Assembly (NCBI RefSeq): GCF_000949135.2
Contig: NZ_JTAN02000003.1
Span: 62,001-126,000, forward strand
Direction of reading: 5' to 3'
Source of the DNA: Burkholderia sp. USMB20
Lineage (GTDB): Bacteria; Pseudomonadota; Gammaproteobacteria; Burkholderiales; Burkholderiaceae
DNA: 64,000 bases
A program made the translations under genes and the position numbers. Position 1 is the first letter of the stretch. Each line of letters begins with the position of its first letter. The notes beneath the pieces were generated by a model. That model worked only from the letters and a program-made list of their open reading frames with translations. It did not search any database and was not told where the DNA came from. Shown here in pieces: positions 1 to 64,000 of the stretch.

Positions 1-967
1 CGTGACGCGCATGGGCAGCGGCAACCTGTGGGCGTCGCAGTGGGGGCTGAAGGGTGTCGAGGATCTCGGCGGCGGCTACGCGACGATCTTCAAGCTCGAG
101 GACGGCTTCAACGCGGCGAGCGGCGCGCTGTCGAACGGCAGCGCGCTGTTCGGCCGCGAGGCGTGGGTCGGCATCACCGGGCCGTTCGGCGGCGTGCAGT
201 TCGGCGAGCTCTACACGATCGTGCACACGACGCTCGTCACGTACAGCCTGCCCGGGCTCGGCGCGGGCCTCGCATGGGGCAACGCGACGAACAACTTCGT
301 CGGCCCCGCGTTCCTGCGCGTGCGCAACTCGCTGCGCTACACGTCGCCGCGTTACGCGGGCTTCATGCTGCGCGCGATGGCCGCGCGCGGCACCAACGGC
401 GCGGCCGGCCAGCCGGCGACGCTCGGCGACACGTACGGCGCGGGCCTCAACTACGTGCGCGGCGGGTTGTCGGTCGACGTCGACTACATGCAGCAGAAGT
501 TCAGCCCGGTGGCGGCATCCGCGCTCGGCGTCACCAGTTCGGCCGCGAACGGCAACTACACGGTCGGCGCGATTTCGTACGACTTCAACATCGTGAAGGT
601 CGCCGCGCTGTACATGCGGCATCGCGGCGGCCCCGACGTCGCGGCCGCGATCGACAGCCAGAGCGCGTATCCGCACAGCGACACGATGGAACTCAGCGCG
701 ACGGTGCCGATCGGGCGCGCGTCGCTGCTGCTGAGCATCGGCCACTACCGGAAGGTCGCCGACAGCGACGGCAACGCCGATTCGTACGGTATCCGCTTCG
801 ACTATCCGCTGTCGAAGCGCACGGTGCTGTACACGGGCGCCGCGATGGTGCGCAACGGTGCGCACGCGCGCTTCGTCGTCAATGGCGCGGCGGGCGGCGG
901 CGTCGCGGTCGCGAAACCCGGCGCGACCGCCAGCTCGATCGTCGCGGGCATCCTCACGGCGTTCTGA
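1..967 (+). CDS. Outer-membrane porin (Porin_4 type), 3' part
   Basis: This is the C-terminal ~321 residues of a general-diffusion porin; the start lies before the window. The visible part opens in the early barrel with the porin hallmark LKGVEDLGGG followed by LEDGFNAASG and FGREAWVG, then alternating amphipathic strands, and it ends in a C-terminal phenylalanine as expected for BamA recognition. The last residues (GILTAF) are less canonical than the usual GLRHxF. It would form a trimeric beta-barrel for small hydrophilic substrates. The downstream LysR gene runs towards it and ends 33 bases away. The substrate cannot be told from sequence. Confidence 0.9.
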   Translation, partial: VTRMGSGNLWASQWGLKGVEDLGGGYATIFKLEDGFNAASGALSNGSALFGREAWVGITGPFGGVQFGELYTIVHTTLVTYSLPGLGAGLAWGNATNNFVGPAFLRVRNSLRYTSPRYAGFMLRAMAARGTNGAAGQPATLGDTYGAGLNYVRGGLSVDVDYMQQKFSPVAASALGVTSSAANGNYTVGAISYDFNIVKVAALYMRHRGGPDVAAAIDSQSAYPHSDTMELSATVPIGRASLLLSIGHYRKVADSDGNADSYGIRFDYPLSKRTVLYTGAAMVRNGAHARFVVNGAAGGGVAVAKPGATASSIVAGILTAF

Positions 968-999
968 TCGCCGAGGTCGGCCTGCGCCCACCCGCGTCG

Positions 1000-2031
1000 C
1001 TATGCGCAGGCGGGCGGCTGCGGCGCGAGCCATGCGTCGAACGGCGCCTGCCGGCCGATGTCGAACAGCTCCAGCAGCAGCGCGCGCAGCCACCGATGGC
1101 CCGGGTCCGCATCGAAGCGCCGGTGCCAGTACGCGTTGACGGCCCATTCGCCCGCGCCCGCGATCTCGTAGAGCGTGCACGGCTGGCGCGCCGCGAACGT
1201 GAGCGCGACGGTCTCCGGCAGGATCAGCGCGTAATCGCCGTGTTCGAGCAGCGCCGGCACCACCAGGAAGTCGGGCAGCGCCGCCCGCACGCGCGGCATC
1301 AGGCCGTGCCGCTCCAGCAGCTGCATCGATTGCGGATGCGCGGTCACCGCGACGAAGCGCAGCGCGTCCGGCGCGTCGCCGTCGAGCACGAAACCGCCGG
1401 GTAGCGCGAGGCGCTGCGCGGTGCGGCGCGGCATCAGCAGCACGCAGCGTTCGTGCAGCAGCGCGGTCCGCTGGAAATGGCTCGATGCATCCGCGAAATG
1501 ACCGAGCGCGAAGTCGATGCGGCCCGATTCGAGCGCGACGTTGAGCTGGCATTCGTCGACATGCAGCGTCTCGATCACCGCGCCCGGCGCGCGTCGGTCG
1601 AATGCCGCGAGCAGCGTCGGCAGGAACGCGCTCGCCGCGAAGTCGCTCATGTGCAGCCGGAACACGCGCTGGGTGCTGTCCGGCGCGAAGCGCGAGCCTT
1701 CGTCGAGCACGTCCTGCAGGATCGCGAGCGCCTTGTCGACCGATAGTGCGAGCCGTTGCGCGCGCGGCGTCGGCTCGACGCCGGTGCCGGTGCGCACGAA
1801 CAGCGCGTCGCGAAACATCAGGCGCAGCCGGCCGAGCGCGTAGCTCACCGACGGCTGCGTGACGCCCAGCCGCAACCCTGCGCGGCCGACGTGCCGTTCT
1901 TCGTACACCGCGCGAAACGTCTTCAACAGGTTCAGGTCGAGGTCCTGCACGCGCAGGCCGTCGGGCGCGTCCGCGTCGTGCGCCGCGGGTTCGGGGCGGG
2001 CCGGCGGCCGGCCGGTGGCGGAGTGCGTCAT
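1000..2031 (-). CDS. LysR-family transcriptional regulator
   Basis: A 343-residue LysR regulator. The N-terminal winged helix-turn-helix begins near residue 30 (DLNLLKTFRAVYEERH, then TQPSVSYALGRLR), and the C-terminal effector-binding domain runs from about residue 120. I start it at the ATG whose first bases overlap the stop of the upstream AraC gene (ATGA), because reading further upstream only gives low-quality sequence out of frame with the AraC gene. The overlap implies translational coupling of two regulators. It is of the NodD/PcpR-like branch judging by the HTH sequence, but the inducer is unknown. Confidence 0.9.
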   Translation of the reverse strand: MTHSATGRPPARPEPAAHDADAPDGLRVQDLDLNLLKTFRAVYEERHVGRAGLRLGVTQPSVSYALGRLRLMFRDALFVRTGTGVEPTPRAQRLALSVDKALAILQDVLDEGSRFAPDSTQRVFRLHMSDFAASAFLPTLLAAFDRRAPGAVIETLHVDECQLNVALESGRIDFALGHFADASSHFQRTALLHERCVLLMPRRTAQRLALPGGFVLDGDAPDALRFVAVTAHPQSMQLLERHGLMPRVRAALPDFLVVPALLEHGDYALILPETVALTFAARQPCTLYEIAGAGEWAVNAYWHRRFDADPGHRWLRALLLELFDIGRQAPFDAWLAPQPPACA

Positions 2032-3002
2032 GGTGCTTGCCTCGCGGTGACGGAAGGCAGGTGGCCGTAACGCCGCGCATACGCCTTCGCGAAATGGCCG
2101 AAGCCGTGAATGCCGTGCGCGATCAGCACGTCCGTCACGCTGCGCGCGTCGCCGCGCTGCAGCGCGGCGTGCACCGCGGCCAGCCGGCGCTCGCGCACGT
2201 AGGCGGCCGGCGTGGTGTTCAGGAACGCGCGGAACGCATGCTGGAGCGTGCGCGGCGCGACGCCCGCGACGGCCGCCAGCGCGGCGAGCGCGAGCGAGTC
2301 GCCCAGGTGCGCGTCGACGTGGTCGCACGCGCGGCGCACGTGTGCCGGCAGCGGCGGCGTGCCGCGCGTGAGCGCGGCGCTGTACGAATGCGGCAGGTGC
2401 GTGAGCAGCAGCGCCATCAGCCACGCGCTGAGATCGGCGCCGAACGTCGTGATCGACGTGCCGATCCCCGGCTGCGCGCCGAGCCGGCACAGGTATTCGA
2501 AGGTCGGCAGCACGAGCGCCGCGCCCGCACCGTTGCCGCCGGCCGCGAGATCGAACTGCAGCGGCCGCGTGAGCGTCGTGTGCAGCATGTCCTGCAGCTT
2601 GCGCTCGAGTGCGCCGCGTTCGAGCCGCAGCACCAGGTTGCGGCAATCGGGGCTCGTGCTCAGGCGGCTCGCGAGCGCCGGCGACGACACCGTCAGCTGG
2701 CCCGGCCCGGCGCGTGCGACCACGTCGCCGGCCTGCAGCTCACATGCGCCCGACAGCGTCAGCCGGAACAGGAAATGCCCGGCATCGTCGCCGAACTCGA
2801 TGCGCGTCTCGCGGCCGTAGCAGAGCTCGAGCAGTGCGCCGTGATGCAGCGGCACCTCGTACAGCTCCGCATGAAACGGATCGCGGCCGTGCGCGGCCAT
2901 CCGATGCGGCCCGAGCCGGTGCGCGACCGCGCGTTCGACTTCGTCGGGCGCATGCAGCGTGCCGAGCCGGTTCGGCGCATGTCGGGAAAGGGCGATATCC
3001 AT
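2028..3002 (-). CDS. AraC-family transcriptional regulator
   Basis: A 324-residue AraC/XylS regulator. Residues ~1-200 form an AraC_binding_2-like ligand domain and the C-terminal ~100 residues carry the double helix-turn-helix (LAALAAVAGVAPRTLQHAF and the second HTH around VTDVLIAHGIHGFGHFAKA, ending in the typical RYGHLPS). I prefer the internal ATG giving MDIALSRH over an upstream ATG that would add 43 Arg-rich residues. It is first in a two-gene regulator unit with the LysR gene and lies divergent from the opine-dehydrogenase-like gene, which it may control from the 149-base gap between them. Confidence 0.88.
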   Translation of the reverse strand: MDIALSRHAPNRLGTLHAPDEVERAVAHRLGPHRMAAHGRDPFHAELYEVPLHHGALLELCYGRETRIEFGDDAGHFLFRLTLSGACELQAGDVVARAGPGQLTVSSPALASRLSTSPDCRNLVLRLERGALERKLQDMLHTTLTRPLQFDLAAGGNGAGAALVLPTFEYLCRLGAQPGIGTSITTFGADLSAWLMALLLTHLPHSYSAALTRGTPPLPAHVRRACDHVDAHLGDSLALAALAAVAGVAPRTLQHAFRAFLNTTPAAYVRERRLAAVHAALQRGDARSVTDVLIAHGIHGFGHFAKAYARRYGHLPSVTARQAP

Positions 3003-3151
3003 GCGGTGGCCTCGTGTCGGATGGATGGATGCGACGTCGTGCGCATCGCCGCGATTACGTTGCGCGAACGGGCGCGCCGTTGCGCGTTTTGAAGCGACGC
3101 GACGTGCGCCGCCGCGTAGTCTCGGCAACACTCACTCACCGGGAGACGACG

Positions 3152-4258
3152 ATGAAGGTATGTGTACTGGGCGGCGGCCACGGCTGCCATGCGGCCGCGA
3201 TCGACCTGTTCGAGAAGGGCCACGACGTGACGTGGTGGCGGCGCGACCGCGAACCGCATGCGCGGCTGCGCGAGCTCGGCGCGTTGCAGGTGACCGACTA
3301 TCGCGGCAGGCGTGCCGTGCCGCTCGGCGACGCACCCGGCGCGATCCGCCTGAGCGACGATCTCGCGGCCGCGCTGCGCGGCGCGCGGCTCGTCGTGGTG
3401 CCGCTGCCGGCCGTCTCGCACGATGCGCTCGCCGCGCAGGTCGCGCCCCTGCTCGAGGACGACCAGGTCGTGTTCCTGCCGCCCGGCACGTTCGGCAGCG
3501 TCGTGTTCGCGCGTGCGGCGGCCGATGCCGGCAACCGCGCGCGCGTCGCTTTTGCCGAGACCGGCACGCTGCCGTACCTGGTACGCAAGCATGGCGACGA
3601 CGCGGTCGTGATCAGCGCGTATGCGACGCGCCTGCCGACCGGCGTGTTTCCCGCGAACGCGGCGACCTGGGCGTTCGACGTGCTGCGCGCGGGCTACCCG
3701 TCGGTCGAGCCGGTCGAGGATGCGCTGTCCGGCGCGCTGATGAACGCGGGCCCGGTGATTCATCCGCCGCTGATCCTGATGAACGCCGGGCCGCTCGAAC
3801 ACTTCGACGCGTGGGACATCCACAACGAAGGCACGCAGCCGTCGATCCGCCGCGTGACGAATGCGCTCGATGCCGAACGCATCGCGGTGCGCGAGGCACT
3901 CGGCTACCGCGCGCCGCATTTCCCGCTGGCGGACCACTACGCGACCGACGGCGACGAATGGATGTACGGGCGTGGCGCGCACGGCAAGCTGACCGACAGC
4001 GGCGACTGGCGCGAGAAGATCGATTTGCGCACGCATCGCTACATGCTCGAGGACACCCGGCTCGGGCTGTCCTTCATCGTGTCGTGCGGGCGCTGGGTCG
4101 ACGTGCCGACGCCCGTTGCGCAGGGGCTGCTGAGCGTCGCGTCGGCGGTGACCGGCCGCGACCTGTATGCGCAAGGGCGCACGCTGGAGGCGCTCGGCCT
4201 CGCCGCGCTGTCGCGTGACGCGATGCGCGCGCTGCTCGATGCGGGGTACGCCGCATGA
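3152..4258 (+). CDS. NAD(P)-dependent octopine/nopaline (opine) dehydrogenase family protein
   Basis: A 368-residue opine-dehydrogenase-like enzyme. The N-terminus has the Rossmann motif VLGGGHGCHAAAIDL with the usual hydrophobic strand before it; the C-terminal helical domain contains MNAGPVIHPPLILMNAG, which matches the family's catalytic NPVxHP region. Known members reductively condense an amino acid with a 2-oxo acid, or run in reverse. The ATG follows a GGGAG ribosome-binding site and the stop overlaps the next start by 4 bases. Which opine or imino acid it acts on cannot be read from sequence; other NAD-binding dehydrogenases of this fold are possible. Confidence 0.82.
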   Translation: MKVCVLGGGHGCHAAAIDLFEKGHDVTWWRRDREPHARLRELGALQVTDYRGRRAVPLGDAPGAIRLSDDLAAALRGARLVVVPLPAVSHDALAAQVAPLLEDDQVVFLPPGTFGSVVFARAAADAGNRARVAFAETGTLPYLVRKHGDDAVVISAYATRLPTGVFPANAATWAFDVLRAGYPSVEPVEDALSGALMNAGPVIHPPLILMNAGPLEHFDAWDIHNEGTQPSIRRVTNALDAERIAVREALGYRAPHFPLADHYATDGDEWMYGRGAHGKLTDSGDWREKIDLRTHRYMLEDTRLGLSFIVSCGRWVDVPTPVAQGLLSVASAVTGRDLYAQGRTLEALGLAALSRDAMRALLDAGYAA

Positions 4259-5265
4259 CGCCCGCCGCTGACGTGACGCGCGTGCACGTGCTCGGCGCGG
4301 GACGCATGGGGCAGGGGATCGCGCTCGTCTTTGCGTTCGCGGGCCTCGACGTGACGCTGATCGACTTCAAGCCGCGCGACGCGCAAGGCTGGCGCGTATT
4401 CGAGGATCGCACGCGCGGCGAGATCGCGCGGCCGCTGCATGCGCAGGTGGCACTCGGCCGGATCGATGGCGACCAGGCCGCGGCCGTCGTCGCCCGCATC
4501 GCGCTGGTCGCGCGTGAGGGCGCGGCGTCCGCGCTGCGCGACGCCGGCATCGTGTTCGAAGCGCTGCCCGAAGTGCTCGATGCGAAGGCCGACGCGCTGC
4601 GCTGGCTCGGCGCACATGTCGATGCGCGTGCAACGATCGCGTCGACGACGTCGACGTTCGTCGTCACCGAGTTGCAGCGCCATGTCGCGCACCCCGAACG
4701 GATGCTGAATGCGCACTGGCTGAACCCGGCGCTGCTGATGCCGCTCGTCGAGATCAGCCGCAGCGACGCGACCGATCAGCGGGTCGTCGACGCACTGGCC
4801 GCGCTGCTCGAACGCGTCGGCAAGAAGCCGGTGATCTGCGGGCCGGCGCCCGGCTACATCGTGCCGCGCATCCAGGCGCTCGCGATGAACGAGGCGGCAC
4901 GCATGGTGGAAGAGGGCGTCGCGAGCGCCGAGGACATCGACATGGCGATCCGCACCGGCTTCGGCCCGCGTTTCGCGGTGCTCGGGCTGCTCGAGTTCAT
5001 CGACTGGGGCGGCTGCGACATCCTGTACTACGCGTCGACGTATCTCGCCGGCGAGATCGGCCCGCGCTTCGCGCCGGCCGACAGCGTCGTGCGCAACATG
5101 GCGGCCGGGCGCGACGGCGTGCGTAGCGGCGCGGGGTTCCACGACTATGCGCAGGTCGACGTGCCGGCCTACATGCGGCAGCGGCTCGGCGAATTCGCAC
5201 GGCTGCTCGACCACCTGGGACTGGCGCCGGTGTTCGACGGCGCGCGGCGCAGCACGGACGCATAG
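4255..5265 (+). CDS. 3-hydroxyacyl-CoA dehydrogenase-like protein
   Basis: A 336-residue NAD-dependent dehydrogenase of the 3HCDH family. The N-terminal NAD-binding domain carries VLGAGRMGQGIALVFAFAG; the middle holds the family signature with the catalytic-region NAHWLNP (His in place of the FHFFNP form) and the C-terminal domain contains GYIVPRIQALAMNEAARM. Substrates could be 3-hydroxybutyryl-CoA, carnitine or another beta-hydroxy acid. Its start overlaps the opine-dehydrogenase-like stop (ATGA), so the two are probably translated together and act in one pathway. Confidence 0.85.
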   Translation: MTPAADVTRVHVLGAGRMGQGIALVFAFAGLDVTLIDFKPRDAQGWRVFEDRTRGEIARPLHAQVALGRIDGDQAAAVVARIALVAREGAASALRDAGIVFEALPEVLDAKADALRWLGAHVDARATIASTTSTFVVTELQRHVAHPERMLNAHWLNPALLMPLVEISRSDATDQRVVDALAALLERVGKKPVICGPAPGYIVPRIQALAMNEAARMVEEGVASAEDIDMAIRTGFGPRFAVLGLLEFIDWGGCDILYYASTYLAGEIGPRFAPADSVVRNMAAGRDGVRSGAGFHDYAQVDVPAYMRQRLGEFARLLDHLGLAPVFDGARRSTDA

Positions 5266-5375
5266 GACGGTCGTCGCGGCCCGGTGCGATCGTCGTGCAG
5301 CGCACGCGTGCATGCGGTACCGCAAACCGGTGTGTCGTTCGCCGGCCGGAAGCGTCGCGTGCGCGGCGGCTACGC

Positions 5376-6713
5376 TCATGCCGCGTCGCCGCGCGTGTCG
5401 GCAGCAGGCGCGCCGCGCGTCTCGCGCATCACGCACAGCGTCGCGACGGTCACGAGGCCGAGCGCCACGAGGAACAGCGACACGGGCCACGACGCGTGAT
5501 AGCGCGCGAGCAGTGCGGTCGCGATCAGCGGCGACATGCCACCCGCGAAGATCGACGCGACTTCATGGCCGAGCGCGACGCCCGAATAGCGCACCTCGGT
5601 GCTGAACAGCTCGCCGACCAGCGCGGGCAGCGTGCCGATCATCGCGCCGTGGCTCACCGCGGTGCCGACCGTCAGCGCGAGCCACACGAGCGGCGTCGCG
5701 CGCGTGTCGAGCAGCCAGAAGAACGGAAACGCGCACGCGACGAGGCTCAGCGCGCCGATCAGGTACACGGGCTTGCGGCCGATCCGGTCGGACAGCCGGC
5801 CCCACGCGAGCATCGCGCCCATTTCGACGATCATCGCGATCATCACGCCGGTCAGCATCACGCCGTTCGGGATGCCGACGTATTTGCCGTAGACGAGCGA
5901 GAACGCGAGGAAGATGTACGCACCGCCGTTTTCGGCGACGCGCAGCCCCATCGCGAGCAGGATTTCCTTCGGATGGCGGCGGATGCATTCGACGATCGGC
6001 AAGTGCGTGTGTGCGCCGCGCTTGCCCGCCTGCTCGTAGTCGCGGCTTTCCGGCAGGTGGCGGCGGATGTAGATGCCGATCGCGAAGATCGCGATGCTCG
6101 CGAGGAACGGCAGCCGCCAGCCCCAGGTGCGGAACGCGTCGTCGGGCAGCGCCTGGGCGGCGAGAAACGCGGCCGACGACAGCACGAAGCCGCCGCCGAC
6201 GCCGAGCTGGCTCCACGCCGCGTAGTAGCCGCGCTGCTCGGGCGGCGCGTTCTCGCTGATCATCAGCACGCCGCCGCCCCATTCGCCGCCGGACGCGATG
6301 CCCTGCAGCAGCCGCAGCACGACGAGCGCCGCCGGCGCCCACAGGCCGACCTGCGCGTAGGTCGGCAGCAGGCCGATCGCGAACGTCGACGCGCCCATGA
6401 TCAGCAGCGTCCATACGAGCGACGCCTTGCGGCCGTAGCGGTCGCCGACATGCCCGAACACGATCCCGCCGAGCGGCCGCGCGACGAAGCCGAGCGCGAA
6501 CGCGGCGAACGCCGCGAGGCTGCCCGCGAGCGGCGACGCGCCGGGCGGAAAGAACACGTGGCCGAACACGAGCGCGGCGGCCGTGCCGTAGACGAAGAAG
6601 TCGTACCACTCCATCGCGTTGCCGGCGACGGAGGCGATGACGATGCGGCGAAGCTGCCGGTCGGCGAGCGGCCGGGCGGCGCTCGGGGATTGCATGGTGT
6701 CGGTCGGGTACAT
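5376..6713 (-). CDS. MFS transporter, metabolite:H+ symporter (MHS) family
   Basis: A 445-residue, 12-helix transporter. The N-terminal signature AMEWYDFFVYGTAAAL and the loop motif GHVGDRYGRKASL are characteristic of the MHS group (ProP, KgtP, ShiA relatives), which import osmolytes or organic acids with protons. I start at MYPTDTM; a second in-frame Met six residues later is equally possible because no clear Shine-Dalgarno is seen. It reads towards the 3-hydroxyacyl-CoA-dehydrogenase-like gene and sits just beyond the terminator of the ABC operon, so it may import a related substrate. Confidence 0.88.
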   Translation of the reverse strand: MYPTDTMQSPSAARPLADRQLRRIVIASVAGNAMEWYDFFVYGTAAALVFGHVFFPPGASPLAGSLAAFAAFALGFVARPLGGIVFGHVGDRYGRKASLVWTLLIMGASTFAIGLLPTYAQVGLWAPAALVVLRLLQGIASGGEWGGGVLMISENAPPEQRGYYAAWSQLGVGGGFVLSSAAFLAAQALPDDAFRTWGWRLPFLASIAIFAIGIYIRRHLPESRDYEQAGKRGAHTHLPIVECIRRHPKEILLAMGLRVAENGGAYIFLAFSLVYGKYVGIPNGVMLTGVMIAMIVEMGAMLAWGRLSDRIGRKPVYLIGALSLVACAFPFFWLLDTRATPLVWLALTVGTAVSHGAMIGTLPALVGELFSTEVRYSGVALGHEVASIFAGGMSPLIATALLARYHASWPVSLFLVALGLVTVATLCVMRETRGAPAADTRGDAA

Positions 6714-6809
6714 GGCGGACTCTGAAGGGGGCGGGTGCGTGCCGTCTCTGCGACGCATGCGGCACTGCGGGCTAGTGTTGTCGGCACCGCCGCCCCGGTC
6801 AAATCCGCA

Positions 6810-6834
6810 GAAAAAGAGGAGTGTCATCACTCCC
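6810..6834 (-). terminator. Rho-independent terminator of the seven-gene ABC/dehydrogenase operon
   Basis: On the minus strand a 6-bp stem (GGAGTG/CACTCC, loop ATGA) is followed within two bases by five T residues. It lies about 50 bases after the stop of the last gene of the operon. Confidence 0.7.
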
Positions 6835-6885
6835 GCAAATGATGGTCGCGGCGCGCACGGCCGTACCCGCGCGCGCCGGTGCCCG

Positions 6886-7932
6886 TCACCGCTCGATCTG
6901 CCGGTTCCAGCGCGTGTCCCACTGCGCGCGGCGGGCGTTGATCGCCGTCCAGTCGACCACCGTCAACTTGCGCACCAGATCGTCGACGTTGCCGAGGCTT
7001 TGCTGCATCGCGGCGGGCATCTTCGCGAGGCGATTGGTCGGGATCTGCTTGCCGGCTTCGGCCGCCTTCGTCTGCGCGGGTGCGGACAGCAGGAACTGCG
7101 CGAGCTTCTGGGCCAGTTGCGGATCCGGGTTGTTCGCGACCACGCACAGGTCGACGAGCAGCAGCACCGGGCCTTCCTTCGGGTTCGCATACGCGACCGG
7201 GATGCCCTTGTCCTGCAGGTCGCCGACGCCGGTCGGCGTCAGCGGGAACAGGCCGGCCTCGCCCGTCTGCACCATCTCGGAGATCTTCGCCGAGTTCGGG
7301 ATGTACTCGACGACGTTCGACCCGACCGTGCTCGCCCACTTGCTGAAGCCGGGCTCGACGTTCTGTTCGCTGCCGCCGAGCAGCCGGTTGATCGCGAGAA
7401 ATCCGTGCAGCCCGAACGTGCTGCTCGACGCGGACTGGAACACGACCTTGCCCTTATATTTCGGGTCGGCGAAATCCATCCACGACGTCGGCGGCGCCCA
7501 GCCTTTCTCCGCGAACAGTTTCTTGTTGTACGCGATGCCGGTCATGCCGAGCTGCACGCCGGCGCCGATGTCGTCCTTCATCCGCGCGAACGGATACAGT
7601 TCCTTCAGCACCGGCGAATCGTCGAGCTTCTGGCACACGCCGAGGCTGACCGCGCGCGCCATCACGCCGTCGTCGAGGAACGCGACGTGGATTTGCGGCT
7701 TGTTGCGGTTCGCGAGCAGCTTCGCGAGCACGTCCGACGACGTGCCGGGCACGACGACGACCTTCACGTTGTTCGCCTTCTCGAAGTCGGGCAGCACCTG
7801 GCTCGTATAGGCCTTCTCCATCGGTCCGCCGTTCATGCCGACGTAGATCGTCTTGGTTTGCGCGAACGCCGGCGCGCCGGCGCCTGCGAGGCAGAGGGCG
7901 GCAGCCGCCGCGATCGTTCCGAGCAGTTTCAT
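6886..7932 (-). CDS. ABC transporter substrate-binding protein (family 1, PotD/Fbp-like)
   Basis: A 348-residue periplasmic binding protein. It has a clear Sec signal peptide (MKLLGTIAAAAALCLAG...AFAQ, cleavage near residue 24) and the two-lobed family-1 architecture (GMTGIAYNKKLF, DFADPKYKGKV) seen in spermidine/putrescine- and iron-type binding proteins. It is the last gene of a seven-gene leftward operon and its start overlaps the DAO stop (ATGA). It should deliver its ligand to the PotABC-like transporter encoded upstream. The ligand is presumably what the co-encoded dehydrogenase oxidises. Confidence 0.9.
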   Translation of the reverse strand: MKLLGTIAAAAALCLAGAGAPAFAQTKTIYVGMNGGPMEKAYTSQVLPDFEKANNVKVVVVPGTSSDVLAKLLANRNKPQIHVAFLDDGVMARAVSLGVCQKLDDSPVLKELYPFARMKDDIGAGVQLGMTGIAYNKKLFAEKGWAPPTSWMDFADPKYKGKVVFQSASSSTFGLHGFLAINRLLGGSEQNVEPGFSKWASTVGSNVVEYIPNSAKISEMVQTGEAGLFPLTPTGVGDLQDKGIPVAYANPKEGPVLLLVDLCVVANNPDPQLAQKLAQFLLSAPAQTKAAEAGKQIPTNRLAKMPAAMQQSLGNVDDLVRKLTVVDWTAINARRAQWDTRWNRQIER

Positions 7933-9080
7933 CGTTGGGTCTCCTCTTGACGGAAAGGGGCGGTCGGCGCGGCTTGGGGGAAGAAGCGGCCGATCGAGAA
8001 TGCATCGAGTGGCGTGGCGGTTTCGCCGATTGTGACGAGCTCGGCGAGCACTTCGCCGACGCCCGGCGCGAGCAGGAAGCCACCGCCGGAAAAGCCGAAC
8101 GCATGCAGCAGGTTCGGCGTGGTACGGCTAGCGCCGATGATCGGGTTGTGGTCGGGCGTGCAGCCTTCGACGCCGCTCCACGTGCGGATCAGCAGCGCGT
8201 CGCGCAATGCGGGCAGCAGCGCGCACGCATCGCGCATCACCGCGCGCGTCGTGTCGACCGACGGCTGGCCGAACTCGCCGTCGCCGCGGCCGCGCCCGCC
8301 GCCGATCACGCAGTTGCCGCGCGCGACCTGTCGCGCGTACACGCCGCCGCCGTACACGCCGAGGTTGTGCGTGATGAACGGCGGCAGCGGTTCGGTCACC
8401 CACATGTTCGGGTAGATCGGCTCCATCGGCACGGCTTCGCCGAAGCGCTCGGCGATCGTGTTCGCCCATGCGCCGGCCGAGTTGATCAGCCACGTCGAAC
8501 TGAACGCACGGCCGCCCGCAACGACATGAAAACGCGTGCCGTCGTGCCGGGCGTCGTCGACCGGCGTGTGCTCGAACACGTCGGCACCCGCTGCGCGGGC
8601 CGCGCGCGCGAACGCGGGCGACACGACACGCGGGTTCGCGTGCCCGTCGGTCGCGCACAGCGAGCCGCCGACCGCCGCTCGGCCGAGCCACGGGTAGCGG
8701 CGGCGGAACGCGTCGCCGCGCATCACCTGCAACGGCAAGCCGTGCTCGCCGGCAAGCGTCGCGTAGGCATCGAGCGCATCGAGATCGGCGTCGCTGCGCG
8801 CGAGCCGCAAATGACCCGACACGACGAATTCGCCGTCGATGCCGATCAGCTCGGGCAGGCGATCCCAGATGCGCCGCGCGCGCAGCGCGAGCGGCAGTTG
8901 TTCGGCGGGGCGGCCCTGGCAGCGCACGCCGCCGTAGTTCACGCCGCTTGCCTGCGCGCCGCAGTCGCGGCGCTCGAACAGCGCGACGCGCAAGCCGTGC
9001 CGCGTGAGCGCCAGCGCAGCCGAAGCGCCGACGAGCCCGCCGCCGACGATCGCGACGTCGTAGTGACGGCGTTCACTCAT
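7929..9080 (-). CDS. FAD-dependent oxidoreductase, DAO family (amino-acid/opine dehydrogenase catalytic subunit)
   Basis: A 383-residue flavoprotein of the D-amino-acid oxidase / glycine oxidase / sarcosine oxidase beta family. The N-terminus carries the FAD Rossmann motif VAIVGGGLVGASAALAL, with GVEGCTPDHNPIIG and the C-terminal GFSGGGFLLAPGVGE typical of the family. I start at MSERRHYD, giving an 8-base overlap with the upstream subunit. In relatives (opine oxidase OoxB, HcnC, D-hydroxyproline dehydrogenase) this subunit binds the substrate and passes electrons to the FAD/NAD and Fe-S subunits. The gene order here supports that heterotrimer. Confidence 0.9.
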   Translation of the reverse strand: MSERRHYDVAIVGGGLVGASAALALTRHGLRVALFERRDCGAQASGVNYGGVRCQGRPAEQLPLALRARRIWDRLPELIGIDGEFVVSGHLRLARSDADLDALDAYATLAGEHGLPLQVMRGDAFRRRYPWLGRAAVGGSLCATDGHANPRVVSPAFARAARAAGADVFEHTPVDDARHDGTRFHVVAGGRAFSSTWLINSAGAWANTIAERFGEAVPMEPIYPNMWVTEPLPPFITHNLGVYGGGVYARQVARGNCVIGGGRGRGDGEFGQPSVDTTRAVMRDACALLPALRDALLIRTWSGVEGCTPDHNPIIGASRTTPNLLHAFGFSGGGFLLAPGVGEVLAELVTIGETATPLDAFSIGRFFPQAAPTAPFRQEETQR

Positions 9081-10518
9081 CGCGTGCCTCGTCGGGAATC
9101 GCCGCGACATCGTCGCCCGCGAGTGCGGCGGAGATCGGGAACGGCTTCACCGGCGGTTGCGCGCGCAACCGGCCGACGTCCGCGAGCGCGCGGCCGGTTT
9201 CCGCGGCGAGCACGAGTGCGGTCGCGTCGCCGCACATGCGGCCCTGGCAGCGGCCCATCCCGGCGCGTGTCAGCGCCTTCAGCCGGTTCAGCTCGGTCGC
9301 TTCGCCACCGCGGATGCAGCGTCGCAGCGTACCCGCGTCGATTTCCTCGCAGCGGCACACGATCGTGTCGTCCGGGCAGCGCGCGGCGAGTGCGGCGGGC
9401 GGCGCGAACGCCGCTTCGAGGCCGGCACGGAACGCGCCGAGCCGGGCGAGCGTGCGATCGAGCGTCGCTACATCGGGCTTGCCGGCCAGCGACGGCGACG
9501 ACGACGGCATCGCGATTCCCGCATCCGCGAGCAGCGCGAGCGCCGCGCGTCGCCCGGACGCCTCGGCCGCGTCGGCGCCTGCGATGCCGGCACCGTCGCC
9601 CGCCACGTAGATGCCGCGCACCGACGTGCGGCCGGCCGCATCGCGTTCGGGCAGCCATGCGCGGTTGAGCGGATCGAAACGGAACCGGCAGCCGGCGAGA
9701 TCCGCGAGCTGGGTCTCGGAACGCAGCCCGAAGCCGAGGCCGAGCGCATCGCAGTCGAGCATCCGCGGCGGCGCGTCGCCGCCGGCCGCGCGCCATGCGA
9801 GGCCCGTTACGTGCCGCTCGCCGAGCACGCGCTCGAGCGTAACGCCGGTTTCGATCGCGACGCCGTGCGCGCGCAGCCAGCCGATGTAGTACAGCCCCTT
9901 CGCGAATGTGGACGGCATGCGCAGCAGGGCGGGCGTCGCGGCAGCCTGCCGGCGCAGCGGGCTCGTGTCGAGCACGGCCGCGACCTGCGCGCCGGCCTTC
10001 GCGTACTGATAGGCGACGAGATACAGCAACGGCCCCGTGCCCGCGAACACGATGCGGCTGCCGATCGCGCAGCCCTGCGCCTTCAGCGCGACCTGCGCGC
10101 CGCCGAGCGTATAGACGCCCGCGAGCGTCCACCCCGGTACCGGCAGCATGCGATCGGTCGCGCCGCTCGCGACGATCAGGTGCGAGAACGGCACGGTCGT
10201 TTCGCGGCCGTCCTGCAGCGTGTCGACGCGGCCCGCGCCGCACGCCCAGGCGAGCGTGTTCGGCCGATAGTCGACGTGCGGCAGCAACGCGGCCATCGTG
10301 CGGTGCACGGCATCGGCCTTCGCGGCCTCGAAGCCGTACAGCACGCGCTTGCCGCGCGCGAACGCGCCGTCGGCCGGCGGCTGGCGATAGATCTGCCCGC
10401 CCCAGCGCGCGTTCTCGTCGATCACGACGGGGCGCAGCCCCGCGTCGACCAGCGCCTCGGCCGCGCGCACGCCGGCCGGCCCCGCGCCGACGATCACCGG
10501 TCGCAGTGCGTCGCTCAT
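9073..10518 (-). CDS. NAD(P)/FAD-dependent oxidoreductase with C-terminal BFD-like [2Fe-2S] domain (OoxA/HcnB-like)
   Basis: A 481-residue flavoprotein. Residues ~5-330 form a pyridine-nucleotide-disulphide-type fold with the FAD motif VIVGAGPAGVRAAEAL near the N-terminus and a second nucleotide site further on. The C-terminus (~residues 380-460) is a BFD-like Fe-S domain with Cys in TIVCRCEEID and GRCQGRMCG, four cysteines in the expected C-x-C...C-x4-C pattern. It matches the second subunit of opine oxidase, hydrogen-cyanide synthase and hydroxyproline dehydrogenase. Its start overlaps the ferredoxin-like subunit by 4 bases. Confidence 0.9.
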   Translation of the reverse strand: MSDALRPVIVGAGPAGVRAAEALVDAGLRPVVIDENARWGGQIYRQPPADGAFARGKRVLYGFEAAKADAVHRTMAALLPHVDYRPNTLAWACGAGRVDTLQDGRETTVPFSHLIVASGATDRMLPVPGWTLAGVYTLGGAQVALKAQGCAIGSRIVFAGTGPLLYLVAYQYAKAGAQVAAVLDTSPLRRQAAATPALLRMPSTFAKGLYYIGWLRAHGVAIETGVTLERVLGERHVTGLAWRAAGGDAPPRMLDCDALGLGFGLRSETQLADLAGCRFRFDPLNRAWLPERDAAGRTSVRGIYVAGDGAGIAGADAAEASGRRAALALLADAGIAMPSSSPSLAGKPDVATLDRTLARLGAFRAGLEAAFAPPAALAARCPDDTIVCRCEEIDAGTLRRCIRGGEATELNRLKALTRAGMGRCQGRMCGDATALVLAAETGRALADVGRLRAQPPVKPFPISAALAGDDVAAIPDEARDE

Positions 10519-10862
10519 GATGCGTCTCCGGCCGTGGCGGGCTGCGCGCCGGTGAGAATCCGCATGCCATCGGCGATCGGCGTCGAGCATGCGCGCACGC
10601 GGGCGCCGGCCTCGGTGCGGACCCAGCAGTCCTGGCACGCGCCGATCAGGCAGAAGCCCGCGCGCGGCTTGCCGCTGAATTCGCTCACGCGCAGGCGGCG
10701 CTGCGCGACGAGGATCGCGGTGAGCACGGTGTCGCCGGCGAGCGCCTGCGCGGGCCGGCCGTCGAGCGTGAACGCGACGGCGGCGCGCTCGCGTTCGGCG
10801 ACGCGCACGAATTGCGCACCGTCGTCCGCGTTGTCGGTGGAGCGAGAAACGAATGTCGTCAT
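10515..10862 (-). CDS. (2Fe-2S)-binding protein, small dehydrogenase subunit (HcnA-like)
   Basis: A 115-residue plant-type ferredoxin-like subunit. The Fer2-type cysteine cluster is visible as GFCLIGACQDCWV with a fourth Cys about 14 residues on (ACSTP). The preceding segment (AVAFTLDGRPAQALAGDTV) is the beta-grasp fold. Small proteins of this type are the gamma subunit of three-part flavoprotein dehydrogenases. The start codon shares one base with the stop of the permease gene (TGATG), and the stop overlaps the next subunit by 4 bases, so it is certainly co-translated with both. Confidence 0.88.
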   Translation of the reverse strand: MTTFVSRSTDNADDGAQFVRVAERERAAVAFTLDGRPAQALAGDTVLTAILVAQRRLRVSEFSGKPRAGFCLIGACQDCWVRTEAGARVRACSTPIADGMRILTGAQPATAGDAS

Positions 10863-11656
10863 CAGTGTTGGCCGATCAGGATGCGGTTCAGGCCGTACAC
10901 GCGATCGAGCAGCAGCATCGCGGCGGCGGTGATGAAGATGACCAGCGCCGATACCGACGCCATCATCGGATCGATCGATTCGGTCGCATACATGTACATG
11001 CGCACCGGCAGCGTGACCGTCTGCGGCGACGTGACGAAGATCGACATCGTCAGCTCGTCGAAGCTGTTGATGAACGCGAGCAGCCAGCCGCCGGTGATGC
11101 CAGGCAGGATCATCGGCAGCGTGATGCGGCGGAAAGTCATCCACGGATCGGCGCCGAGCGAGCATGCGGCCTGTTCGACGCTGCGGTCGAGGCCCGCGAC
11201 GGACGCGAGCACGAGCCGCATCACGAACGGCGTGATGACGATCATGTGCGCGAGCACCAGCCATGCGAACGAGCCGGTCGCGCCGATCAGCGCGAAGAAG
11301 CGCAGCAGCGCGATGCCGAGCACGAGGCCGGGAATCACGAGCGGCGACAGCAACAGGCCGTTCAGGAACGCGCGGCCGGGAAAGGTCGCGCGGCCGATCG
11401 CGAGCCCGGCGGGCAACGCGATCGCGAGCGACAGCGTCGCCGACGCGAACGCGAGCTTCACGCTGTTGACGAACGCGGTGACGAAGTCCGGATAGTCGAG
11501 GATCGCGCGGAACCAGCGCAGCGACAACCCGTGCGTCGGCAGCGTCAGCGTTTCTTCGGGCGTGAACGCGACCAGCACGACGATCGCGAGCGGCGCGAGC
11601 ACGAACAGGATCACGAGCGTATGGAACGCCAGCGCAATGGGGCCGTTCTTTCTCAT
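10862..11656 (-). CDS. ABC transporter permease (PotC-like)
   Basis: A 264-residue inner-membrane permease with six predicted helices. The BPD_transp_1 EAA loop is visible as EQAACSLGADPWMTFRRITLP, followed by the usual helix with ILPGITGGW. In spermidine/putrescine-type systems this is the second permease, pairing with the PotB-like protein. Its start overlaps the upstream permease stop by 4 bases. Confidence 0.92.
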   Translation of the reverse strand: MRKNGPIALAFHTLVILFVLAPLAIVVLVAFTPEETLTLPTHGLSLRWFRAILDYPDFVTAFVNSVKLAFASATLSLAIALPAGLAIGRATFPGRAFLNGLLLSPLVIPGLVLGIALLRFFALIGATGSFAWLVLAHMIVITPFVMRLVLASVAGLDRSVEQAACSLGADPWMTFRRITLPMILPGITGGWLLAFINSFDELTMSIFVTSPQTVTLPVRMYMYATESIDPMMASVSALVIFITAAAMLLLDRVYGLNRILIGQH

Positions 11657-12651
11657 CGGGAAGCGCCTCCGAGGCTGCGCGCGTAGCGGCGTTCGAGCAC
11701 GCGGTAGTAGGTGAGCATCACGACGAGGTTCGCGACCAGCAACAGCACCGCGATCGTCGCGCCGAGCGGCCAGTTCAGCGAGCCGAGGAATTCGTCGTAG
11801 ACGGCGGTTGCCGCGACCTTCAGGCGGCGTCCGCCGAGCAGGCCGGGGATCGCGAAGGCGCTCGCCGACAGCCCGAACACCATCAGGCTGCCCGACAGCA
11901 CGCCGGGCATCAGCTGCGGCACGACGATGCGGCGCAGCGTCGTGAACGGCGACGCGCCGAGCGACAGCGCCGCGTGCTCGGTCTGCGGATCGAGCCGCTG
12001 CAGTGCCGTCCAGACGGGAATCACCATGAACGGCAGCATCACGTGGACGAGCGCGATCACGATCGCGAACGTCGTGTACTCGAGCTTGTACGGCCCGAGG
12101 CCGACGAGCCCGAGTGCCTGGTTCACGAGCCCGGTCGTGTTCAGCAGCATGCTCCAGCCGAACGCGCGCACGACGACCGACACGAGCAGCGGAGCAAGGA
12201 TGACGAGCAGGAACAGCGAGCGCCACGGATCGCGCATCTTCGACAGCACGTACGCTTCGGGCGTGCCGATCGCGACGCAGATCGCGGTGGTCAGCGCGGC
12301 GATGCCGAACGTGCGCGCGAAGATCGTGTGGAAGTACGACGAGCCGAGCACCTCCGCGTAGTTGCCGAGCTGGAAGGCGGCGATCGGGCCGGTGGCCGGG
12401 TCGTAACGGTAGAACGTGAGCGCGAAGGTCATCGCGAGCGGCACGAGCACGAGCGCGGCGAACAGCGCGAACGCGGGCGCGCACATCAGCCACAGCGGCG
12501 CGTGCGCACGCCACGTCGCGCGCAGCGCAACGCCGCCGGTGCGAAGCGGAACGGCGTCGGCCGCGTTGGCCGCCGCGGTCGCGGCCGCGCCCGATGGCGC
12601 GAGCCCGGCCGGCGCGCCGTCGGTCGAAGGCGGACGGGTAGGCTGTCGCAT
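11653..12651 (-). CDS. ABC transporter permease (PotB-like)
   Basis: A 332-residue permease. The first ~45 residues are an Ala/Pro-rich cytoplasmic extension, longer than usual for PotB; six helices follow, with the EAA loop EHAALSLGASPFTTLRRIVVP and LMPGVLSGS. The start codon directly abuts the ATPase stop (TGA then ATG), so the two are coupled. The extended N-terminus may instead mean that translation begins later, but no better start is evident. Confidence 0.9.
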   Translation of the reverse strand: MRQPTRPPSTDGAPAGLAPSGAAATAAANAADAVPLRTGGVALRATWRAHAPLWLMCAPAFALFAALVLVPLAMTFALTFYRYDPATGPIAAFQLGNYAEVLGSSYFHTIFARTFGIAALTTAICVAIGTPEAYVLSKMRDPWRSLFLLVILAPLLVSVVVRAFGWSMLLNTTGLVNQALGLVGLGPYKLEYTTFAIVIALVHVMLPFMVIPVWTALQRLDPQTEHAALSLGASPFTTLRRIVVPQLMPGVLSGSLMVFGLSASAFAIPGLLGGRRLKVAATAVYDEFLGSLNWPLGATIAVLLLVANLVVMLTYYRVLERRYARSLGGASR

Positions 12652-13734
12652 TCAGGCCTCCCGGCGCATCACGCGCACCGCGTCGCTGTGCCAGTCGACG
12701 CCGACCGGCGCGCCTTCCGCGAGCGGCTCCGCGCCTTCGTTCTGGCAGCACACGAGCACTTCGCCGAGCGCGCTGTCGACGCGGTACAGCCACTGGCTGC
12801 CGAGGAAGAAGCGGCTCGTGACGGTCGCGGCGAAGCGGCCCGCGCCGGGTGCGCACAGTCGTAGCTTCTCGGGACGGATGCACACCGACACGGCATCGCC
12901 GATGCGCACGTCGCGCTCGCGCGCCGGCAGGTGCACGGTGCGGCCGGTCTCCGCGAGATCGTGGCCGAGATCGATGCGGATCGCGTCGCCGTCGTGCGCG
13001 ACGATCGTGCCGGGCAGCAGGTTCGCCTTGCCGATGAACTGCGACACGAAGTGGTTCTCCGGGCGTTCGTACGCGCGGTACGGCGTGTCCGTCTGCGTGA
13101 TGCGGCCGGCTTCCATCACGACCACGCGATCGCTGATCGACAGCGCTTCCGATTGATCGTGCGTGACCATGATCGTCGTCGTGCCGATCTTGCGCTGGAT
13201 CGCGCGCAGTTCGAACTGCATCTCCTCGCGCAGCTTCGCGTCGAGGTTCGACATCGGCTCGTCGAGCAGCAGCACCGGCGGCTCGATCACCACGGCGCGC
13301 GCGATCGCGACGCGCTGCCGCTGCCCGCCGGACAATTCACGCGGAAAGCGGTGCGCGAGCGCATCGAGGCGCACGAGCGCGAGCGCCGCGCGGATGCGCT
13401 CGGCGCGCTCCGCCTTGTCGACGCCGCGCATGTCGAGCCCGAAGCCGACGTTCTCCGCGACGCTCATGTGCGGAAACAGCGCATAGCTCTGGAACACGAT
13501 GCCGAGCCCGCGGCGGTTCGGCTTCATGTGCGTGATGTCCTGCCCGTCGAGCGCGATGCGGCCGCGGGTGACGTCGACGAAGCCGGCGATCATCTGCAGC
13601 GTCGTGGTCTTGCCGCAGCCCGACGGCCCGAGCAGCGACACGAATTCGCCTTGTTCGACCGACAGGTTGACGTCGGCGACGGCGGTGAGCGCGCCGAACG
13701 ATTTCGTCAGATCCGTAAGCGTGAGAAACGACAT
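12652..13734 (-). CDS. ABC transporter ATP-binding protein (PotA-like)
   Basis: A 360-residue ATPase and first gene of the operon. The Walker A motif is GPSGCGKTTT, the signature LSGGQRQRVAIARA, and Walker B VLLLDEPMSNLD, followed by the H-loop VTHDQ. The C-terminal ~120 residues form the TOBE regulatory domain (IRPEKLRL). I start at MSFLTLTD, which has a GGAG about nine bases upstream, rather than a Met nine residues earlier. It energises import by the two downstream permeases. The 294-base gap to the divergent IclR gene holds three candidate operators. Confidence 0.93.
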   Translation of the reverse strand: MSFLTLTDLTKSFGALTAVADVNLSVEQGEFVSLLGPSGCGKTTTLQMIAGFVDVTRGRIALDGQDITHMKPNRRGLGIVFQSYALFPHMSVAENVGFGLDMRGVDKAERAERIRAALALVRLDALAHRFPRELSGGQRQRVAIARAVVIEPPVLLLDEPMSNLDAKLREEMQFELRAIQRKIGTTTIMVTHDQSEALSISDRVVVMEAGRITQTDTPYRAYERPENHFVSQFIGKANLLPGTIVAHDGDAIRIDLGHDLAETGRTVHLPARERDVRIGDAVSVCIRPEKLRLCAPGAGRFAATVTSRFFLGSQWLYRVDSALGEVLVCCQNEGAEPLAEGAPVGVDWHSDAVRVMRREA

Positions 13735-13850
13735 GGAGCACTCCGGGTTCGCACACCGCATGGCCGGTGCGTCATTGACGCGGACTCTAGCCAGCCATAT
13801 TTCGGAGCGTCAATTTGGAATTCTGCTCAACGAGATGAATTTCAGAAAAA

Positions 13851-13865
13851 TTCCAGTGAACGGAA
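13851..13865. promoter_or_regulatory. Candidate IclR operator, site 1
   Basis: TTCCAGTGAACGGAA, an interrupted palindrome (TTCC-N7-GGAA) in a locally AT-richer stretch between the ABC operon and the divergent IclR gene. Two close variants lie further along the same gap. Binding is inferred from position and repetition. Confidence 0.5.
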
Positions 13866-13891
13866 TGCTTTGCCGAGTCGCCGGCAAATCG

Positions 13892-13906
13892 TTCCGTTGA
13901 ATGAAG
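13892..13906. promoter_or_regulatory. Candidate IclR operator, site 2
   Basis: TTCCGTTGAATGAAG, sharing the pattern TTCC-[AG][GT]T-N-AA-[CT]-G with site 1 and differing from site 3 at only two of 15 positions. It lies in the middle of the divergent intergenic region. Confidence 0.5.
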
Positions 13907-13995
13907 GGCGGGCAGGTGGTGAAAGACGCGCGTCAATCCCGTGCACACCCGGATGCCGCGCGCATTTTGGCGACACGACAATGGCAGCTGATGTA

Positions 13996-14010
13996 TTCCG
14001 TTCAATGAAA
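13996..14010. promoter_or_regulatory. Candidate IclR operator, site 3
   Basis: TTCCGTTCAATGAAA, nearly identical to site 2 and 104 bases from it. It ends 18 bases before the IclR start codon, just 5' of the GAGGAG ribosome-binding site, a position that would fit autoregulation. Confidence 0.5.
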
Positions 14011-14028
14011 TCATCGAGGAGAATCCGC

Positions 14029-14919
14029 ATGCAGGAACCGCATTCGCCCGGAACGTCGCGTGCCGTACGCATGCCGGCCGCGGACGAGGACGCCGCCGTC
14101 GATGCGGCCGGCGCGCCGGGCACCGGCATGCTGCAGCGTGCGTTCGCGATCCTGCGCGCGCTGGCCGGCATGCAGCAGGACGGCGTGCGCGTCACGCACC
14201 TCGCGAAGGCCGTCGGCCTCACGCAGGGCACCGCGCACCGGATCCTGCAATCGCTGATCGCCGAAGGGATGGTCGAGCAGGACGAACAGTCGAAGCTGTA
14301 CCGGCTGAGCGTCGACTTCTTCGCGCTCGCCGCGCTGGCCGGCAACCCGAGCAGCATGCGCACGCTGTGCCGGCCTGCGCTGCTGCGGCTGTGCGCAAGC
14401 CTCGGCGAGACGATCTTCCTGCTCGTGAAGAGCGGCTTCGACGCGGTGTGTCTCGATCTGTGCGAAGGCCCGTTCCCGATCCGTTCGTTCACCGGGGACA
14501 TCGGCGGGCGCATTGCGCTCGGCGTCGGGCAGGGCAGCCTCGCGATCCTCGCGTTCCTGCCGGAAGCCGAGCGCGAGGAAGTGATCCGCTTCAACGTGCC
14601 GCGCATTCGCGGTTACGGCGTGCTCGACGAGGTCTACCTGCGCACCGAGATCGAGCGCGTGCGCGAGCTCGGCTACGCGGGCCGCAACAGCGGCGTGCTC
14701 GACGGGATGGCCGGCGTCGCGGTGCCGATCCTCGATCGCACCGGCTACCCGGTCGGCGCGCTGAGCGTTGGCACGCTGGCGTCGCGGCTCGGCGACGACC
14801 GGATGCCGATGGTCGTCGAGCTGCTCCGGCGCCAGGCCGATGCGATCGGCCCGCGCACGAATCCGTTCGACGCCGCGTTGCGGCGGCCGATGCACGGTCT
14901 ATCCGGGAAAACCGCATAG
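14029..14919 (+). CDS. IclR-family transcriptional regulator
   Basis: A 296-residue IclR protein. The winged HTH lies at about residues 40-95 (MLQRAFAILRALAG, then VTHLAKAVGLTQGTAHRILQSL). The effector-binding domain follows, with FLLVKSGFDAVCLDL and the conserved C-terminal GLDGMAGVAVPI-like segment (VLDGMAGVAVPILDR). The ATG follows a GAGGAG site at good spacing. It is divergent from the seven-gene ABC/dehydrogenase operon and is the obvious candidate for its substrate-responsive control. The porin and symporter genes that follow on the same strand may also belong to its regulon. Confidence 0.92.
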   Translation: MQEPHSPGTSRAVRMPAADEDAAVDAAGAPGTGMLQRAFAILRALAGMQQDGVRVTHLAKAVGLTQGTAHRILQSLIAEGMVEQDEQSKLYRLSVDFFALAALAGNPSSMRTLCRPALLRLCASLGETIFLLVKSGFDAVCLDLCEGPFPIRSFTGDIGGRIALGVGQGSLAILAFLPEAEREEVIRFNVPRIRGYGVLDEVYLRTEIERVRELGYAGRNSGVLDGMAGVAVPILDRTGYPVGALSVGTLASRLGDDRMPMVVELLRRQADAIGPRTNPFDAALRRPMHGLSGKTA

Positions 14920-15072
14920 GCGCGTCGCGCGTTACCGTTTCGTCAGCTTGCTTACGCGAGCCATTCATGTCTGAGCAGAATGCGCCGCGTCCGGCGGGCT
15001 TCCATGCTTTCTATCGGCTTGCAGACGCGCGCATTCGCCGCCCGTTTCCCCTTCATCCGTCTCCATTCGATT

Positions 15073-15093
15073 TTCAACTGCCGCCCAGTTGAA
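15073..15093. promoter_or_regulatory. Perfect 8+8 palindrome upstream of the porin
   Basis: TTCAACTG-CCGCC-CAGTTGAA is a perfect inverted repeat about 120 bases before the porin start. Its size and spacing suit a dimeric regulator. The binding protein is unknown. Confidence 0.45.
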
Positions 15094-15117
15094 CATTTCA
15101 TTTCTTGATGCGACTGC

Positions 15118-15136
15118 GGCTGGATACCATCCAGCC
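15118..15136. promoter_or_regulatory. Second perfect palindrome upstream of the porin
   Basis: GGCTGGAT-ACC-ATCCAGCC is a perfect 8+8 inverted repeat with a 3-base centre, 25 bases downstream of the first palindrome. It resembles GntR-type operators in form. As RNA it could also form a small hairpin. Confidence 0.45.
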
Positions 15137-15213
15137 ACTGTCTATACAAGCCGACCGGCGCGTATGGCCAGCATCAACAAAACACAACATCGACAAGACG
15201 GTTTGGAGAGGAG

Positions 15214-16350
15214 ATGACGGAGATGGTGCGAACGATGGGCAGGAAGACGGGCGTCGCGTGCATGAGCGCAGCCATGGCGATGAGTTTCGCCGGCGCCGCG
15301 CACGCGCAGTCGACGGTAACGCTGTACGGGATCGTCGACGCCGGCGTGACCTACACGAACAATTCGAAGGGCCATGCGCTGTGGCAGTTCACGGGCGGCA
15401 ACGAATCGGGCCCGCGCTGGGGCTTGATCGGCAGCGAGGATCTCGGCGGCGGCCTGAAGGCGAACTTCCGGCTCGAGAACGGCTTCAACGTCGCGAACGG
15501 CGCGCTCGGGCAGGGCGGCCGGATGTTCGGCCGCTCCGCGTGGGTCGGCCTGAGCGGCGCGAGCTGGGGCGCGGTGACGCTCGGCCGCCAGTACAACTCG
15601 ACGCAGGACATTCTCGGCTCGCTGCAGATGAGCAGCTTCCTCGCGCAGTACTCGACGCACCCGTTCGACAACGACGACATCAACAATAGTTTCCGCACCA
15701 ACAACGCGGTCAAGTACGTGTCGCCGACGATCGCGGGCCTGCAGGCGAACCTGATGTACGGGTTCTCGAATTCGACGGGCTTCTCGAACGACAACTCGTG
15801 GAGCGCCGGCATCACCTATACGCACGGGCCGCTCAATGCAGGCGCCGCCTATGCGCGCGTGAACCATCCGGCGGCCAGCGCGACGGGCGCCGTTGCGTCC
15901 GACAACTACTACCCGGGCTCGGCGTCGGTGTTCGGCGCCGGCCTGTCGAGCGCGGTGCGCCAGCAGATCTGGGGCGCGGGCGGCAATTACACGATCGGCG
16001 CGGCGACGCTCGGGCTGCTGTACACGGGCTCGAACTTCGGCCAGGCGACGGGCGGTGCGCTGCGCTTCAACAACTACGAAGGCAGCGTGCGCTACCTGAT
16101 CACGCCCGCGCTGATGGCCGCGGCCGGCTACACCTATACGAAGGTCGCGCGCGGCGCCGACGACGGTCACTACCAGCAGGTGTCGGCCGGCCTGCAGTAC
16201 CTGCTGTCGAAGCGCACCGACGTGTACGTGAACGGCTTCTACCAGAAGGCGTCGTCGGGCGTGGGCCACGCGTGGATCGACGGGACCGACGGGCCGTCGT
16301 CGACGACGTCGCAGGTGGCGGTGGTGGTCGGCATCCGCCAGAAGTTCTGA
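15214..16350 (+). CDS. Outer-membrane porin (Porin_4 type)
   Basis: A 378-residue trimeric porin. The signal peptide ends ...FAGAAHAQS and the mature start TVTLYGIVDAGVTY is the classic Burkholderia porin beginning; LIGSEDLGGGLKANF and a C-terminal IRQKF complete the pattern. A second ATG three codons later has better spacing from the GGAGAGGAG ribosome-binding site, because the first ATG abuts it, so the true start may be MVRTMG. It precedes the DUF3311/symporter pair and probably admits the symporter's substrate. Confidence 0.93.
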   Translation: MTEMVRTMGRKTGVACMSAAMAMSFAGAAHAQSTVTLYGIVDAGVTYTNNSKGHALWQFTGGNESGPRWGLIGSEDLGGGLKANFRLENGFNVANGALGQGGRMFGRSAWVGLSGASWGAVTLGRQYNSTQDILGSLQMSSFLAQYSTHPFDNDDINNSFRTNNAVKYVSPTIAGLQANLMYGFSNSTGFSNDNSWSAGITYTHGPLNAGAAYARVNHPAASATGAVASDNYYPGSASVFGAGLSSAVRQQIWGAGGNYTIGAATLGLLYTGSNFGQATGGALRFNNYEGSVRYLITPALMAAAGYTYTKVARGADDGHYQQVSAGLQYLLSKRTDVYVNGFYQKASSGVGHAWIDGTDGPSSTTSQVAVVVGIRQKF

Positions 16351-16389
16351 TGCGCTGACGCGTTCGCGCGTCTTCCGGAGGAGACATAG

Positions 16390-16602
16390 ATGAAATTCAG
16401 ACTGTTGCTGGCGGCGCTGCCGTTCGTCGGGATGTACATCGGCGGCTCGATCGCCGAGGTGCGGCCGCTGCTGTTCGGCCTGCCGTTCCTGCTCGTGTGG
16501 AACCTGATCTGGATGGCGGCGACCGCCGCGATCCTCGCGATCCTGTTCCACCTCGACGAGCGCGACGCGGCCCGCGACGGCCGCACGGGAGACGCGCGAT
16601 GA
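16390..16602 (+). CDS. DUF3311 family small membrane protein
   Basis: A 70-residue protein with two hydrophobic helices (about residues 5-22 and 30-53) and the PFLLVWNLIWM segment typical of DUF3311. Family members are usually encoded immediately upstream of a sodium/solute symporter, as here with a 4-base overlap, and are thought to be accessory to it. No biochemical role is established. Confidence 0.85.
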   Translation: MKFRLLLAALPFVGMYIGGSIAEVRPLLFGLPFLLVWNLIWMAATAAILAILFHLDERDAARDGRTGDAR

Positions 16603-18077
16603 ACGCCTCGATCATCATCATCGCGGCGTTCGCCGTGTTCGCGCTCGCGATCGGCGTGATGGCGCGGCGCGGCCGCAAGCTCACGCTCGAACAGTGGGCG
16701 GTCGGCGGGCGCGGCTTCGGCTCGCTGCTCACGTTCCTGCTGATGGCCGGCGAGGCGTTCTCGACGTTCTCGTTCCTCGGCGCGAGCGGCTGGACCTACA
16801 GCAAGGGCGTGCCCGCGTTCTACATCCTGTCGTACGGCTGCCTCGCGTTCGTGATCGGCTACTGGATGCTGCCCGCGGTGTGGCGCTACGCAAAGGCGCG
16901 CGGGCTCGTGTCGTTCGCCGACTACTTCGCGTCGAAGTACGACAGCCGCGCAATCGGCGTGCTTGTGTCGGTCGTGGCCGTGTTCGCGATGGTGTCGCTG
17001 CTGATGATCCAGCTGCGCGGCCTCGGCGTGATCGTGTCCGAGATGTCGTACGGGCTGATTCCGCAAGCGGCCGCGATCTGGATCGCCGCGACGCTGATGG
17101 CCGTGTACATGGTCGTGTCGGGCATCCACGGTTCGGCGAGCATCGCGATCTTCAAGGACGTGCTGATCCTCGCGATCGCGATCTTCCTCGGCCTGTACCT
17201 GCCGATGCACTACTACGGCGGCCTCGGCGAGATGTTCGCGAAGATCGACGCCGCGCATCCCGAACTGCTGCGCATGCCCGAGCACGGCTTCAACCTGAGC
17301 TGGTACAACTCGACGATCCTGCTCACGTCGCTCGGCTATTACCTGTATCCGCACGGCTTCACCGCGATCTACGTCGCGAAGGACGAACGCGCGCTGCGCC
17401 GCAACGTGATCCTGATGCCGCTGTACCAGGTGCTGATCGCGTTCCTGTTCCTCGTCGGCTTCGCGGCCGTGATGACGGTGCACGGGCTCGAAGGCGCGCA
17501 GACCGATCTCGCGCTGCTGCGTCTCGTGAAGCAGACGTTCCCCGCGTGGTTCGTCGGCATCGTCGGCGGCACGGGCCTCCTGACCGCGCTGGTGCCGGGC
17601 TCGCTGATCATGCTGAACGCCTCTACGACGATCGCGCGCAACATCTACCGCGAAGGCTTCGCGCCGAACGCGACCGACCGCGAGGTGACGCGCGTCGCGC
17701 GGATCGCGTTGCCGATCTTCACGCTGGTGGTCGTCTACTTCGTGCTGCGCGGCGGCGCGACCTTCGTCACGCTCGCGATCTTCTCGTCGAGCCTGCTCAC
17801 GCAGCTCGTGCCGATGCTCGCGTCGAGCTTCCTGAAGCGGCCGTTCGGCACGCGGGAAGGCGCGTTCGCGGGGATCGTCGCCGGTGCGATCGTGATCGCG
17901 CTGACGAACTACTACGGCGTGACGCTCGCGTCGCTGTTCCCCGGCGCATCGAGCACGCTGACGTCGATCAACCCCGGGCTCGTCGCACTCGCGGTGAACG
18001 CGGTGGTGTTCATCGCGATCAGCGCGGCGCAGCGCAAGCTGAAGGCGCGCGTGGCCGCGCCGGCCCGCTCCGCGTGA
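16599..18077 (+). CDS. Sodium:solute symporter (SSS family)
   Basis: A 492-residue, roughly 13-helix secondary transporter. The early FLLMAGEAFSTFSFLGASG segment and RGLVSFADYFASKYDS match the SSS family; LTALVPGSLIMLNASTTIARN carries the conserved sodium-site region. It is translationally coupled to the DUF3311 gene by an ATGA overlap and follows the porin, forming an outer- and inner-membrane uptake route. Substrates of close relatives are monocarboxylates, amino acids or pantothenate, and I cannot choose among them. Confidence 0.9.
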   Translation: MNASIIIIAAFAVFALAIGVMARRGRKLTLEQWAVGGRGFGSLLTFLLMAGEAFSTFSFLGASGWTYSKGVPAFYILSYGCLAFVIGYWMLPAVWRYAKARGLVSFADYFASKYDSRAIGVLVSVVAVFAMVSLLMIQLRGLGVIVSEMSYGLIPQAAAIWIAATLMAVYMVVSGIHGSASIAIFKDVLILAIAIFLGLYLPMHYYGGLGEMFAKIDAAHPELLRMPEHGFNLSWYNSTILLTSLGYYLYPHGFTAIYVAKDERALRRNVILMPLYQVLIAFLFLVGFAAVMTVHGLEGAQTDLALLRLVKQTFPAWFVGIVGGTGLLTALVPGSLIMLNASTTIARNIYREGFAPNATDREVTRVARIALPIFTLVVVYFVLRGGATFVTLAIFSSSLLTQLVPMLASSFLKRPFGTREGAFAGIVAGAIVIALTNYYGVTLASLFPGASSTLTSINPGLVALAVNAVVFIAISAAQRKLKARVAAPARSA

Positions 18078-18102
18078 CGACCCGATCGGCGTGCCGCTGA
18101 TG

Positions 18103-18132
18103 AACCGCCGGGCGACCGCCAGGCGGTTTTTT
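18103..18132 (+). terminator. Rho-independent terminator after the symporter
   Basis: A 7-bp stem (AACCGCC/GGCGGTT) with a 12-base loop runs into six consecutive T residues. It separates the porin-symporter unit from the amidohydrolase gene. Confidence 0.8.
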
Positions 18133-18180
18133 CGTGCGGCGGCGCCCGGCCCCTTCTAACTACAACAGGACACCGAAACG

Positions 18181-19665
18181 ATGACGACCGAGAACAAGGC
18201 CGACGACCAGGCCGACGACCGGCGCGAAGCGATCGACACCCTGATCGCGAACGGCTGCGTGATCACGATGGACCCGCAGCGGCGCGTGATCGAGAACGGC
18301 GCGGTTGCCGTGAGGGGCGATCGCATCGTCGCCGTCGGCGATACCGCCGAATTGCAGGCGCGCTTCCGTGCCGCGCGCACGATCGACGCACGCCGCAAGG
18401 CCGTGCTGCCGGGCCTGATCGATGCGCATGCGCACGCGGGCCACGCGATGCTGCGCACGATCGGCGGCGCGGACGGCGATGCGTGGTCGGCCGCGGCCGA
18501 GACGATCTACACGCGTGCATCCGACGAGGCGTTCTGGGAAACCGAATCGCATCTCGCGGCGCTCGAACGGCTGAAGGCCGGCGTGACGACGGGCGTGTCG
18601 CTGCTCGGCGGCGGCAACTCGATCATGCGCGTCGACGATCCCGTCTACGCGCGGCGTCATTGCGATGCCGTGGTGCGCACCGGCACGCGCTCGATCGTCG
18701 CCGCCGGCCCGTCGCGCCCGCCCGCGCCGCGTGCATACACGCGCCACGCGCCGGACGGCAGCGACACGCGCGACATCGATTTCGACACGATGTACGACGT
18801 GTGCGAACGCATCGTCGACGAATGCCACGGCGACGCCGACGGTCGAATCCGGATCGCGATCACGCTGCCGGTGTACGGGCCCGAGCACGACCCGGAGCTC
18901 GTGCAGTACGAGCGGGATTTCCGCGATCAGGCCGCACGCTACGGCGCGCTTGCGCGCGAGCGCGGCCTGACGTTCACGCAGGACGGGCACCGCGCCGGCA
19001 CGCTCGCGTTCGCGCATCGCGAGCTCGGACTGCTCGGCCCGACGTCGTTCATGTCGCACAGCATCGACCTGACCGACGCCGACATCGCCGCGTGCGTGGA
19101 AACCGGCACCGCGATCGTCCACAACCCGAGCGCGATCATGTCGATCATCGGCCGCTGCCCGGTGCCCGAGCTGATCGATGCGGGCGTGACGGTCGCGATC
19201 GCGTCGGACGGCGCGGCGCCCGATCGCGGCTACGACATGTTCCGTCACATGTGGCAGTGCATGCACTACCATCGCCGCCATTTCCGCGACCCCGACGTGC
19301 TGCCGCACGGCAAGGTGCTGGAGATGGTGACGATCGACGCGGCGAAGGCGCTGTCGCTCGATCACGAGATCGGCTCGCTCGAAGCCGGCAAGCTCGCCGA
19401 CCTCATCCTCGTCGACCTGTTCCGCCCGCACATGATGCCGATGAACATGCCGGTGTATCGCGTCACGTGTTTCGCGAACGCGGCCGACGTGTGCATGACG
19501 ATGGTCGGCGGCCGCGTGCTGATGGAGGATCGGCGCGTGCTGTCGGTCGACGAGAACGCGATTCTCGAGCGCGTGATGGAAGTCGCGGAGACGATGATCG
19601 AGCGCAGCGGGTTGCGTCGCCTGCTCGACGAACCGAAGACGCTGTGGGGGCGCAGCCGCTACTGA
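18181..19665 (+). CDS. Amidohydrolase family protein (cytosine/SAH-deaminase or chlorohydrolase-like)
   Basis: A 494-residue metal-dependent hydrolase of the TRZ/ATZ (SsnA, SAH deaminase) branch. Metal ligands are visible as HAHAGHA near residue 83, a His in TQDGHRAG, FMSHSIDL, and the Asp in AIASDGAAPD; the C-terminal composite domain (GSLEAGKLADLILVDL) is typical. It would deaminate or dechlorinate a ring compound. It is flanked by terminators on both sides and so is transcribed alone, although it lies just after a porin/symporter unit that might feed it. Confidence 0.88.
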   Translation: MTTENKADDQADDRREAIDTLIANGCVITMDPQRRVIENGAVAVRGDRIVAVGDTAELQARFRAARTIDARRKAVLPGLIDAHAHAGHAMLRTIGGADGDAWSAAAETIYTRASDEAFWETESHLAALERLKAGVTTGVSLLGGGNSIMRVDDPVYARRHCDAVVRTGTRSIVAAGPSRPPAPRAYTRHAPDGSDTRDIDFDTMYDVCERIVDECHGDADGRIRIAITLPVYGPEHDPELVQYERDFRDQAARYGALARERGLTFTQDGHRAGTLAFAHRELGLLGPTSFMSHSIDLTDADIAACVETGTAIVHNPSAIMSIIGRCPVPELIDAGVTVAIASDGAAPDRGYDMFRHMWQCMHYHRRHFRDPDVLPHGKVLEMVTIDAAKALSLDHEIGSLEAGKLADLILVDLFRPHMMPMNMPVYRVTCFANAADVCMTMVGGRVLMEDRRVLSVDENAILERVMEVAETMIERSGLRRLLDEPKTLWGRSRY

Positions 19666-19710
19666 ACGATGCCGCGCGGGCCGGCATTTGCGCGGTGCGA
19701 TGTCGGCGAG

Positions 19711-19738
19711 GCCGGTCCTTTCGGGGCCGGCTTTTTTT
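19711..19738 (+). terminator. Rho-independent terminator after the amidohydrolase
   Basis: An 8-bp stem with one G-U pair (GCCGGTCC / GGGCCGGC) is followed directly by seven T residues. Confidence 0.82.
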
Positions 19739-19796
19739 CTGGTTTCGCCGCCGACGGACATGCTAGGATTTCTCTCAAACAACTTCGGAGACAGCT

Positions 19797-20180
19797 ATGC
19801 CGTTCATCTGCGAAAACGTTGAATGTCGTGCCGTGCTGGCGCGCGGGCAGGTCAAGTCTCGCCAGGATGATGCGGGATGGTGCTTCTACTGCCCGGACTG
19901 CAAGGCCAGGAACGAGTTGATGGCGATCGGCACGGCCGATGGCTCCGTCGAGCTGGTTCAGCCGGAGCGGGCGAGCCCGCCGCACAAGGTCGTCGCGACG
20001 GCCCGGCCACTGGACGACGGTAAATACGCGGCGCAGTTGCGCGTTCAGCGGGCGCTGGCGGTGAGGGGAACCTACGCGGCCGAAGAGCACTGGGAGCAGC
20101 TCGGTGTATTCCCCGATGCGCAGGAGGCTGTCGAGCATGCGAAGTCGTTCGCAACCGACCTGCTGGAGCGGGCGGTCTAG
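19797..20180 (+). CDS. Uncharacterised protein with N-terminal cysteine cluster
   Basis: A 127-residue cytosolic protein that I cannot assign. Cysteines at positions 5, 10, 29, 32 and 35 (with CFYCPDC) look like a small zinc ribbon. The C-terminal half (residues ~75-120) is a mixed alpha/beta stretch with TYAAEEHWEQLGVF. The ATG follows GGAG at 19787-19790, and a TAGGAT -10-like hexamer sits 30 bases upstream. It is isolated between a terminator and the convergent chemoreceptor gene. Confidence 0.75.
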   Translation: MPFICENVECRAVLARGQVKSRQDDAGWCFYCPDCKARNELMAIGTADGSVELVQPERASPPHKVVATARPLDDGKYAAQLRVQRALAVRGTYAAEEHWEQLGVFPDAQEAVEHAKSFATDLLERAV

Positions 20181-20219
20181 TCACACACGGCACACCGCAC
20201 ACCGGCGATCCACCTGTTT

Positions 20220-20260
20220 CCCGTCACGACACCGGGCTGCGGCCCGGGTGGCGTGACGGG
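20220..20260. terminator. Long hairpin between convergent genes (bidirectional terminator candidate)
   Basis: An almost perfect inverted repeat (CCCGTCACG ... CGTGACGGG, extended inward by CACC/GGTG and GGGC/GCCC with single mismatches). It sits between the ends of two convergent genes. There is no T-run. Confidence 0.6.
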
Positions 20261-20287
20261 CCGGCCAGCCCGCCACGGGCCGTTACA

Positions 20288-21850
20288 TCACGCCGCCGCC
20301 GCTTCTCGCAGACGGAATTGCGCGACGGCATCGCTGAGCCGCGCGCCCTGATCCTCGAGCGACAGCGCCGCGGCGGCCGCTTCCTCGACCAGCGCGGCAT
20401 TGCGCTGCATCGTCTGCTCCATCTGGATGACCGCGGCATTCACCTGCTCGATGCCGGCGGACTGCTCGTCGAAGGCGATGCTCGTTTCGCCCATGATCGC
20501 ATTCACGCGCTCGACCGCGACGACGAGCTCGGTCATCGCCGACCCGGCGAGTGCGACGAGGCCGCTGCCGTCTTCGACGCGCTGCGCGGAATTGCCGATG
20601 AGTTCGCGAATCTCCTTCGCCGCCGATGCGCAGCGCTGTGCGAGCCCGCGCACCTCGGTCGCGACGACGGCGAAACCGCGCCCCTGTTCGCCCGCGCGCG
20701 CCGCTTCGACGGCGGCGTTCAACGCGAGGATGTTGGTCTGGAATGCGATGCTTTCGATCACGCCGACGATGCCGGAAATCCGCGCGGAGCTGTGCGAGAT
20801 CGCCGACATCGTCTCGACGACGCGCTGCATCGCGTCTCCGCCTTTTGCCGCGATGCCGGCCGCACCCTCGGCGTAAGTGCGCGCATCGCGTGCGTTGTCC
20901 GCGTTCTGGCGTACGGTTGCCGTCAGCTGCTCCACGCTCGCCGCGGCTTGCTGCAGCGAGACGGACTGCTGCTCGGTGCGCGCGGACAGGTCGACGTTGC
21001 CGCTCGCGATCGTGCGCACGTCGCCGACGATCGTCTCGGTGCTCGCGCGCACCTGGCTCACGGTTTCGACGAGGCCGTCCTGCATGCGCTTCAATGCACT
21101 CAACAGATACGCCATTTCGTTTTCGCCCGGAATGACGACCGCGCCGGTCAGGTCGCCTTTCGAGATCCTGTCGAAATGCGCGACGGCGAGATGGATCGGC
21201 GCGATGATCGCCTTCGCGAGCACGCGCTGCGCCAGGAAGCCGACGACCAGCGCGAAGGCGGCGACCGCCGCCATGGCCCACACGATCCGGTGGAAGCGTT
21301 CCCCGGCCGCGTCGTAGCGCGCCTTCTGGCGCGCGACCTGGAACGATTCGAGCGCATCGATCGCTTCCTGGTAGGCAGTGAAGAGGGCCGGCGGCGCGGT
21401 GCGGTGCGTGTCGAGGAAGTCGAAGGCGTTGTCGTGGTCGAGTTGCGACATCGCTTTCAGGAAAACCTGATCGAGCAAGGTGCGACGGCGCTGCTGCAGC
21501 GTATCGAACAAGGCCTGCTCGTCGGCATCGCGCGCATGCAGCCGCGAGTACGCGTCCAGTTCGTCGTCGCTCTGCTTGAGGAGCGTGTGGAGCTGCGCGA
21601 TTTCCGCCTTCGCGGGCTGGCCGGCGCTGATGATCTGCGCGACGTCGCTGACGCGTTCGCGCAGCACGAGCATGCGCTCCGAGCTGGTTTTCAGGTGCAG
21701 CAGCGACGCGGTGTCGTCGCGGTACATCGCTTCGAGCGAGCCGTTGCCGGCGTAGAGCGCGGCGATGCACGCGCCGACGACGAGTACGAGCAGCGCCGTA
21801 TAACCGGCGACGGTCGCGACGAGGCCGCCGCGGATGGTGAGTTTTCGCAT
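20288..21850 (-). CDS. Methyl-accepting chemotaxis protein
   Basis: A 520-residue chemoreceptor. One N-terminal membrane helix (about residues 10-33) is followed by a periplasmic four-helix-bundle domain, a second helix near residues 190-212, a HAMP domain to ~265, and the signalling domain with the conserved hairpin tip [19 protein letters not shown] and [15 protein letters not shown]. There is no C-terminal NWETF-type pentapeptide for CheR/CheB tethering. It stands alone, without other che genes. The ligand is unknown. Confidence 0.93.
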
Positions 21851-22285
21851 GACGTTCCCTTGCCGGCGGCCCGACGGGCGGCCGACGGCGGATATGGATT
21901 CCGGATCACGAACGACGACGGGCGCCGCGTTGCAAGGCGGGGCGCCGGGACTGCGAACGGGTTAACGGCGGGCCGGGCGAGGGGGTTTTATCTGCACGCG
22001 ACGCGAATCTGAATGATTGCGACAGCGGGGGACGGAGGGTGGATGCGCGCGCGTGAAGCGCGCCGCGCCGATCGTCGAGGCCACGTCGCATGCGCCGCTC
22101 GGGATGCACGCGAATTGTCCGTGGCCCCGGCCATCTGCTAGTTGCCATCACCCAGTCGCGACCGGATCTCGGCGATCGACAGATCGCGCTGATGCGTGGC
22201 GAACTGCCGGGTATAGCCCTACGGATCCCCGGCCATCGCTCGCCTGTCGCCGTATCGCGTGTCGGCCGTCGCCTCCACGCGGCCG
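21851..22285. other. Intergenic region between chemoreceptor and phosphoesterase genes
   Basis: About 435 bases holding the promoter region of the chemoreceptor and the 3' flank of the phosphoesterase gene, both read leftward. Codon bias does not support any coding frame here, and I see no convincing hairpin or repeat. Confidence 0.5.
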
Positions 22286-23785
22286 TCAGCCTTCGGTTCT
22301 GAATCCCAGTGCCGCAGCCTTCGCGCGCAACTCGGCGAAGCGGTCGACCGCCGGATTGGTTGCGGGATTGGCCGCCGGATTGGCCGCCATTTGCGACGGA
22401 TCCACGCCGGTAACCGAACCGGGCGACGAGGGCGCGCTTGTCCCCGGACAGGTTCCGCCGAACGGACCTTGCGGGACCGTGAACGCCGGCGCGTCCGTGC
22501 GCGGCGCGTCGTTGAAATCGAGCGCGTAAGCGAGATTGAAGGTCGCCGGATCGCTGCCGCGCACGCCGAGCGGCTTCAACCCGAAACGCCATTGCAGCAG
22601 CGCGTGAATCGAGCTCGGGTCGAACGGGTAGCGCGTCACCGCGCCTGCCCGAACGCGCGGGCCGAGCAGGGCGAGCGGCACGCGAAAGCCGAGCTTGCCG
22701 TCGTTGCCGAGCGCGAGCTCGTTGTTGCTGATTGGCCGGATCGGCGGCACCGCGTGCTCGAGAAACCCGCCCCACTCGTCATATACGACGATCATCAGCG
22801 TGCGGTTCCAGGTGGGACTCGTGCGCAGCGCGTCGTACACCTGGTTGAGAAATGCCTGCCCGTCGCGGATGTCCGCATGCGGATGGTCGTCCGCGGACGC
22901 ACCTTGCAGCTCGCCCGCGAAAACCGGGTCGACCATGCAGAACGGCGGCAGCGTTCCCGCCGCCGCGCTCGACAGGAAATCCGCGAACACATGCGAGATG
23001 CCGAGATAGCGCGTGCCATACAGCGCGGTGAACGGCACGTCGTGGTAGTAGTAACTGCAACCGATGCCGGCGTCGCTCAGGTTGTCCCAGATCGTGCGCA
23101 GCGACGAATTGTCGGGGGTATCGGTGAGGCGGTCGGTGGCGCCGCTGTGCAGGTAGAGGCGATTCGGAAACGTATTGGTCAGCACGCCGCTGAAGTAGAA
23201 GTCGCCGATGGTGTAGCTGCTTGCCGCCGCGCTGAAGAACGGCAGGTCGGCCGACGTGTAATAGCCGATGGGCAGCAGGTCGCCCTGGGTCAGGCTCGTC
23301 CCGGGCGTCAGGAGCCAGCCGTTCATCTCGCCCGAAGCCAGTTGCGTGCGCGCACCCTGGTAGGTGTGGTTCGGGTCGTGGTACGCGCATGCCTGATAGC
23401 CGTAGGCGGGATTGGCCGACAGCGGAAACGGTGCGTTGGTCCCGCCGAACGCGTCCCTGAACTGCCGATTGGCGGGCATCCCCTCGGCACCCGGCACCCA
23501 GCTCATGAAATGGTCGAACGATCGATTTTCCATCGTGACCAGCACGATGTGGTCGATGCCGGAACTCGCCGGATCGGGCAACGCCGGCCGCGGCAGGCTG
23601 TAGCGATTGCCGCCGTTCGGCGACGGCGTGTCGCCGATCGATGGGGCGCGCGCATTGCCGTCCACGGCCGATATGCCGTCCCCTCCGCCGCCGCAACCCG
23701 GCAGTGCGACACTGCCGGCCACCGCGGCAACGCCGGCGAGAAAGCGGCGGCGATCGTAGCGGCGATATGCATTCGTCTCGTCCAT
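22286..23785 (-). CDS. Exported phosphoesterase (acid phosphatase AcpA / phospholipase C superfamily)
   Basis: A 499-residue protein of the phosphoesterase family PF04185. The Tat signal is DRRRFLAGVAAVAG, directly followed by a lipobox-like ALPGC at about residues 28-32, so it may be a Tat-exported lipoprotein. Catalytic-region motifs are TMENRSFDHFMSW, HPHADIRDGQ and VVYDEWGGFLEH. The C-terminus has a short Asn-Pro-Ala repeat (NPAANPATNPAVD). The start is MDETNAY with GAAGGAGA upstream. It is likely a periplasmic or surface phosphatase/phospholipase; the exact substrate is not determinable. Confidence 0.85.
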   Translation of the reverse strand: MDETNAYRRYDRRRFLAGVAAVAGSVALPGCGGGGDGISAVDGNARAPSIGDTPSPNGGNRYSLPRPALPDPASSGIDHIVLVTMENRSFDHFMSWVPGAEGMPANRQFRDAFGGTNAPFPLSANPAYGYQACAYHDPNHTYQGARTQLASGEMNGWLLTPGTSLTQGDLLPIGYYTSADLPFFSAAASSYTIGDFYFSGVLTNTFPNRLYLHSGATDRLTDTPDNSSLRTIWDNLSDAGIGCSYYYHDVPFTALYGTRYLGISHVFADFLSSAAAGTLPPFCMVDPVFAGELQGASADDHPHADIRDGQAFLNQVYDALRTSPTWNRTLMIVVYDEWGGFLEHAVPPIRPISNNELALGNDGKLGFRVPLALLGPRVRAGAVTRYPFDPSSIHALLQWRFGLKPLGVRGSDPATFNLAYALDFNDAPRTDAPAFTVPQGPFGGTCPGTSAPSSPGSVTGVDPSQMAANPAANPATNPAVDRFAELRAKAAALGFRTEG

Positions 23786-24026
23786 GACAACGTCTCCTTC
23801 GTTATTAAATGCGGCGCTGGCCAGCCGATCACGCATCGCGGCAGCCGCGAAGCGACGCGCGCTCGCCGTTCGAACAGGCGAGCGGGCGCAAGGCGCAAGC
23901 TTCGTGCCTGTCGCTGAACAGGTGGCACTTCGTCGGTGATTGCGAATAGCGAAGCCGCCGTCAGACGATGGGTCGATGCCATTGCACCGGGCGTGGGTCG
24001 AAAGGAGTTGACGAACCGGTTCCGGA

Positions 24027-24068
24027 AAAGAAGAAAGGGGCGTCGCACTCGCATGCGCCGCCCCCTTT
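24027..24068 (-). terminator. Rho-independent terminator after the orphan binding-protein gene
   Basis: On the minus strand AAAGGGGGCG pairs with CGCCCCTTT (one bulge) and runs into a T-rich tract (TTTCTTCTTTT). It starts about 30 bases after the stop of the gene at 24098-24868. Confidence 0.72.
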
Positions 24069-24097
24069 GAGCCACCGGCCGCAACCGGCCGTGTCCG

Positions 24098-24868
24098 TCA
24101 GTTGTAGATATCGAACGAGAAATACTTCTTCGCGATCCGCTGATACGTGCCGTCCTGGATCAGGCTGGCGAGCGCCTGGTTGATCTGCGTGCGCAGCGCG
24201 TCGTCGTCCTTGCGCACGCCGATCGCCGAACCGACGCCGAGCGTCTTCGGATCATGCAGCGGCGGCCCCGCGAACGCGAAGTTCGCGCCCTTCGCGGTCT
24301 TCAGGAAGCCGAGATCGGCCTGTACCGATGATTGCAGCGACGCGTCGAGACGACCGGAAATCAAATCCTGATAGACGAGGTCCTGCGTCTGGTACGTGCG
24401 CACGATCACGCCCTTCGGTTCCCAGTACGTGCGCGCATAGGTCTCCTGCGTCGACCCCTGTTCGACGCCGACGCTCTTGCCGGCCAGCGACTCGGCCGTC
24501 GGCTGCAGGTTCGCGCCGCGTCGCGCGACGAGGCGCGGCGGCACGTTGTTGATCTTGTCGGTGAACGCGATCTGCGCGAGGCGCTTCTCGGTCACGCTCA
24601 TCGACGACAGCACGCCGTCGAACTTGCGCGCCTTCAGCGCCGGGATCATCCCGTCGAAGGCGTTCTCGACCCACACGCAGCGCACCTTCATGCGTTCGCA
24701 GATCGCGTTGCCGAGATCGATGTCGAAGCCGACGAGCGTGCCGTCGGGTGCGAGCGATTCGAACGGCGCGTAGCTGGGATCGACGCCGAGGCGCAGGACG
24801 GCCGGGTCTTTCGCGGCGGTGGCGCCGGCCGTCAGCGCGAGCGCGACGGCGATGACGAGCTTTTTCAT
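24098..24868 (-). CDS. Amino-acid ABC transporter substrate-binding protein (ArgT/HisJ type)
   Basis: A 256-residue periplasmic binding protein of SBP family 3. The signal peptide ends ...GATAAKDP, and the mature start VLRLGVDPSYAPFESL with DIDLGNAICERM and GMIPALKARKFDGVLSSMSVT is diagnostic of polar or basic amino-acid receptors. No permease or ATPase gene is adjacent, and a terminator follows it, so it is an orphan receptor that must use a transporter encoded elsewhere. Confidence 0.92.
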   Translation of the reverse strand: MKKLVIAVALALTAGATAAKDPAVLRLGVDPSYAPFESLAPDGTLVGFDIDLGNAICERMKVRCVWVENAFDGMIPALKARKFDGVLSSMSVTEKRLAQIAFTDKINNVPPRLVARRGANLQPTAESLAGKSVGVEQGSTQETYARTYWEPKGVIVRTYQTQDLVYQDLISGRLDASLQSSVQADLGFLKTAKGANFAFAGPPLHDPKTLGVGSAIGVRKDDDALRTQINQALASLIQDGTYQRIAKKYFSFDIYN

Positions 24869-24932
24869 GATTGTCTCCTTACCGATTGATGTCGTTCTGG
24901 GGTGAAGCGAATGGCGGCCGATGGGCGTGACG

Positions 24933-24956
24933 GCCCGCGCCCGGCCATGCGCGGGC
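24933..24956. terminator. GC-rich hairpin after the CynX-like MFS gene
   Basis: A perfect 8-bp inverted repeat (GCCCGCGC/GCGCGGGC, 8-base loop) lies 62 bases beyond the stop of the leftward MFS gene. No T-run follows, so termination is only inferred. Confidence 0.4.
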
Positions 24957-25018
24957 GGCTGGACGAGCGCCGCAAGCGGCCGGCGATCGTCCGGATCAGG
25001 GAATCCGGTGGTGCGGTG

Positions 25019-26248
25019 TCAGCGCGCGGCGCCGGTGACGCGCGCCATGCTGCGCCGGTAGCCGGCGGGCGAGAACGTGGCGTTCAGCGCGGCCATCGAC
25101 GCGATCACGCCGAGATGCATCCACCACGCGATCGCGAAACCGCCGCCGGCGTCGCGCAGCCAGCCGATCAACCACGGGCTCGCGGCGACGGTCAGGAAGC
25201 CGACGCCCTGCACGAACGCGGCGAGCGCACCCGCGAGCCGCGCATCGGGCAGGTGGTCGAGCGTGACGATCAGGCTCATCGAGAAGAAGCCGCCGAGCCC
25301 GATGCCGACGCTCGCGACCCACACCCACGGCGCGAGCGCGGGCATCGTCGCGAAGCCGGCGAAGCCGGCCGTCTGCAGCGCGAGCGTGAGCCACAGCACC
25401 GGGCGGCGATCGTGCGAACGTTTCGCGAACATCGGCATCGCGAGCGCGCCGGCCGCCTGGAACAGCGCCATCCACGCGAGCAGGTTGCCGCTCGCCTGCG
25501 GGTTCATGCCGACGCTGCGATAAAACGCGGGCAGCCACGCGACCAGGCTCGCATAGCCGCTGTTGCTGAGGCCGAAGAACAGCGCGAGTTGCCATGCGCG
25601 CGGAATGCGTACGAACGCGGCGACGGGCGCCGATGCCGCCGCCGCATGCAGCGCGTCGCGCGGCGCCTTCGCGCGCCACAGCGCGAGCGTGACGAGCGCG
25701 GGCACGGCCCACACGGCGAGCGACAGATGCCAGCCGCCGTGCGCGGCGAGCCACGGACTCGCGACCGCGCCGAACGCACCGCCGCCGACCAGCGCGGCCG
25801 AATAGAGGCCCATCGCGAGCGGCAGCCGGTCGACGAACCAGCGCTTGGCGAGGCCCGGCGCGAGCGACTGCACCACGGCGACGCCCGCACCCGCGACGAT
25901 TGCCGTGACGGCCAGTCCGGTGCTGCCGTCGCTCCACAGGCGCGCGGTACAACCCGCGGCGATCAACGCCAGCGCGGCGAGCAGCGCGCGCTGCTCGCCG
26001 ACGCGCCGCGCGAGCCCGACGCCGATGCTGGCGACGACACCCATCAGCACGAACGGCAGCGTGGTCAGCAGCGCCGCCGCGCGGAAACCGAGGCCCGTGT
26101 CGGCACGCACGAGGTCGAGCACGGGGCCGAACGCGGTCAGGAACGGACGCAGGTTGAGCCCGGCCAGCACCAGCAGCGCGAGCGCGCCATAGGACACGGA
26201 AGCCGCATGCGGGCGGGAAACGGCTTGCGCGGTGCCGGGGTCGGTCAT
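25019..26248 (-). CDS. MFS transporter, CynX/NimT-like
   Basis: A 409-residue, 12-helix transporter. The N-terminal LAGLNLRPFLTAFGPVLDLV and the later LDHLPDARLAGALAAFVQGVGF are typical of the CynX/YeaN (cyanate or 2-nitroimidazole) group. I start at MTDPGTAQ, because the 39-residue upstream extension is unlike the family. It stands between an orphan binding protein and a flavoprotein gene without evident operon structure. Confidence 0.88.
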   Translation of the reverse strand: MTDPGTAQAVSRPHAASVSYGALALLVLAGLNLRPFLTAFGPVLDLVRADTGLGFRAAALLTTLPFVLMGVVASIGVGLARRVGEQRALLAALALIAAGCTARLWSDGSTGLAVTAIVAGAGVAVVQSLAPGLAKRWFVDRLPLAMGLYSAALVGGGAFGAVASPWLAAHGGWHLSLAVWAVPALVTLALWRAKAPRDALHAAAASAPVAAFVRIPRAWQLALFFGLSNSGYASLVAWLPAFYRSVGMNPQASGNLLAWMALFQAAGALAMPMFAKRSHDRRPVLWLTLALQTAGFAGFATMPALAPWVWVASVGIGLGGFFSMSLIVTLDHLPDARLAGALAAFVQGVGFLTVAASPWLIGWLRDAGGGFAIAWWMHLGVIASMAALNATFSPAGYRRSMARVTGAAR

Positions 26249-26413
26249 CGGAATGCTCCAGAGGGGGCCGGTGGCCCTGTGATGCGATGCCGAAAGGGTA
26301 AAGGCGCGCTCGTCCAGGTGAAAATTAAATATTCGACTGGCGATCAGTGCGGTTTGCAATGGCACGGCGCCGCGTGACGGGGCCGGATGGGCAAGGTGCA
26401 GCGCGCGTGCATG

Positions 26414-26438
26414 ACGGGCGCGCAGGATGCACGCCCGT
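26414..26438. terminator. Hairpin between the MFS promoter and the flavoprotein stop
   Basis: ACGGGCG and CGCCCGT, 11 bases apart, form a 7-bp stem 13 bases beyond the stop of the leftward flavoprotein gene. There is no clear T-run. Confidence 0.4.
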
Positions 26439-26450
26439 TTCCGCGATCCT

Positions 26451-27827
26451 TCATTCGACCGGATGCAGATCCTGCAGCAAGGTCGGCACGAGCTCCGACA
26501 CGGTCGGGTGGATGTGCATCGTGCGGCTGATCGTCGTGTACGGCGCGCCGGCGGCCATCACGTCGAGCATGCCGTGCACGACCTCGTCGCCGGTCACGCC
26601 GAGGATCGACGCGCCGAGAATCGCATGGCTGTCCGCGTCGACGATCACCTTCATGTAACCCAGGCTCTCGCCTTTTTCCACCGCGCGGCCGACGCGCGTC
26701 ATCGGCCGCGTGCCGACCAGCAGCCGGCGGCCGGTCTGCTTCGCTTCCGCGAGCGTCATGCCGATGCGGGCGAGCGGCGGATCGATGTACATCGCGTACG
26801 CGTTGATGCGGTCGGACACCTTGCGCGGATCGTTGTCGAGCAGGTTGGCCGCGACGATCTCGTAGTCGTTGTACGCGGTATGCGTGAACGCGCCGCGCCC
26901 GTTGCAGTCGCCGAGCGCCCAGATGCCGGGCACGCTGGTGCGCAGCTGGTCGTCGACCGTGATGTAGCCGCGCGCGTCGGTCGCGACGCCGGCCCGCTCG
27001 AGCCCGAGATCGTCGGTGTTCGGCACGCGGCCGACCGCGAGCAGCAGGTGCGAGCCCGCGACCTCGCGGCGGCCGCCGGTGCAGTCGAGGCCGACCGCGA
27101 CACCGTCGCCGTCGCGCCGTGCGCTCAGGCAGTTCGCGTCGAGCTGCACGTCGATGCCTTCGTTCTCGAGAATCTCGCGCACGGCCTGCGACACGTCCTC
27201 GTCCTCGCGATGGATCAGGCGCGCGCCTTTCTCGACGATCGTGACCTTCGAGCCGAAGCGGCGATACATCTGGCCGAATTCGAGCCCGACGTAGCTGCCG
27301 CCGATGATCACGAGATGCTCCGGCAGGAAGTCGACGTCCATCATCGTCGAGTTGGTCAGATAGGGCACCGAGTCGAGGCCCGGCATCGGCGGGATCTGCG
27401 CGCGTCCGCCGACGTTGATGAAGATGCGTTCGGCCTCGAGCACGTCGTCGCCCACGCGCACCGCATCGGGCCGCTCGAATCGGGCATGACCCTGAAACAC
27501 CGTCGTGTGGTCGAGCCCGCGCACCCATTGCTCGACGTTGTGGTTCGAGCGGCCGGAGATCCGGTCCTTGCGCGCCTTCACGGCCTTCATGTCGACGCTG
27601 ACGGGCCCGACCGACACGCCGTACTCCTGCGCGCGCCGCGCGAGTTGCGCCGCATACGCGCTCGCGATCAGCGTCTTGGTCGGGATACAGCCGGTGTTCA
27701 CGCAGGTGCCGCCGAAGCGGCCGCGTTCGACGATCGCGACTTTCATGCCGGCGCCGGCGAGCCGCGCGGCGAGCGGCGGCCCGGCCTGGCCCGTGCCGAT
27801 GACGATCGCATCGAAGTGTTGCGTCAT
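26451..27827 (-). CDS. FAD-containing pyridine nucleotide-disulphide oxidoreductase (mercuric-reductase/dihydrolipoamide-dehydrogenase-like)
   Basis: A 458-residue class I flavoprotein. The FAD motif IGTGQAGPPLAARLAG is followed by the redox-active cysteine pair GGTCVNTGCIPTKT; the NAD motif is IIGGSYVGLEFGQMY and the second FAD motif GIWALGDCNGRGAFTHTA. The C-terminal dimer domain carries the catalytic His-Glu pair as HIHPTVSEL. A strong AGGAGG precedes the ATG. It lacks an N-terminal MerA metal-binding domain, and no 2-oxoacid dehydrogenase genes are nearby, so its electron acceptor is unknown. Confidence 0.88.
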   Translation of the reverse strand: MTQHFDAIVIGTGQAGPPLAARLAGAGMKVAIVERGRFGGTCVNTGCIPTKTLIASAYAAQLARRAQEYGVSVGPVSVDMKAVKARKDRISGRSNHNVEQWVRGLDHTTVFQGHARFERPDAVRVGDDVLEAERIFINVGGRAQIPPMPGLDSVPYLTNSTMMDVDFLPEHLVIIGGSYVGLEFGQMYRRFGSKVTIVEKGARLIHREDEDVSQAVREILENEGIDVQLDANCLSARRDGDGVAVGLDCTGGRREVAGSHLLLAVGRVPNTDDLGLERAGVATDARGYITVDDQLRTSVPGIWALGDCNGRGAFTHTAYNDYEIVAANLLDNDPRKVSDRINAYAMYIDPPLARIGMTLAEAKQTGRRLLVGTRPMTRVGRAVEKGESLGYMKVIVDADSHAILGASILGVTGDEVVHGMLDVMAAGAPYTTISRTMHIHPTVSELVPTLLQDLHPVE

Positions 27828-27989
27828 GACGTCCTCCTGCGCTGGTGCAACGTGGGAAGGGACCACGCGCAAGCCGCATGCCGCGCCGGCGCGCGCCCGA
27901 ACGGCGACGAGCGCTTTATGGTAGACCGGTTGGCGGGGGGAGGCGAGTCGCGCGGATGCGCGCGCGGCGCAACCCGGTTCAGGATGGCC

Positions 27990-28029
27990 GGCGGGGCCGC
28001 CTCACACCCGGCAGCGGTGCGGCCCCGCC
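27990..28029. terminator. Perfect 11-bp GC hairpin (terminator candidate)
   Basis: GGCGGGGCCGC and GCGGCCCCGCC, 18 bases apart, form a perfect stem just downstream of the leftward gene ending at 28056. It lacks a T-run. Confidence 0.5.
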
Positions 28030-28055
28030 CGTGCAGGCGTGCCTTGCACGAGAGT

Positions 28056-28634
28056 TCAGTCCTTGCGCCGCCATTGGCCGAACGACACCGGCCGGTGCGC
28101 GTCGGCGCGCGTGACGGTGACTTCGTCGGGCTTGTCGTCGAGCGGAAACGATTCGGTGTAGATCTCGCTGGAGAACAGCCAGCCGCGGGTGCGCGGGTCG
28201 TAGCGGAACGTCACGAAGTCGCTCCAGTGTTGCCCGCAGGCGACGAAGTTCTGCACGGTGAAATAGCGGCCTTTCACCGCGAGGCCGCTGTCGGCGGCGT
28301 CTTCGGGATCGAACGGATCGCACTGGCCGCCTTCGTTCGCGCGCAGGACGACGTGGTCGTTGCGCGCGGCGAGCCGGTATGCGCGATCGGGCTGCTCCTC
28401 GAAGATCAGCAGCGGGCGCGGCGACGGCTGCGCGCGCGTATCGGCTTCGCGATGCACGACGACGAGCAAGCTGCGCCGTCCGTTGCCGAGGTCCGGCCCT
28501 TCCTGCGCGACGAGCGGCCGGTAGCCGGACGGCAGTTGCGTCGCGACCGATGGCGGCAGGCCGCCGGCGCGTGCGCCGGACGACAGTGCGGCGGCGAGCA
28601 GCGCGAGCAGGGCGCAGCGTGCGGTGGCGCCCAT
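28056..28634 (-). CDS. Hypothetical exported protein
   Basis: A 192-residue protein with a Sec signal peptide (ATARCALLALLAAALSSGARA). The mature part has no domain that I recognise; it includes SLLVVVHREADTR, DHVVLRANEGGQCD and FTVQNFVACGQHWSDFVTF with two cysteines that may form a disulphide, and reads as a compact beta-rich periplasmic protein. Its start shares one base with the stop of the GNAT gene (TGATG), so the two are coupled. Confidence 0.72.
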   Translation of the reverse strand: MGATARCALLALLAAALSSGARAGGLPPSVATQLPSGYRPLVAQEGPDLGNGRRSLLVVVHREADTRAQPSPRPLLIFEEQPDRAYRLAARNDHVVLRANEGGQCDPFDPEDAADSGLAVKGRYFTVQNFVACGQHWSDFVTFRYDPRTRGWLFSSEIYTESFPLDDKPDEVTVTRADAHRPVSFGQWRRKD

Positions 28635-29098
28635 CACAGATCTCGCCCGAGGAACTCGGTGCCCGGCACCGGATTGAACGCGACCGGCGGCGCGGGCGTG
28701 AAGCCGAGCGAACCATACAGTTGCCTTGCGGCGACGAACTCGGGCAGCACGTCGAGGCACATCCGCGCATAGCCGGCCGCCTTTGCGTCGCGCAGCAGCC
28801 GTTCGACGAGCTGGCGGCCGACGTTCAGCCCGCGCGCGTCGGGACGCACGTACACGCGCTTCATCTCGCACGTCGTCGCGTCGATTTCCCGAAACGCCGC
28901 GCAGCCGACCGCGCGCTCGCCGTGCCACGCGAGCAGCAGTTGCCCGCGCGGGGCCGCGTATTTGCCCGGCAGCGCGGCGAGCTCCGGCTCGTAGTCCTGG
29001 AACGCGAGGCTGACGGTAGGGCTTGCAATGTATTCGCGGAAGATCGCTTCGACGACGGCGGCATCGTCGGGATAGCGGGCGGCGCGGATCTCGATCAT
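28634..29098 (-). CDS. GNAT-family N-acetyltransferase
   Basis: A 154-residue acetyltransferase. The acetyl-CoA site is visible as MKRVYVRPDARGLNVGRQLVERLL (R/Q-x-x-G-x-G/V region), preceded by the beta-strand VGCAAFREID and followed by LDVLPEFVAARQLYGSLGF. It would acetylate an amine on a small molecule or protein. It heads a two-gene unit with the exported protein and is divergent from the LysE gene. Confidence 0.88.
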   Translation of the reverse strand: MIEIRAARYPDDAAVVEAIFREYIASPTVSLAFQDYEPELAALPGKYAAPRGQLLLAWHGERAVGCAAFREIDATTCEMKRVYVRPDARGLNVGRQLVERLLRDAKAAGYARMCLDVLPEFVAARQLYGSLGFTPAPPVAFNPVPGTEFLGRDL

Positions 29099-29276
29099 GG
29101 GGCGGGGCGCGAGGGCGGGAACGGCAGCCAGCATAGCAGCGCGCGGGCGCTTTCGGCGGGCGGCGAAGCGTGCCAGAATCGTCGGCTTCAGCGTCGGCGA
29201 TCGATGCAATGCGACTCGATTCTCGACGCGACACGCAGGCACCGGTGTTTCGGCGCCGTCGACCAAGGAGACTTCG

Positions 29277-29915
29277 ATGACTGCATCGGCTGCCGTACTC
29301 GCCATTCTGGCCGCGCTGTGGCTTGGCGCAATGATTCCGGGCCCGAGTTTCGTGCTGGTCGCCCGCAATTCGATCGGGCTGTCGCGCCGCGACGGGCTCG
29401 CGACCGCGCTCGGCATGGGCGTCGGCGGGATCGCGTTCGGCGGCGTCGCGCTGGCCGGGCTCTACACGCTGCTGCAGGCGGTCGAATGGCTGTACGTCGG
29501 GCTCAAGGTGGCCGGCGGCGCATACCTGATCTACATGGCGTCGAAGATCTGGCGCGGCGCCGACCGGCCGATCGCGATGGACGACCCGCAGGCCGTCGTC
29601 GCCGGCAGCGCGCGCAAGTCGTTCTGGACCGGCCTCACGACCCAGCTGAGCAATCCGAAGACGGCGATCTGGTACGGCAGCATCTTCGCGGCGCTGTTGC
29701 CGCAGCATCCGCCGCTGTGGTGCTACCTGGCGCTGCCGCCGCTCGTGTTCGGCGTCGAATTCGGCTGGTACACGATCGTTGCGCTGTGCTTCTCGACTCG
29801 CCGGCCGCGCGAACTCTACCTGCGCGCGAAGAAGTGGGTCGACCGCGTCGCGGCCGGCGCGATCACGCTGCTCGGCCTGCGGCTGATCCTGAACGCGCCG
29901 AAAGCGGGGATCTGA
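29277..29915 (+). CDS. LysE-family amino-acid exporter
   Basis: A 212-residue membrane protein with about six helices. The N-terminal GAMIPGPSFVLVARNSIG and the internal TTQLSNPKTAIWYGSIFA are the LysE/RhtB signatures. It has an AAGGAG ribosome-binding site seven bases before the ATG. Relatives export lysine/arginine, threonine or homoserine; the substrate here is unknown. Confidence 0.9.
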   Translation: MTASAAVLAILAALWLGAMIPGPSFVLVARNSIGLSRRDGLATALGMGVGGIAFGGVALAGLYTLLQAVEWLYVGLKVAGGAYLIYMASKIWRGADRPIAMDDPQAVVAGSARKSFWTGLTTQLSNPKTAIWYGSIFAALLPQHPPLWCYLALPPLVFGVEFGWYTIVALCFSTRRPRELYLRAKKWVDRVAAGAITLLGLRLILNAPKAGI

Positions 29916-30042
29916 CGGCAGGCGGTGCCGCTCGCGCGCACCGCCGTTTCATTCCCGACGGGCGTGCCGGTGCGGCCGGTCAGTCCGTCCGGTAGCGGGA
30001 CGGTCCGAACCGGGCGATCTCTTTCGGCCCGTCGCCCGTCCG

Positions 30043-30180
30043 CCCAATCCGTCCAATCCGTCCAATCCCTCCAATCCCTCCAATCCCTCCAATCCCTCCA
30101 ATCCCTCCATTCGCCCGTCCGCCCGTCCGCCCGTCATCAGCCCAATCCGCCCAATCCGCCCAATCCGCCCAATCCGCCCG
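30043..30180. repeat. Compound short tandem repeat
   Basis: Three adjoining arrays lie downstream of the LysE gene: about seven 9-base units of the CCAATCC[GC]T type (30043-30110), three 8-base GCCCGTCC units, then four 9-base CCCAATCCG units (30141-30176). The shared CAATCC core suggests slippage-driven growth. It is non-coding on the evidence of composition and lies between the ends of two convergent genes. Confidence 0.8.
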
Positions 30181-30192
30181 CGCGAGCGCGCG

Positions 30193-31404
30193 TCACACCG
30201 CCGGAAACCGCTCCAGCAGCGCCGCGAACCGCGCCTCGTCCGGAAACGCCTTCACTTCATATCGCACCGGCCGGTGCGCGGTGGCCGTCATCAGGTCGCC
30301 GCACGCGTCCCGCAGCGCGGCCATCGGCACGTGCGCCGACTGCCGCGTCGCTTCCCGGTAGAGCACGACGATGTCGGTCTCGGGCAGCAGCGTCGGCACG
30401 CCGTCGCTCCACACGCTGACACTGAACAGCTCGCCGTTCTGCCGCCGATACACGGTGTAGGTCGCCACGAAGATGTCGGTGCCGTCCCGCTTGTGCAGCT
30501 CGTCCAGCTGCGTGCGCTGATCCTGGTAGTCGCCGGCGAGTTCGTCCACGCGCAGCGCGTGCAGCTTCGCCTCCAGTCCTGCCGGGATGAAGTTCCGCCA
30601 CGCGGCGCCGTCCCAGCGCAGCATCAGCGGCGGCAGCGGACGCGGCTGCGCGCGCGCGTGTTCGGCGAGTTCGACCATCGTCGCGAGCCCGGCCGTGTTG
30701 CGGTCGCCGGTGAGCAGCAGCACGGCCCGGTTCGGCGCCATCACGACCGGCGCGCCGGAGATCGGCTGGCGATGCAGCAGGTCGGTCAGCAGCAGCCGCG
30801 CCGCGTCGTAGTAGTCGCCGAACTGCGACAGGAACACGCCGTCGCGCAACGCGACCCACGGTGCCGACGACGCGCCGCGCAGGTTGTCGATCGCGATGTC
30901 GCAGGCGGCGTCGAAGCTGACGCCCCATTCGGCGAGCCGCGCACTGGTCAGCCGCGCGACGCTGAATTCGCCGTCGTACGCGATGCCGATCTCGAGGTTC
31001 TCGCACAGTGGCCGGAACGCCACCTCCGACGCTTCGGGCTGTCCGGCGAGCTGCAGCGCGACCGTGCCGCGCTCGGTCGCGCTGCGGATCACGGGGCGCA
31101 GCCGCGCGCGCACGTCCGCGAAGTTCGCCGGAATCTCGTGCTGCATCATCGCGTTCGCCTGGCGCCGCAGCGTCGCTTCGCGCTCGGTGGGCTTCGCGTC
31201 CGCGTAATCGCGGAACAGGTTGTGGAGGTTGATGATGTTCGATGGGGCATCGGCTTGCACGAGACGGCCCTTGTCGTGCTCGTGAAGCCACTCGCGCGTG
31301 TCGCCGGTCGCGCGCAGCGCGGCGATCAGGCGTTCGGCGAAGTCCTGCCGGCTGGGCGGTTTGCTGAAGCGCTCGCGCAGGCGCGCGACGAAGTCGGAAA
31401 TCAT
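30193..31404 (-). CDS. Uncharacterised protein, possibly DUF1444/YtpQ-like
   Basis: A 403-residue cytosolic protein without signal peptide or membrane helix. The N-terminal MISDFVARLRERFSKPPSRQDFAERLI, the middle SVARLTSARLAEWGVSFD with AIDNLRG, and VMAPNRAVLLLTGDRN resemble what I remember of DUF1444 (YtpQ) proteins, but that match is uncertain. It ends beside the tandem repeat and is divergent from the DUF3348 operon, from which it is separated by 493 bases. Confidence 0.72.
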   Translation of the reverse strand: MISDFVARLRERFSKPPSRQDFAERLIAALRATGDTREWLHEHDKGRLVQADAPSNIINLHNLFRDYADAKPTEREATLRRQANAMMQHEIPANFADVRARLRPVIRSATERGTVALQLAGQPEASEVAFRPLCENLEIGIAYDGEFSVARLTSARLAEWGVSFDAACDIAIDNLRGASSAPWVALRDGVFLSQFGDYYDAARLLLTDLLHRQPISGAPVVMAPNRAVLLLTGDRNTAGLATMVELAEHARAQPRPLPPLMLRWDGAAWRNFIPAGLEAKLHALRVDELAGDYQDQRTQLDELHKRDGTDIFVATYTVYRRQNGELFSVSVWSDGVPTLLPETDIVVLYREATRQSAHVPMAALRDACGDLMTATAHRPVRYEVKAFPDEARFAALLERFPAV

Positions 31405-31897
31405 CGTATGCGGTCGGGCGGGCCCGTCTGTTATTGATCTCTCGTTGTCATGGGCGGCGCCACCCGTCTCCTGGGGGCGCGCGCTGCGACCCGCCGATAT
31501 CGGCCGGATACCCGGAATGCGGCCGGTGGCGGCCCGCGCGCCGGCTGCATGGCGGCGCGGGCCCGCGTCGGACGCGATTCGCGTGGCGGGTGTCGCGATG
31601 GTACCGCACGTCCGTGATGGAAACGCGTGTGGTGAACGTTTGTTGATGCACAGGCGAGAGCACCGAGCCCCGAACCCCGAACCGGCCCGCGCCGGCCCGC
31701 GCCGGCTCTGGAACGCGGCCCGACTCGTCGCCTGACCCACGCCGGCGCTGGCGAAAACCCCGACGACCGCCCCGCGAGCCTTGTGCGGCGGGCGTTCGCG
31801 CCGGTTGCGCGGCGTGCCGTGCCGGGCCGCTTCCCCGATTCTGGCGGCCGACCTCCCGACGACGTGTAAACTGCTGCCTTTTTTGACGGTTTGCAGC
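31405..31897. other. Divergent intergenic region upstream of the DUF3348-DUF802-OmpA operon
   Basis: About 490 bases between two divergent genes. A -10-like TAAACT at 31867-31872 lies some 25 bases before the DUF3348 start and is the best promoter candidate. A small direct repeat of GGCCCGCGCC occurs near 31684-31704. I see no coding frame with convincing codon use. Confidence 0.45.
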
Positions 31898-32647
31898 ATG
31901 GTGCAAGCACCCCCGCGCCCGGCACTGAGCGGCCCGACGCTCGTCCGGCTGCTCGCGCGCCTGACCGATGCCGACGTCGCGGAATCCCGGCAGACGCTGT
32001 CGGACCGCCTGAGCCAGTGGCTCGGCTGGACCGACGCGATCACGCTGTCGTCCGCGCTGAATGCGAGCCCGCCCGGCGTCGCGGCCGGCGTGCGCGGTTA
32101 CGACGCCGAGCGCGACTGCGCGCGTGTGCGCCACGACCTCGCGCAGGCGATCACGGCCGCCCACCGTCCGCGTACGCGGCGGCGCCCCGGCGAAATGCCG
32201 CCGCCGCCCGCCGACACGGCGGACTTCGCGGATTTCCGCCAGAGCTGTCTGTCCCTGCAGCAGGAAATGGAAACGGCGATCGGCCAGTTGCGCGGCCGCC
32301 TGCGGGTCGCGCTGGCCGCGCGCGCGTCCGGGATGGCGCGGCTCGCGGCGCTCGACGCGATCATGGAGCGCGTGCTCGGCGCGCGCGAGCGCAGCCTGCT
32401 GTCCGCCGTGCCCGCGCTGCTCGGCACGCGCTTCGAGCGGCTGCGCGACGCGGAACGGCAGGCGCTGGCCGACGCGCAAGCGGCGGCCGCTGCCGATCCC
32501 GACGGCGACGCACCGCCCGCCGCGGCGATCGTGCCCGGCACGTGGCTCGACACGTTCCGCAACGAGATGCAAAGCATCCTGCTCGCCGAACTCGAAGTCC
32601 GGTTTCAAACGGTAGACGGGCTGCTCGCGGCCCTTCGTACCTGCTAA
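31898..32647 (+). CDS. DUF3348 domain protein
   Basis: A 249-residue, Arg/Ala-rich, mostly helical cytosolic protein. The opening SGPTLVRLLARLTDADVAESRQTLSDRLSQWL with WTDAITLSSAL matches DUF3348. It is the first gene of a four-gene unit with the DUF802, MotB/OmpA-like and DUF2894 genes, a conserved beta-proteobacterial arrangement. I start at MVQAPPRP after the -10-like element. The function is unknown; from context it may be a cytosolic partner of the motor-like complex. Confidence 0.85.
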   Translation: MVQAPPRPALSGPTLVRLLARLTDADVAESRQTLSDRLSQWLGWTDAITLSSALNASPPGVAAGVRGYDAERDCARVRHDLAQAITAAHRPRTRRRPGEMPPPPADTADFADFRQSCLSLQQEMETAIGQLRGRLRVALAARASGMARLAALDAIMERVLGARERSLLSAVPALLGTRFERLRDAERQALADAQAAAAADPDGDAPPAAAIVPGTWLDTFRNEMQSILLAELEVRFQTVDGLLAALRTC

Positions 32648-32657
32648 TCCCTACGCT

Positions 32658-35600
32658 ATGTCCAGAATTCGTCTTGATCTCGTTGTCTTCATCGCCGGCC
32701 TGCTCGCAGTGTGCTGGATCGGCGTCGGCTATGTCGCGTCGAACCCGCTCGCGACGGCCGTCACGCTGCTGATCGGCGCATGCTACGTCGCCGGCGCGTG
32801 GGAACTGTGGCGCTACCGGCAGGCGACCACCACGCTGTCGCGCGCGGTGGCCGGGCTCACCGAACCGCCGGCGCAGCTCGACACCTGGCTCGACACGCTG
32901 CCCGCGGGCCTGCGCGGCGCCGTGCGGGCGCGCGTCGAAGGCGCGCGCGTCGCGCTGCCGGGCCCGACGCTGACGCCGTATCTCGTCGGCCTGCTCGTGC
33001 TGCTCGGCATGCTCGGCACGCTGCTCGGGATGGTCGTCACGCTGAAGGGCACGGGCGCCGCGCTCGAAAGTGCGACCGACCTCGACGCGATCCGCGCGTC
33101 GCTGATCGCGCCGGTGAAGGGCCTCGGCTTCGCGTTCGGCACGTCGATCGCGGGCGTCGCGACGTCGGCGATGCTCGGCCTCCTGTCCGCGCTCGTGCGC
33201 CGCGAACGGCTCGACGCGGGCCAGCAACTCGACGCGAAGATCGCGACGACGCTGCGTGTGCATTCGTCCGCACACCAGCGCGACGAATCCTTCCGGCTAC
33301 TGCAGCGCCAGGCCGACGTGATGCCGGCCCTGGTCGACCGGCTGCAGACGATGATGACGACGCTCGAGGCGCGCAGCGTCGCGCTGCACGATCGCCAGAT
33401 CGAAAGCCAGCAGGCGTTCTTCGATCGGACCGAGCGCGCGTATGCGGGCCTGGCGTCGAATGTCGGCGATGCGCTGAAGGAAAGCGCCGCCGAAAGCGCA
33501 CGCGTGGCCGGTGCCGCGCTGCAGCCGGTCGTCGCGGCGACGATGACGGGGCTCGCGCAGGAGATGGCCGCGTTGCGCGACACCGTGACGGGCGCCGTGC
33601 AGCGTCAGCTCGACGGGCTGACCGACGGTTTCGAGAAGACCACCGGGAACGTGACGGCCGTCTGGAACCGCGCGCTCGACGAGCAGCGCCGCGCGGGCGA
33701 CGCCGTCGCGCAGCAATTGCAGACGACGCTCGGCCAGTTCACCGACACCTTCGCGCAGCGGTCGACGGACCTGCTCGACGGCGTCGCGACGCGCCTCGAA
33801 TCGACCGAAAGCCGGCTGTCCGACGCGTGGCGCGATGCGCTCGCGCGCCAGGAGCAGGTCGGCGCGACGCTGGCCGGCCAGCATGCGCAGGCGCTCGGCG
33901 AAGCTGCCGCGACCTTCGAGCGGCATTCCGGCGCGGCGCTCGCCGCGATGCGCGAGTCGCATGCGGGGCTGCAGACGCAACTGGCCGCGCGCGACGAGGA
34001 ACGCCTGGCGGCGTGGAATGCGTCGCTGACGGCGATGGCCGCGAAGCTCGGCGACGAATGGCAGCGCGCGGGCGCGCACAGCGCGGGCCGTCAGCAGGAA
34101 ATCTGCGATGCGCTGGCGCAAACGACGCGCGATCTCGCGGCACAGGCGTCTACGTTCGAACAACGTTCGAACGATTTGCTGTCCACGATCCGCGACTCGC
34201 ACACGGGGCTGCAAACGCAACTCGCGGCACGCGACGAGGAACGTCTGTCCGCATGGAACGACTCGCTCGTCGCAATGGCGACGAAGCTCGGCGACGAATG
34301 GCAGCGTGCCGGCGTGCACAGCGCGGGCCATCAGCAGGAAATCTGCGATGCGCTGGCGCAAACGACGCGCGATCTCGCGGCACAGGCGTCTACGTTCGAA
34401 CAACGTTCGAACGATCTGCTGTCGACGATTCGCGATTCGCACACGGGGCTGCAAACGCAACTGGCCGCGCGTGATGAGGAACGCCTGTCCGCATGGAACG
34501 ACTCGCTGGCCGCGATGGCGACGAAGCTCGGCGACGAGTGGCAGCGCGCGGGCGTGCACAGTGCGGGCCGTCAGCAGGAAATCTGCGACGCACTCGCACA
34601 AACGACGCGCGATCTGACCGCACAAGCAGCGACGTTCGAGCAACGTTCGAACGACCTGCTGTCGACGATTCGCGAATCGCACGCGGGCCTGCAAACGCAA
34701 CTGGCTGCACGCGACGAAGAACGCCTGTCGGCATGGAACGATTCGCTGGCCGCGATGGCTGCAAAGCTCGGCGAAGAGTGGCAGCGCGCGGGCGTACACA
34801 GCGCGGGCCGTCAGCAGGAAATCTGCGACGCGCTGGCACAGACGACGCGCGATCTGGCGGCACAAGCGTCTACGTTCGAACAACGCTCGAACGACCTGCT
34901 GTCGACGATCCGCGATTCGCACGCCGGCCTGCAAACGCAACTGGCCGCGCGCGACGAAGAACGCCTGTCCGCATGGAACGACTCGCTCGCCGCGATGGCC
35001 GCCGCGCTGCGCGACGAATTGGCGCAGACGAGCGCGCAGGCCGCGACGCGCCAGCAGGACATCTGCGACACGCTGACCCGCACCGCGAATGACATCACCG
35101 CGCAGGCGCAGGTGCATGCAAGCGACACGATCAACGAGATCTCGCGCCTCGTGCAGGCCGCATCGGAAGCGCCGAAGGCCGCGGCCGACGTCGTCGCCGA
35201 ACTGCGCCAGCGCCTGTCCGAAAGCATGGTGCGCGACACCGCGATGCTCGAGGAGCGCAGCCGCCTGCTCGCGACGCTCGAGACGCTGCTCGGCGCGGTC
35301 AATCACGCGTCGACCGAACAGCGCACCGCGATCGACGCACTCGTCAGCACGTCGGCCGACCTGCTCGAGCGCGTCGGCGCGCGCTTCAACGACACCGTCG
35401 ATGCCGAAACGCGCAAGCTCGATTCGGTCGCCGCACAGGTCACGGCGGGCGCGGTCGAGGTCGCGAGCCTCGGCGATGCGTTCGGCGCGGCCGTGCAGGT
35501 GTTCGGCGAGTCGAACGACAAGCTGCTGAACCACCTGCAACGCATCGAGGCCGCGCTCGAGAAATCGCTCGCGCGCAGCGACGAGCAGCTCGAGTACTAC

Positions 35601-35705
35601 GTCGCGCAGGCGCGCGAGGTGATCGACCTGAGCATGATGTCGCAGAAGCAGATCGTCGAGGACCTGCAGCAGATCGCCGGTCGGCGGGCATCGGTCGGAG
35701 CGTAA
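32658..35705 (+). CDS. DUF802 protein: MotA/ExbB-like membrane base with giant repetitive coiled-coil tail
   Basis: A 1015-residue protein. Four membrane helices fall at about residues 8-26, 32-50, 107-129 and 153-180; the last two (LGMLGTLLGMVVTLKGTG and FAFGTSIAGVATSAMLG) have the small-residue, Thr/Ser-lined pattern of MotA/TolQ/ExbB proton channels. The remaining ~830 residues are charged, Ala/Gln-rich and predicted helical. Residues ~434-833 hold five tandem 80-residue units. Its size and plan recall ZorA of Zorya rather than flagellar MotA. It sits between DUF3348 and the OmpA-domain partner. Confidence 0.88.
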   Translation: MSRIRLDLVVFIAGLLAVCWIGVGYVASNPLATAVTLLIGACYVAGAWELWRYRQATTTLSRAVAGLTEPPAQLDTWLDTLPAGLRGAVRARVEGARVALPGPTLTPYLVGLLVLLGMLGTLLGMVVTLKGTGAALESATDLDAIRASLIAPVKGLGFAFGTSIAGVATSAMLGLLSALVRRERLDAGQQLDAKIATTLRVHSSAHQRDESFRLLQRQADVMPALVDRLQTMMTTLEARSVALHDRQIESQQAFFDRTERAYAGLASNVGDALKESAAESARVAGAALQPVVAATMTGLAQEMAALRDTVTGAVQRQLDGLTDGFEKTTGNVTAVWNRALDEQRRAGDAVAQQLQTTLGQFTDTFAQRSTDLLDGVATRLESTESRLSDAWRDALARQEQVGATLAGQHAQALGEAAATFERHSGAALAAMRESHAGLQTQLAARDEERLAAWNASLTAMAAKLGDEWQRAGAHSAGRQQEICDALAQTTRDLAAQASTFEQRSNDLLSTIRDSHTGLQTQLAARDEERLSAWNDSLVAMATKLGDEWQRAGVHSAGHQQEICDALAQTTRDLAAQASTFEQRSNDLLSTIRDSHTGLQTQLAARDEERLSAWNDSLAAMATKLGDEWQRAGVHSAGRQQEICDALAQTTRDLTAQAATFEQRSNDLLSTIRESHAGLQTQLAARDEERLSAWNDSLAAMAAKLGEEWQRAGVHSAGRQQEICDALAQTTRDLAAQASTFEQRSNDLLSTIRDSHAGLQTQLAARDEERLSAWNDSLAAMAAALRDELAQTSAQAATRQQDICDTLTRTANDITAQAQVHASDTINEISRLVQAASEAPKAAADVVAELRQRLSESMVRDTAMLEERSRLLATLETLLGAVNHASTEQRTAIDALVSTSADLLERVGARFNDTVDAETRKLDSVAAQVTAGAVEVASLGDAFGAAVQVFGESNDKLLNHLQRIEAALEKSLARSDEQLEYYVAQAREVIDLSMMSQKQIVEDLQQIAGRRASVGA
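33957..35156 (+). repeat. Five exact 240-bp (80-residue) tandem units inside the DUF802 gene
   Basis: Units begin at 33957, 34197, 34437, 34677 and 34917, each opening with SH[AT]GLQTQLAARDEER and containing QQEICDALAQTTRDL and FEQRSNDLLSTIR. Units 2-4 are nearly identical at the DNA level, while the first and last are diverged. All units keep frame and exactly the same length. Confidence 0.93.
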
Positions 35706-35708
35706 CGC

Positions 35709-36353
35709 ATGCACGACGAAATCGACGACGGCGCGCCTTCCGCGCCGGTGTGGCCCGCGTTCGCCGACCTGATGTCGGTGCTGCTCGGCGCATTCGTGCT
35801 GGTCCTCGTCGGCGTGATCGGCATGCAGTTGCAGCTCACGTCGAAGCTCGAGGAAGCGGTGCGGGCGCGCCAGCAGGAAGCGCAGCAGCGCAAGTCGCTC
35901 GAGGAGGCGCTGGCCGGGCCGCTCGCGGCCGGCCGCGTGACGCTCGTGAACGGCCGCATCGGCATCAGCGGCAACGTGCTGTTCGCGCTGAACTCCGACC
36001 AGTTGCAGCCCGAGGGCCGCGATCTGCTGAAGACGCTGGCTGCGCCGCTGGCCGCCTACCTGAAGACGCGCGACGAGATCCTGATGATCAGCGGCTTCGC
36101 CGACGACCAGCAGGTGCGCGCCGGCAACCGCCAGTTCGCGGACAACTGGGAACTGTCGGCCAAGCGCGCGCTGACGGTCACGCGTGCGCTGATCGACGCC
36201 GGCGTGCCGGCCAAGTCGGTGTTCGCGGCTGCGTTCGGCTCCGAGCAGCCGGTCAGCTCGAATGCGGACGATGAAGGTCGCGCGAAGAACCGTCGCGTGG
36301 AGATCGCGCCGGTGCCGCGCAAGACCGCATCGAGCGGAGGGAAGGCGAAGTGA
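35709..36353 (+). CDS. MotB/ZorB-like protein with OmpA peptidoglycan-binding domain
   Basis: A 214-residue protein. A short cytosolic N-terminus leads into a single membrane helix (residues ~16-38) that begins PAFADLMSVLLGAFVL; Asp20 occupies the place of the proton-carrying Asp of MotB and ZorB. A charged helix follows, then an OmpA-family domain (~90-200) with ISGFADDQ, ELSAKRALTVTRAL and the C-terminal KNRRVEI motif that binds peptidoglycan. It starts 3 bases after the DUF802 stop, and its own stop overlaps the DUF2894 start, so a stoichiometric complex is likely. Confidence 0.9.
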   Translation: MHDEIDDGAPSAPVWPAFADLMSVLLGAFVLVLVGVIGMQLQLTSKLEEAVRARQQEAQQRKSLEEALAGPLAAGRVTLVNGRIGISGNVLFALNSDQLQPEGRDLLKTLAAPLAAYLKTRDEILMISGFADDQQVRAGNRQFADNWELSAKRALTVTRALIDAGVPAKSVFAAAFGSEQPVSSNADDEGRAKNRRVEIAPVPRKTASSGGKAK

Positions 36354-36966
36354 CGGACGACGCGACGCACGTGCGCGCGACGCTCGACGCATGGCGCGAG
36401 CAGGCGCCGCCGGCTCGATCCGGTGCGCTTCCTCGGCTCGACGCGCTCGAGAAGGCGCGGGCGCGCTCGACGCGTTGCGCCGCGTTGCTCGATGCGCGGC
36501 TCGCGATGTGCTGGAAGGTTTGCGCAGATCGTCGCGAGCGGTGAAGCGGCAGCCGCCGGCTCGCGGCAAGGCGAGCGCAGGCGCCTGCGCGTGGATGCGA
36601 TCGGCGGCCGTCGAGCGCCTCGCGCGCGATGCACAGCCGACGGGCGGGATCGATCCCGCGCTGATCGACTACTTCCGCGCGATGTGGTCGAAGGTCCGCA
36701 CCGAACAGCAGTATCGCCAGTCGCTCGACCAGGTGCCGCGCAACGCGGGACCGCTCAATTCGAACAGCCTCGTGCACCGGTCGCTCGCGACGATGCGCGA
36801 GCTGTCGCCGGAATACCTGCAGCAGTTCCTGTCGTACATCGATGCGCTGGCATGGCTCGAGGATCTGGCCGGCGGCGGCGCGCAGCCGGAGAAGGAGGCG
36901 CCGCGCGCGAAAGCCGCGAAGACGCTGAAACCGGCGAAGAAGACCACGCGCACCAAGGCGCGATAA
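36350..36966 (+). pseudogene. DUF2894 gene, reading frame broken in this sequence
   Basis: The start codon overlaps the OmpA-gene stop (ATGA) and reads RATLDAWREQ, but the frame stops at 36542-36544. The conserved C-terminal part (MWSKVRTEQQYRQSL, NSNSLVHRSLATMREL, YLQQFLSYIDALAWL) is intact in another frame and ends at 36966. In between, the family-like pieces RLDPVRF (36411) and ASGEAAAAGSR lie in the third frame, so at least three indels separate the parts. Either the gene is decayed or the assembly is wrong here. Family members are cytosolic, of unknown function, and encoded with DUF3348/DUF802. Confidence 0.7.
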
Positions 36967-36996
36967 CGCACGCGCTTGCGCCGCGCCGATCGTTGT

Positions 36997-37569
36997 CTAG
37001 CGAGCGGTCGCCTGCTCGTCGATCGCCGCGCGCAGCGCGTGCAACGCGTCGGTCAGCGCCGACGCGAACGGCGGATGCGCGGCGATGCCCGCCGCGTCGA
37101 GCTGGCTGCCGAGGATCGGCAGCGTGATCGACGCGCGCTCGACGATGCACGCCGACATCACCGACAGCGTTTCCCGCAGCGCCGCGTCCGCATGCGTCGC
37201 GCGCGGCGACGCGTTCAATACCGCGACCGGCTTGTACACGACGGCCTCGCATCCCACGATCCAGTCCAGCGCGTTCTTCATCACGCCCGTCACGCCGTGC
37301 GCGTATTCCGGGCTCGCGATCAGCACGCCGTCCGCGGCGTTCAGCCGCTCGATCAGGTCGCGCACCGCGGCCGGCGACGGATCTTCGATATCGGGGTTGA
37401 ACAGCGGAAACTCGCCGAGACGATCGAAACGCGTGATGCGCATCCCGCGCGGCGCAACGCGGGCGGCTGCGTCCAGCAGCGCCGCGTTGTACGACTGCGC
37501 ACGCAGGCTGCCGCACAGCGCGACGATGTCGACGCGGCGCTCGGAATCGGTTCGGGGTTCGGTAGCCAT
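36997..37569 (-). CDS. NADPH-dependent FMN reductase family protein
   Basis: A 190-residue flavodoxin-fold reductase. The phosphate-binding loop is GSLRAQSYNAALLDAA, and the family motif SPEYAHGVTGVMKNALDW is complete. Relatives reduce FMN, azo dyes, quinones or chromate with NAD(P)H. It is convergent with the DUF2894 gene. The first ~12 residues are a charged extension. Confidence 0.9.
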   Translation of the reverse strand: MATEPRTDSERRVDIVALCGSLRAQSYNAALLDAAARVAPRGMRITRFDRLGEFPLFNPDIEDPSPAAVRDLIERLNAADGVLIASPEYAHGVTGVMKNALDWIVGCEAVVYKPVAVLNASPRATHADAALRETLSVMSACIVERASITLPILGSQLDAAGIAAHPPFASALTDALHALRAAIDEQATAR

Positions 37570-37623
37570 CGAGGAGCGTAGGGGTGGGAGTCTTGCGCGG
37601 CGACGGCGCGCGGATCCGCGGGA

Positions 37624-38301
37624 TTATCGCATCGGCGCGTGAGCGACGTGCCGCGCGTCGGCGACGCGGCGCAGGTGATGCGATTCGCGTCCGTCCCGCG
37701 GCAACTGCGGGTCCTGACGCCGGGTGGCAACCGTGTCGCGCATCCCGGTTGCCCGTGCCAGGTCACCGAGTGTCCATCCGTTGCCGAGCAACAGGCGGCG
37801 CGTATGCAGCGCACCGTACACGTCGTCCGCGACGATTTCGCCGAGATAGCGCAGCGCGCGGCCGTCGACGTCGACGAAACCGTGCCGGTAGTCGTGCGCG
37901 AGCGCGGTCCACAGCTGTGCCGCGCCGACCGACTGACGCGCGCCGCTGATCAGGCAGAGACCTGCGTCGAGTCCCCATCGGTACAGCGTCGTCGCAAGCC
38001 CCTTGCGTTGCGCGGACCCGCGCAGCCGCGTATGCGGCGCGCGCAGGTAGCGGTCCGCGCGGCGCGGCAGTTCGGGAAGGCGGTTGAAGATCGTGTAGCC
38101 GGCGAGCTGACGGGCCGACGGATCCTCGACGTAAAGGAAATATTCGCCGTCGGCCTCGCGGTGGCGGACGATCAGGCCCGAGTCGCCGAGCGCGACGGCC
38201 GGCAGGCCGTGCAGGCGATGGCCCGGCTGGTTCAGACGCGCATGGAGCATGTCGAGTTCATCGTCGATGTCGTGCTGGGAATGCTGTACGTCGATACGCA
38301 T
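37624..38301 (-). CDS. Uncharacterised protein with GNAT-like features
   Basis: A 225-residue protein that I cannot place firmly. The segment RGSAQRKGLATTLYRWGLDAG resembles the acetyl-CoA loop of GNAT enzymes, and the surroundings (GLIVRHREADGEYFLYV, GYTIFNRLPELPR) could form the preceding strands, but the match is weak. The C-terminus is Arg/His-rich. The start is uncertain: no Shine-Dalgarno is seen before MRIDVQH, and a terminator-like hairpin ends three bases upstream of this ATG. Confidence 0.65.
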   Translation of the reverse strand: MRIDVQHSQHDIDDELDMLHARLNQPGHRLHGLPAVALGDSGLIVRHREADGEYFLYVEDPSARQLAGYTIFNRLPELPRRADRYLRAPHTRLRGSAQRKGLATTLYRWGLDAGLCLISGARQSVGAAQLWTALAHDYRHGFVDVDGRALRYLGEIVADDVYGALHTRRLLLGNGWTLGDLARATGMRDTVATRRQDPQLPRDGRESHHLRRVADARHVAHAPMR

Positions 38302-38303
38302 GG

Positions 38304-38326
38304 CAAAAGGCGCCCGTCCCGGGCGC
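38304..38326 (-). terminator. Terminator-like hairpin just upstream of the GNAT-like gene
   Basis: On the minus strand GCGCCCG/CGGGCGC (3-base loop) is followed by CTTTT. It lies beyond the 28-codon membrane peptide and directly before the next start codon, so it could act as terminator or attenuator. Confidence 0.55.
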
Positions 38327-38367
38327 ATCGAGAAAGGGGTTCATCGCAAACGGGAAAGGAAATGGCA

Positions 38368-38402
38368 GCGGCCCCCGGGCTCGACGAGCGAGCCGGGGCC
38401 GC
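38368..38402. terminator. Strong two-part hairpin after the 28-codon peptide gene
   Basis: GCGGCCCC/GGGGCCGC (8 bp) plus an inner GGCTCG/CGAGCC stem (6 bp), with two unpaired bases between. It starts four bases beyond the stop of the small gene. Confidence 0.6.
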
Positions 38403-38405
38403 GAA

Positions 38406-38492
38406 TCAGCTGGGGATGTGCTGGAAACCGGCGGCGATCGCGGCGAGGCCCGCGATGCAGAGTGCGAACAGGATCAGGACTTTGTGGATCAC
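38406..38492 (-). CDS. 28-residue membrane peptide with GTG start
   Basis: A very short gene read as (f)MIHKVLILFALC..., a single hydrophobic helix of about 20 residues ending GFQHIPS. The GTG start has a GAGGAG ribosome-binding site seven bases upstream, and a strong hairpin follows the stop, which together make translation plausible. Nothing in the sequence shows its role; it could be a small membrane regulator or a toxin-like peptide. Confidence 0.55.
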   Translation of the reverse strand: MIHKVLILFALCIAGLAAIAAGFQHIPS

Positions 38493-38887
38493 GCCTCTCT
38501 CCTCATGGACGCGCGGCGCCGAACGGCGGTGCCGCGGAGACGGTGATGGCGGGCACGGCCCGCGCGGCCGTCGTGCGGGACGACGGTCGAAGGTCCGGGC
38601 GGCAGGCGCGCGGACGGTCAGCACCATACGCGACGGGAACGGGGCGGGCAACCGGACGGCGGGAGAAAAGCGACGAAACGCGGGGAATCGAGGGTGTTTC
38701 GCGACAATCGGTCGCAAGGGGCGGGCGTGTCGACGTCGCGTGCCGGCGTTTGTCTCGAAATCACGTCCGCTTCATGGCAAACGGATTTCACCAGGATCGG
38801 ACCACGGGAGCGGGCCCGTCCACGGATCGCCGAGCCGCAACGACCTTCTTCACCCGGTGGTTGCGGCGATCTCCTGGTGTTGCCGCC
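38493..38887. other. Intergenic region between the small peptide and the ICMT-like gene
   Basis: About 395 bases containing the presumed promoter of the 28-codon gene and the 3' flank of the leftward membrane-protein gene. No convincing coding frame, hairpin or repeat was seen. Confidence 0.45.
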
Positions 38888-40171
38888 TCACCCCGCCTTC
38901 CGCACCCCGAACGCCTGCCTGATCCGCGCGAACAACCCATGCTGCGCGATCCATTCCGCATACGCGCGATAGTCAGGATCACGCATCAAATGACGTTCCT
39001 CCGTCTTCGCCCGCGTGTAGTAGATCAGATTGACCGCGACGAGCCCCGCGCCGTGCATCAGCCCGACCTGCCAGCCGAGCGGCTCGACGAACGGCACCGA
39101 CACCATCCAGTACGACAGGTTCTTCGTGATGTACGCCGGATGCTTCGTGAAACGATACGGACCCGACGTGATGATCCCGCGGTTCGTGAGGTTCGAGAAA
39201 CGCAGCCCGAACGAGATCGTCGACAGCGCATAGGTCATCAGCAGCAGGATGATCACCGCGCCCCAGATCACGCGCAGCGTCGGCGCGGACAGCAGCCAGT
39301 TGTCCCAGAACAGCGAGCCTTCGTAGCGGATGTAGTTGTTCGAGATCAGCGACCAGAACGGCTGGTAGCACATCAGCGCGGCGACCCAGCCGAGCGTGGT
39401 CGGCTCGACGGTGCGCACGTGGCTGTCGAGGATGCGGAACGTGCACAGGTAGCCGACGGTGCCGAACATCAGGTCCATCGTGAACGACAGGTCGTACAGG
39501 AACACGAAGGTCGCGATCGTCATCGGCGCGTTCACTGCGTGCGCAAGCGATGCGCTCAGGTGATCGGCGTCCTTCGACAGGTAGACCGTCATCAGCGGCA
39601 GGAAGAACGCCTTCACGCCCCAGCCGGCGAGCATCTCGCGCACGGGCTGCCAGCTCGCTGGCGGCTCGCGGCGGAACAGGTAGCGGCCCCACAGCAGGTA
39701 CGCGTCGTCGGTCTCGCGCTGGTGGCGATCCATCCACGCGAAGTAGAACGGCGCGGCGACGATCACGTACGGCGCGAGCGAGCGCAGCAGCGACCAGAAC
39801 GGCAGGTAGAACGCGCCGTGATATTCGGGCAGCAGCCAGTAGATCGCGGCGATGCCGGCGTAGATCGACGTCAGCGCGCCGAGCCGCGTCGCGACGCGGG
39901 CGAGCCCGAGCGGGCGCACGGCCTGGCGCGACAGTCCCGCGCTCGGGCGCAGATAGACGCGCGAGATGAAGATTTCGTGCAGCGCGATCGTGCCGATGAT
40001 CGCGAGGCTGGCGACGACCGCGCGCGTGGCCGCATCGAGGCTCGGCTGGTCGCGCGTGATCCACAGCGCGAAGAGACCGGCCGCGATGCCGAGCAGGCCG
40101 GCGCGGAACGGCGTGGCGGAACGGGGCGGGCGGTCCTGGACCGCGGCGATGCCGTCGAGCGTGGAATTCAT
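38888..40171 (-). CDS. Polytopic membrane protein with C-terminal ICMT/PEMT-like methyltransferase domain
   Basis: A 427-residue inner-membrane protein with about nine or ten helices. The C-terminal ~120 residues (GLRFSNLTNRGIITSGPYRFTKHP, then TKNLSYWM and AKTEERHLMRDPDYRAYAEW) match the isoprenylcysteine carboxyl methyltransferase / phospholipid methyltransferase fold, including the HP and EE residues. The N-terminal half is specific to this group. The start MNSTLDG was chosen over an upstream Met with a hydrophilic extension. The methyl acceptor is unknown. Confidence 0.8.
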   Translation of the reverse strand: MNSTLDGIAAVQDRPPRSATPFRAGLLGIAAGLFALWITRDQPSLDAATRAVVASLAIIGTIALHEIFISRVYLRPSAGLSRQAVRPLGLARVATRLGALTSIYAGIAAIYWLLPEYHGAFYLPFWSLLRSLAPYVIVAAPFYFAWMDRHQRETDDAYLLWGRYLFRREPPASWQPVREMLAGWGVKAFFLPLMTVYLSKDADHLSASLAHAVNAPMTIATFVFLYDLSFTMDLMFGTVGYLCTFRILDSHVRTVEPTTLGWVAALMCYQPFWSLISNNYIRYEGSLFWDNWLLSAPTLRVIWGAVIILLLMTYALSTISFGLRFSNLTNRGIITSGPYRFTKHPAYITKNLSYWMVSVPFVEPLGWQVGLMHGAGLVAVNLIYYTRAKTEERHLMRDPDYRAYAEWIAQHGLFARIRQAFGVRKAG

Positions 40172-40291
40172 GATCGGATCCTCGTCGGGATGACGGCCGG
40201 CGCCCCCGCTTGGCGGGTGGCGCCGGCCATCGGCCGGGCTTTGGATTGGTATGTGCCCGGCCATTGGCCTGTGGTTCTGATACGTGACGCG

Positions 40292-42439
40292 TTACTTCTT
40301 CGGGGCGGTGCCGAGCAGGCCGCCGAGCAGGTTCGTCACCGGTGCCAGCAGGTTGGTCGCGCCAGCCGCGGTGCCGCCGTTCGAACTGCCGGTCAGGCCG
40401 GCCGTGACGGTGCCGCTGCCGGACGGCGTCGTCACCGTGCCGGCCGCGCCGCCCGGGCTGGCCGTGCCGACTGCGCCGAGCGTGCCGGCCGCCGACGTCA
40501 GCGAGCCCGTCAGCGTGCCGACCGGGCCGTTCGTCAGCGCACCGCCGAGGTTGCCGGTCAGGTTGCCGCCCGGCGTCGTGACCGTGCCGGTGAGGCTCGC
40601 GCCAAGCGGCGTCAGCGAGTTGACGAGGCCGGTGACCGGTGCCAGCAGGCTGCCGGTGCCCGAGCTGCTGGTACCGCTCGTGCCGCTGGTGCCGCTCGTA
40701 CCGCTCGAACCGAGGCCGCCGAGGGCGCCCGTCACCGTGCCGAGCAGGCCCGTGATCGGCGCGAGCGGGCCGCCGCTGGTGCCGCTCGTCCCGCTGGTGC
40801 CGCCGGAGCCGCTCGAACTGCTGCCGCCGCCGAGGGCGCCCGTCAGCGAACCGAGCACGCCCGTGATCGGGGCGAGCGGGTTGGTGCCGCTGCTGGAACT
40901 GCCGCTGGACAGCAGGCCGCCGGTCGACGACACCGTGTTGCCGAGCTGGGACACGCTGCCGCCCGCGCTCGTGCCGACCGGGTTGCCGGTCGCGTTGCCG
41001 ACCTGCGTACCGGCGAGGCCGAGGCCGCTGCCGAGCGTGTTCAGCAGGCCGCTGAGCGGGGCGCCGAGCAGGGTCGCGTTGCCGAGCGTCTGCGTGGCGC
41101 CAGGCGTCGTGACGCCGCCGGTCAGCGTGTTGGTGATCGGGTTGATCACGCTGCCGAGTTGCGTCTCGAGTTGCTGGACCGGCGCGCTGTTCAGCGCCGT
41201 GTTGAGCGCCGATGCGGTGGAGTTGACCGCGGTGCCGACCGTGTTGACGAGACTGCCGACCAGGGTCGTCGCCGGCGCGAGCGGCGCCAGCGGACCGGTG
41301 CCGAGGCTCGTCACCGCGTTGCCGAGGTTGTTGACGGCGCCGCCGGCGCCGGTCAGCAGGCCGGTGGTCGACGTGAGCGTCGGGCCGAGCGGGTTCGGCG
41401 ACACGCCGATCGAGCCAAGGCCGGCCGCGACGCCGTTGCCGAGCGACTGCACGCCGCTGCCGAGGCTGGTGACCGCATTGCCGATGCTGGTGGCCGTCGT
41501 CGGGTTCGTGCCGGGGACCTGTACGCCGCCGATCTGCGACCCGCCGTTCGCGACCGTCGTGCCCAGTGCCGTGACGAGCGTGCCGGTTTGCTGGAGGACG
41601 TTGCCCAGCGGGGTGGCGCTGGTGCCGGAGGTGCCTGAAGTACCGGAAGTGCCCGACGTGCCGGACGTGCCCGAGGTGCCGGACGTGCCCGAGGTGCCCG
41701 AGGTGCCCGAGGTGCCCGAGGTGCCCGAGGTGCCGGAAGTGCCCGAGGTGCCGGAGGTGCCGGAGGTGCCGGAAGTGCCCGAGGTGCCGGAGGTGCCGGA
41801 GGTGCCCGACGTACCGGAGGTGCCCGACGTGCCGGAAGTGCCTGACGTACCGGAAGTGCCCGACGTGCCGGAAGTGCCGGAAGTGCCGGAAGTGCCGGAA
41901 GTGCCCGAGGTGCCGGAGGTGCCGGAGGTGCCCGACGTGCCCGAGGTGCCCGACGTGCCGGAAGTGCCGGAAGTGCCGGAAGTGCCGGAAGTGCCGGAAG
42001 TGCCGGAAGTGCCGGAAGTGCCGGAAGTGCCCGAGGTGCCCGAGGTGCCGGAAGTGCCCGACGTGCCGGAGGTGCCCGACGTACCGGAAGTGCCCGACGT
42101 GCCGGAGGTGCCCGACGTACCGGAAGTGCCCGACGTGCCGGAAGTACCCGACGTGCCGGAAGTACCCGAAGTACCGGAAGTACCCGACGTACCGGAGGTG
42201 CCCGAAGTACCGGAGGTGCCCGACGTACCCGAAGTCCCCGACGAACCCGACGTCCCCGAACTACCGCCGCCGGACGTACCCGACGAGCCGCCGCCGGAAG
42301 TCCCCGAAGTCCCCGAAGTCCCGGACGTGCTCGGCTTGATCGACGGCGTGACCGGCCCGTCGACCGAGCCGCAGCCATACAGCGAGAGCAGCGACAGGAC
42401 GGCCAGCGATACCGTCGTCTTCTTTAAGTAATGGTGCAT
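40292..42439 (-). CDS. Collagen-like lipoprotein with long Gly-Thr-Ser repeat
   Basis: A 715-residue surface-type lipoprotein. The signal peptide [23 protein letters not shown] ends in a lipobox, with Cys23 lipidated. After a short linker comes a Gly-Thr-Ser triplet region (residues ~35-275), then a ~440-residue C-terminal domain rich in Gly, Leu, Asn, Thr and Ser with recurring LAPITGLLG / PLAPVTGL and LGNAVTSLG motifs. Gly-x-y triplets of this kind occur in Burkholderia collagen-like (Bucl) proteins and could form a triple helix. Repeat number is likely to vary between strains. Confidence 0.85.
41618..42238 (-). repeat. 69 uninterrupted 9-bp units encoding Gly-Thr-Ser
   Basis: Each 9-base unit encodes one GTS triplet with scattered synonymous third-base changes. 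The run spans 621 bases, bounded by a GSS triplet on the N-terminal side and GTSATP on the other. Further short GTS and GGGSS blocks lie beyond it on the N-terminal side, and two shorter GTS clusters occur near 40670-40710 and 40770-40800. Confidence 0.9.
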
Positions 42440-42808
42440 GGTGGCCTCGACATTGGAAGTTGTGTCCGGGCCATTACTGCAAATTCCGCGCCATGACATC
42501 TTCCGCGCAATGCGCCGGCGCTTTGTTGCGGGAATCGGGAATATCGGCGCGATTTAAACGGAGGAATGGGGGTTTCGCGGGACGGGCGCGCCGGTTGCGC
42601 CGCTGTGCGCGCCGTGATGTTCCCGTAAGGTGCCGTAACGCCGGGCTGGATGTTACGTAGCGTTCGGCCCGGTGTTCCGCGTGTGACGCAGCCGGCCGCG
42701 CCCCGAGGGCACGGTCTTTGACGAAACGCCCACGCGCCGCGAACATGACGCGAACCCACCCGGCCGCAGGCGACGCCGAAGCGGCCACGACTTCAGACAG
42801 GACACGAC
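42440..42808. other. Intergenic region between the collagen-like lipoprotein and the CMD gene
   Basis: About 370 bases between divergent genes, with AT-richer patches near 42480 and 42545 (ATTTAAAC) that may hold the lipoprotein promoter. No operator-like palindrome or coding frame stands out. Confidence 0.45.
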
Positions 42809-43207
42809 ATGAGCGAACAGGACAGGGAACAGGGCAAGGCGCGCCGCACCGAAGTCATGGGCGAGGCATTCGTCGAGCGCGCGATGCGCGACCTCGACGG
42901 TTTTTCGCGTCCGCTGCAGAACTGGCTGAACGAGCACGCGTGGGGCAGCACGTGGCAGCGCGGCGGCATCGACCTGAAGACGCGCAGCCTCTGTACGTGC
43001 GCGATGCTGGCGGCGCTCGGCCGCGGCACGGAACTGAAGGGCCACGTGCGTGGCGCGCTCAACAACGGCGCGAGCCTCGTCGAGATCCGCGAGGTGCTGC
43101 TGCACAGCGCGCTGTACGCGGGCGCGCCGGCGGCGGTCGAGGCGTTCCGCAGCGCGCGCGAGGTCATCGCGGAACTCGGGCTGTCGCTGCCCGACGACGA
43201 AGCCTGA
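42809..43207 (+). CDS. Carboxymuconolactone decarboxylase family protein
   Basis: A 132-residue all-helical protein of the CMD/AhpD superfamily. SLCTCAMLAALGRGTELKGHVRGALNNGAS with the following VEIREVLLHSALYAGAPAAVEAF is very close to PcaC-type 4-carboxymuconolactone decarboxylases. It has a Cys-x-Cys rather than the Cys-x-x-Cys of AhpD. No other beta-ketoadipate genes are nearby, so it may serve another hydrolase-type role. Confidence 0.9.
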   Translation: MSEQDREQGKARRTEVMGEAFVERAMRDLDGFSRPLQNWLNEHAWGSTWQRGGIDLKTRSLCTCAMLAALGRGTELKGHVRGALNNGASLVEIREVLLHSALYAGAPAAVEAFRSAREVIAELGLSLPDDEA

Positions 43208-43247
43208 CCGGCGCGCGCCGCGGCGCGGCCGGCAGGCCCGCCGACGC

Positions 43248-44234
43248 TTAATGCTCGACGTGCGCGCCCTGCACCGGCGCCTCGACCGGCGCGGCGGCGA
43301 CTTCGAGCAGCCAGTCCGCCGTTGCGTCGGGAATCGTGACCGGCAGCATGTGCCCGCCTTCGACGACCTTCAACCGCACGCGTGCCGACTTCTGCGCGAG
43401 CGCTTCGCCGTGCGTGCGCCAGTTCAGGATCGGATCGGCGCGGCCGTACAGCACGTCGACCGGCAGCGCGAGGTCCGCGTAGCGGCGCGCCATCGCGGGC
43501 AGGTCGACGGGCGCCGACAGCAGGTCGGTCGCCGTCGCGTAGAACACGTGCGGCCGCAGCCCGAGCAGCCCGCCGCCCTTCACCGGGAAGTCGCGCGGCA
43601 CGGCTTCCGGCGCGAACACCTGATCGACTGCCTTGCGGCCGGTCAGGATCGTCAGCGGGATCGCGAACGTCCACGACACGAAGCGGCGCACCAGCGGCGA
43701 CGGCAGCATCAGCGGCTTGAACGGTGCCGGCGGCTCGGTCTGCTCGTGCGACAGCGGCGCGATCAGCGCAAGCCGGCTCACGCGCTCCGGATGGTTGAGC
43801 CCGACCGCGAGCGCGATCGCGCCGCCGAGCGAATGGCCGACGAGCACGGGCCGGTCGAGCTTCAGCGCGTCGATGAACGCGGCGATCGTGCGGGCCTGCG
43901 CGAACACGTTCGCCTGCGAGCCGGCGCCGCGCAGCGAGCGGCCGGCGCCGGGCCGGTCGACGAGGATCACGCGATGGTGCTGCGCGAGTCGCGTGAGCGG
44001 CAGGTACGCGAAGTTGCGCATCTGCCCGGCGAGCCCGTGCACGAACACGAGCGGCGGCCCGCTGCCGTACTCGACGTAGTGGATGTGGTCGCCGCCGATG
44101 TCGACGAAGCGGCCTTCGGGCGGAAACGCGCGCGTCACGCGACGCGCGACGTAGCCGGAAAACAGCGCGAGCGCGGCGAGCATCGCGACGACGCCGAGCA
44201 GCACGTTCTGGATCAGGTGAAGCGTATGGCTCAT
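43248..44234 (-). CDS. Alpha/beta hydrolase with N-terminal membrane anchor
   Basis: A 328-residue hydrolase. An N-terminal hydrophobic helix (about residues 8-30) anchors it; the hydrolase fold follows with the oxyanion-site VFVHGLAGQ, the nucleophile elbow VGHSLGGAIA (Ser at the centre), and a late DVLYGRADPILN and GGHMLPV that supply Asp and His. It is the last gene of a three-gene leftward unit with a Baeyer-Villiger monooxygenase and an SDR, and could hydrolyse the ester or lactone that the monooxygenase makes. Confidence 0.9.
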   Translation of the reverse strand: MSHTLHLIQNVLLGVVAMLAALALFSGYVARRVTRAFPPEGRFVDIGGDHIHYVEYGSGPPLVFVHGLAGQMRNFAYLPLTRLAQHHRVILVDRPGAGRSLRGAGSQANVFAQARTIAAFIDALKLDRPVLVGHSLGGAIALAVGLNHPERVSRLALIAPLSHEQTEPPAPFKPLMLPSPLVRRFVSWTFAIPLTILTGRKAVDQVFAPEAVPRDFPVKGGGLLGLRPHVFYATATDLLSAPVDLPAMARRYADLALPVDVLYGRADPILNWRTHGEALAQKSARVRLKVVEGGHMLPVTIPDATADWLLEVAAAPVEAPVQGAHVEH

Positions 44235-44241
44235 GTCGGCC

Positions 44242-45804
44242 TCAACGAGTTTCGAATACGGGTTCGGCGACCGGCGCGGCGGCCGGGCCGGCTTTCGCGC
44301 GGCGTTCGAACTGCATGGCCGAATCGGCGAGCCCGCTGAACTTCAGCGACGCGAGATCGAGCACGTAGTTCTGGTGGAACTTCCACGGCTTGCGGTGCCC
44401 CTGCTTCGGCAGGATGCCGGCCGCGCGCTGGATGTAGCCCGAGCTCAGGTTCACCGCCGGCACGTCGCCGAGGTCACCGGCGCCGAGCCGCGGCACGCAG
44501 GTGTCGTAGCCGTTCGCGCGCATGTGGTTGAGCAGCCGGCACACGTAGCGCGCGATCAGCTCGGCCTTCAGCGTCCACGACGCGTTCGTGTAACCGAACG
44601 ACGACGCGAGGTTCGGCACGTCGCTGTACATCATTCCTTTATAGGACACGGTCTGCGGCAAATCGACCGCGCGGCCGTCGACCGTGACGCGCGCGCCGCC
44701 GAGCAGCTTCACCTTCAGCCCGGTCGCGGTGACGATCACGTCCGCGTCGAGCTGCTGGCCGCTTTTCAGCTTCAGGCCGGTCGGCGTGAAGCGCTCGATC
44801 TCGTCGGTGACGATCGATGCGCGGCCCGCGCGGATCGACTTGAACAGGTCGCCGTTCGGCACGAGGCACACGCGCTGGTCCCACGGCATGTAGCGCGGCG
44901 TCAGGTGCTTCGCGACGTCGAAATCGGGGCCGAGCTGCCTGCCTGCCGCGCGGATGATGAACCGCTTCGTCCGCTCGGGCTTGCGGCGCGACACGTTGTA
45001 CAGGTACATCGTCAGTAGTACGTTCTTCATGCGTACGAGCCGGTGCGCGAGCCGCGACGGCAGCACGCGGCGCAACGCGTTCGCGATCTTGTCGCGGGCG
45101 GGCAGCGACACGATGTAGGTCGGCGAGCGCTGCAGCATCGTCACGTGCTTCGCATCGGCCGCCATCGACGGCACCAGCGTGACGGCCGTCGCGCCGCTGC
45201 CGATCACGACGACGCGCCGGTTCGCGTACGACAGGTCCTTCGGCCATTGCTGCGGATGCACGATCCGGCCTTCGAACGATTCCATGCCGGCCCAGTCGGG
45301 CAGGTAGCCGCCGTCGTAGTCGTAATAGCCGCTGCACATGTAGAGGAAGCGGCACGTGTAGACCAGCGTGTCGAGCGCGCCGTCCCGCATGCGCTCGATG
45401 CGCACCGTCCAGCGTGCGCGGTTCGAATCCCAGTCGGCCGCGACCACTTTCTGGCCGTAGCGGATCGTCTTGTCGATGCCGTACGCGCGCGCGGTGTCGC
45501 GGATATAGTCGAGGATCGTCTGGCCGTCCGAGATCGCCTTGTCGCTGTGCCACGGGCGGAAGCTGTAGCCGAGCGTGAACATGTCGGAGTCCGAACGGAC
45601 GCCGGGATAGCGGAACAGGTCCCAGGTGCCGCCGATCGCGTCGCGCGCCTCGACGATCGCGACGCTCGCATGCGGGCAGCGCTTTTTCAGGTGATAGGCG
45701 GCGCCGATGCCGGACAGGCCGGCACCGACGATCAGCACGTCGAGGTCGCGGGCGTCGCCCGAGGCGCAAGGCGCGTCGCGCCGGTCGGTCGTCGTCGAGG
45801 TCAT
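44242..45804 (-). CDS. Baeyer-Villiger-type flavin monooxygenase, EthA-like
   Basis: A 520-residue FAD/NADPH monooxygenase. The FAD motif is VLIVGAGLSGIGAAYHL, the Baeyer-Villiger fingerprint is FEGRIVHPQQWP, and the NADPH motif is VVIGSGATAVTLVP. GGTWDLFRYPGVRSDSDM, MLQRSPTYIVS and YTNASWTLKAEL are strikingly like M. tuberculosis EthA, recalled from memory. I start at MTSTTTD, which overlaps the SDR stop by 4 bases. It would convert ketones to esters or oxidise thioamides. Confidence 0.9.
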   Translation of the reverse strand: MTSTTTDRRDAPCASGDARDLDVLIVGAGLSGIGAAYHLKKRCPHASVAIVEARDAIGGTWDLFRYPGVRSDSDMFTLGYSFRPWHSDKAISDGQTILDYIRDTARAYGIDKTIRYGQKVVAADWDSNRARWTVRIERMRDGALDTLVYTCRFLYMCSGYYDYDGGYLPDWAGMESFEGRIVHPQQWPKDLSYANRRVVVIGSGATAVTLVPSMAADAKHVTMLQRSPTYIVSLPARDKIANALRRVLPSRLAHRLVRMKNVLLTMYLYNVSRRKPERTKRFIIRAAGRQLGPDFDVAKHLTPRYMPWDQRVCLVPNGDLFKSIRAGRASIVTDEIERFTPTGLKLKSGQQLDADVIVTATGLKVKLLGGARVTVDGRAVDLPQTVSYKGMMYSDVPNLASSFGYTNASWTLKAELIARYVCRLLNHMRANGYDTCVPRLGAGDLGDVPAVNLSSGYIQRAAGILPKQGHRKPWKFHQNYVLDLASLKFSGLADSAMQFERRAKAGPAAAPVAEPVFETR

Positions 45805-46703
45805 GCGGGATCCTTGGTCGGTGTGGTCGGCCGTGCGGCGGGGGCACGGGTGCGCTCGAGATTGCGTGCGCGGGCGCGGCGCACGTGGCGCAGCACCAGC
45901 CGCTGGTAGCCGGCGCCGAGCAGGCGCGCGAGCTTGTCGAGGCGGCGCGCGTCGGCACCGACCAGCACGCGGCGCGCATTGCGCTCGACGCCGGCGAGAA
46001 TCTGCCGCGCGGCGTCGTCGGCCGTCGTCGCGTTGATCAGGCGGTTCGCCTGGCGGCGGTGGGTCGCTTCGTCCTGGCCCGTGAGCGCGTGGATGCTGGT
46101 GTCGACGCGGCTCGCGTCGACGATGCTGGTCGCGACGCCGCCCGGATGCACGCAGGTCGCGCTGACCGGCGCGCCGTCGAGTTCGAGTTCCATCCGCAGC
46201 GCCTCGGTGAAGCCGCGCACCGCGAACTTGGTCGCGTTGTACGCGCTCTGCGTCGGCATCGCGACGAGCCCGAACAGGCTCGACGTGTTGATCACGTGCC
46301 CGTCGCCCGACGCGCGCAGGTGCGGCAGGAACGCCTGCGTGCCATGCACGACGCCCCAGAAGTTGATGCCGACGATCCATTCGAGATCGGCGATGCGCGC
46401 AGTCTCGGCGCTCGCGGCCAGCGACACGCCCGCGTTGTTGAAGACCAGGTTGACCTTGCCGTGTTCGGCGCGCACGAAATCGGCCCACTCGAACACCGCG
46501 TCGCGGTCGGCGACGTCGAGCCGCCGGGTGCTCGTGCGCACGCCGTGCTTCGCGCACGCGGCCGCGGTGGCGGCGAGCCCGACATCGTTGACATCGGCGA
46601 GCGCGACCTCGCAGCCGCGCCGCGCGAGCTCGACCGCGAGGCTGCGGCCCATGCCCGAACCGGCACCCGTGATCGCGGCGACCTTGCCGGAAAACCCCTT
46701 CAT
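45801..46703 (-). CDS. Short-chain dehydrogenase/reductase
   Basis: A 300-residue SDR. The nucleotide motif is ITGAGSGMGRSLAVELA, NNAGVS follows, and the catalytic Ser-Tyr-Lys appear as INTSSLFG and SAYNATKFAVRGF. A C-terminal extension beyond the usual ~250 residues is Arg-rich. It is first in the SDR-BVMO-hydrolase operon, so it could oxidise an alcohol to the ketone for the monooxygenase. The TetR gene is divergent, 88 bases away. Confidence 0.9.
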   Translation of the reverse strand: MKGFSGKVAAITGAGSGMGRSLAVELARRGCEVALADVNDVGLAATAAACAKHGVRTSTRRLDVADRDAVFEWADFVRAEHGKVNLVFNNAGVSLAASAETARIADLEWIVGINFWGVVHGTQAFLPHLRASGDGHVINTSSLFGLVAMPTQSAYNATKFAVRGFTEALRMELELDGAPVSATCVHPGGVATSIVDASRVDTSIHALTGQDEATHRRQANRLINATTADDAARQILAGVERNARRVLVGADARRLDKLARLLGAGYQRLVLRHVRRARARNLERTRAPAARPTTPTKDPA

Positions 46704-46751
46704 GCGTCGTTCCTCCCGTTCCGCTTGCGCTGCATCGGCGGCGTGCCTATT

Positions 46752-46771
46752 GTGGTGTTATTCGTCACCAC
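46752..46771. promoter_or_regulatory. Candidate TetR operator
   Basis: GTGGTG-N8-CACCAC inverted repeat in the 88-base gap between the divergent SDR and TetR genes, 20 bases before the TetR start. The assignment rests on symmetry and position only. Confidence 0.45.
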
Positions 46772-46791
46772 TTTAGTTTTCGGGTGTCCTG

Positions 46792-47448
46792 ATGTCAAAT
46801 AGCGAAATGGAGAAAGCACTCGAAACGGAAAAACGGGGCCGGGCGTACGGCGGCGTGGCGCCCGAGGTGCGGGCCGCCGAGCGGCGCGATGCGTTGATCC
46901 GCGCGGCGACGCGCGTGTTCGGCACGGTCGGCTTCCGCAAGGCGACCGTGCGGTCGATCTGCCAGGAAGCGAAGCTCAACGACCGATATTTCTATGCGGC
47001 GTTCGACAGCACCGAGGATCTGCTGCGCTGCACCTACCTGCATCACGCGCAGCAGCTGCACGACGCGGTCGCACGCGCGGTGGCCGAGCGCGGCGGCGAT
47101 CTGCGCGAAAGCGTCGACGCGGGGCTCGCCGCGTTCTTCGGCTTCCTGCGCGATCCGTGCGCGGCGCGCGTGCTGCTGCTCGAGGTGATGGGCGTGAGCG
47201 CCGATACCGACATGACGTACCAGCGGATGCTGCTCGACTTCGGCAAGCTGATCATGGCGCTCGGCGCGGCGCGCGAGGCCGCGACACCCGCCGAGCGCAC
47301 CGAGCAGCGGCTCATCGGGCTCGCGCTGGTCGGCGCGATGACGAACGTCGGTGCGGCGTGGCTGCTCACCGGGTATCGCGACCCGGAGGCGCAGATGGTC
47401 GCGAGTTGCAGGAAGGTGCTGCTGGGGACGTTGCGGGAAGCGGGGTAG
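46792..47448 (+). CDS. TetR-family transcriptional regulator
   Basis: A 218-residue regulator. The HTH lies around residues 35-80 (DALIRAATRVFGTVGFRKATVRSICQEAKLN, then RYFYAAFDSTEDLL), followed by an all-helical ligand domain. The HTH is somewhat off the TetR consensus (YFYAAF for YYHF). A second start five codons later is possible. Its place opposite the SDR-BVMO-hydrolase operon marks it as the probable repressor, like EthR beside ethA. Confidence 0.9.
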   Translation: MSNSEMEKALETEKRGRAYGGVAPEVRAAERRDALIRAATRVFGTVGFRKATVRSICQEAKLNDRYFYAAFDSTEDLLRCTYLHHAQQLHDAVARAVAERGGDLRESVDAGLAAFFGFLRDPCAARVLLLEVMGVSADTDMTYQRMLLDFGKLIMALGAAREAATPAERTEQRLIGLALVGAMTNVGAAWLLTGYRDPEAQMVASCRKVLLGTLREAG

Positions 47449-47691
47449 GCGGTCGGGCGTGTGTATGTCGCGCGCCGTCGCGCGAACGCCGTGCGTAGCT
47501 GCAAGGCATTCGCGCAGGAATACGAACTCGCGTTGTGTACGAACCCGAAGAGACTCGAAACGCGAAGCGGCCGCCAAAAGGCGACGCTACGTGAAGTTCA
47601 TGTGACAGACGGTTGCCTTTTCAATCGTCGGCGCGTCGCACCCGTGTCGCGCGCGCACGCGGCACGGCGGCCGTTGCCGCGATCCTTGCTT

Positions 47692-48573
47692 TCATCGCGT
47701 CGATGACGCGCGCACCTTCGGCGACGGCAGCCGCGTCGACGGATACACCGCATGGATCCCGGCCCGCGCCGAGCGCCACGCGGGCAGCAGCCGCACGAGC
47801 CGGCCGGCCGCGACGTCCTCCGCGATCGAGAAATCCGTCAGGAGCCCGAAGCCTCCACCCGCGAGCGCGATCGCACGGCAGGCCGTCGCGGTGTTCGACA
47901 CGACCGGCGCGACGCAACGCACCGACGCATGGCCGCCGCGCGCGTGGTCGAGTTCGACCGTATGCGGGCGCGACAGCGTCGACAGCATCACGAACGGCAG
48001 CGCGGCGAGCGCGTCCGGGTCGCGCGGCAGCCCGTGCCGCGCGACGAACGCGGGGCTCGCGACCAGCCATTTCTCGTACTCGCCGAGCTGCACCGCGCGA
48101 TAGTTCGAATCCGCGAGGCGGCCGATGCGGATCGCGACGTCGAGATTGTCCGCGACGAGATCGGCGATGCGGTCGTTCGCGATCAGTTCGACGTCGAGCC
48201 GCGGATGCGCGTCGCGCAGCGCGACGACGGCCGGCGCGACGACCAGCGCGCCGTAGTCGATCGGCACGCTCACGCGCAGCGTGCCGCGCAGCGGCCCGGC
48301 GTCGGACGACACCGCGTCGAGCGCGCTTTCGGTCGCGCGCACGATGTCGCGGCACGCGTCGTAGAACGCGCGCCCCGCATCGGTCACGCTCAGCCGTCGC
48401 GTGGTGCGCACCAGCAGGTTCGCGCCGACTTCGGATTCGAGGCGCTGCATGTGCGTGCTGACGACCGTCTTCGCGAGGCCGAGCCGCTCGGCCGCGGCCG
48501 TCAGCGAGCCGGCGTCGACCACCGCGACGAAGATCGCCAGCCGGTTCAGGTTCACGTCGCGCAGATCGGCCAT
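47692..48573 (-). CDS. LysR-family regulator, C-terminus apparently frameshifted
   Basis: A 293-residue LysR regulator of the CrgA/DmlR-like branch: HTH at residues 8-60 (LNRLAIFVAVVDAGSLTAAAERLGLAK), effector domain with GTLRVSVPIDYG and IHAVYPSTRLPSPKVRA. The usual end after KVRA is FIDxM; here the frame reads SSTR and stops, while VIDAMKARIA continues in the neighbouring frame. A one-base loss near 47705 would explain this. It is divergent from a GST gene around a perfect palindrome. Confidence 0.88.
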   Translation of the reverse strand: MADLRDVNLNRLAIFVAVVDAGSLTAAAERLGLAKTVVSTHMQRLESEVGANLLVRTTRRLSVTDAGRAFYDACRDIVRATESALDAVSSDAGPLRGTLRVSVPIDYGALVVAPAVVALRDAHPRLDVELIANDRIADLVADNLDVAIRIGRLADSNYRAVQLGEYEKWLVASPAFVARHGLPRDPDALAALPFVMLSTLSRPHTVELDHARGGHASVRCVAPVVSNTATACRAIALAGGGFGLLTDFSIAEDVAAGRLVRLLPAWRSARAGIHAVYPSTRLPSPKVRASSTR

Positions 48574-48593
48574 CGTCGATTGTCCTATGGAAG

Positions 48594-48618
48594 CGGATAA
48601 TGTTTCAGCGATTATCCG
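48594..48618. promoter_or_regulatory. Perfect palindrome between divergent LysR and GST genes
   Basis: CGGATAAT-N9-ATTATCCG, centred between the two genes and 21 bases from the LysR start. It contains the T-N11-A form of LysR-type boxes. It is very probably the LysR operator. Confidence 0.65.
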
Positions 48619-48699
48619 TCTTCTGGCCGCGAACGGCGAGCGCTACGCTGGGGCCGTTCGTCGCCGATTCCCGGCGGCGCGAGATCCAGGAGCTTTCCC

Positions 48700-49344
48700 A
48701 TGCCAGCCGCCAGCAAGCCCGCCCGTCCGGTTCGTGTCTATTCGTTCCCGCTGTCCGGGCACGCGCATCGCGTCCGGCTGTTCCTGTCGCTGCTCGGGCT
48801 GCCGTTCGAGACCGTCGACGTCGACCTCGCGGCCGGCGCGCAGCGCGAACCTGCGTTCCTCGCGCTCAATCCGCTCGGCCAGGTGCCGGTGATCGACGAC
48901 GACGGCACCGTGCTCGCCGATTCGAACGCGATCCTCGTCTATCTCGCGAAGCGCTACGGCGACGCGCACTGGCTGCCCGACGATGCCGCCGGCGCGGCGA
49001 CCGTGCAGCGCTGGCTGTCGTACGCGGCCGGGCCCATCGCAACGGGGCCGGCGGCCGCGCGGCTCGTCACCGTGTTCGGCGCGCCGCTCGATCATGACGC
49101 GGCCAAGCGCACGGCCGCGAAGGTGCTCGCCGTGATCGACCAGGAACTCGCCGGCAAGCCGTTCGCCGCGGGCGCGCAACCGACGATCGCCGACATCGCT
49201 GCCTACACGTACATCGCGCACGCGCCGGAAGGCGGCGTGTCGCTCGAACCGTATCCGCATGTGCGCGCGTGGCTCGCGCGCGTCGAGGCGCTGCCGGGCT
49301 TCGTCGCGATGCCGCCGACCCGCGCCGGCCTGCTCGCCGCCTGA
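48700..49344 (+). CDS. Glutathione S-transferase
   Basis: A 214-residue GST. The N-terminal thioredoxin-like domain has [34 protein letters not shown] and the glutathione-binding [12 protein letters not shown]; the helical C-terminal domain has [20 protein letters not shown] with the N-capping box. It is divergent from a LysR gene, and the start is the ATG giving MPAASKP. It is followed closely by the flavoprotein fusion gene, with which it may be co-transcribed. Confidence 0.92.
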
Positions 49345-49376
49345 CGGCGAAGCCGCGATTTCACCGGGAGAACACG

Positions 49377-51425
49377 ATGACCGCGCCGACTGCCGCCGTA
49401 CCGGGCTGGGAACTGGATGTTGCGCCGTTTCATGCGGGCGAGCTGGCCATGCAGCAGCGCGCGGGCGTGACGCAGGCCGCGGACGCGGCCGGCCGGCGCG
49501 GCATCCGGCGCTTCATGCCGGACCAGCACCGCACGTTCTTCGCGCAGTTGCCGTTCTTCGTGCTCGGCGGCGTCGATCCGAACGGCCAGCCGTGGGCGAC
49601 GCTGCGGGTCGGGATGCCCGGCTTCGTGACGACGCCGGACGCGCGCACGCTGCGCATCGACGGCGACGCGCTGCGCGGCGATCCGCTGGCCGGTGCATGG
49701 CAGCCCGGCGTGCCGCTCGGCGGGCTCGGGATCGAGTTCGACACGCGCCGGCGCAATCGCGTGAACGGCATCGTGCGCGCGGTCGACGGCGGCGCGCTGA
49801 CGATCGCGGTCGAGCAGAGCTTCGGCAACTGTGCGAAGTACATTCAGGGCCGCACGCCGACGCTCGTGCCGCGCGAAGGCGATGTGTCCATCGCGGCCGA
49901 CGTGTCGGGCCGGCTGAGCGACGCGGATCGCGCGTTGCTCGCGCAGGCCGATACGTTCTTCGTCGCGAGCGCGAACACGTCGGCCGGTGCGGGTGCCGCG
50001 CGGGGTGCGGATGTGTCGCATCGCGGCGGCATGCCCGGCTTCGTGCGCGTCGACGACGCGCACACGCTGACGACGCCGGATTTCAGCGGCAACCGCTTCT
50101 TCAATACGCTCGGCAACCTGCAGCACGATCCGCGCGCGGGGCTGCTGTTCGTCGATTTCGACAGCGGTGACCTGCTGTATGTCGCCGCGCACGCGGAGAT
50201 CGTGTGGGACGGGCCGCTCGTCGCGTCGTTCGACGGCGCGCAGCGGGTCGTGCGGTTTCACGTGCGCGAAGTGCGGCGCACGCGGGGTGTGCTGCCGTTT
50301 CGGTGGTCGGCGGTTGAGCGGACGCCGCAGTTTGCGGGGGAGGTGGGGGCTGGTGTGCCGGCGGTATCCGCACCTGCATCTGCGTCTTCATCCCCCTCCA
50401 GCTGGCGCCCGCTGCGCATCGCGAAGATCGTCGACGAAGCGCGCGCGATCCGCTCGTTTCATTTCGAAGCGGCGGACGGCGACGCGTTGCCGGCCTACGA
50501 AGCCGGGCAGCATCTGACGCTGCGCGTCGCGCTGCCGGACGAAGCTTCGCCGACGATCCGCAGCTACACGCTGTCCGATGCACCCGGCGCATCGCATTAC
50601 CGGATCACCGTGAAGCGCGAAGGACGCGTATCGGCCTGGCTGCACGACCACGCGCGTGCCGGCATGACGCTCGATGCGCAGATGCCGCGCGGCCGCTTCA
50701 CGTTCGACGTCGCGAGCCCGCGTCCGGCGGTGCTGGTGTCGGCCGGCATCGGCATCACGCCGATGATCGCGATGCTGCGCCGCGCGCTGGCCGACGACGC
50801 ACCGTCGCGCCGCGTGGTGTTCGTGCACGGCGCGCGCGATACGGCCGACCGGCCGTTTTCAGCGGAACTGACGCGCATCGCGGACGCGGACCCGCGCGTA
50901 TCGCTGCACTGGTTCGACAGCCGGCCGCAGCGCGACGGCGCGGCACGACCGGGTCGCGTCGACATCACGCAACTGAAGCGCATCCTGCCGTTCGACGACT
51001 ACGATTTCTACCTGTGCGGACCCGCCGCGTTCATGCGCGATATGTACGACGGATTGCGCGCGCTGAACGTGCCGGACGAGCGTATCCGCTTCGAGGCGTT
51101 CGGGCCGTCGAGCGTCGTGCGCAGCGCGACCCGCGCGGCCGGGGCGCCGCCGGCGGCAAGCGTGCCGGTCGTGTTCCGCCGCTCGGCACGCGACGCCGCA
51201 TGGACGCCCGCCGACGGCACGCTGCTCGAATTCGCCGAAGGCCGGAGCGTCGCGGTGCCGTCCGAATGCCGGTCGGGGTCGTGCGGCACATGCGCGACGC
51301 GCGTGCTGTCCGGTGCGGTCGATTACGTGCAAGCGCCCGACGCGCCGGTCGAACCGGGCTGTGCGCTGCTGTGCGTCGCGCGGCCCGCGACGGGCACCAC
51401 GGAGGCGCTCGTGCTCGACCGCTGA
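49377..51425 (+). CDS. Three-module fusion: PNPOx-like flavin domain, FAD/NAD ferredoxin reductase, [2Fe-2S] ferredoxin
   Basis: A 682-residue protein. Residues ~1-320 are a pyridoxamine-phosphate-oxidase-like split-barrel (FVLGGVDPNGQPWATLRVG, SFGNCAKYIQGR, PDFSGNRFFNTLGNL). Residues ~345-580 form a ferredoxin-NADP-reductase module (TIRSYTLSD for FAD, LVSAGIGITPMIAML for NAD, DFYLCGPAAFM). The last ~90 residues are a plant-type [2Fe-2S] domain (SECRSGSCGTCATRVLSG with a later Cys). It is a self-contained NAD(P)H-to-flavin electron chain; the substrate is unknown. The ATG has GGGAG upstream. Confidence 0.9.
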   Translation: MTAPTAAVPGWELDVAPFHAGELAMQQRAGVTQAADAAGRRGIRRFMPDQHRTFFAQLPFFVLGGVDPNGQPWATLRVGMPGFVTTPDARTLRIDGDALRGDPLAGAWQPGVPLGGLGIEFDTRRRNRVNGIVRAVDGGALTIAVEQSFGNCAKYIQGRTPTLVPREGDVSIAADVSGRLSDADRALLAQADTFFVASANTSAGAGAARGADVSHRGGMPGFVRVDDAHTLTTPDFSGNRFFNTLGNLQHDPRAGLLFVDFDSGDLLYVAAHAEIVWDGPLVASFDGAQRVVRFHVREVRRTRGVLPFRWSAVERTPQFAGEVGAGVPAVSAPASASSSPSSWRPLRIAKIVDEARAIRSFHFEAADGDALPAYEAGQHLTLRVALPDEASPTIRSYTLSDAPGASHYRITVKREGRVSAWLHDHARAGMTLDAQMPRGRFTFDVASPRPAVLVSAGIGITPMIAMLRRALADDAPSRRVVFVHGARDTADRPFSAELTRIADADPRVSLHWFDSRPQRDGAARPGRVDITQLKRILPFDDYDFYLCGPAAFMRDMYDGLRALNVPDERIRFEAFGPSSVVRSATRAAGAPPAASVPVVFRRSARDAAWTPADGTLLEFAEGRSVAVPSECRSGSCGTCATRVLSGAVDYVQAPDAPVEPGCALLCVARPATGTTEALVLDR

Positions 51426-51548
51426 CGGACCCTGCGACATGCCGCCGCAGACGGCCTGCTGCGCGAAAAGCACGCGCAACTGCTTCTTTTTTCGAATGCC
51501 GGTCGGATCAACGATAGCGTCAACCGATTCGATGAAAGGAGCACAACC

Positions 51549-51752
51549 ATGAAACTGCTCGGCATGATCAAGCTGGTCCTGTGGAGTTTCTTCGGCGTAC
51601 GCAACAGCAAGGCGCACGCGGCCGATCTCGCGAACGTCAACTATACGTTGCTGCCGTTCGTGGCGATTGTGCTCGCGCTGCTGGTCGGCGCGGTCATCTA
51701 CGGCGTCGTGCATCTGGTTGTCGATCCGACCGCGACGATGCAGGGGTTCTGA
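51549..51752 (+). CDS. DUF2970 small membrane protein
   Basis: A 67-residue protein with the DUF2970 pattern: an amphipathic N-terminal helix (MIKLVLWSFFGVRNSKAHAADL) and one membrane helix (about residues 34-58). The family is common in beta-proteobacteria and uncharacterised. It has its own AAAGGAG ribosome-binding site and a strong terminator immediately after it. Confidence 0.85.
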   Translation: MKLLGMIKLVLWSFFGVRNSKAHAADLANVNYTLLPFVAIVLALLVGAVIYGVVHLVVDPTATMQGF

Positions 51753-51762
51753 ACGTTGGGTG

Positions 51763-51797
51763 AACCGGCAGCGGGCCGTCATTCCCGCTCCGGTTTT
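51763..51797 (+). terminator. Rho-independent terminator after the DUF2970 gene
   Basis: Outer AACCGG/CCGGTT and inner AGCGGG/CCCGCT stems (6 + 6 bp, one bulged C) end in a run of four T residues. Confidence 0.8.
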
Positions 51798-52369
51798 CGC
51801 TCGTTTGACCGGCGCGTGACTGCACCGGTTGTCGAGGTCGCCGCGCACGATGCGCATCGCGATCGCATCGCCGCCGCTGTCGCACCATTCGAAGCGTATT
51901 TCCCCCATCCCGCCGTTCCCGTCTCCCGTTCGACCCGATTCACCGGCCTTCAGCCCCGCCCGGGGTAAAATGCGCGCCACGCCGCGATGTCGCGCGCGAC
52001 GGGCATGCCGCCGTTCCGACGAACGGCGTACGCAACTGCCCGGCGCCCGCAACCGGGGCGTTCGAAGCGTCCCCCGCATGACAAGACCGCGCGATGCGGC
52101 CGGCCGCCCGACATGCTCGAGATCCAGGATCGACGGCTGCGTCGGTGCCCGGCGCGTCACCGTCATCCGATGTCCCATCCTGCGCTTTCCCGATCGATCG
52201 GCACGCATGCTGCCCGATCGTCAGATTCGTCTGATGAATGTCGTGTCGACGTTCGTGCCCGGCGTCCGCCGGACCGTCGCGGATTCTTGCATGAGGTCGC
52301 GCTTCGCAGCGGCGCAAAGCGTTTCGAAGGTTTCGACAGGGTCGAGTGGCGAGTTTTCCATCCAGAACA
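51798..52369. other. Long leader region before the TonB receptor
   Basis: About 570 bases without a supported gene. A sigma-70 -10-like TAAAAT at 51966-51971 would give a leader of roughly 390 bases. It includes a perfect 8-bp hairpin (CGCCGTTC/GAACGGCG, 52009-52028). I looked for the conserved cores of the TPP, FMN and cobalamin riboswitches and did not find them. Confidence 0.4.
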
Positions 52370-54601
52370 ATGACGGTGAATAGAACAACAGCGTCGTCCG
52401 CACGGCGGCGGCGCGCGAAGGCCGGGCTTGGCGTCGGTCTCGGCATCACGCTTTTCGCGGCGCAGGCCGCCGTGGCGCAGGGCGACGCGCCGGCGCCCGA
52501 CGCCGGTGCGGCCGGCAGCACGACGCTGCCGGCGATCACGGTGAGCGGCGAGCGCGGCAACACGCTGCGCGCACGCACGGCGTCGGTCACGGGGCTCGAC
52601 GACGCGCCGCTGCGCGACACGCCGGCCTCGGTCAACGTCGTCACGCGGGCGCTGATCGACGACCAGCAGGCGAAGCGGCTGAGCGACGTCGTGCGCAACG
52701 ATGCGTCGGTCGTCAACGACTACGCGCCGGTCGGCTACTTCGAAGGCTTCGCGATCCGCGGCTTTCCGGTCGATCTCGCGAGCGCGATCCGGATCGACGG
52801 GCTGACGGTGTCCGGCGAGCAGAACGTGCCGCTCGAGAACAAGGAGCGCGTCGAGATCCTGAAGGGGCTGGCGGGCATCGACAGCGGCGTGGTCGCGCCG
52901 GGCGGCGTGATCAACTTCGTGACGAAGCGCTCCGCGAACGTCGCGAGCGTGACGGGCGGCGTCGACAGCCGCGGCTCGACGTCGGCGGCCGTCGATCTCG
53001 GCCGCCGCTTCGGCCCCGACAATCAGTTCGGTTTCCGGATCAACGCCGCGAAGGAGAACATGCACTCCTATATCGATGGCACCAACGGACGGCGTACGTT
53101 CGGCTCGATCGCCGCCGACTGGGACATCAGCCCGCGCGCGAGCCTGCAGTTCAACGCGGAATTCCAGCAGTGGATCCAGCGTTCCGCGCCCGGCTACCAG
53201 CTGCTCGGCGGCACCGTCGTGCCGTCGGTCAAGACGACGTCGAAGGCGCTCGGCACGCAGCCGTGGGCGAAGCCGGTGACGACCGATGCGCTGAACCTGA
53301 ACGCGCGCTTCGACTACCAGTTCAACGACGACTGGAAGGCCTACGTCGCCGCCGGCCGCAGCCGCACGATGATCGACGACAACAGCGCGTTCGCGTACGG
53401 CTGCTATTACGCGGCGAGCTGCGCGGCCGGCACGACGTCGCCGTTCTTCTTCGGCGCGAACGGCGACTACGACGTGTACGACTTCCGCAGCCCGGGCGAA
53501 TACCGCCGCAACGACGACCTGCGCGCGGTCACGACCGGCAAGTTCGCGACAGGCCCGCTGCGGCACGAGCTGACGCTCGGCGTGAGCGTGCAGCGCCGCG
53601 TCGTGCACATGGCGAATGCCGTGTACGACTACGTGGGCAGCGAGAACATCTATGGGCCCGACGTCGCGTTCGCACCGTCGCCGAACACGGCCGGGCCGTC
53701 GTATCCGCAGCTCGACGCGTGGCAGTACGGCGTGTTCGGGCTCGACCGCATCAGCATCGGCGAGCACTGGCAGGTGCTCGCGGGCGGCAAGGAAGTGCTG
53801 CTGCGCCAGCGCAGCTGGAGCAGCCTCGACGGCGACGCGACGCACACCGACCGCTCGGTGTTCCTGCCGCAGGTCGCGCTCGTCTACAAGCCGGTGAACG
53901 TGCTGTCGCTGTACGCGTCGTACAGCAAGGCGCTGTCGCTCGGCGACCAGGCGCCGGTGCGCGCGACCAACGCGTATGCGTTCCTGCCGCCGGTCGAATC
54001 GCACCAGTTCGAGCTCGGCGCGAAATACGACTGGCTCGACCGGCTGAGCCTCACGGCCGCCGTGTTCTCGATCAGCAAGCCGTTCCAGTTCGCCGACCCC
54101 GATGCGTCGGGCACGAGCTATACGTTCGTGCAGCGCGGCACGCAGCGCCACCAGGGGATCGAGCTCGGCGCGGCCGGGCGCGTGACCGAGCGGCTCGGGC
54201 TGACGGCCAGCGTCGCGGCGATTCGCGCGCGCGCGTACGATTCGGGTTCGCCGGCGTACGAGGGGCACCAGATCATCAACGTGCCGGCGCTGCGCGCATC
54301 GCTGTATGCGGATTACGCGGTGCCGGGCGTCGCCGGCCTGAACATGCTCGGCGGCGTCGAGTACAGCGCGGCGCGCAACGCGAACGAGGAGGGCACCGCG
54401 CGCGTGCCGTCGTGGTTCGTGTTCAATCTCGGCGCGCGCTATACGACGAAGATCGCGGGCCATCGCACGGTGCTGCGCGTGTCGGTGGACAACCTGTTCA
54501 ACAAGTTCTACTGGCGCGACGCGGGCGAGCAGCAGGGCGACGCGTACCTGTTCCCCGGCGCACCGCGCACCGCGCGCGTGTCGTTGACCTATGATTTCTG
54601 A
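52370..54601 (+). CDS. TonB-dependent receptor, siderophore-receptor-like
   Basis: A 743-residue outer-membrane transporter. A Sec signal ends ...FAAQAAVAQG; the plug domain spans about residues 50-165 (RDTPASVNVVTRALI, RGFPVD, LENKERVEILKG, GGVINFVTKR) and a 22-strand barrel follows, ending NLFNKFYWR and VSLTYDF. An in-frame GTG 24 bases earlier is an alternative start. Although the family is named for siderophores, it is followed by PnuC-like and kinase genes, so a vitamin or nucleoside ligand is more likely. Confidence 0.88.
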   Translation: MTVNRTTASSARRRRAKAGLGVGLGITLFAAQAAVAQGDAPAPDAGAAGSTTLPAITVSGERGNTLRARTASVTGLDDAPLRDTPASVNVVTRALIDDQQAKRLSDVVRNDASVVNDYAPVGYFEGFAIRGFPVDLASAIRIDGLTVSGEQNVPLENKERVEILKGLAGIDSGVVAPGGVINFVTKRSANVASVTGGVDSRGSTSAAVDLGRRFGPDNQFGFRINAAKENMHSYIDGTNGRRTFGSIAADWDISPRASLQFNAEFQQWIQRSAPGYQLLGGTVVPSVKTTSKALGTQPWAKPVTTDALNLNARFDYQFNDDWKAYVAAGRSRTMIDDNSAFAYGCYYAASCAAGTTSPFFFGANGDYDVYDFRSPGEYRRNDDLRAVTTGKFATGPLRHELTLGVSVQRRVVHMANAVYDYVGSENIYGPDVAFAPSPNTAGPSYPQLDAWQYGVFGLDRISIGEHWQVLAGGKEVLLRQRSWSSLDGDATHTDRSVFLPQVALVYKPVNVLSLYASYSKALSLGDQAPVRATNAYAFLPPVESHQFELGAKYDWLDRLSLTAAVFSISKPFQFADPDASGTSYTFVQRGTQRHQGIELGAAGRVTERLGLTASVAAIRARAYDSGSPAYEGHQIINVPALRASLYADYAVPGVAGLNMLGGVEYSAARNANEEGTARVPSWFVFNLGARYTTKIAGHRTVLRVSVDNLFNKFYWRDAGEQQGDAYLFPGAPRTARVSLTYDF

Positions 54602-54660
54602 TCGTCCGGACCCGGCCGCGTGATGCGCGGCCCCGGCAGCCAACCAGGAGAGCACAGACG

Positions 54661-55272
54661 ATGTCCCCACTCGAAATCGCCGGCGTGATCGTCAGCGCGC
54701 TCGCGATCTGGCTGACCGCGAAGCGGCGCATGCTGTGCTGGCCGGTCGGGCTCGCGTCGGTCGCGCTGTACGGCTGGATCTTCTTCGACGCGAAGCTGTA
54801 TTCCGACATGCTGCTGCAGGGCGCGTTCGCGGTGCTGCAGGTGTACGGCTGGCGCCGCTGGATCGCGCAGCGTACGCTCGAGGCGGGCGGCGGCGCTGCG
54901 CCGCAAGGCGACGTCGCGCCCGTCACCGGCGTGCGGCCGCGGCAGATGCTGCCGGACCTGATCGCGGCCGTCGTCGGCAGCGCGCTGCTCGGCGGGATGA
55001 TGGCGCGCTGGACCGATGCGGCGCTGCCGTTCGTCGATGCGTCGCTGACCGCGTTCAGCCTCGTCGCGCAATACTGGACCGCGCGGCGCTACATCGCGTC
55101 GTGGGGGCTGTGGATCGTCGTGAACGTCGTGTACGTCGGGATGTTCGTGTTCAAGGCACTGTATCTGACGGCCGGACTCTACGCGCTGTTCATCGCGCTC
55201 GCCGTCGTCGGCTGGCGCGACTGGAGCCGGACGGCGAATGCGCTGCGCGCGACGGCGAGCCCGGCGGGCTGA
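54661..55272 (+). CDS. pnuC: PnuC-family vitamin/nucleoside transporter
   Basis: A 203-residue inner-membrane protein with about seven helices. The opening IWLTAKRRMLCWPVGLASVALYGWIFFDAKLYSDMLLQ and YGWRRW, with the later WGLWIVVNVVYVGMFVFKALYLTAGLYALF, are diagnostic of PnuC. Family members carry nicotinamide riboside (PnuC), riboflavin (PnuX) or thiamine (PnuT) by facilitated diffusion and depend on a kinase for trapping. The adjacent kinase-like gene fits that. The symbol denotes the family, not a proven substrate. Confidence 0.88.
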   Translation: MSPLEIAGVIVSALAIWLTAKRRMLCWPVGLASVALYGWIFFDAKLYSDMLLQGAFAVLQVYGWRRWIAQRTLEAGGGAAPQGDVAPVTGVRPRQMLPDLIAAVVGSALLGGMMARWTDAALPFVDASLTAFSLVAQYWTARRYIASWGLWIVVNVVYVGMFVFKALYLTAGLYALFIALAVVGWRDWSRTANALRATASPAG

Positions 55273-55308
55273 TTCAAGGGCTGATTCAACTACGGAGCGA
55301 CGTCGTTC

Positions 55309-56517
55309 ATGTCATTTCCACTCGAGCCGGACGCGCCTGCATCGCGTGACGTCGCCGACATGCGGGACGTCGCGCCGCCGCAATTCGGCGTCGACGGCGA
55401 GCAGGCCGAACGCGACTGGCCGCTGATGACGCACGACGAAGTCGCGGGCGTGCTTGCGCGGATCGATGGCGTCGGCGCGCCGGCGCGGCTTACGTGGCAC
55501 AGCCCGCGGCCGTTCTCCGCGGCGGTGCTGGTGCACACGACCGACGCGCGCGCGCTGTTCGTCAAGCGTCATCACGCGAGCCTGCGCGACGTCGCCGGGC
55601 TCGAGGAGGAGCATCGCTTCATCGCGCATCTGCGCGATCGCGGTGTGCCGGTCGCGGACGTGCTCGCCGGTCGCGACGGCGCGACCGCGTTCGCATCCGG
55701 CGACTGGACCTATGAAGTGCACGTGGTGGCGCCGGGGGTGGACGCGTATCGCGGCGTGATGTCGTGGCAGCCGTTCACGCATCCTTCGCATGCGTACGCG
55801 GCAGGCCGCGCGCTGGCCGAACTGCATCGCGCGTCGGCCGGCTACGATGCGCCGGCGCGGCCCGTGCGCACGCTGCTGTCGAGTTTCCGGGTGCTGTCGT
55901 CCGCCGATCTTCCCGGTGCGCTCGAACGCTGGGTCGATGCACAGCCGCTGCTGGTGCGCGCGCTTGGCACGCGCGACTGGCGCGGCGACGTCGCGGATGC
56001 GATCGGCCCGTACCACGCGCGCCTCGTGCCGCTGCTGCCCGCGCTGGCGCCGCTGTGGACGCACGGCGACTGGCATGCGTCGAATCTCCTGTGGACCGAC
56101 GCCGCGCCCGGCGCGCAGGTGCGGACCGTGCTCGATTTCGGCCTGTCGGATCGCACGTGTGCCGTCATGGATCTCGCGCTCGCGATCGAACGCAACGCGA
56201 TCGACTGGTTGGCGCCGGCCGATGCACGTCGCGTCGAGCATGAACAGATCGGCGCGCTGCTCGACGGCTACGAATCGCTCGAACCGCTGAGCGACGACGC
56301 GTATGCGGCGCTGGTCGCGATGCTGCCCATCGTGCATACCGAATTCGCGCTGTCGGAAGTCGCGTATTTCGGCTGCATCGTCAATGCACCGGAAATCGTC
56401 GATGTTGCGTATGACGGTTATCTGATCGGGCATGCGCGATGGTTCGGCGAACGCGACGGACGGCAGTTGCTCGACTGGCTGGTGCAACGCCGGCGTGCGA
56501 AGCGGGGCAGCTTGTAA
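55309..56517 (+). CDS. Phosphotransferase of the APH/choline-kinase fold (predicted vitamin kinase)
   Basis: A 402-residue kinase-like protein. The ATP-binding lobe has LFVKRHHASL and EEEHRFIAHL; the catalytic loop is LWTHGDWHASNLLW (Brenner motif HxDxxxxN as HGDWHASN) and the metal-binding motif is LDFGLSDRT. It lies 36 bases after the PnuC gene. In PnuC-type systems a kinase phosphorylates the imported vitamin to retain it, so this is the expected partner. Aminoglycoside resistance is unlikely from context. Confidence 0.85.
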   Translation: MSFPLEPDAPASRDVADMRDVAPPQFGVDGEQAERDWPLMTHDEVAGVLARIDGVGAPARLTWHSPRPFSAAVLVHTTDARALFVKRHHASLRDVAGLEEEHRFIAHLRDRGVPVADVLAGRDGATAFASGDWTYEVHVVAPGVDAYRGVMSWQPFTHPSHAYAAGRALAELHRASAGYDAPARPVRTLLSSFRVLSSADLPGALERWVDAQPLLVRALGTRDWRGDVADAIGPYHARLVPLLPALAPLWTHGDWHASNLLWTDAAPGAQVRTVLDFGLSDRTCAVMDLALAIERNAIDWLAPADARRVEHEQIGALLDGYESLEPLSDDAYAALVAMLPIVHTEFALSEVAYFGCIVNAPEIVDVAYDGYLIGHARWFGERDGRQLLDWLVQRRRAKRGSL

Positions 56518-56680
56518 AACTGCGTTGCGGACACTGTCGAGCCGGCAGTGTCGTCTGCCCGATCTTCACGCTCTGCGGTGCCGCGATCGTACCGCACGGC
56601 ACGGCCGCACGTTCGCCGCGATCCGGCGGCGCGCGGCACGCTGCCGGCGATCGCCGGGCAGCACCCACGCCTGACTCGCA

Positions 56681-56971
56681 TCAGCGGGTCGCGAGCCTGT
56701 CGTGATTGTCGGCCCGGGGCGACTTCTCGCCAGCATGCACCGACATCCCGTGAAGTTCCTTGTTGCGCGCGATGATCTCGCTGGTCGGCGGGTACTGCGT
56801 CTTGCTCGTCGGCACGACGCCGTCGTGCTGCGCCTGCTTGAGTTCGTCGATGACTTCCGCGCGGGTCTTGCCCTGCGTTTGAGTGTGCGCTTGCGCGAAG
56901 GCGGCTTGCGAGGCGACGCCGAGCGACAGCGTGGCGGTGACGAACAGGGCTGCGAGTCTTGCCGTTTTCAT
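56681..56971 (-). CDS. DUF4148 family exported protein
   Basis: A 96-residue protein with a Sec signal (MKTARLAALFVTATLSLGVASQAAFAQ) and the DUF4148 core TRAEVIDELKQAQHDGVVP, then YPPTSEIIARNKELHG. Many paralogues occur in Burkholderia, all of unknown function. It is periplasmic and stands alone. Confidence 0.88.
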   Translation of the reverse strand: MKTARLAALFVTATLSLGVASQAAFAQAHTQTQGKTRAEVIDELKQAQHDGVVPTSKTQYPPTSEIIARNKELHGMSVHAGEKSPRADNHDRLATR

Positions 56972-57431
56972 GGAGCTCTCCTTGATGAGGCCGCCGGGTG
57001 GCGATCCATGAGCCCAGTATGCGAAAGCCGCCGAGCGTGACCGTGATCGGCAGATGACAAATGCGTCAGATTGCGGGGCCGAGGGGCGTGACGTGCGGGC
57101 CCGGCCGACGTGATGCAATCGTCATGTTCGGGTCATGCATGCGATGAGCGGGAAGCGGAGCATGTCGCCTGCCGACGGCCGAAGCCGGAACCGTCGGATC
57201 GTCCGCGCCGAAGGCCGTGCGCGATGCGGTGCCCACCGGCCTGATGCCCGGCGAACAGATCGACCATGCGGGGCATCGATGCGGCAATCCGAACTTCTAC
57301 GTGAACACGCATCCGTGCCTGTTCCCGAAGCGCAACGTCACGCCTCGATGCAGTCATATCCCCGCGCCACATGCGCGGCTGTCGACTATAGTTATGCACG
57401 AACAGCACCCATCCACGTCGAAGGCGGGCAA
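56972..57431. other. Intergenic region between DUF4148 and VOC genes
   Basis: About 460 bases between divergent genes. Coding potential is poor in all frames. One short frame near 57280-57340 reads NPNFYVNTHPCLFP, faintly like the end of a CHRD domain, which may be a gene remnant. Confidence 0.4.
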
Positions 57432-57860
57432 ATGATCGATCACGTTTACATCTCAGTCACCGACATCGAGAAGTCGCTGCTCTTCTACTCCGAAGCCTTG
57501 AAGCCACTCGGCTGGAGCGTATTCGGCAACTACGACTCCGCGAATGGCCCGGCGAGCGTCCCCGATCTCTACGGCATCGGCGACGATGTGTACGGCAAGG
57601 GAGAGGGGGTTGGATCAAGCATCTGGCTACGCAAACGTCAGCCAGGCGAGACCGGGCTTTACCTGGGGATCGTCTGCGATACGAACGAACTCGTCGACGC
57701 TGCCTACGCAGCCGCAATCAACGCCGGCGGCATCGATGAGGGAAGACCGGCGGATCGTACCTACTTCGCCCCCGGCTACTACGCCGCCAACGTCGCCGAC
57801 CTCGACGGCAACCGTCTCGAGTTCGTACACAAGGCGTGGAACCCCAAGCGACGCTCATAG
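57432..57860 (+). CDS. VOC (glyoxalase/bleomycin-resistance fold) family protein
   Basis: A 142-residue metalloenzyme-fold protein. The first beta-alpha-beta module opens MIDHVYISVTDIEKSLLFYSEALKPLGW and the second ends NVADLDGNRLEFVHKAW, with His and Glu at the usual metal-ligand places. The codon use is slightly less GC-rich than in its neighbours. Function within the large superfamily cannot be assigned. Confidence 0.88.
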   Translation: MIDHVYISVTDIEKSLLFYSEALKPLGWSVFGNYDSANGPASVPDLYGIGDDVYGKGEGVGSSIWLRKRQPGETGLYLGIVCDTNELVDAAYAAAINAGGIDEGRPADRTYFAPGYYAANVADLDGNRLEFVHKAWNPKRRS

Positions 57861-58188
57861 CAATCCAATGGATGCACGGGGGTCGTCGCGGTTCGTATCG
57901 CTTTGAACGATCCCGCACCGGATAGATGGCTGCTTCGCGGACGTGCGGTTGGCCGAACCGGATCGGCAAGCCGCGTCCACGGAATTCCGCAAACAAGCAA
58001 AAAAAGACCCGGCACTCGCAGTGTCCGGGCCAACGCGTGATCGTGCCGTGCGACAGCGATACGCCTGCGTGGTTCGCAACGGGCATCACCCGTCACGCAT
58101 TCGATGGTATGCGACGCGATCCATCGCGAACCTGATCGGAAGATGAAATTTTCGTCACGCGCGTATCGGTGCGCGATCGATATTCCGA
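57861..58188. other. Intergenic stretch with a leftward terminator
   Basis: About 330 bases, AT-richer than average, between the VOC gene and the porin-like remnant. It has no supported gene and contains the terminator listed separately at 57999-58030. Confidence 0.4.
57999..58030 (-). terminator. Rho-independent terminator, leftward
   Basis: On the minus strand CCCGGACACT pairs with AGTGCCGGG (one bulged A) and runs into TCTTTTTTTG. No intact leftward gene ends here; the nearest candidate is the porin C-terminal remnant about 160 bases upstream. Confidence 0.75.
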
Positions 58189-58260
58189 TCAGAAGCAATG
58201 GCGCAGCCCGAGATTGACGATCCCTCGCGTAGCCGTAGGCGCCGATGCGGGTGCTGCGCC
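58189..58260 (-). pseudogene. Possible porin C-terminal remnant
   Basis: Read leftward, the last codons before a TGA give IVNLGLRHCF, which closely resembles the terminal beta-strand of Burkholderia porins (…GLRHxF). The upstream codons in this frame do not look like a porin, and only about 24 codons are available before the metY terminator, so this would be a fragment left by a deletion. Confidence 0.35.
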
Positions 58261-58290
58261 CCCCGGCATCGACCGGGGATTGAACACCTT

Positions 58291-58318
58291 GAAGCGGGCG
58301 TGTCGGCACGCCCGCTTC
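58291..58318 (-). terminator. Perfect 12-bp hairpin after metY
   Basis: GAAGCGGGCGTG and CACGCCCGCTTC with a 4-base loop, three bases beyond the metY stop. There is no T-run, but the stem is very stable. Confidence 0.65.
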
Positions 58319-58321
58319 GGC

Positions 58322-59617
58322 TCACAGCTGCGCGAGCGCCTGGTCGAGGTCGGCGAGCAGGTCGTCGATGTGCTCGATGCCGATCGACAGCCGTACCGTT
58401 TCCTCCTTCACGCCGGCCTTCGCGAGCTCGGCCGGCGACAGCTGGCGGTGCGTCGTCGAGGCCGGATGCGTCGCGAGCGACTTCGTGTCGCCGATGTTGA
58501 CGAGCCGCGTGAACAGCTTCAGCGCATCCTGGAACTTGGCGCCGCCGTCGCGTCCGCCCTTCACGCCGAACGTCAGGATGCCGGGCGCGCGGCCCGACAG
58601 GTAGCGCGCGACGAGCGCATGATCCGGGTGATCGGGCAGCCCCGCGTAGTTCACCCATTCGACGTGTTCATGGCGCGCGAGATGCTGCGCGATCTTCAGC
58701 GCGTTGTCGCTGATGCGCTCGATGCGCAGCGCGAGCGTCTCGATGCCTTGCAGGATCTGGAACGCGTTGAACGGCGAGATCGCCGCGCCCATGTTGCGCA
58801 GCGGCACGACGCGCGCGCGGCCGATATATGCGGCCGGCCCGAACGCTTCGGTGTAGACGACACCGTGATAGCTGACGTCGGGCTCGTTGAGCCGCTTGAA
58901 GCGGTCCGCGTGCTGCGCCCACGGGAACTTGCCCGAATCGACGATCGCGCCGCCGAGGCTCGTGCCGTGGCCGCCGAGATACTTCGTCAGCGAGTGCACG
59001 ACGATGTCCGCGCCGTGTTCGAACGGACGCAGCAGGTACGGCGACGGCACCGTGTTGTCGACGATCAGCGGGATACCGTGGCGATGCGCGACTTCCGCGA
59101 GCGCGGCGATGTCGGTCACGTTGCCGAGCGGATTGCCGACCGATTCCGCGAAGATCGCCTTCGTGCGCGCGTCGATCAGCGGCTCGAACGACGCGGGGTC
59201 GCGCGGATCGGCGAAGCGCGTCGTGATGCCGTATTGCGGCAGCGTATGCGCGAACAGGTTGTAGGTACCGCCGTACAGCGAACTGGCGGACACGATGTTG
59301 TCGCCGGCTTCCGCGATCGTCTGGATCGCGTACGTGACGGCCGCCTGGCCCGACGCCAGCGCCAGCGCGCCGATGCCGCCCTCGAGCGCGGCGATCCGCT
59401 GTTCGAGCACGTCGGTCGTCGGGTTCATGATCCGCGTGTAGATGTTGCCCTGGACCTTCAGGTCGAACAGGTCTGCGCCGTGCTGCGTGTCGTCGAATGC
59501 GTACGCAACGGTCTGGTAGATCGGCACCGCGACCGCGCGCGTGGTCGGGTCGGGTCGATAGCCGCCGTGCACGGCGATGGTTTCGAGGCGCCAGTTCGAA
59601 GAGGCCTGATCGGTCAT
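58322..59617 (-). CDS. metY: O-acetylhomoserine aminocarboxypropyltransferase (sulfhydrylase)
   Basis: A 431-residue PLP enzyme of the Cys/Met metabolism family. The PLP lysine is K212 in HSLTKYLGGHGTSLGG; ASSLYGGTYNLFAHTL, VDNTVPSPYLLRP and the long insertion typical of O-acetylhomoserine sulfhydrylases (length ~430, versus ~390 for MetB/MetC) support MetY. It makes homocysteine from O-acetylhomoserine and sulfide in the cytosol. It is transcribed alone and is divergent from an O-methyltransferase gene. Confidence 0.92.
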   Translation of the reverse strand: MTDQASSNWRLETIAVHGGYRPDPTTRAVAVPIYQTVAYAFDDTQHGADLFDLKVQGNIYTRIMNPTTDVLEQRIAALEGGIGALALASGQAAVTYAIQTIAEAGDNIVSASSLYGGTYNLFAHTLPQYGITTRFADPRDPASFEPLIDARTKAIFAESVGNPLGNVTDIAALAEVAHRHGIPLIVDNTVPSPYLLRPFEHGADIVVHSLTKYLGGHGTSLGGAIVDSGKFPWAQHADRFKRLNEPDVSYHGVVYTEAFGPAAYIGRARVVPLRNMGAAISPFNAFQILQGIETLALRIERISDNALKIAQHLARHEHVEWVNYAGLPDHPDHALVARYLSGRAPGILTFGVKGGRDGGAKFQDALKLFTRLVNIGDTKSLATHPASTTHRQLSPAELAKAGVKEETVRLSIGIEHIDDLLADLDQALAQL

Positions 59618-59694
59618 GAGTGCTCCATCTGTTGTTGTCGTGGTCGAGCGATTATAGGAGCAGGTGTGCTGCCGTCCTTAGAACGAATGGTTTG

Positions 59695-59722
59695 TTGCTT
59701 ATGGGGCCGCCGCGCATAGAAT
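59695..59722 (+). promoter_or_regulatory. Sigma-70-type promoter for the O-methyltransferase gene
   Basis: TTGCTT at 59695-59700 and TAGAAT at 59717-59722 with a 16-base spacer, about 28 bases before the start codon. These are good matches to -35 and -10 hexamers in otherwise GC-rich DNA. Confidence 0.6.
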
Positions 59723-59750
59723 GCGTTTTTCCTCGGATGAAGGGTGCGCG

Positions 59751-60419
59751 ATGGACCAGGATCAGTGGAACAAGGTGGATGCGTATTTCTCCGCGACGCT
59801 CGTGCCGACCGACGACGCGCTCGACGCCGCGCTCGCGGCGAGCGACGCGGCCGGGCTGCCCGCGATCAACGTCGCGCCGAACCAGGGCAAGCTGCTGCAG
59901 CTGCTCGCGACGATTCGCGGCGCACGGCGCATCCTCGAAGTCGGCACGCTCGGCGGCTACAGCACGATCTGGCTCGCGCGCGCGTTGCCGCCGGACGGCC
60001 GGCTCGTGACGCTCGAACTGAACCCCGATCACGCGAAGGTCGCGACGCGGAACATCGCGCGCGCCGGGTTCGCGGATGTCGTGTCGGTGGTGGTCGGCAG
60101 CGCGAAGGACAGTCTCGCGCGGCTCGTCGATGCGGGCGAGGCGCCGTTCGACTTCATCTTCATCGACGCGGACAAGGACAACAACGCCGCTTATCTGGAC
60201 GCCGCGCTGAAACTGTCGCGGCCCGGCACGGTGATCGTCGTCGACAACGTCGTGCGGGGCGGGCGCGTGGCCGATCCGGACAACCGTGAGCCGGACGTCG
60301 TCGGCGTGCGCGACGGGTTCGCGCGGATCGTCGCCGAGCCGAACCTCACGACGACCGCCTTGCAGACGGTCGGGCTGAAGGGCTGGGACGGGTTTTCGAT
60401 CTCGATCGTCGGCGCGTGA
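59751..60419 (+). CDS. O-methyltransferase family 3 (CCoAOMT-like)
   Basis: A 222-residue SAM-dependent methyltransferase. Motif I is ILEVGTLGGYSTIWLARAL, the metal-binding segment is FIFIDADKDNNAAYLDAAL and VIVVDNVVRGG follows, as in cation-dependent catechol/caffeoyl-CoA-type O-methyltransferases. I start at MDQDQW, just after an AAGGGTG-like site. The acceptor is unknown. Confidence 0.9.
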   Translation: MDQDQWNKVDAYFSATLVPTDDALDAALAASDAAGLPAINVAPNQGKLLQLLATIRGARRILEVGTLGGYSTIWLARALPPDGRLVTLELNPDHAKVATRNIARAGFADVVSVVVGSAKDSLARLVDAGEAPFDFIFIDADKDNNAAYLDAALKLSRPGTVIVVDNVVRGGRVADPDNREPDVVGVRDGFARIVAEPNLTTTALQTVGLKGWDGFSISIVGA

Positions 60420-60473
60420 CTTGAAGGTGGCGCATCACCGCGGTCGTCGGCCGCACCGGACGTGCGACACGGT

Positions 60474-60507
60474 CGCGGCCACGGATCTTTCATCGAGCGT
60501 GGCCGCG
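60474..60507. terminator. Bidirectional hairpin between O-methyltransferase and rtcB
   Basis: CGCGGCCACG and CGTGGCCGCG form a perfect 10-bp stem (14-base loop) between two convergent genes. Confidence 0.6.
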
Positions 60508-60514
60508 CGCCGCG

Positions 60515-61738
60515 CTATCCTTTCACGCACACCACCTGACGCAGCGTGTGCACCACTTCGACGAGGCTGCGCTGCGCCGCCATCACCGCATCGATGTCCT
60601 TGTAGGCCATCGGGATCTCGTCGACGACACCCGCGTCCTTCCGGCATTCGACGCCGCGCGTCGCCTTGACCTGGTCGTCGACCGTGAAGCGGCGCTTCGC
60701 TTCGGTCCGGCTCATCGCGCGGCCGGCGCCGTGGCTGCACGAACAGAAGCTCTCCGGATTGCCGAGCCCGCGCACGATGAAGCTCTTCGCGCCCATCGAA
60801 CCCGGAATGATGCCGAGCTGTCCCTTCTGCGCGGATACGGCTCCCTTGCGCGTGACGAGCACGTCCTCGCCGAAGTGGCGTTCGCGCTGCACGTAGTTGT
60901 GGTGGCAGTTCACCGCGTGCTCGTCGACCGCGAACGGTTTCGCGATCACGCCGCGCGCCGCGCCGATCACTGCGTCCATCATCGCCTGCCGGTTGCGGCG
61001 CGCGTAGTCCTGCGCCCAGCCCACTGCTTCGACGTAATCGTCGAAGTGCCGGCTGCCCTCGGTGAAATACGCGAGGTTGCGATCCGGCAGGTTCGCGATG
61101 TGCTGCCGCATGTCGGCCTGCGCGAGTTCGATGAACAGGCTGCCGATCGCGTTGCCGACGCCACGCGAGCCGCTGTGCAGCATGAACCACACGCGATCCG
61201 CTTCGTCGATGCACACCTCGATGAAGTGGTTGCCCGTGCCGAGCGTGCCCAGATGCACGTAATGGTTCGTCTTCTCCAGCTTCGGATACTTGCCGACGAT
61301 CCGCTGAAAGCCCGGCAGCAGCGATTTCCACGACTCGGTCACGGCGGCCGGCGTGCGATCGCCCCATGCGCCGGGATCGCGGCGCCCCGGCGCGCGGCCG
61401 TGCGGCACCGCGCGTTCGATCGCGCTGCGCAGCCCGCCGAGTGCGTCCGGCAGGTCCGCCGCCGTGAGCGTCGTGCGCGCGGCCATCATCCCGCAGCCGA
61501 TGTCGACGCCGACCGCGGCCGGGATGATCGCGCCCTTCGTCGGGATCACGCTGCCGATCGTCGAGCCCTTGCCGAGGTGGACGTCCGGCATCACCGCGAC
61601 GTGCTTGAAGATGAACGGCATCTGCGCGGTGTTGCGCAATTGCGCGCGCGCGTCGTCCTCGAGCGCGACGCCTTGCGTCCACATCTTCACCGGCTTGCCG
61701 TTCGCCAGTTCCATCACCTGAAAATCATCGTTACTCAT
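60515..61738 (-). CDS. rtcB: RNA-splicing ligase RtcB
   Basis: A 407-residue GTP- and Mn-dependent RNA ligase that joins 2',3'-cyclic phosphate (or 3'-phosphate) and 5'-OH ends. Conserved blocks are VGVDIGCGMMAART (Cys82 metal ligand), HLGTLGTGNHFIEV, HSGSRGVGNAIG, NCHHNY, and the guanylylation-site region CSCSHGAGRAMSR. I start at MSNDDF, which has AAGGTGA upstream; a GTG three codons earlier is less likely. No rtcA, rtcR or sigma-54 site is evident, so the usual rtc operon is absent here. Confidence 0.95.
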   Translation of the reverse strand: MSNDDFQVMELANGKPVKMWTQGVALEDDARAQLRNTAQMPFIFKHVAVMPDVHLGKGSTIGSVIPTKGAIIPAAVGVDIGCGMMAARTTLTAADLPDALGGLRSAIERAVPHGRAPGRRDPGAWGDRTPAAVTESWKSLLPGFQRIVGKYPKLEKTNHYVHLGTLGTGNHFIEVCIDEADRVWFMLHSGSRGVGNAIGSLFIELAQADMRQHIANLPDRNLAYFTEGSRHFDDYVEAVGWAQDYARRNRQAMMDAVIGAARGVIAKPFAVDEHAVNCHHNYVQRERHFGEDVLVTRKGAVSAQKGQLGIIPGSMGAKSFIVRGLGNPESFCSCSHGAGRAMSRTEAKRRFTVDDQVKATRGVECRKDAGVVDEIPMAYKDIDAVMAAQRSLVEVVHTLRQVVCVKG

Positions 61739-61935
61739 TTGCTTCACCTTCGATCGCCCCTTCAGTCGTGCGGCGCAAGCTCTTCAAAGCATGATGCTTC
61801 CATCTATTCTTGTCGTTTTCTTCACTGGCTGCCGGCCGACGTGCGTTGGCCGAATCGGGGTACGACGCGACCGGGTCAGGCTCGATTCGCGGATGCTCGC
61901 TGCGCGGTAGCCGCGCGTGAACGATGTTTCACCAT

Positions 61936-62697
61936 TCATGCGCGGCAGATCGCGATGATCTCCGCGCTGGCCGCGTCGTCGAACGGCGCACCGTTCCAGT
62001 CTCCGCACCAGTCGGCGGACGAGAAGCCGGCGGCCGCGACACGCGCCTGCAGGTCGGGTTGCGCGATGAAGCGCAGCCGGCTCGTGTTCCTCACCTGCGT
62101 ATCGTCGCGATGAAACCGGTAGACCGTGTCGAACGACACGATCGGACCGTCGACCGCGGTCACCGCATGATGGAGTTCGACGCTGCCGAATTCGGGCGAA
62201 TCGATGCGGGTGGCCGACGCCGCCGGAGTCCAGCCGAGCCACGGCTCGACACGCGGATTGCGGGTCTCGAACAGGAAGCGCCCGCCGTCGGCCAGCACGC
62301 GCCGCGCGCCGCACAGCGTCGCATCGATCTCCGCGTCGGTCAGCAGGCACTGGAACGCGTGCCCGGTCATCACGACGGCATCGAACGGCGCGCCGGGCGG
62401 CAGGCTGCCGAGATCGCACGCGAGCCAGCGCACCGCGCCGGCGCCCGGCTGGCGTCGCGCATGGTCGATCATCGCGGGTGCGGGGTCGATCGCGACGACG
62501 TCGTGTCCGGCCGCCGCAAGCCGGCGCGCGAACGTGCCGGTGCCGCAGCCGAGATCGAGAATCCGTTGCCGCGCGGTGCCGAGGCGCGATGAGTAGAACG
62601 CGAAGTCGCAATCCCCCGCGTTGAACCGGTCGTAGACCGCGACGAGACGCGGATCGGTATAGAGGATTTCGCCGGCAGCCGCCGCGTCGGACGTCAC
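61936..62697 (-). CDS. Class I SAM-dependent methyltransferase
   Basis: A 253-residue methyltransferase. Motif I is ILDLGCGTGTFARRLAAAGHDVVAIDPAPAM, motif II region FDAVVMTGHAFQCL, and post-motif RRVLADGGRFLFETRNP. It belongs to the Methyltransf_25 type acting on small molecules, but no substrate can be inferred. It lies 12 bases downstream of the leftward LysE gene's stop and is probably co-transcribed with it. Confidence 0.88.
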   Translation of the reverse strand: MTSDAAAAGEILYTDPRLVAVYDRFNAGDCDFAFYSSRLGTARQRILDLGCGTGTFARRLAAAGHDVVAIDPAPAMIDHARRQPGAGAVRWLACDLGSLPPGAPFDAVVMTGHAFQCLLTDAEIDATLCGARRVLADGGRFLFETRNPRVEPWLGWTPAASATRIDSPEFGSVELHHAVTAVDGPIVSFDTVYRFHRDDTQVRNTSRLRFIAQPDLQARVAAAGFSSADWCGDWNGAPFDDAASAEIIAICRA

Positions 62698-62709
62698 GCG
62701 AAACCCGCG

Positions 62710-63336
62710 TCAGCGCTGCTGCACCGCGACGCGCAGCCCGAGCGCGATGAAGATCGAGCCGATGATTTTTCCCTGCCAGCGCGTGAGCCACGCAAGACGC
62801 TTCACTACGCGGCCGAGCGGGCGGATCGAGCATGCGATCAGCGTCGTATAGAGCGAGCTGAGCACGACGAAGATCAGCCCGAGCACCGCGAACTGCACGA
62901 ACGTCGAGCCGCGTTCCGGATGCACGAACTGCGGCATGAACGCGAGGAAGAACAGCGCGGTCTTCGGGTTCAGCACTTCGGCGGGAATCGCCTGCAGGTA
63001 CGCCGTCAGCGGCGTGACGGGCGGCACCTTCGGCAGCGACGGATCGGACGGCCCGTCGAGCAGCGCGCGCACGCCGAGGTAGATGAGGTAGGCCGCGCCG
63101 ACCAGCTTCACGACGTTGAACGCGAGCGCCGACGTCATCAGCAGCGCCGACAGCCCGACGGCGGCAAACAGCGTATGCACGAAGTCGCCGCTCGCGACGC
63201 CGAGGCCGGTCAGGATGCCGGTCTTGCGGCCGCCCTGCACGGTGCGGCTCAGCACGAGCAGCACGGCGGGGCCCGGGATCAGGAACAGGCCCAGGACGAC
63301 GGCGGTGAAGGTGGCCAGCGTGGTCAGGTCGAACAT
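62710..63336 (-). CDS. LysE-family amino-acid exporter
   Basis: A 208-residue, six-helix exporter. The N-terminal LGLFLIPGPAVLLVLSRTVQGGRKTGILTGLG and IPAEVLNPKTALFFLAFMPQFV are the RhtB/LysE signatures. It is the second LysE protein of this window, clearly distinct from the one at 29.3 kb. I start at MFDLTTL. It is divergent from an AraC-type regulator that may control it. Confidence 0.9.
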   Translation of the reverse strand: MFDLTTLATFTAVVLGLFLIPGPAVLLVLSRTVQGGRKTGILTGLGVASGDFVHTLFAAVGLSALLMTSALAFNVVKLVGAAYLIYLGVRALLDGPSDPSLPKVPPVTPLTAYLQAIPAEVLNPKTALFFLAFMPQFVHPERGSTFVQFAVLGLIFVVLSSLYTTLIACSIRPLGRVVKRLAWLTRWQGKIIGSIFIALGLRVAVQQR

Positions 63337-63507
63337 GGCGGCTCCGGCAAGGTTGGCGAGGCGGCGGGGGATCGACGCATTGTATTCGGATCGGCGCGCG
63401 TCTGCCGACGCCGGCCGGGAACCGCGCGGCCGCGCCGGCGCCTTTCTGGTATAAGCACGAAAGGCCGCGCGGGCACGCCGTCCGGCCGCTTTCGACACCA
63501 TCGCTCC

Positions 63508-64000
63508 ATGCGCGACCTGCCACCCGTTACCGACCCCGCTGCCGACGCCGACGTCTATCACGTGCCGCGCCCGCTCGTCGTGTTCGGCGGCTCGGTCGTC
63601 GAGCCCGAATGGCGGCTCGAACGGCACAGCCATCCGCAGGCGCAACTGCTGTACACGCTGAGCGGCGTCATCTATTGCGAGATCGACGGCGGCGTGTGGA
63701 GCGCGCCGCCGCAATGCACGGTGTGGATTCCGGGCGGTGTCACGCATTCGGCGCGCGGTTCGGCCGGCGCGACGTTCTACGCGGTGCTGGTCGAGCCCGA
63801 TGCGGCGCCCGGCCTGCCGGCGCGCTGCTGCACGCTGGGCATGTCGCCGCTGTTGCGCGAACTGCTGCTGAAGGCCGCGAGCTTCCCGAGCCTGTACGAC
63901 GTCGATGGTCCGCAGGGGCGGCTGATGGCGACGCTGCTCGACGAACTCGTCGCGGCGCCGGTCGAGGACCTGTATCTGCCGATGCCGGCCGACCGCCGGC
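63508..64000 (+). CDS. AraC-family regulator, 5' part
   Basis: The first 164 residues of a gene that runs out of the window. The segment RHSHPQAQLLYTLSGVIYCEIDGG with WIPGGVTHSARG is the cupin (AraC_binding) sensor of AraC regulators; the C-terminal HTH is not in view. A TATAAG -10-like hexamer at 63450-63455 lies about 50 bases before the ATG. It is divergent from the LysE gene and is a candidate controller of it. Confidence 0.8.
   Translation, partial: MRDLPPVTDPAADADVYHVPRPLVVFGGSVVEPEWRLERHSHPQAQLLYTLSGVIYCEIDGGVWSAPPQCTVWIPGGVTHSARGSAGATFYAVLVEPDAAPGLPARCCTLGMSPLLRELLLKAASFPSLYDVDGPQGRLMATLLDELVAAPVEDLYLPMPADRR

Follow-up and report, generated by a model that had tools for sequence, protein, structure and literature searches.

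Four plus-strand genes occupy positions 31898-36966 of the window, i.e., the whole 64-kb stretch of DNA analysed here, and its reading frames assign them, in this order, to a DUF3348 protein, a ZorA/DUF802 protein, an OmpA protein and a DUF2894 protein (Table 1). The proteins of the unit match the corresponding Pfam families with E-values of 2.5e-87, 5.9e-26, 2.7e-19 and 7.4e-35, respectively. Moreover, since the PADLOC models of Zorya type III match each of the four genes (ZorA3, E 0; ZorB3, 5.6e-115; ZorG3, 4.1e-97; ZorF3, 2.2e-49), we consider it practically certain that the region is a Zorya type III operon. The PADLOC models of ZorC, ZorD and ZorE found no match among the four proteins of the unit and the 44 other proteins called in the window. 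An earlier note on this DNA had recognised a ZorAB-type motor in which DUF3348 and DUF2894 replace ZorC/D/E, which holds, and had taken it for a related motor with no name of its own, which does not, this being the named and tested type III. The four-gene unit that it described is complete in gene content, with the correction that the DUF2894 frame is broken in its 5′ half and that the start of the open reading frame listed for it is wrong.

Table 1. Features of the Zorya type III operon, in window coordinates.
Feature	Position	Strand	Evidence
DUF3348 protein, 249 aa; ZorG3 (PADLOC-DB 2.0) / ZorF (2021 paper text)	31898..32647	+	PF11828 2.5e-87, PDLC00658 4.1e-97
ZorA3, 1015 aa: four-helix MotA-like base (1-180) and 835-residue tail, probably cytoplasmic and helical	32658..35705	+	PDLC00649 E 0
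Third and fourth membrane helices of ZorA3, residues 109-180; candidate polar ring	32982..33197	+	Invariant Thr/Ser, 8VVN chain C alignment
Tandem repeats of 240 bp (80 aa) in the tail of ZorA3, 4.4 copies	33946..34999	+	Tandem repeat
Conserved distal tail of ZorA3, last 230 residues	35013..35702	+	Identity to 42 relatives
ZorB3, 214 aa: one membrane helix with Asp20 and OmpA peptidoglycan-binding domain	35709..36353	+	PDLC00651 5.6e-115
DUF2894 gene, ZorF3 in PADLOC-DB 2.0; 5′ end of listed ORF differs from the true frame	36262..36966	+	PDLC00652 2.2e-49

The same order, with all four genes, is found in 57 of the 58 loci fetched, so that the grouping is not due to chance; in the remaining one (L083) the DUF3348 query found no match, yet immediately upstream of ZorA the Pfam model does find one. 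According to the portion of PMC8565338 at hand, Zorya type III was named in 2021, its operon cuts plaquing in E. coli, and the type is defined by the presence of its genes. Because the definition rests on gene presence, the broken DUF2894 frame, which leaves the window copy short of four intact frames, bears on function and not on membership. The names ZorF and ZorG are swapped between sources, which constitutes an annotation trap: in the same portion of PMC8565338, DUF3348 is ZorF and DUF2894 is ZorG, and PADLOC-DB 2.0 has the opposite. The genome that hosts the operon appears to be Burkholderia cepacia-complex-like, given that its ZorB is 97-98% identical to that of cepacia-type strains (Burkholderia sp. 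Bp9142 and Bp9143, B. territorii, Burkholderia sp. Nafp2/4-1b and B. ambifaria).

ZorA3 has four hydrophobic stretches, near residues 8-26, 30-48, 109-127 and 162-180, followed by 835 residues among which there are only three prolines, as expected from the four N-terminal helices and the long helical tail of about 830 residues that had been claimed at the outset. The base is MotA-like, as the earlier note had it, but the Pfam family DUF802 does not describe it: the best stretch of that model covers residues 321-373, a segment of the tail. The charges of the loops (K+R and D+E) are 0 and 0 in the first outer loop, 7 and 5 in the inner one, 2 and 3 in the second outer one, and 9 and 7 after helix 4. 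Since they follow the inside-positive order, the tail is expected to be cytoplasmic, and the periplasmic placement that had been set out as the topology at odds with a motor is not the one indicated. Furthermore, T121, T128, T162, S163 and S170 of ZorA are invariant in 43 of 43 sequences, and also in the 30 of a further set. The next gene, which starts 3 bases on and had been correctly described as encoding a one-helix protein with an OmpA domain, carries within the motif FADLMSVLLG the aspartate Asp20, invariant in all 43 ZorB sequences, and its product has a predicted OmpA peptidoglycan-binding domain. Both hallmarks of a ZorAB motor, the aspartate in the helix of ZorB and the Thr/Ser residues in helices 3 and 4 of ZorA, are thus found here.

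With residues 1-215 of ZorA as the query, the best match of the motor core in the PDB is 8VVN chain C (E 7.4e-5, residues 110-183), which the available part of PMC11890865 gives as the type I ZorAB of Shewanella sp. ANA-3; the likeness of the base to a solved structure, which had been proposed as a check, is therefore observed at the sequence level. A search with residues 1-360 returned only two matches, FD15 and apolipoprotein A-IV, both in the helical part of the tail. Profile-profile comparisons of the base, also proposed at that time, gave low probabilities throughout: 32 (E 5e-4, 81 columns) against a type I ZorA-like profile made of two sequences, both sub-threshold matches of the search for type I ZorA in Burkholderia; a negligible 0.9 against MotA; and 32 against TolQ/ExbB, in this case for a motif of 19 residues only. 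PF01618 (MotA/TolQ/ExbB) found no match in the proteins of the unit at E 0.1.

The tandem array within the tail of ZorA3 (Table 1) had gone unmentioned in the earlier note. In a sample of 135 ZorA genes, 122 of them distinct (some genomes occur twice), the distinct genes encode proteins of 555 to 1220 aa, with 49 different lengths. A tandem array is present in 76 of them and absent from 46, and in every case the unit length in bases is divisible by three (240 bp in 29 genes, 261 in 20, 153 in 7, 207 in 4, others being rarer), i.e., lineage-specific units of 80, 87, 51, 69 and 98 aa, among others. The commonest short form, at 698 aa, accounts for 17 of the 122 distinct genes. In the cepacia-type clade the protein steps through 775, 855, 935 and 1015 aa, and Paraburkholderia presents 698, 785, 872 (or 871) and 959 aa; lengths off this second ladder, e.g., 627, 737, 855 and 1155, accompany the unit of 51 aa. 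The second ladder extends to 1046 aa in Burkholderia sp. SRS-W-2-2016, a strain that clusters with P. sejongensis. The longest ZorA (L059, 1220 aa) contains 6.2 copies of the 87-aa unit at 94% matches and seems to have expanded recently. At least 51 changes of length are needed on a tree of 81 rows. Near-finished assemblies vary as well, with 935 aa in G010 (2 contigs) and G041 (3 contigs), 855 in G065 (4 contigs) and 1015 in G013 (3 contigs), which means that the collapse of repeats during assembly is not the whole cause.

Expressed in helical turns, units of 80, 87, 51, 69, 98, 113 and 131 aa correspond to 22, 24, 14, 19, 27, 31 and 36 whole turns. At a fitted period of 3.636 residues per turn, 75 of the 76 array genes fall within 0.1 turn of a whole number, against about one fifth of arbitrary lengths, a count that spans related genes rather than 76 independent cases, so that the test on unit lengths is the fairer one. 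In that test, for which nine units were chosen by hand (29 and 58 aa being counted under 87, and 33 and 44 under 22), only 3 of 100,000 random sets, each with its own best period between 3.5 and 3.8, did as well as these units do at the fitted period of about 3.64; the figure is 68 in 100,000 for the five main units and 6 in 100,000 for eight. At 3.67, the period of 29 repeat-free tails, nothing sets these units apart, since 21,832 of 200,000 random sets are as good. The array regions of 96 tails have their periodicity peak at 3.635-3.64, where it must be considered that a tandem array necessarily peaks at a fraction of its own unit. The whole-turn rule is, in short, strong with the fitted period and not significant with that of the repeat-free tails.

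Conservation along the tail is U-shaped, high at the motor, dropping toward the array and rising again at the distal tip. Averaged over 42 relatives, of which 8 are close, the identity of the window ZorA is 0.88 for residues 101-180, 0.65 for 181-260, 0.62 for 261-340 and 0.49 for 341-430; along its last 260 residues it passes through 0.57, 0.74, 0.71, 0.83 and 0.68, with 83% at residues 181-240 of that segment. A helix rises by 1.5 Angstrom per residue, and one step of 80 aa would change the rod by about 12 nm. We tentatively propose that the tail may be a tunable rod, in which blocks of whole turns are gained or lost while the register is kept, and that the tip, and not the middle, may contact both partners.

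As to these partners, no Pfam enzyme domain was found in DUF3348 or DUF2894. Sequence searches of the PDB returned nothing with the DUF3348 profile and a single chance-level match (E 0.074) with that of DUF2894. The C-terminal tail of DUF2894 is rich in Lys/Arg, and a relative's DUF2894 has a sub-threshold similarity to KfrA_N (0.0013), features that are at most a hint of a putative contact with nucleic acids. Two further genomes (G422 and G292, at L084 and L085) contain a weak DUF3348-like stretch within larger frames of 460 and 453 aa; no Zor genes were found near either of them and both were left out of the locus set, and these stretches possibly belong to a wider DUF3348 family.

The 5:2 stoichiometry of the ZorAB motor is established for types I and II. 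By extension, five ZorA and two ZorB subunits would form an ion-driven motor also in type III, a mechanism that the analogy makes quite probable. At the site of envelope disturbance by an injecting phage, ZorB would anchor the motor to peptidoglycan, the flow of ions would make ZorA turn or rearrange, and the tail, as a helical rod, would carry the signal to the cytosol. To these steps, taken from types I and II, we add two of our own: the conserved distal tip may be the output end at which DUF3348 and/or DUF2894 dock, which we hold at somewhat less than even odds, and the repeat array would be a spacer between motor and tip, free to change in length provided that the helix register is kept. 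In the part of PMC11890865 available, the ZorA tail, the binding of peptidoglycan and the flow of ions are reported as important for defence by types I and II.

The DUF3348 marker occurs in 64 of 65 Burkholderia genomes, with one match in each (partial in G051). Every one of the 64 genomes that reach 90% completeness or more with 5% contamination or less has it, and none of the four genes is missing from the 30 Burkholderia loci fetched. In the same 65 genomes, two yardsticks behave otherwise: HsdR is over the cut-off in 27 (28 at E 0.001), and type I ZorA in none at the strict cut-off, with three full-length matches below it. Beyond the genus, in a sample of 249 genomes of the family, ZorB3 was counted in 31 of 31 members of genus g1, 26 of 29 in g3, 25 of 30 in g10, 29 of 30 in g11, 24 of 29 in g20, 15 of 16 in g24, 10 of 11 in g25 and 0 of 30 in g12, whose genomes measure 1.7-2.2 Mb. 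These are counts made by hand, in the larger genera only, of matches under 1e-60, the raw tally of 244 of 249 including other OmpA proteins. The DUF3348 marker is over the cut-off in 7 of 200 genomes of the order sample and in 7 of 274 of the class sample, the nearest compared genome (G001) being included. In PLSDB, 27 of 72,556 replicons match, those among the 20 matches listed measuring 0.59 to 3.5 Mb, and the sole phage match is a partial OmpA match of 33%.

Within the window, the operon is flanked by genes for a LysE-type transporter, an FMN reductase, a 234-aa protein and an ICMT-type membrane protein. At least three of these four genes, at 40% identity or more, are found in 24 of the 30 Burkholderia loci, and none of them in the other six or in the 28 loci of other genera. 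A neighbouring gene of 403 aa on the minus strand (30193-31404), with only a sub-threshold match to DUF1444, lies beside the operon in some but not all of the close Burkholderia relatives, where its identity is 75-94%. On the same strand, 40292-42499 encodes a large protein that combines a bacterial collagen middle domain with repeats of the collagen triple helix (PF15984 6e-53, PF01391 6.2e-21). The defence island that had been suggested as something to look for is not seen in the window, where the only PADLOC model matched at 1e-5 is mads_2, by two of the 44 other called proteins (best 6.2e-18).

Outside the clade, 120 flanking proteins from 12 loci were surveyed (out of 173 called in 16 loci), and 50 PADLOC models found a match among them. 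The best 25 of these 50 include three mads models with two proteins each and, with one protein per model, a strong AbiEii (1.3e-122), DpdJ, BrxHI and SngC; at least one defence gene accordingly lies near one of the 12 loci. A helicase-type match is also seen near Zorya III in these flanks, besides the AbiEii-type gene. Among the first 25 of 162 Pfam families of the flanks, the commonest are metabolic and regulatory. A fifth conserved gene was sought by comparing all against all the 3609 flanking reading frames of at least 100 aa within 7 kb, and no family of same-side neighbours recurred in more than five genera; the top two families are, as we take it from their sequences, an ABC transporter ATPase and a short-chain dehydrogenase.

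Regarding inheritance, ZorAB and rpoB distances correlate in 29 genomes (Spearman 0.72, with none of 2000 permutations as high) and, within the family, in 24 genomes (0.46, 3 of 2000 permutations), but the two trees have only 6 of 26 splits in common. Three rpoB clades, picked after the trees had been seen, were submitted to the AU test with the ZorAB data: the monophyly of the seven Burkholderia rows is not rejected (p-AU 0.216), nor is the g25 clade of two rows (p-AU 0.299), and the clade of g24 plus g3 is rejected (p-AU 3e-5). The free ZorAB tree does not unite the seven Burkholderia rows. G157 was excluded from the comparison on account of its split rpoB; at this locus (L213) rpoB is split by a stop or a change of frame, probably a sequence error. 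Our reading is that inheritance within Burkholderia would be largely vertical and that, further back in time, the genes would have been exchanged between genera at least once. A recent transfer into Rhodanobacteraceae is unsupported, the three copies forming one clade with two genomes of the same class (support 99).

Taken as a whole, the best explanation, to which we give a probability of roughly three in four, is that of a Zorya type III anti-phage operon whose ion-driven motor would pass a signal along its tail to the cytosol, where the tip would serve for docking. It is favoured by the PADLOC matches, the gene order, the invariant motor residues, the match to 8VVN, the U-shaped conservation and the defence observed in E. 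coli, where, according to the part of PMC8565338 at hand, the operon of Stenotrophomonas nitritireducens protects strain BL21-AI heterologously. It is weakened by the lack of a defence neighbourhood in the window, the weak profile match, the broken DUF2894 and a negative screen. The latter is found in the available portion of PMC12584637, which places Zorya I and III in B. cenocepacia K56-2 and reports that the first one or two genes of the operon change expression on infection, and that the knock-down of predicted defence genes had no fitness effect during infection by Bcep176, a result for which the reasons offered by the authors include inactivity against this phage and weak knock-down. As for other hosts, a Variovorax strain has type III in its defence repertoire according to the excerpt at hand of PMC11953036, and that of PMC9148166 describes Xylella with homologues of ZorA and ZorD only, i.e., no full system.

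A marker that is near-universal in Burkholderia, with one neighbourhood in 24 of 30 loci, is unusual for a defence system. One way of accommodating this, which is a refinement of the best explanation and not its opposite, is a defence system that became fixed in Burkholderia, being old, mostly vertical within the genus, constitutive and not borne on an island. Prevalence, the shared site, the admissible monophyly of the seven rows and the protection of E. coli (PMC8565338, in the part consulted) all speak for it. The free tree that splits those rows and the six Burkholderia loci devoid of the shared flanks, which point to repeated entry or to a relocation, speak against it, as does the negative result of the one native-host screen in the published material consulted (PMC12584637); it falls only slightly short of an even bet.

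A second reading departs from defence: the operon would encode a core envelope motor of the Burkholderiaceae, TolQR- or MotAB-like in its job, and its defensive appearance would come only from over-expression in E. coli. The contrast between 64 of 65 genomes for DUF3348 and the counts of HsdR and type I ZorA suits it, as do the single neighbourhood in most Burkholderia loci, the large size of the PLSDB replicons listed together with the merely partial phage match, and the lack of a native phenotype with one phage in the portion of PMC12584637 available. Nevertheless, the operon is absent from most of the order and of the class, ZorB3 is missing from some members in six of the seven larger counted genera that have it, the flanks differ in six Burkholderia and all 28 non-Burkholderia loci, the ZorAB and rpoB trees conflict, with one of three clades rejected, and the Stenotrophomonas operon does protect E. 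coli (PMC8565338, same portion), all of which makes a core motor unlikely.

The DUF2894 frame break, for its part, looks like a local sequence-quality problem; the 3′ half of the gene is open in the window copy. That the system of this strain is dead, with DUF2894 truly frame-broken, is suggested by many small indels with respect to the nearest compared genome, all gathered within some 240 bp (at about 36.40-36.65 kb), and by the fact that each of the 42 relatives checked keeps the gene as a single open frame, but it is improbable, as the remaining three genes are open and conserved and single-base losses packed in a short GC-rich stretch would resemble a low-quality consensus more than decay.

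Returning to the Zorya type III anti-phage motor, the operon shares with the system described in the portion of PMC8565338 at hand the same four genes, order and domains (PADLOC models at E 2.2e-49 or better), and the window copy differs from it in the broken 5′ half of DUF2894 and in a ZorA that, at 1015 aa, exceeds the commonest short form of 698. Like types I and II, it has a MotA-like base, Thr/Ser residues in helices 3 and 4, the aspartate of ZorB, a peptidoglycan-binding domain and a long, probably cytoplasmic tail; unlike them, it lacks ZorC, ZorD and ZorE, and its partners have no recognisable nuclease or helicase. Moreover, type III ZorA varies in length by repeats, whereas in types I and II, following the available part of PMC11890865, component size is well conserved in each family. 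The plan of the membrane motor is also that of flagellar MotAB, TolQR and ExbBD, with an OmpA domain on ZorB3 as in MotB; the sequences differ, in that PF01618 is not reached and neither the MotA nor the TolQ/ExbB comparison rises above the low probabilities given above.

Zorya type III itself is already known and its presence in Burkholderia already published, and as the discovery of a system the case is ordinary. Its interest lies in the tail ladder and in the near-fixation in Burkholderia: the former, with its near-whole-turn blocks of ZorA3, and the near-universality of the marker in the Burkholderia genomes checked look unreported, no earlier mention of tail repeats or of core status having been found in the portions of the open-access literature consulted.

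The near-universality raises the question of whether some of the systems filed under defence are partly core envelope biology. In turn, type III would put two small partners in the place of nucleases in the signalling of phage attack from envelope to cytosol, and would represent the same motor with a tail that evolved to many lengths, apparently keeping its register, so that the length of the rod, its register and its tip would be separable. If the rod is indeed tunable, the natural relatives would constitute a ready-made length series.
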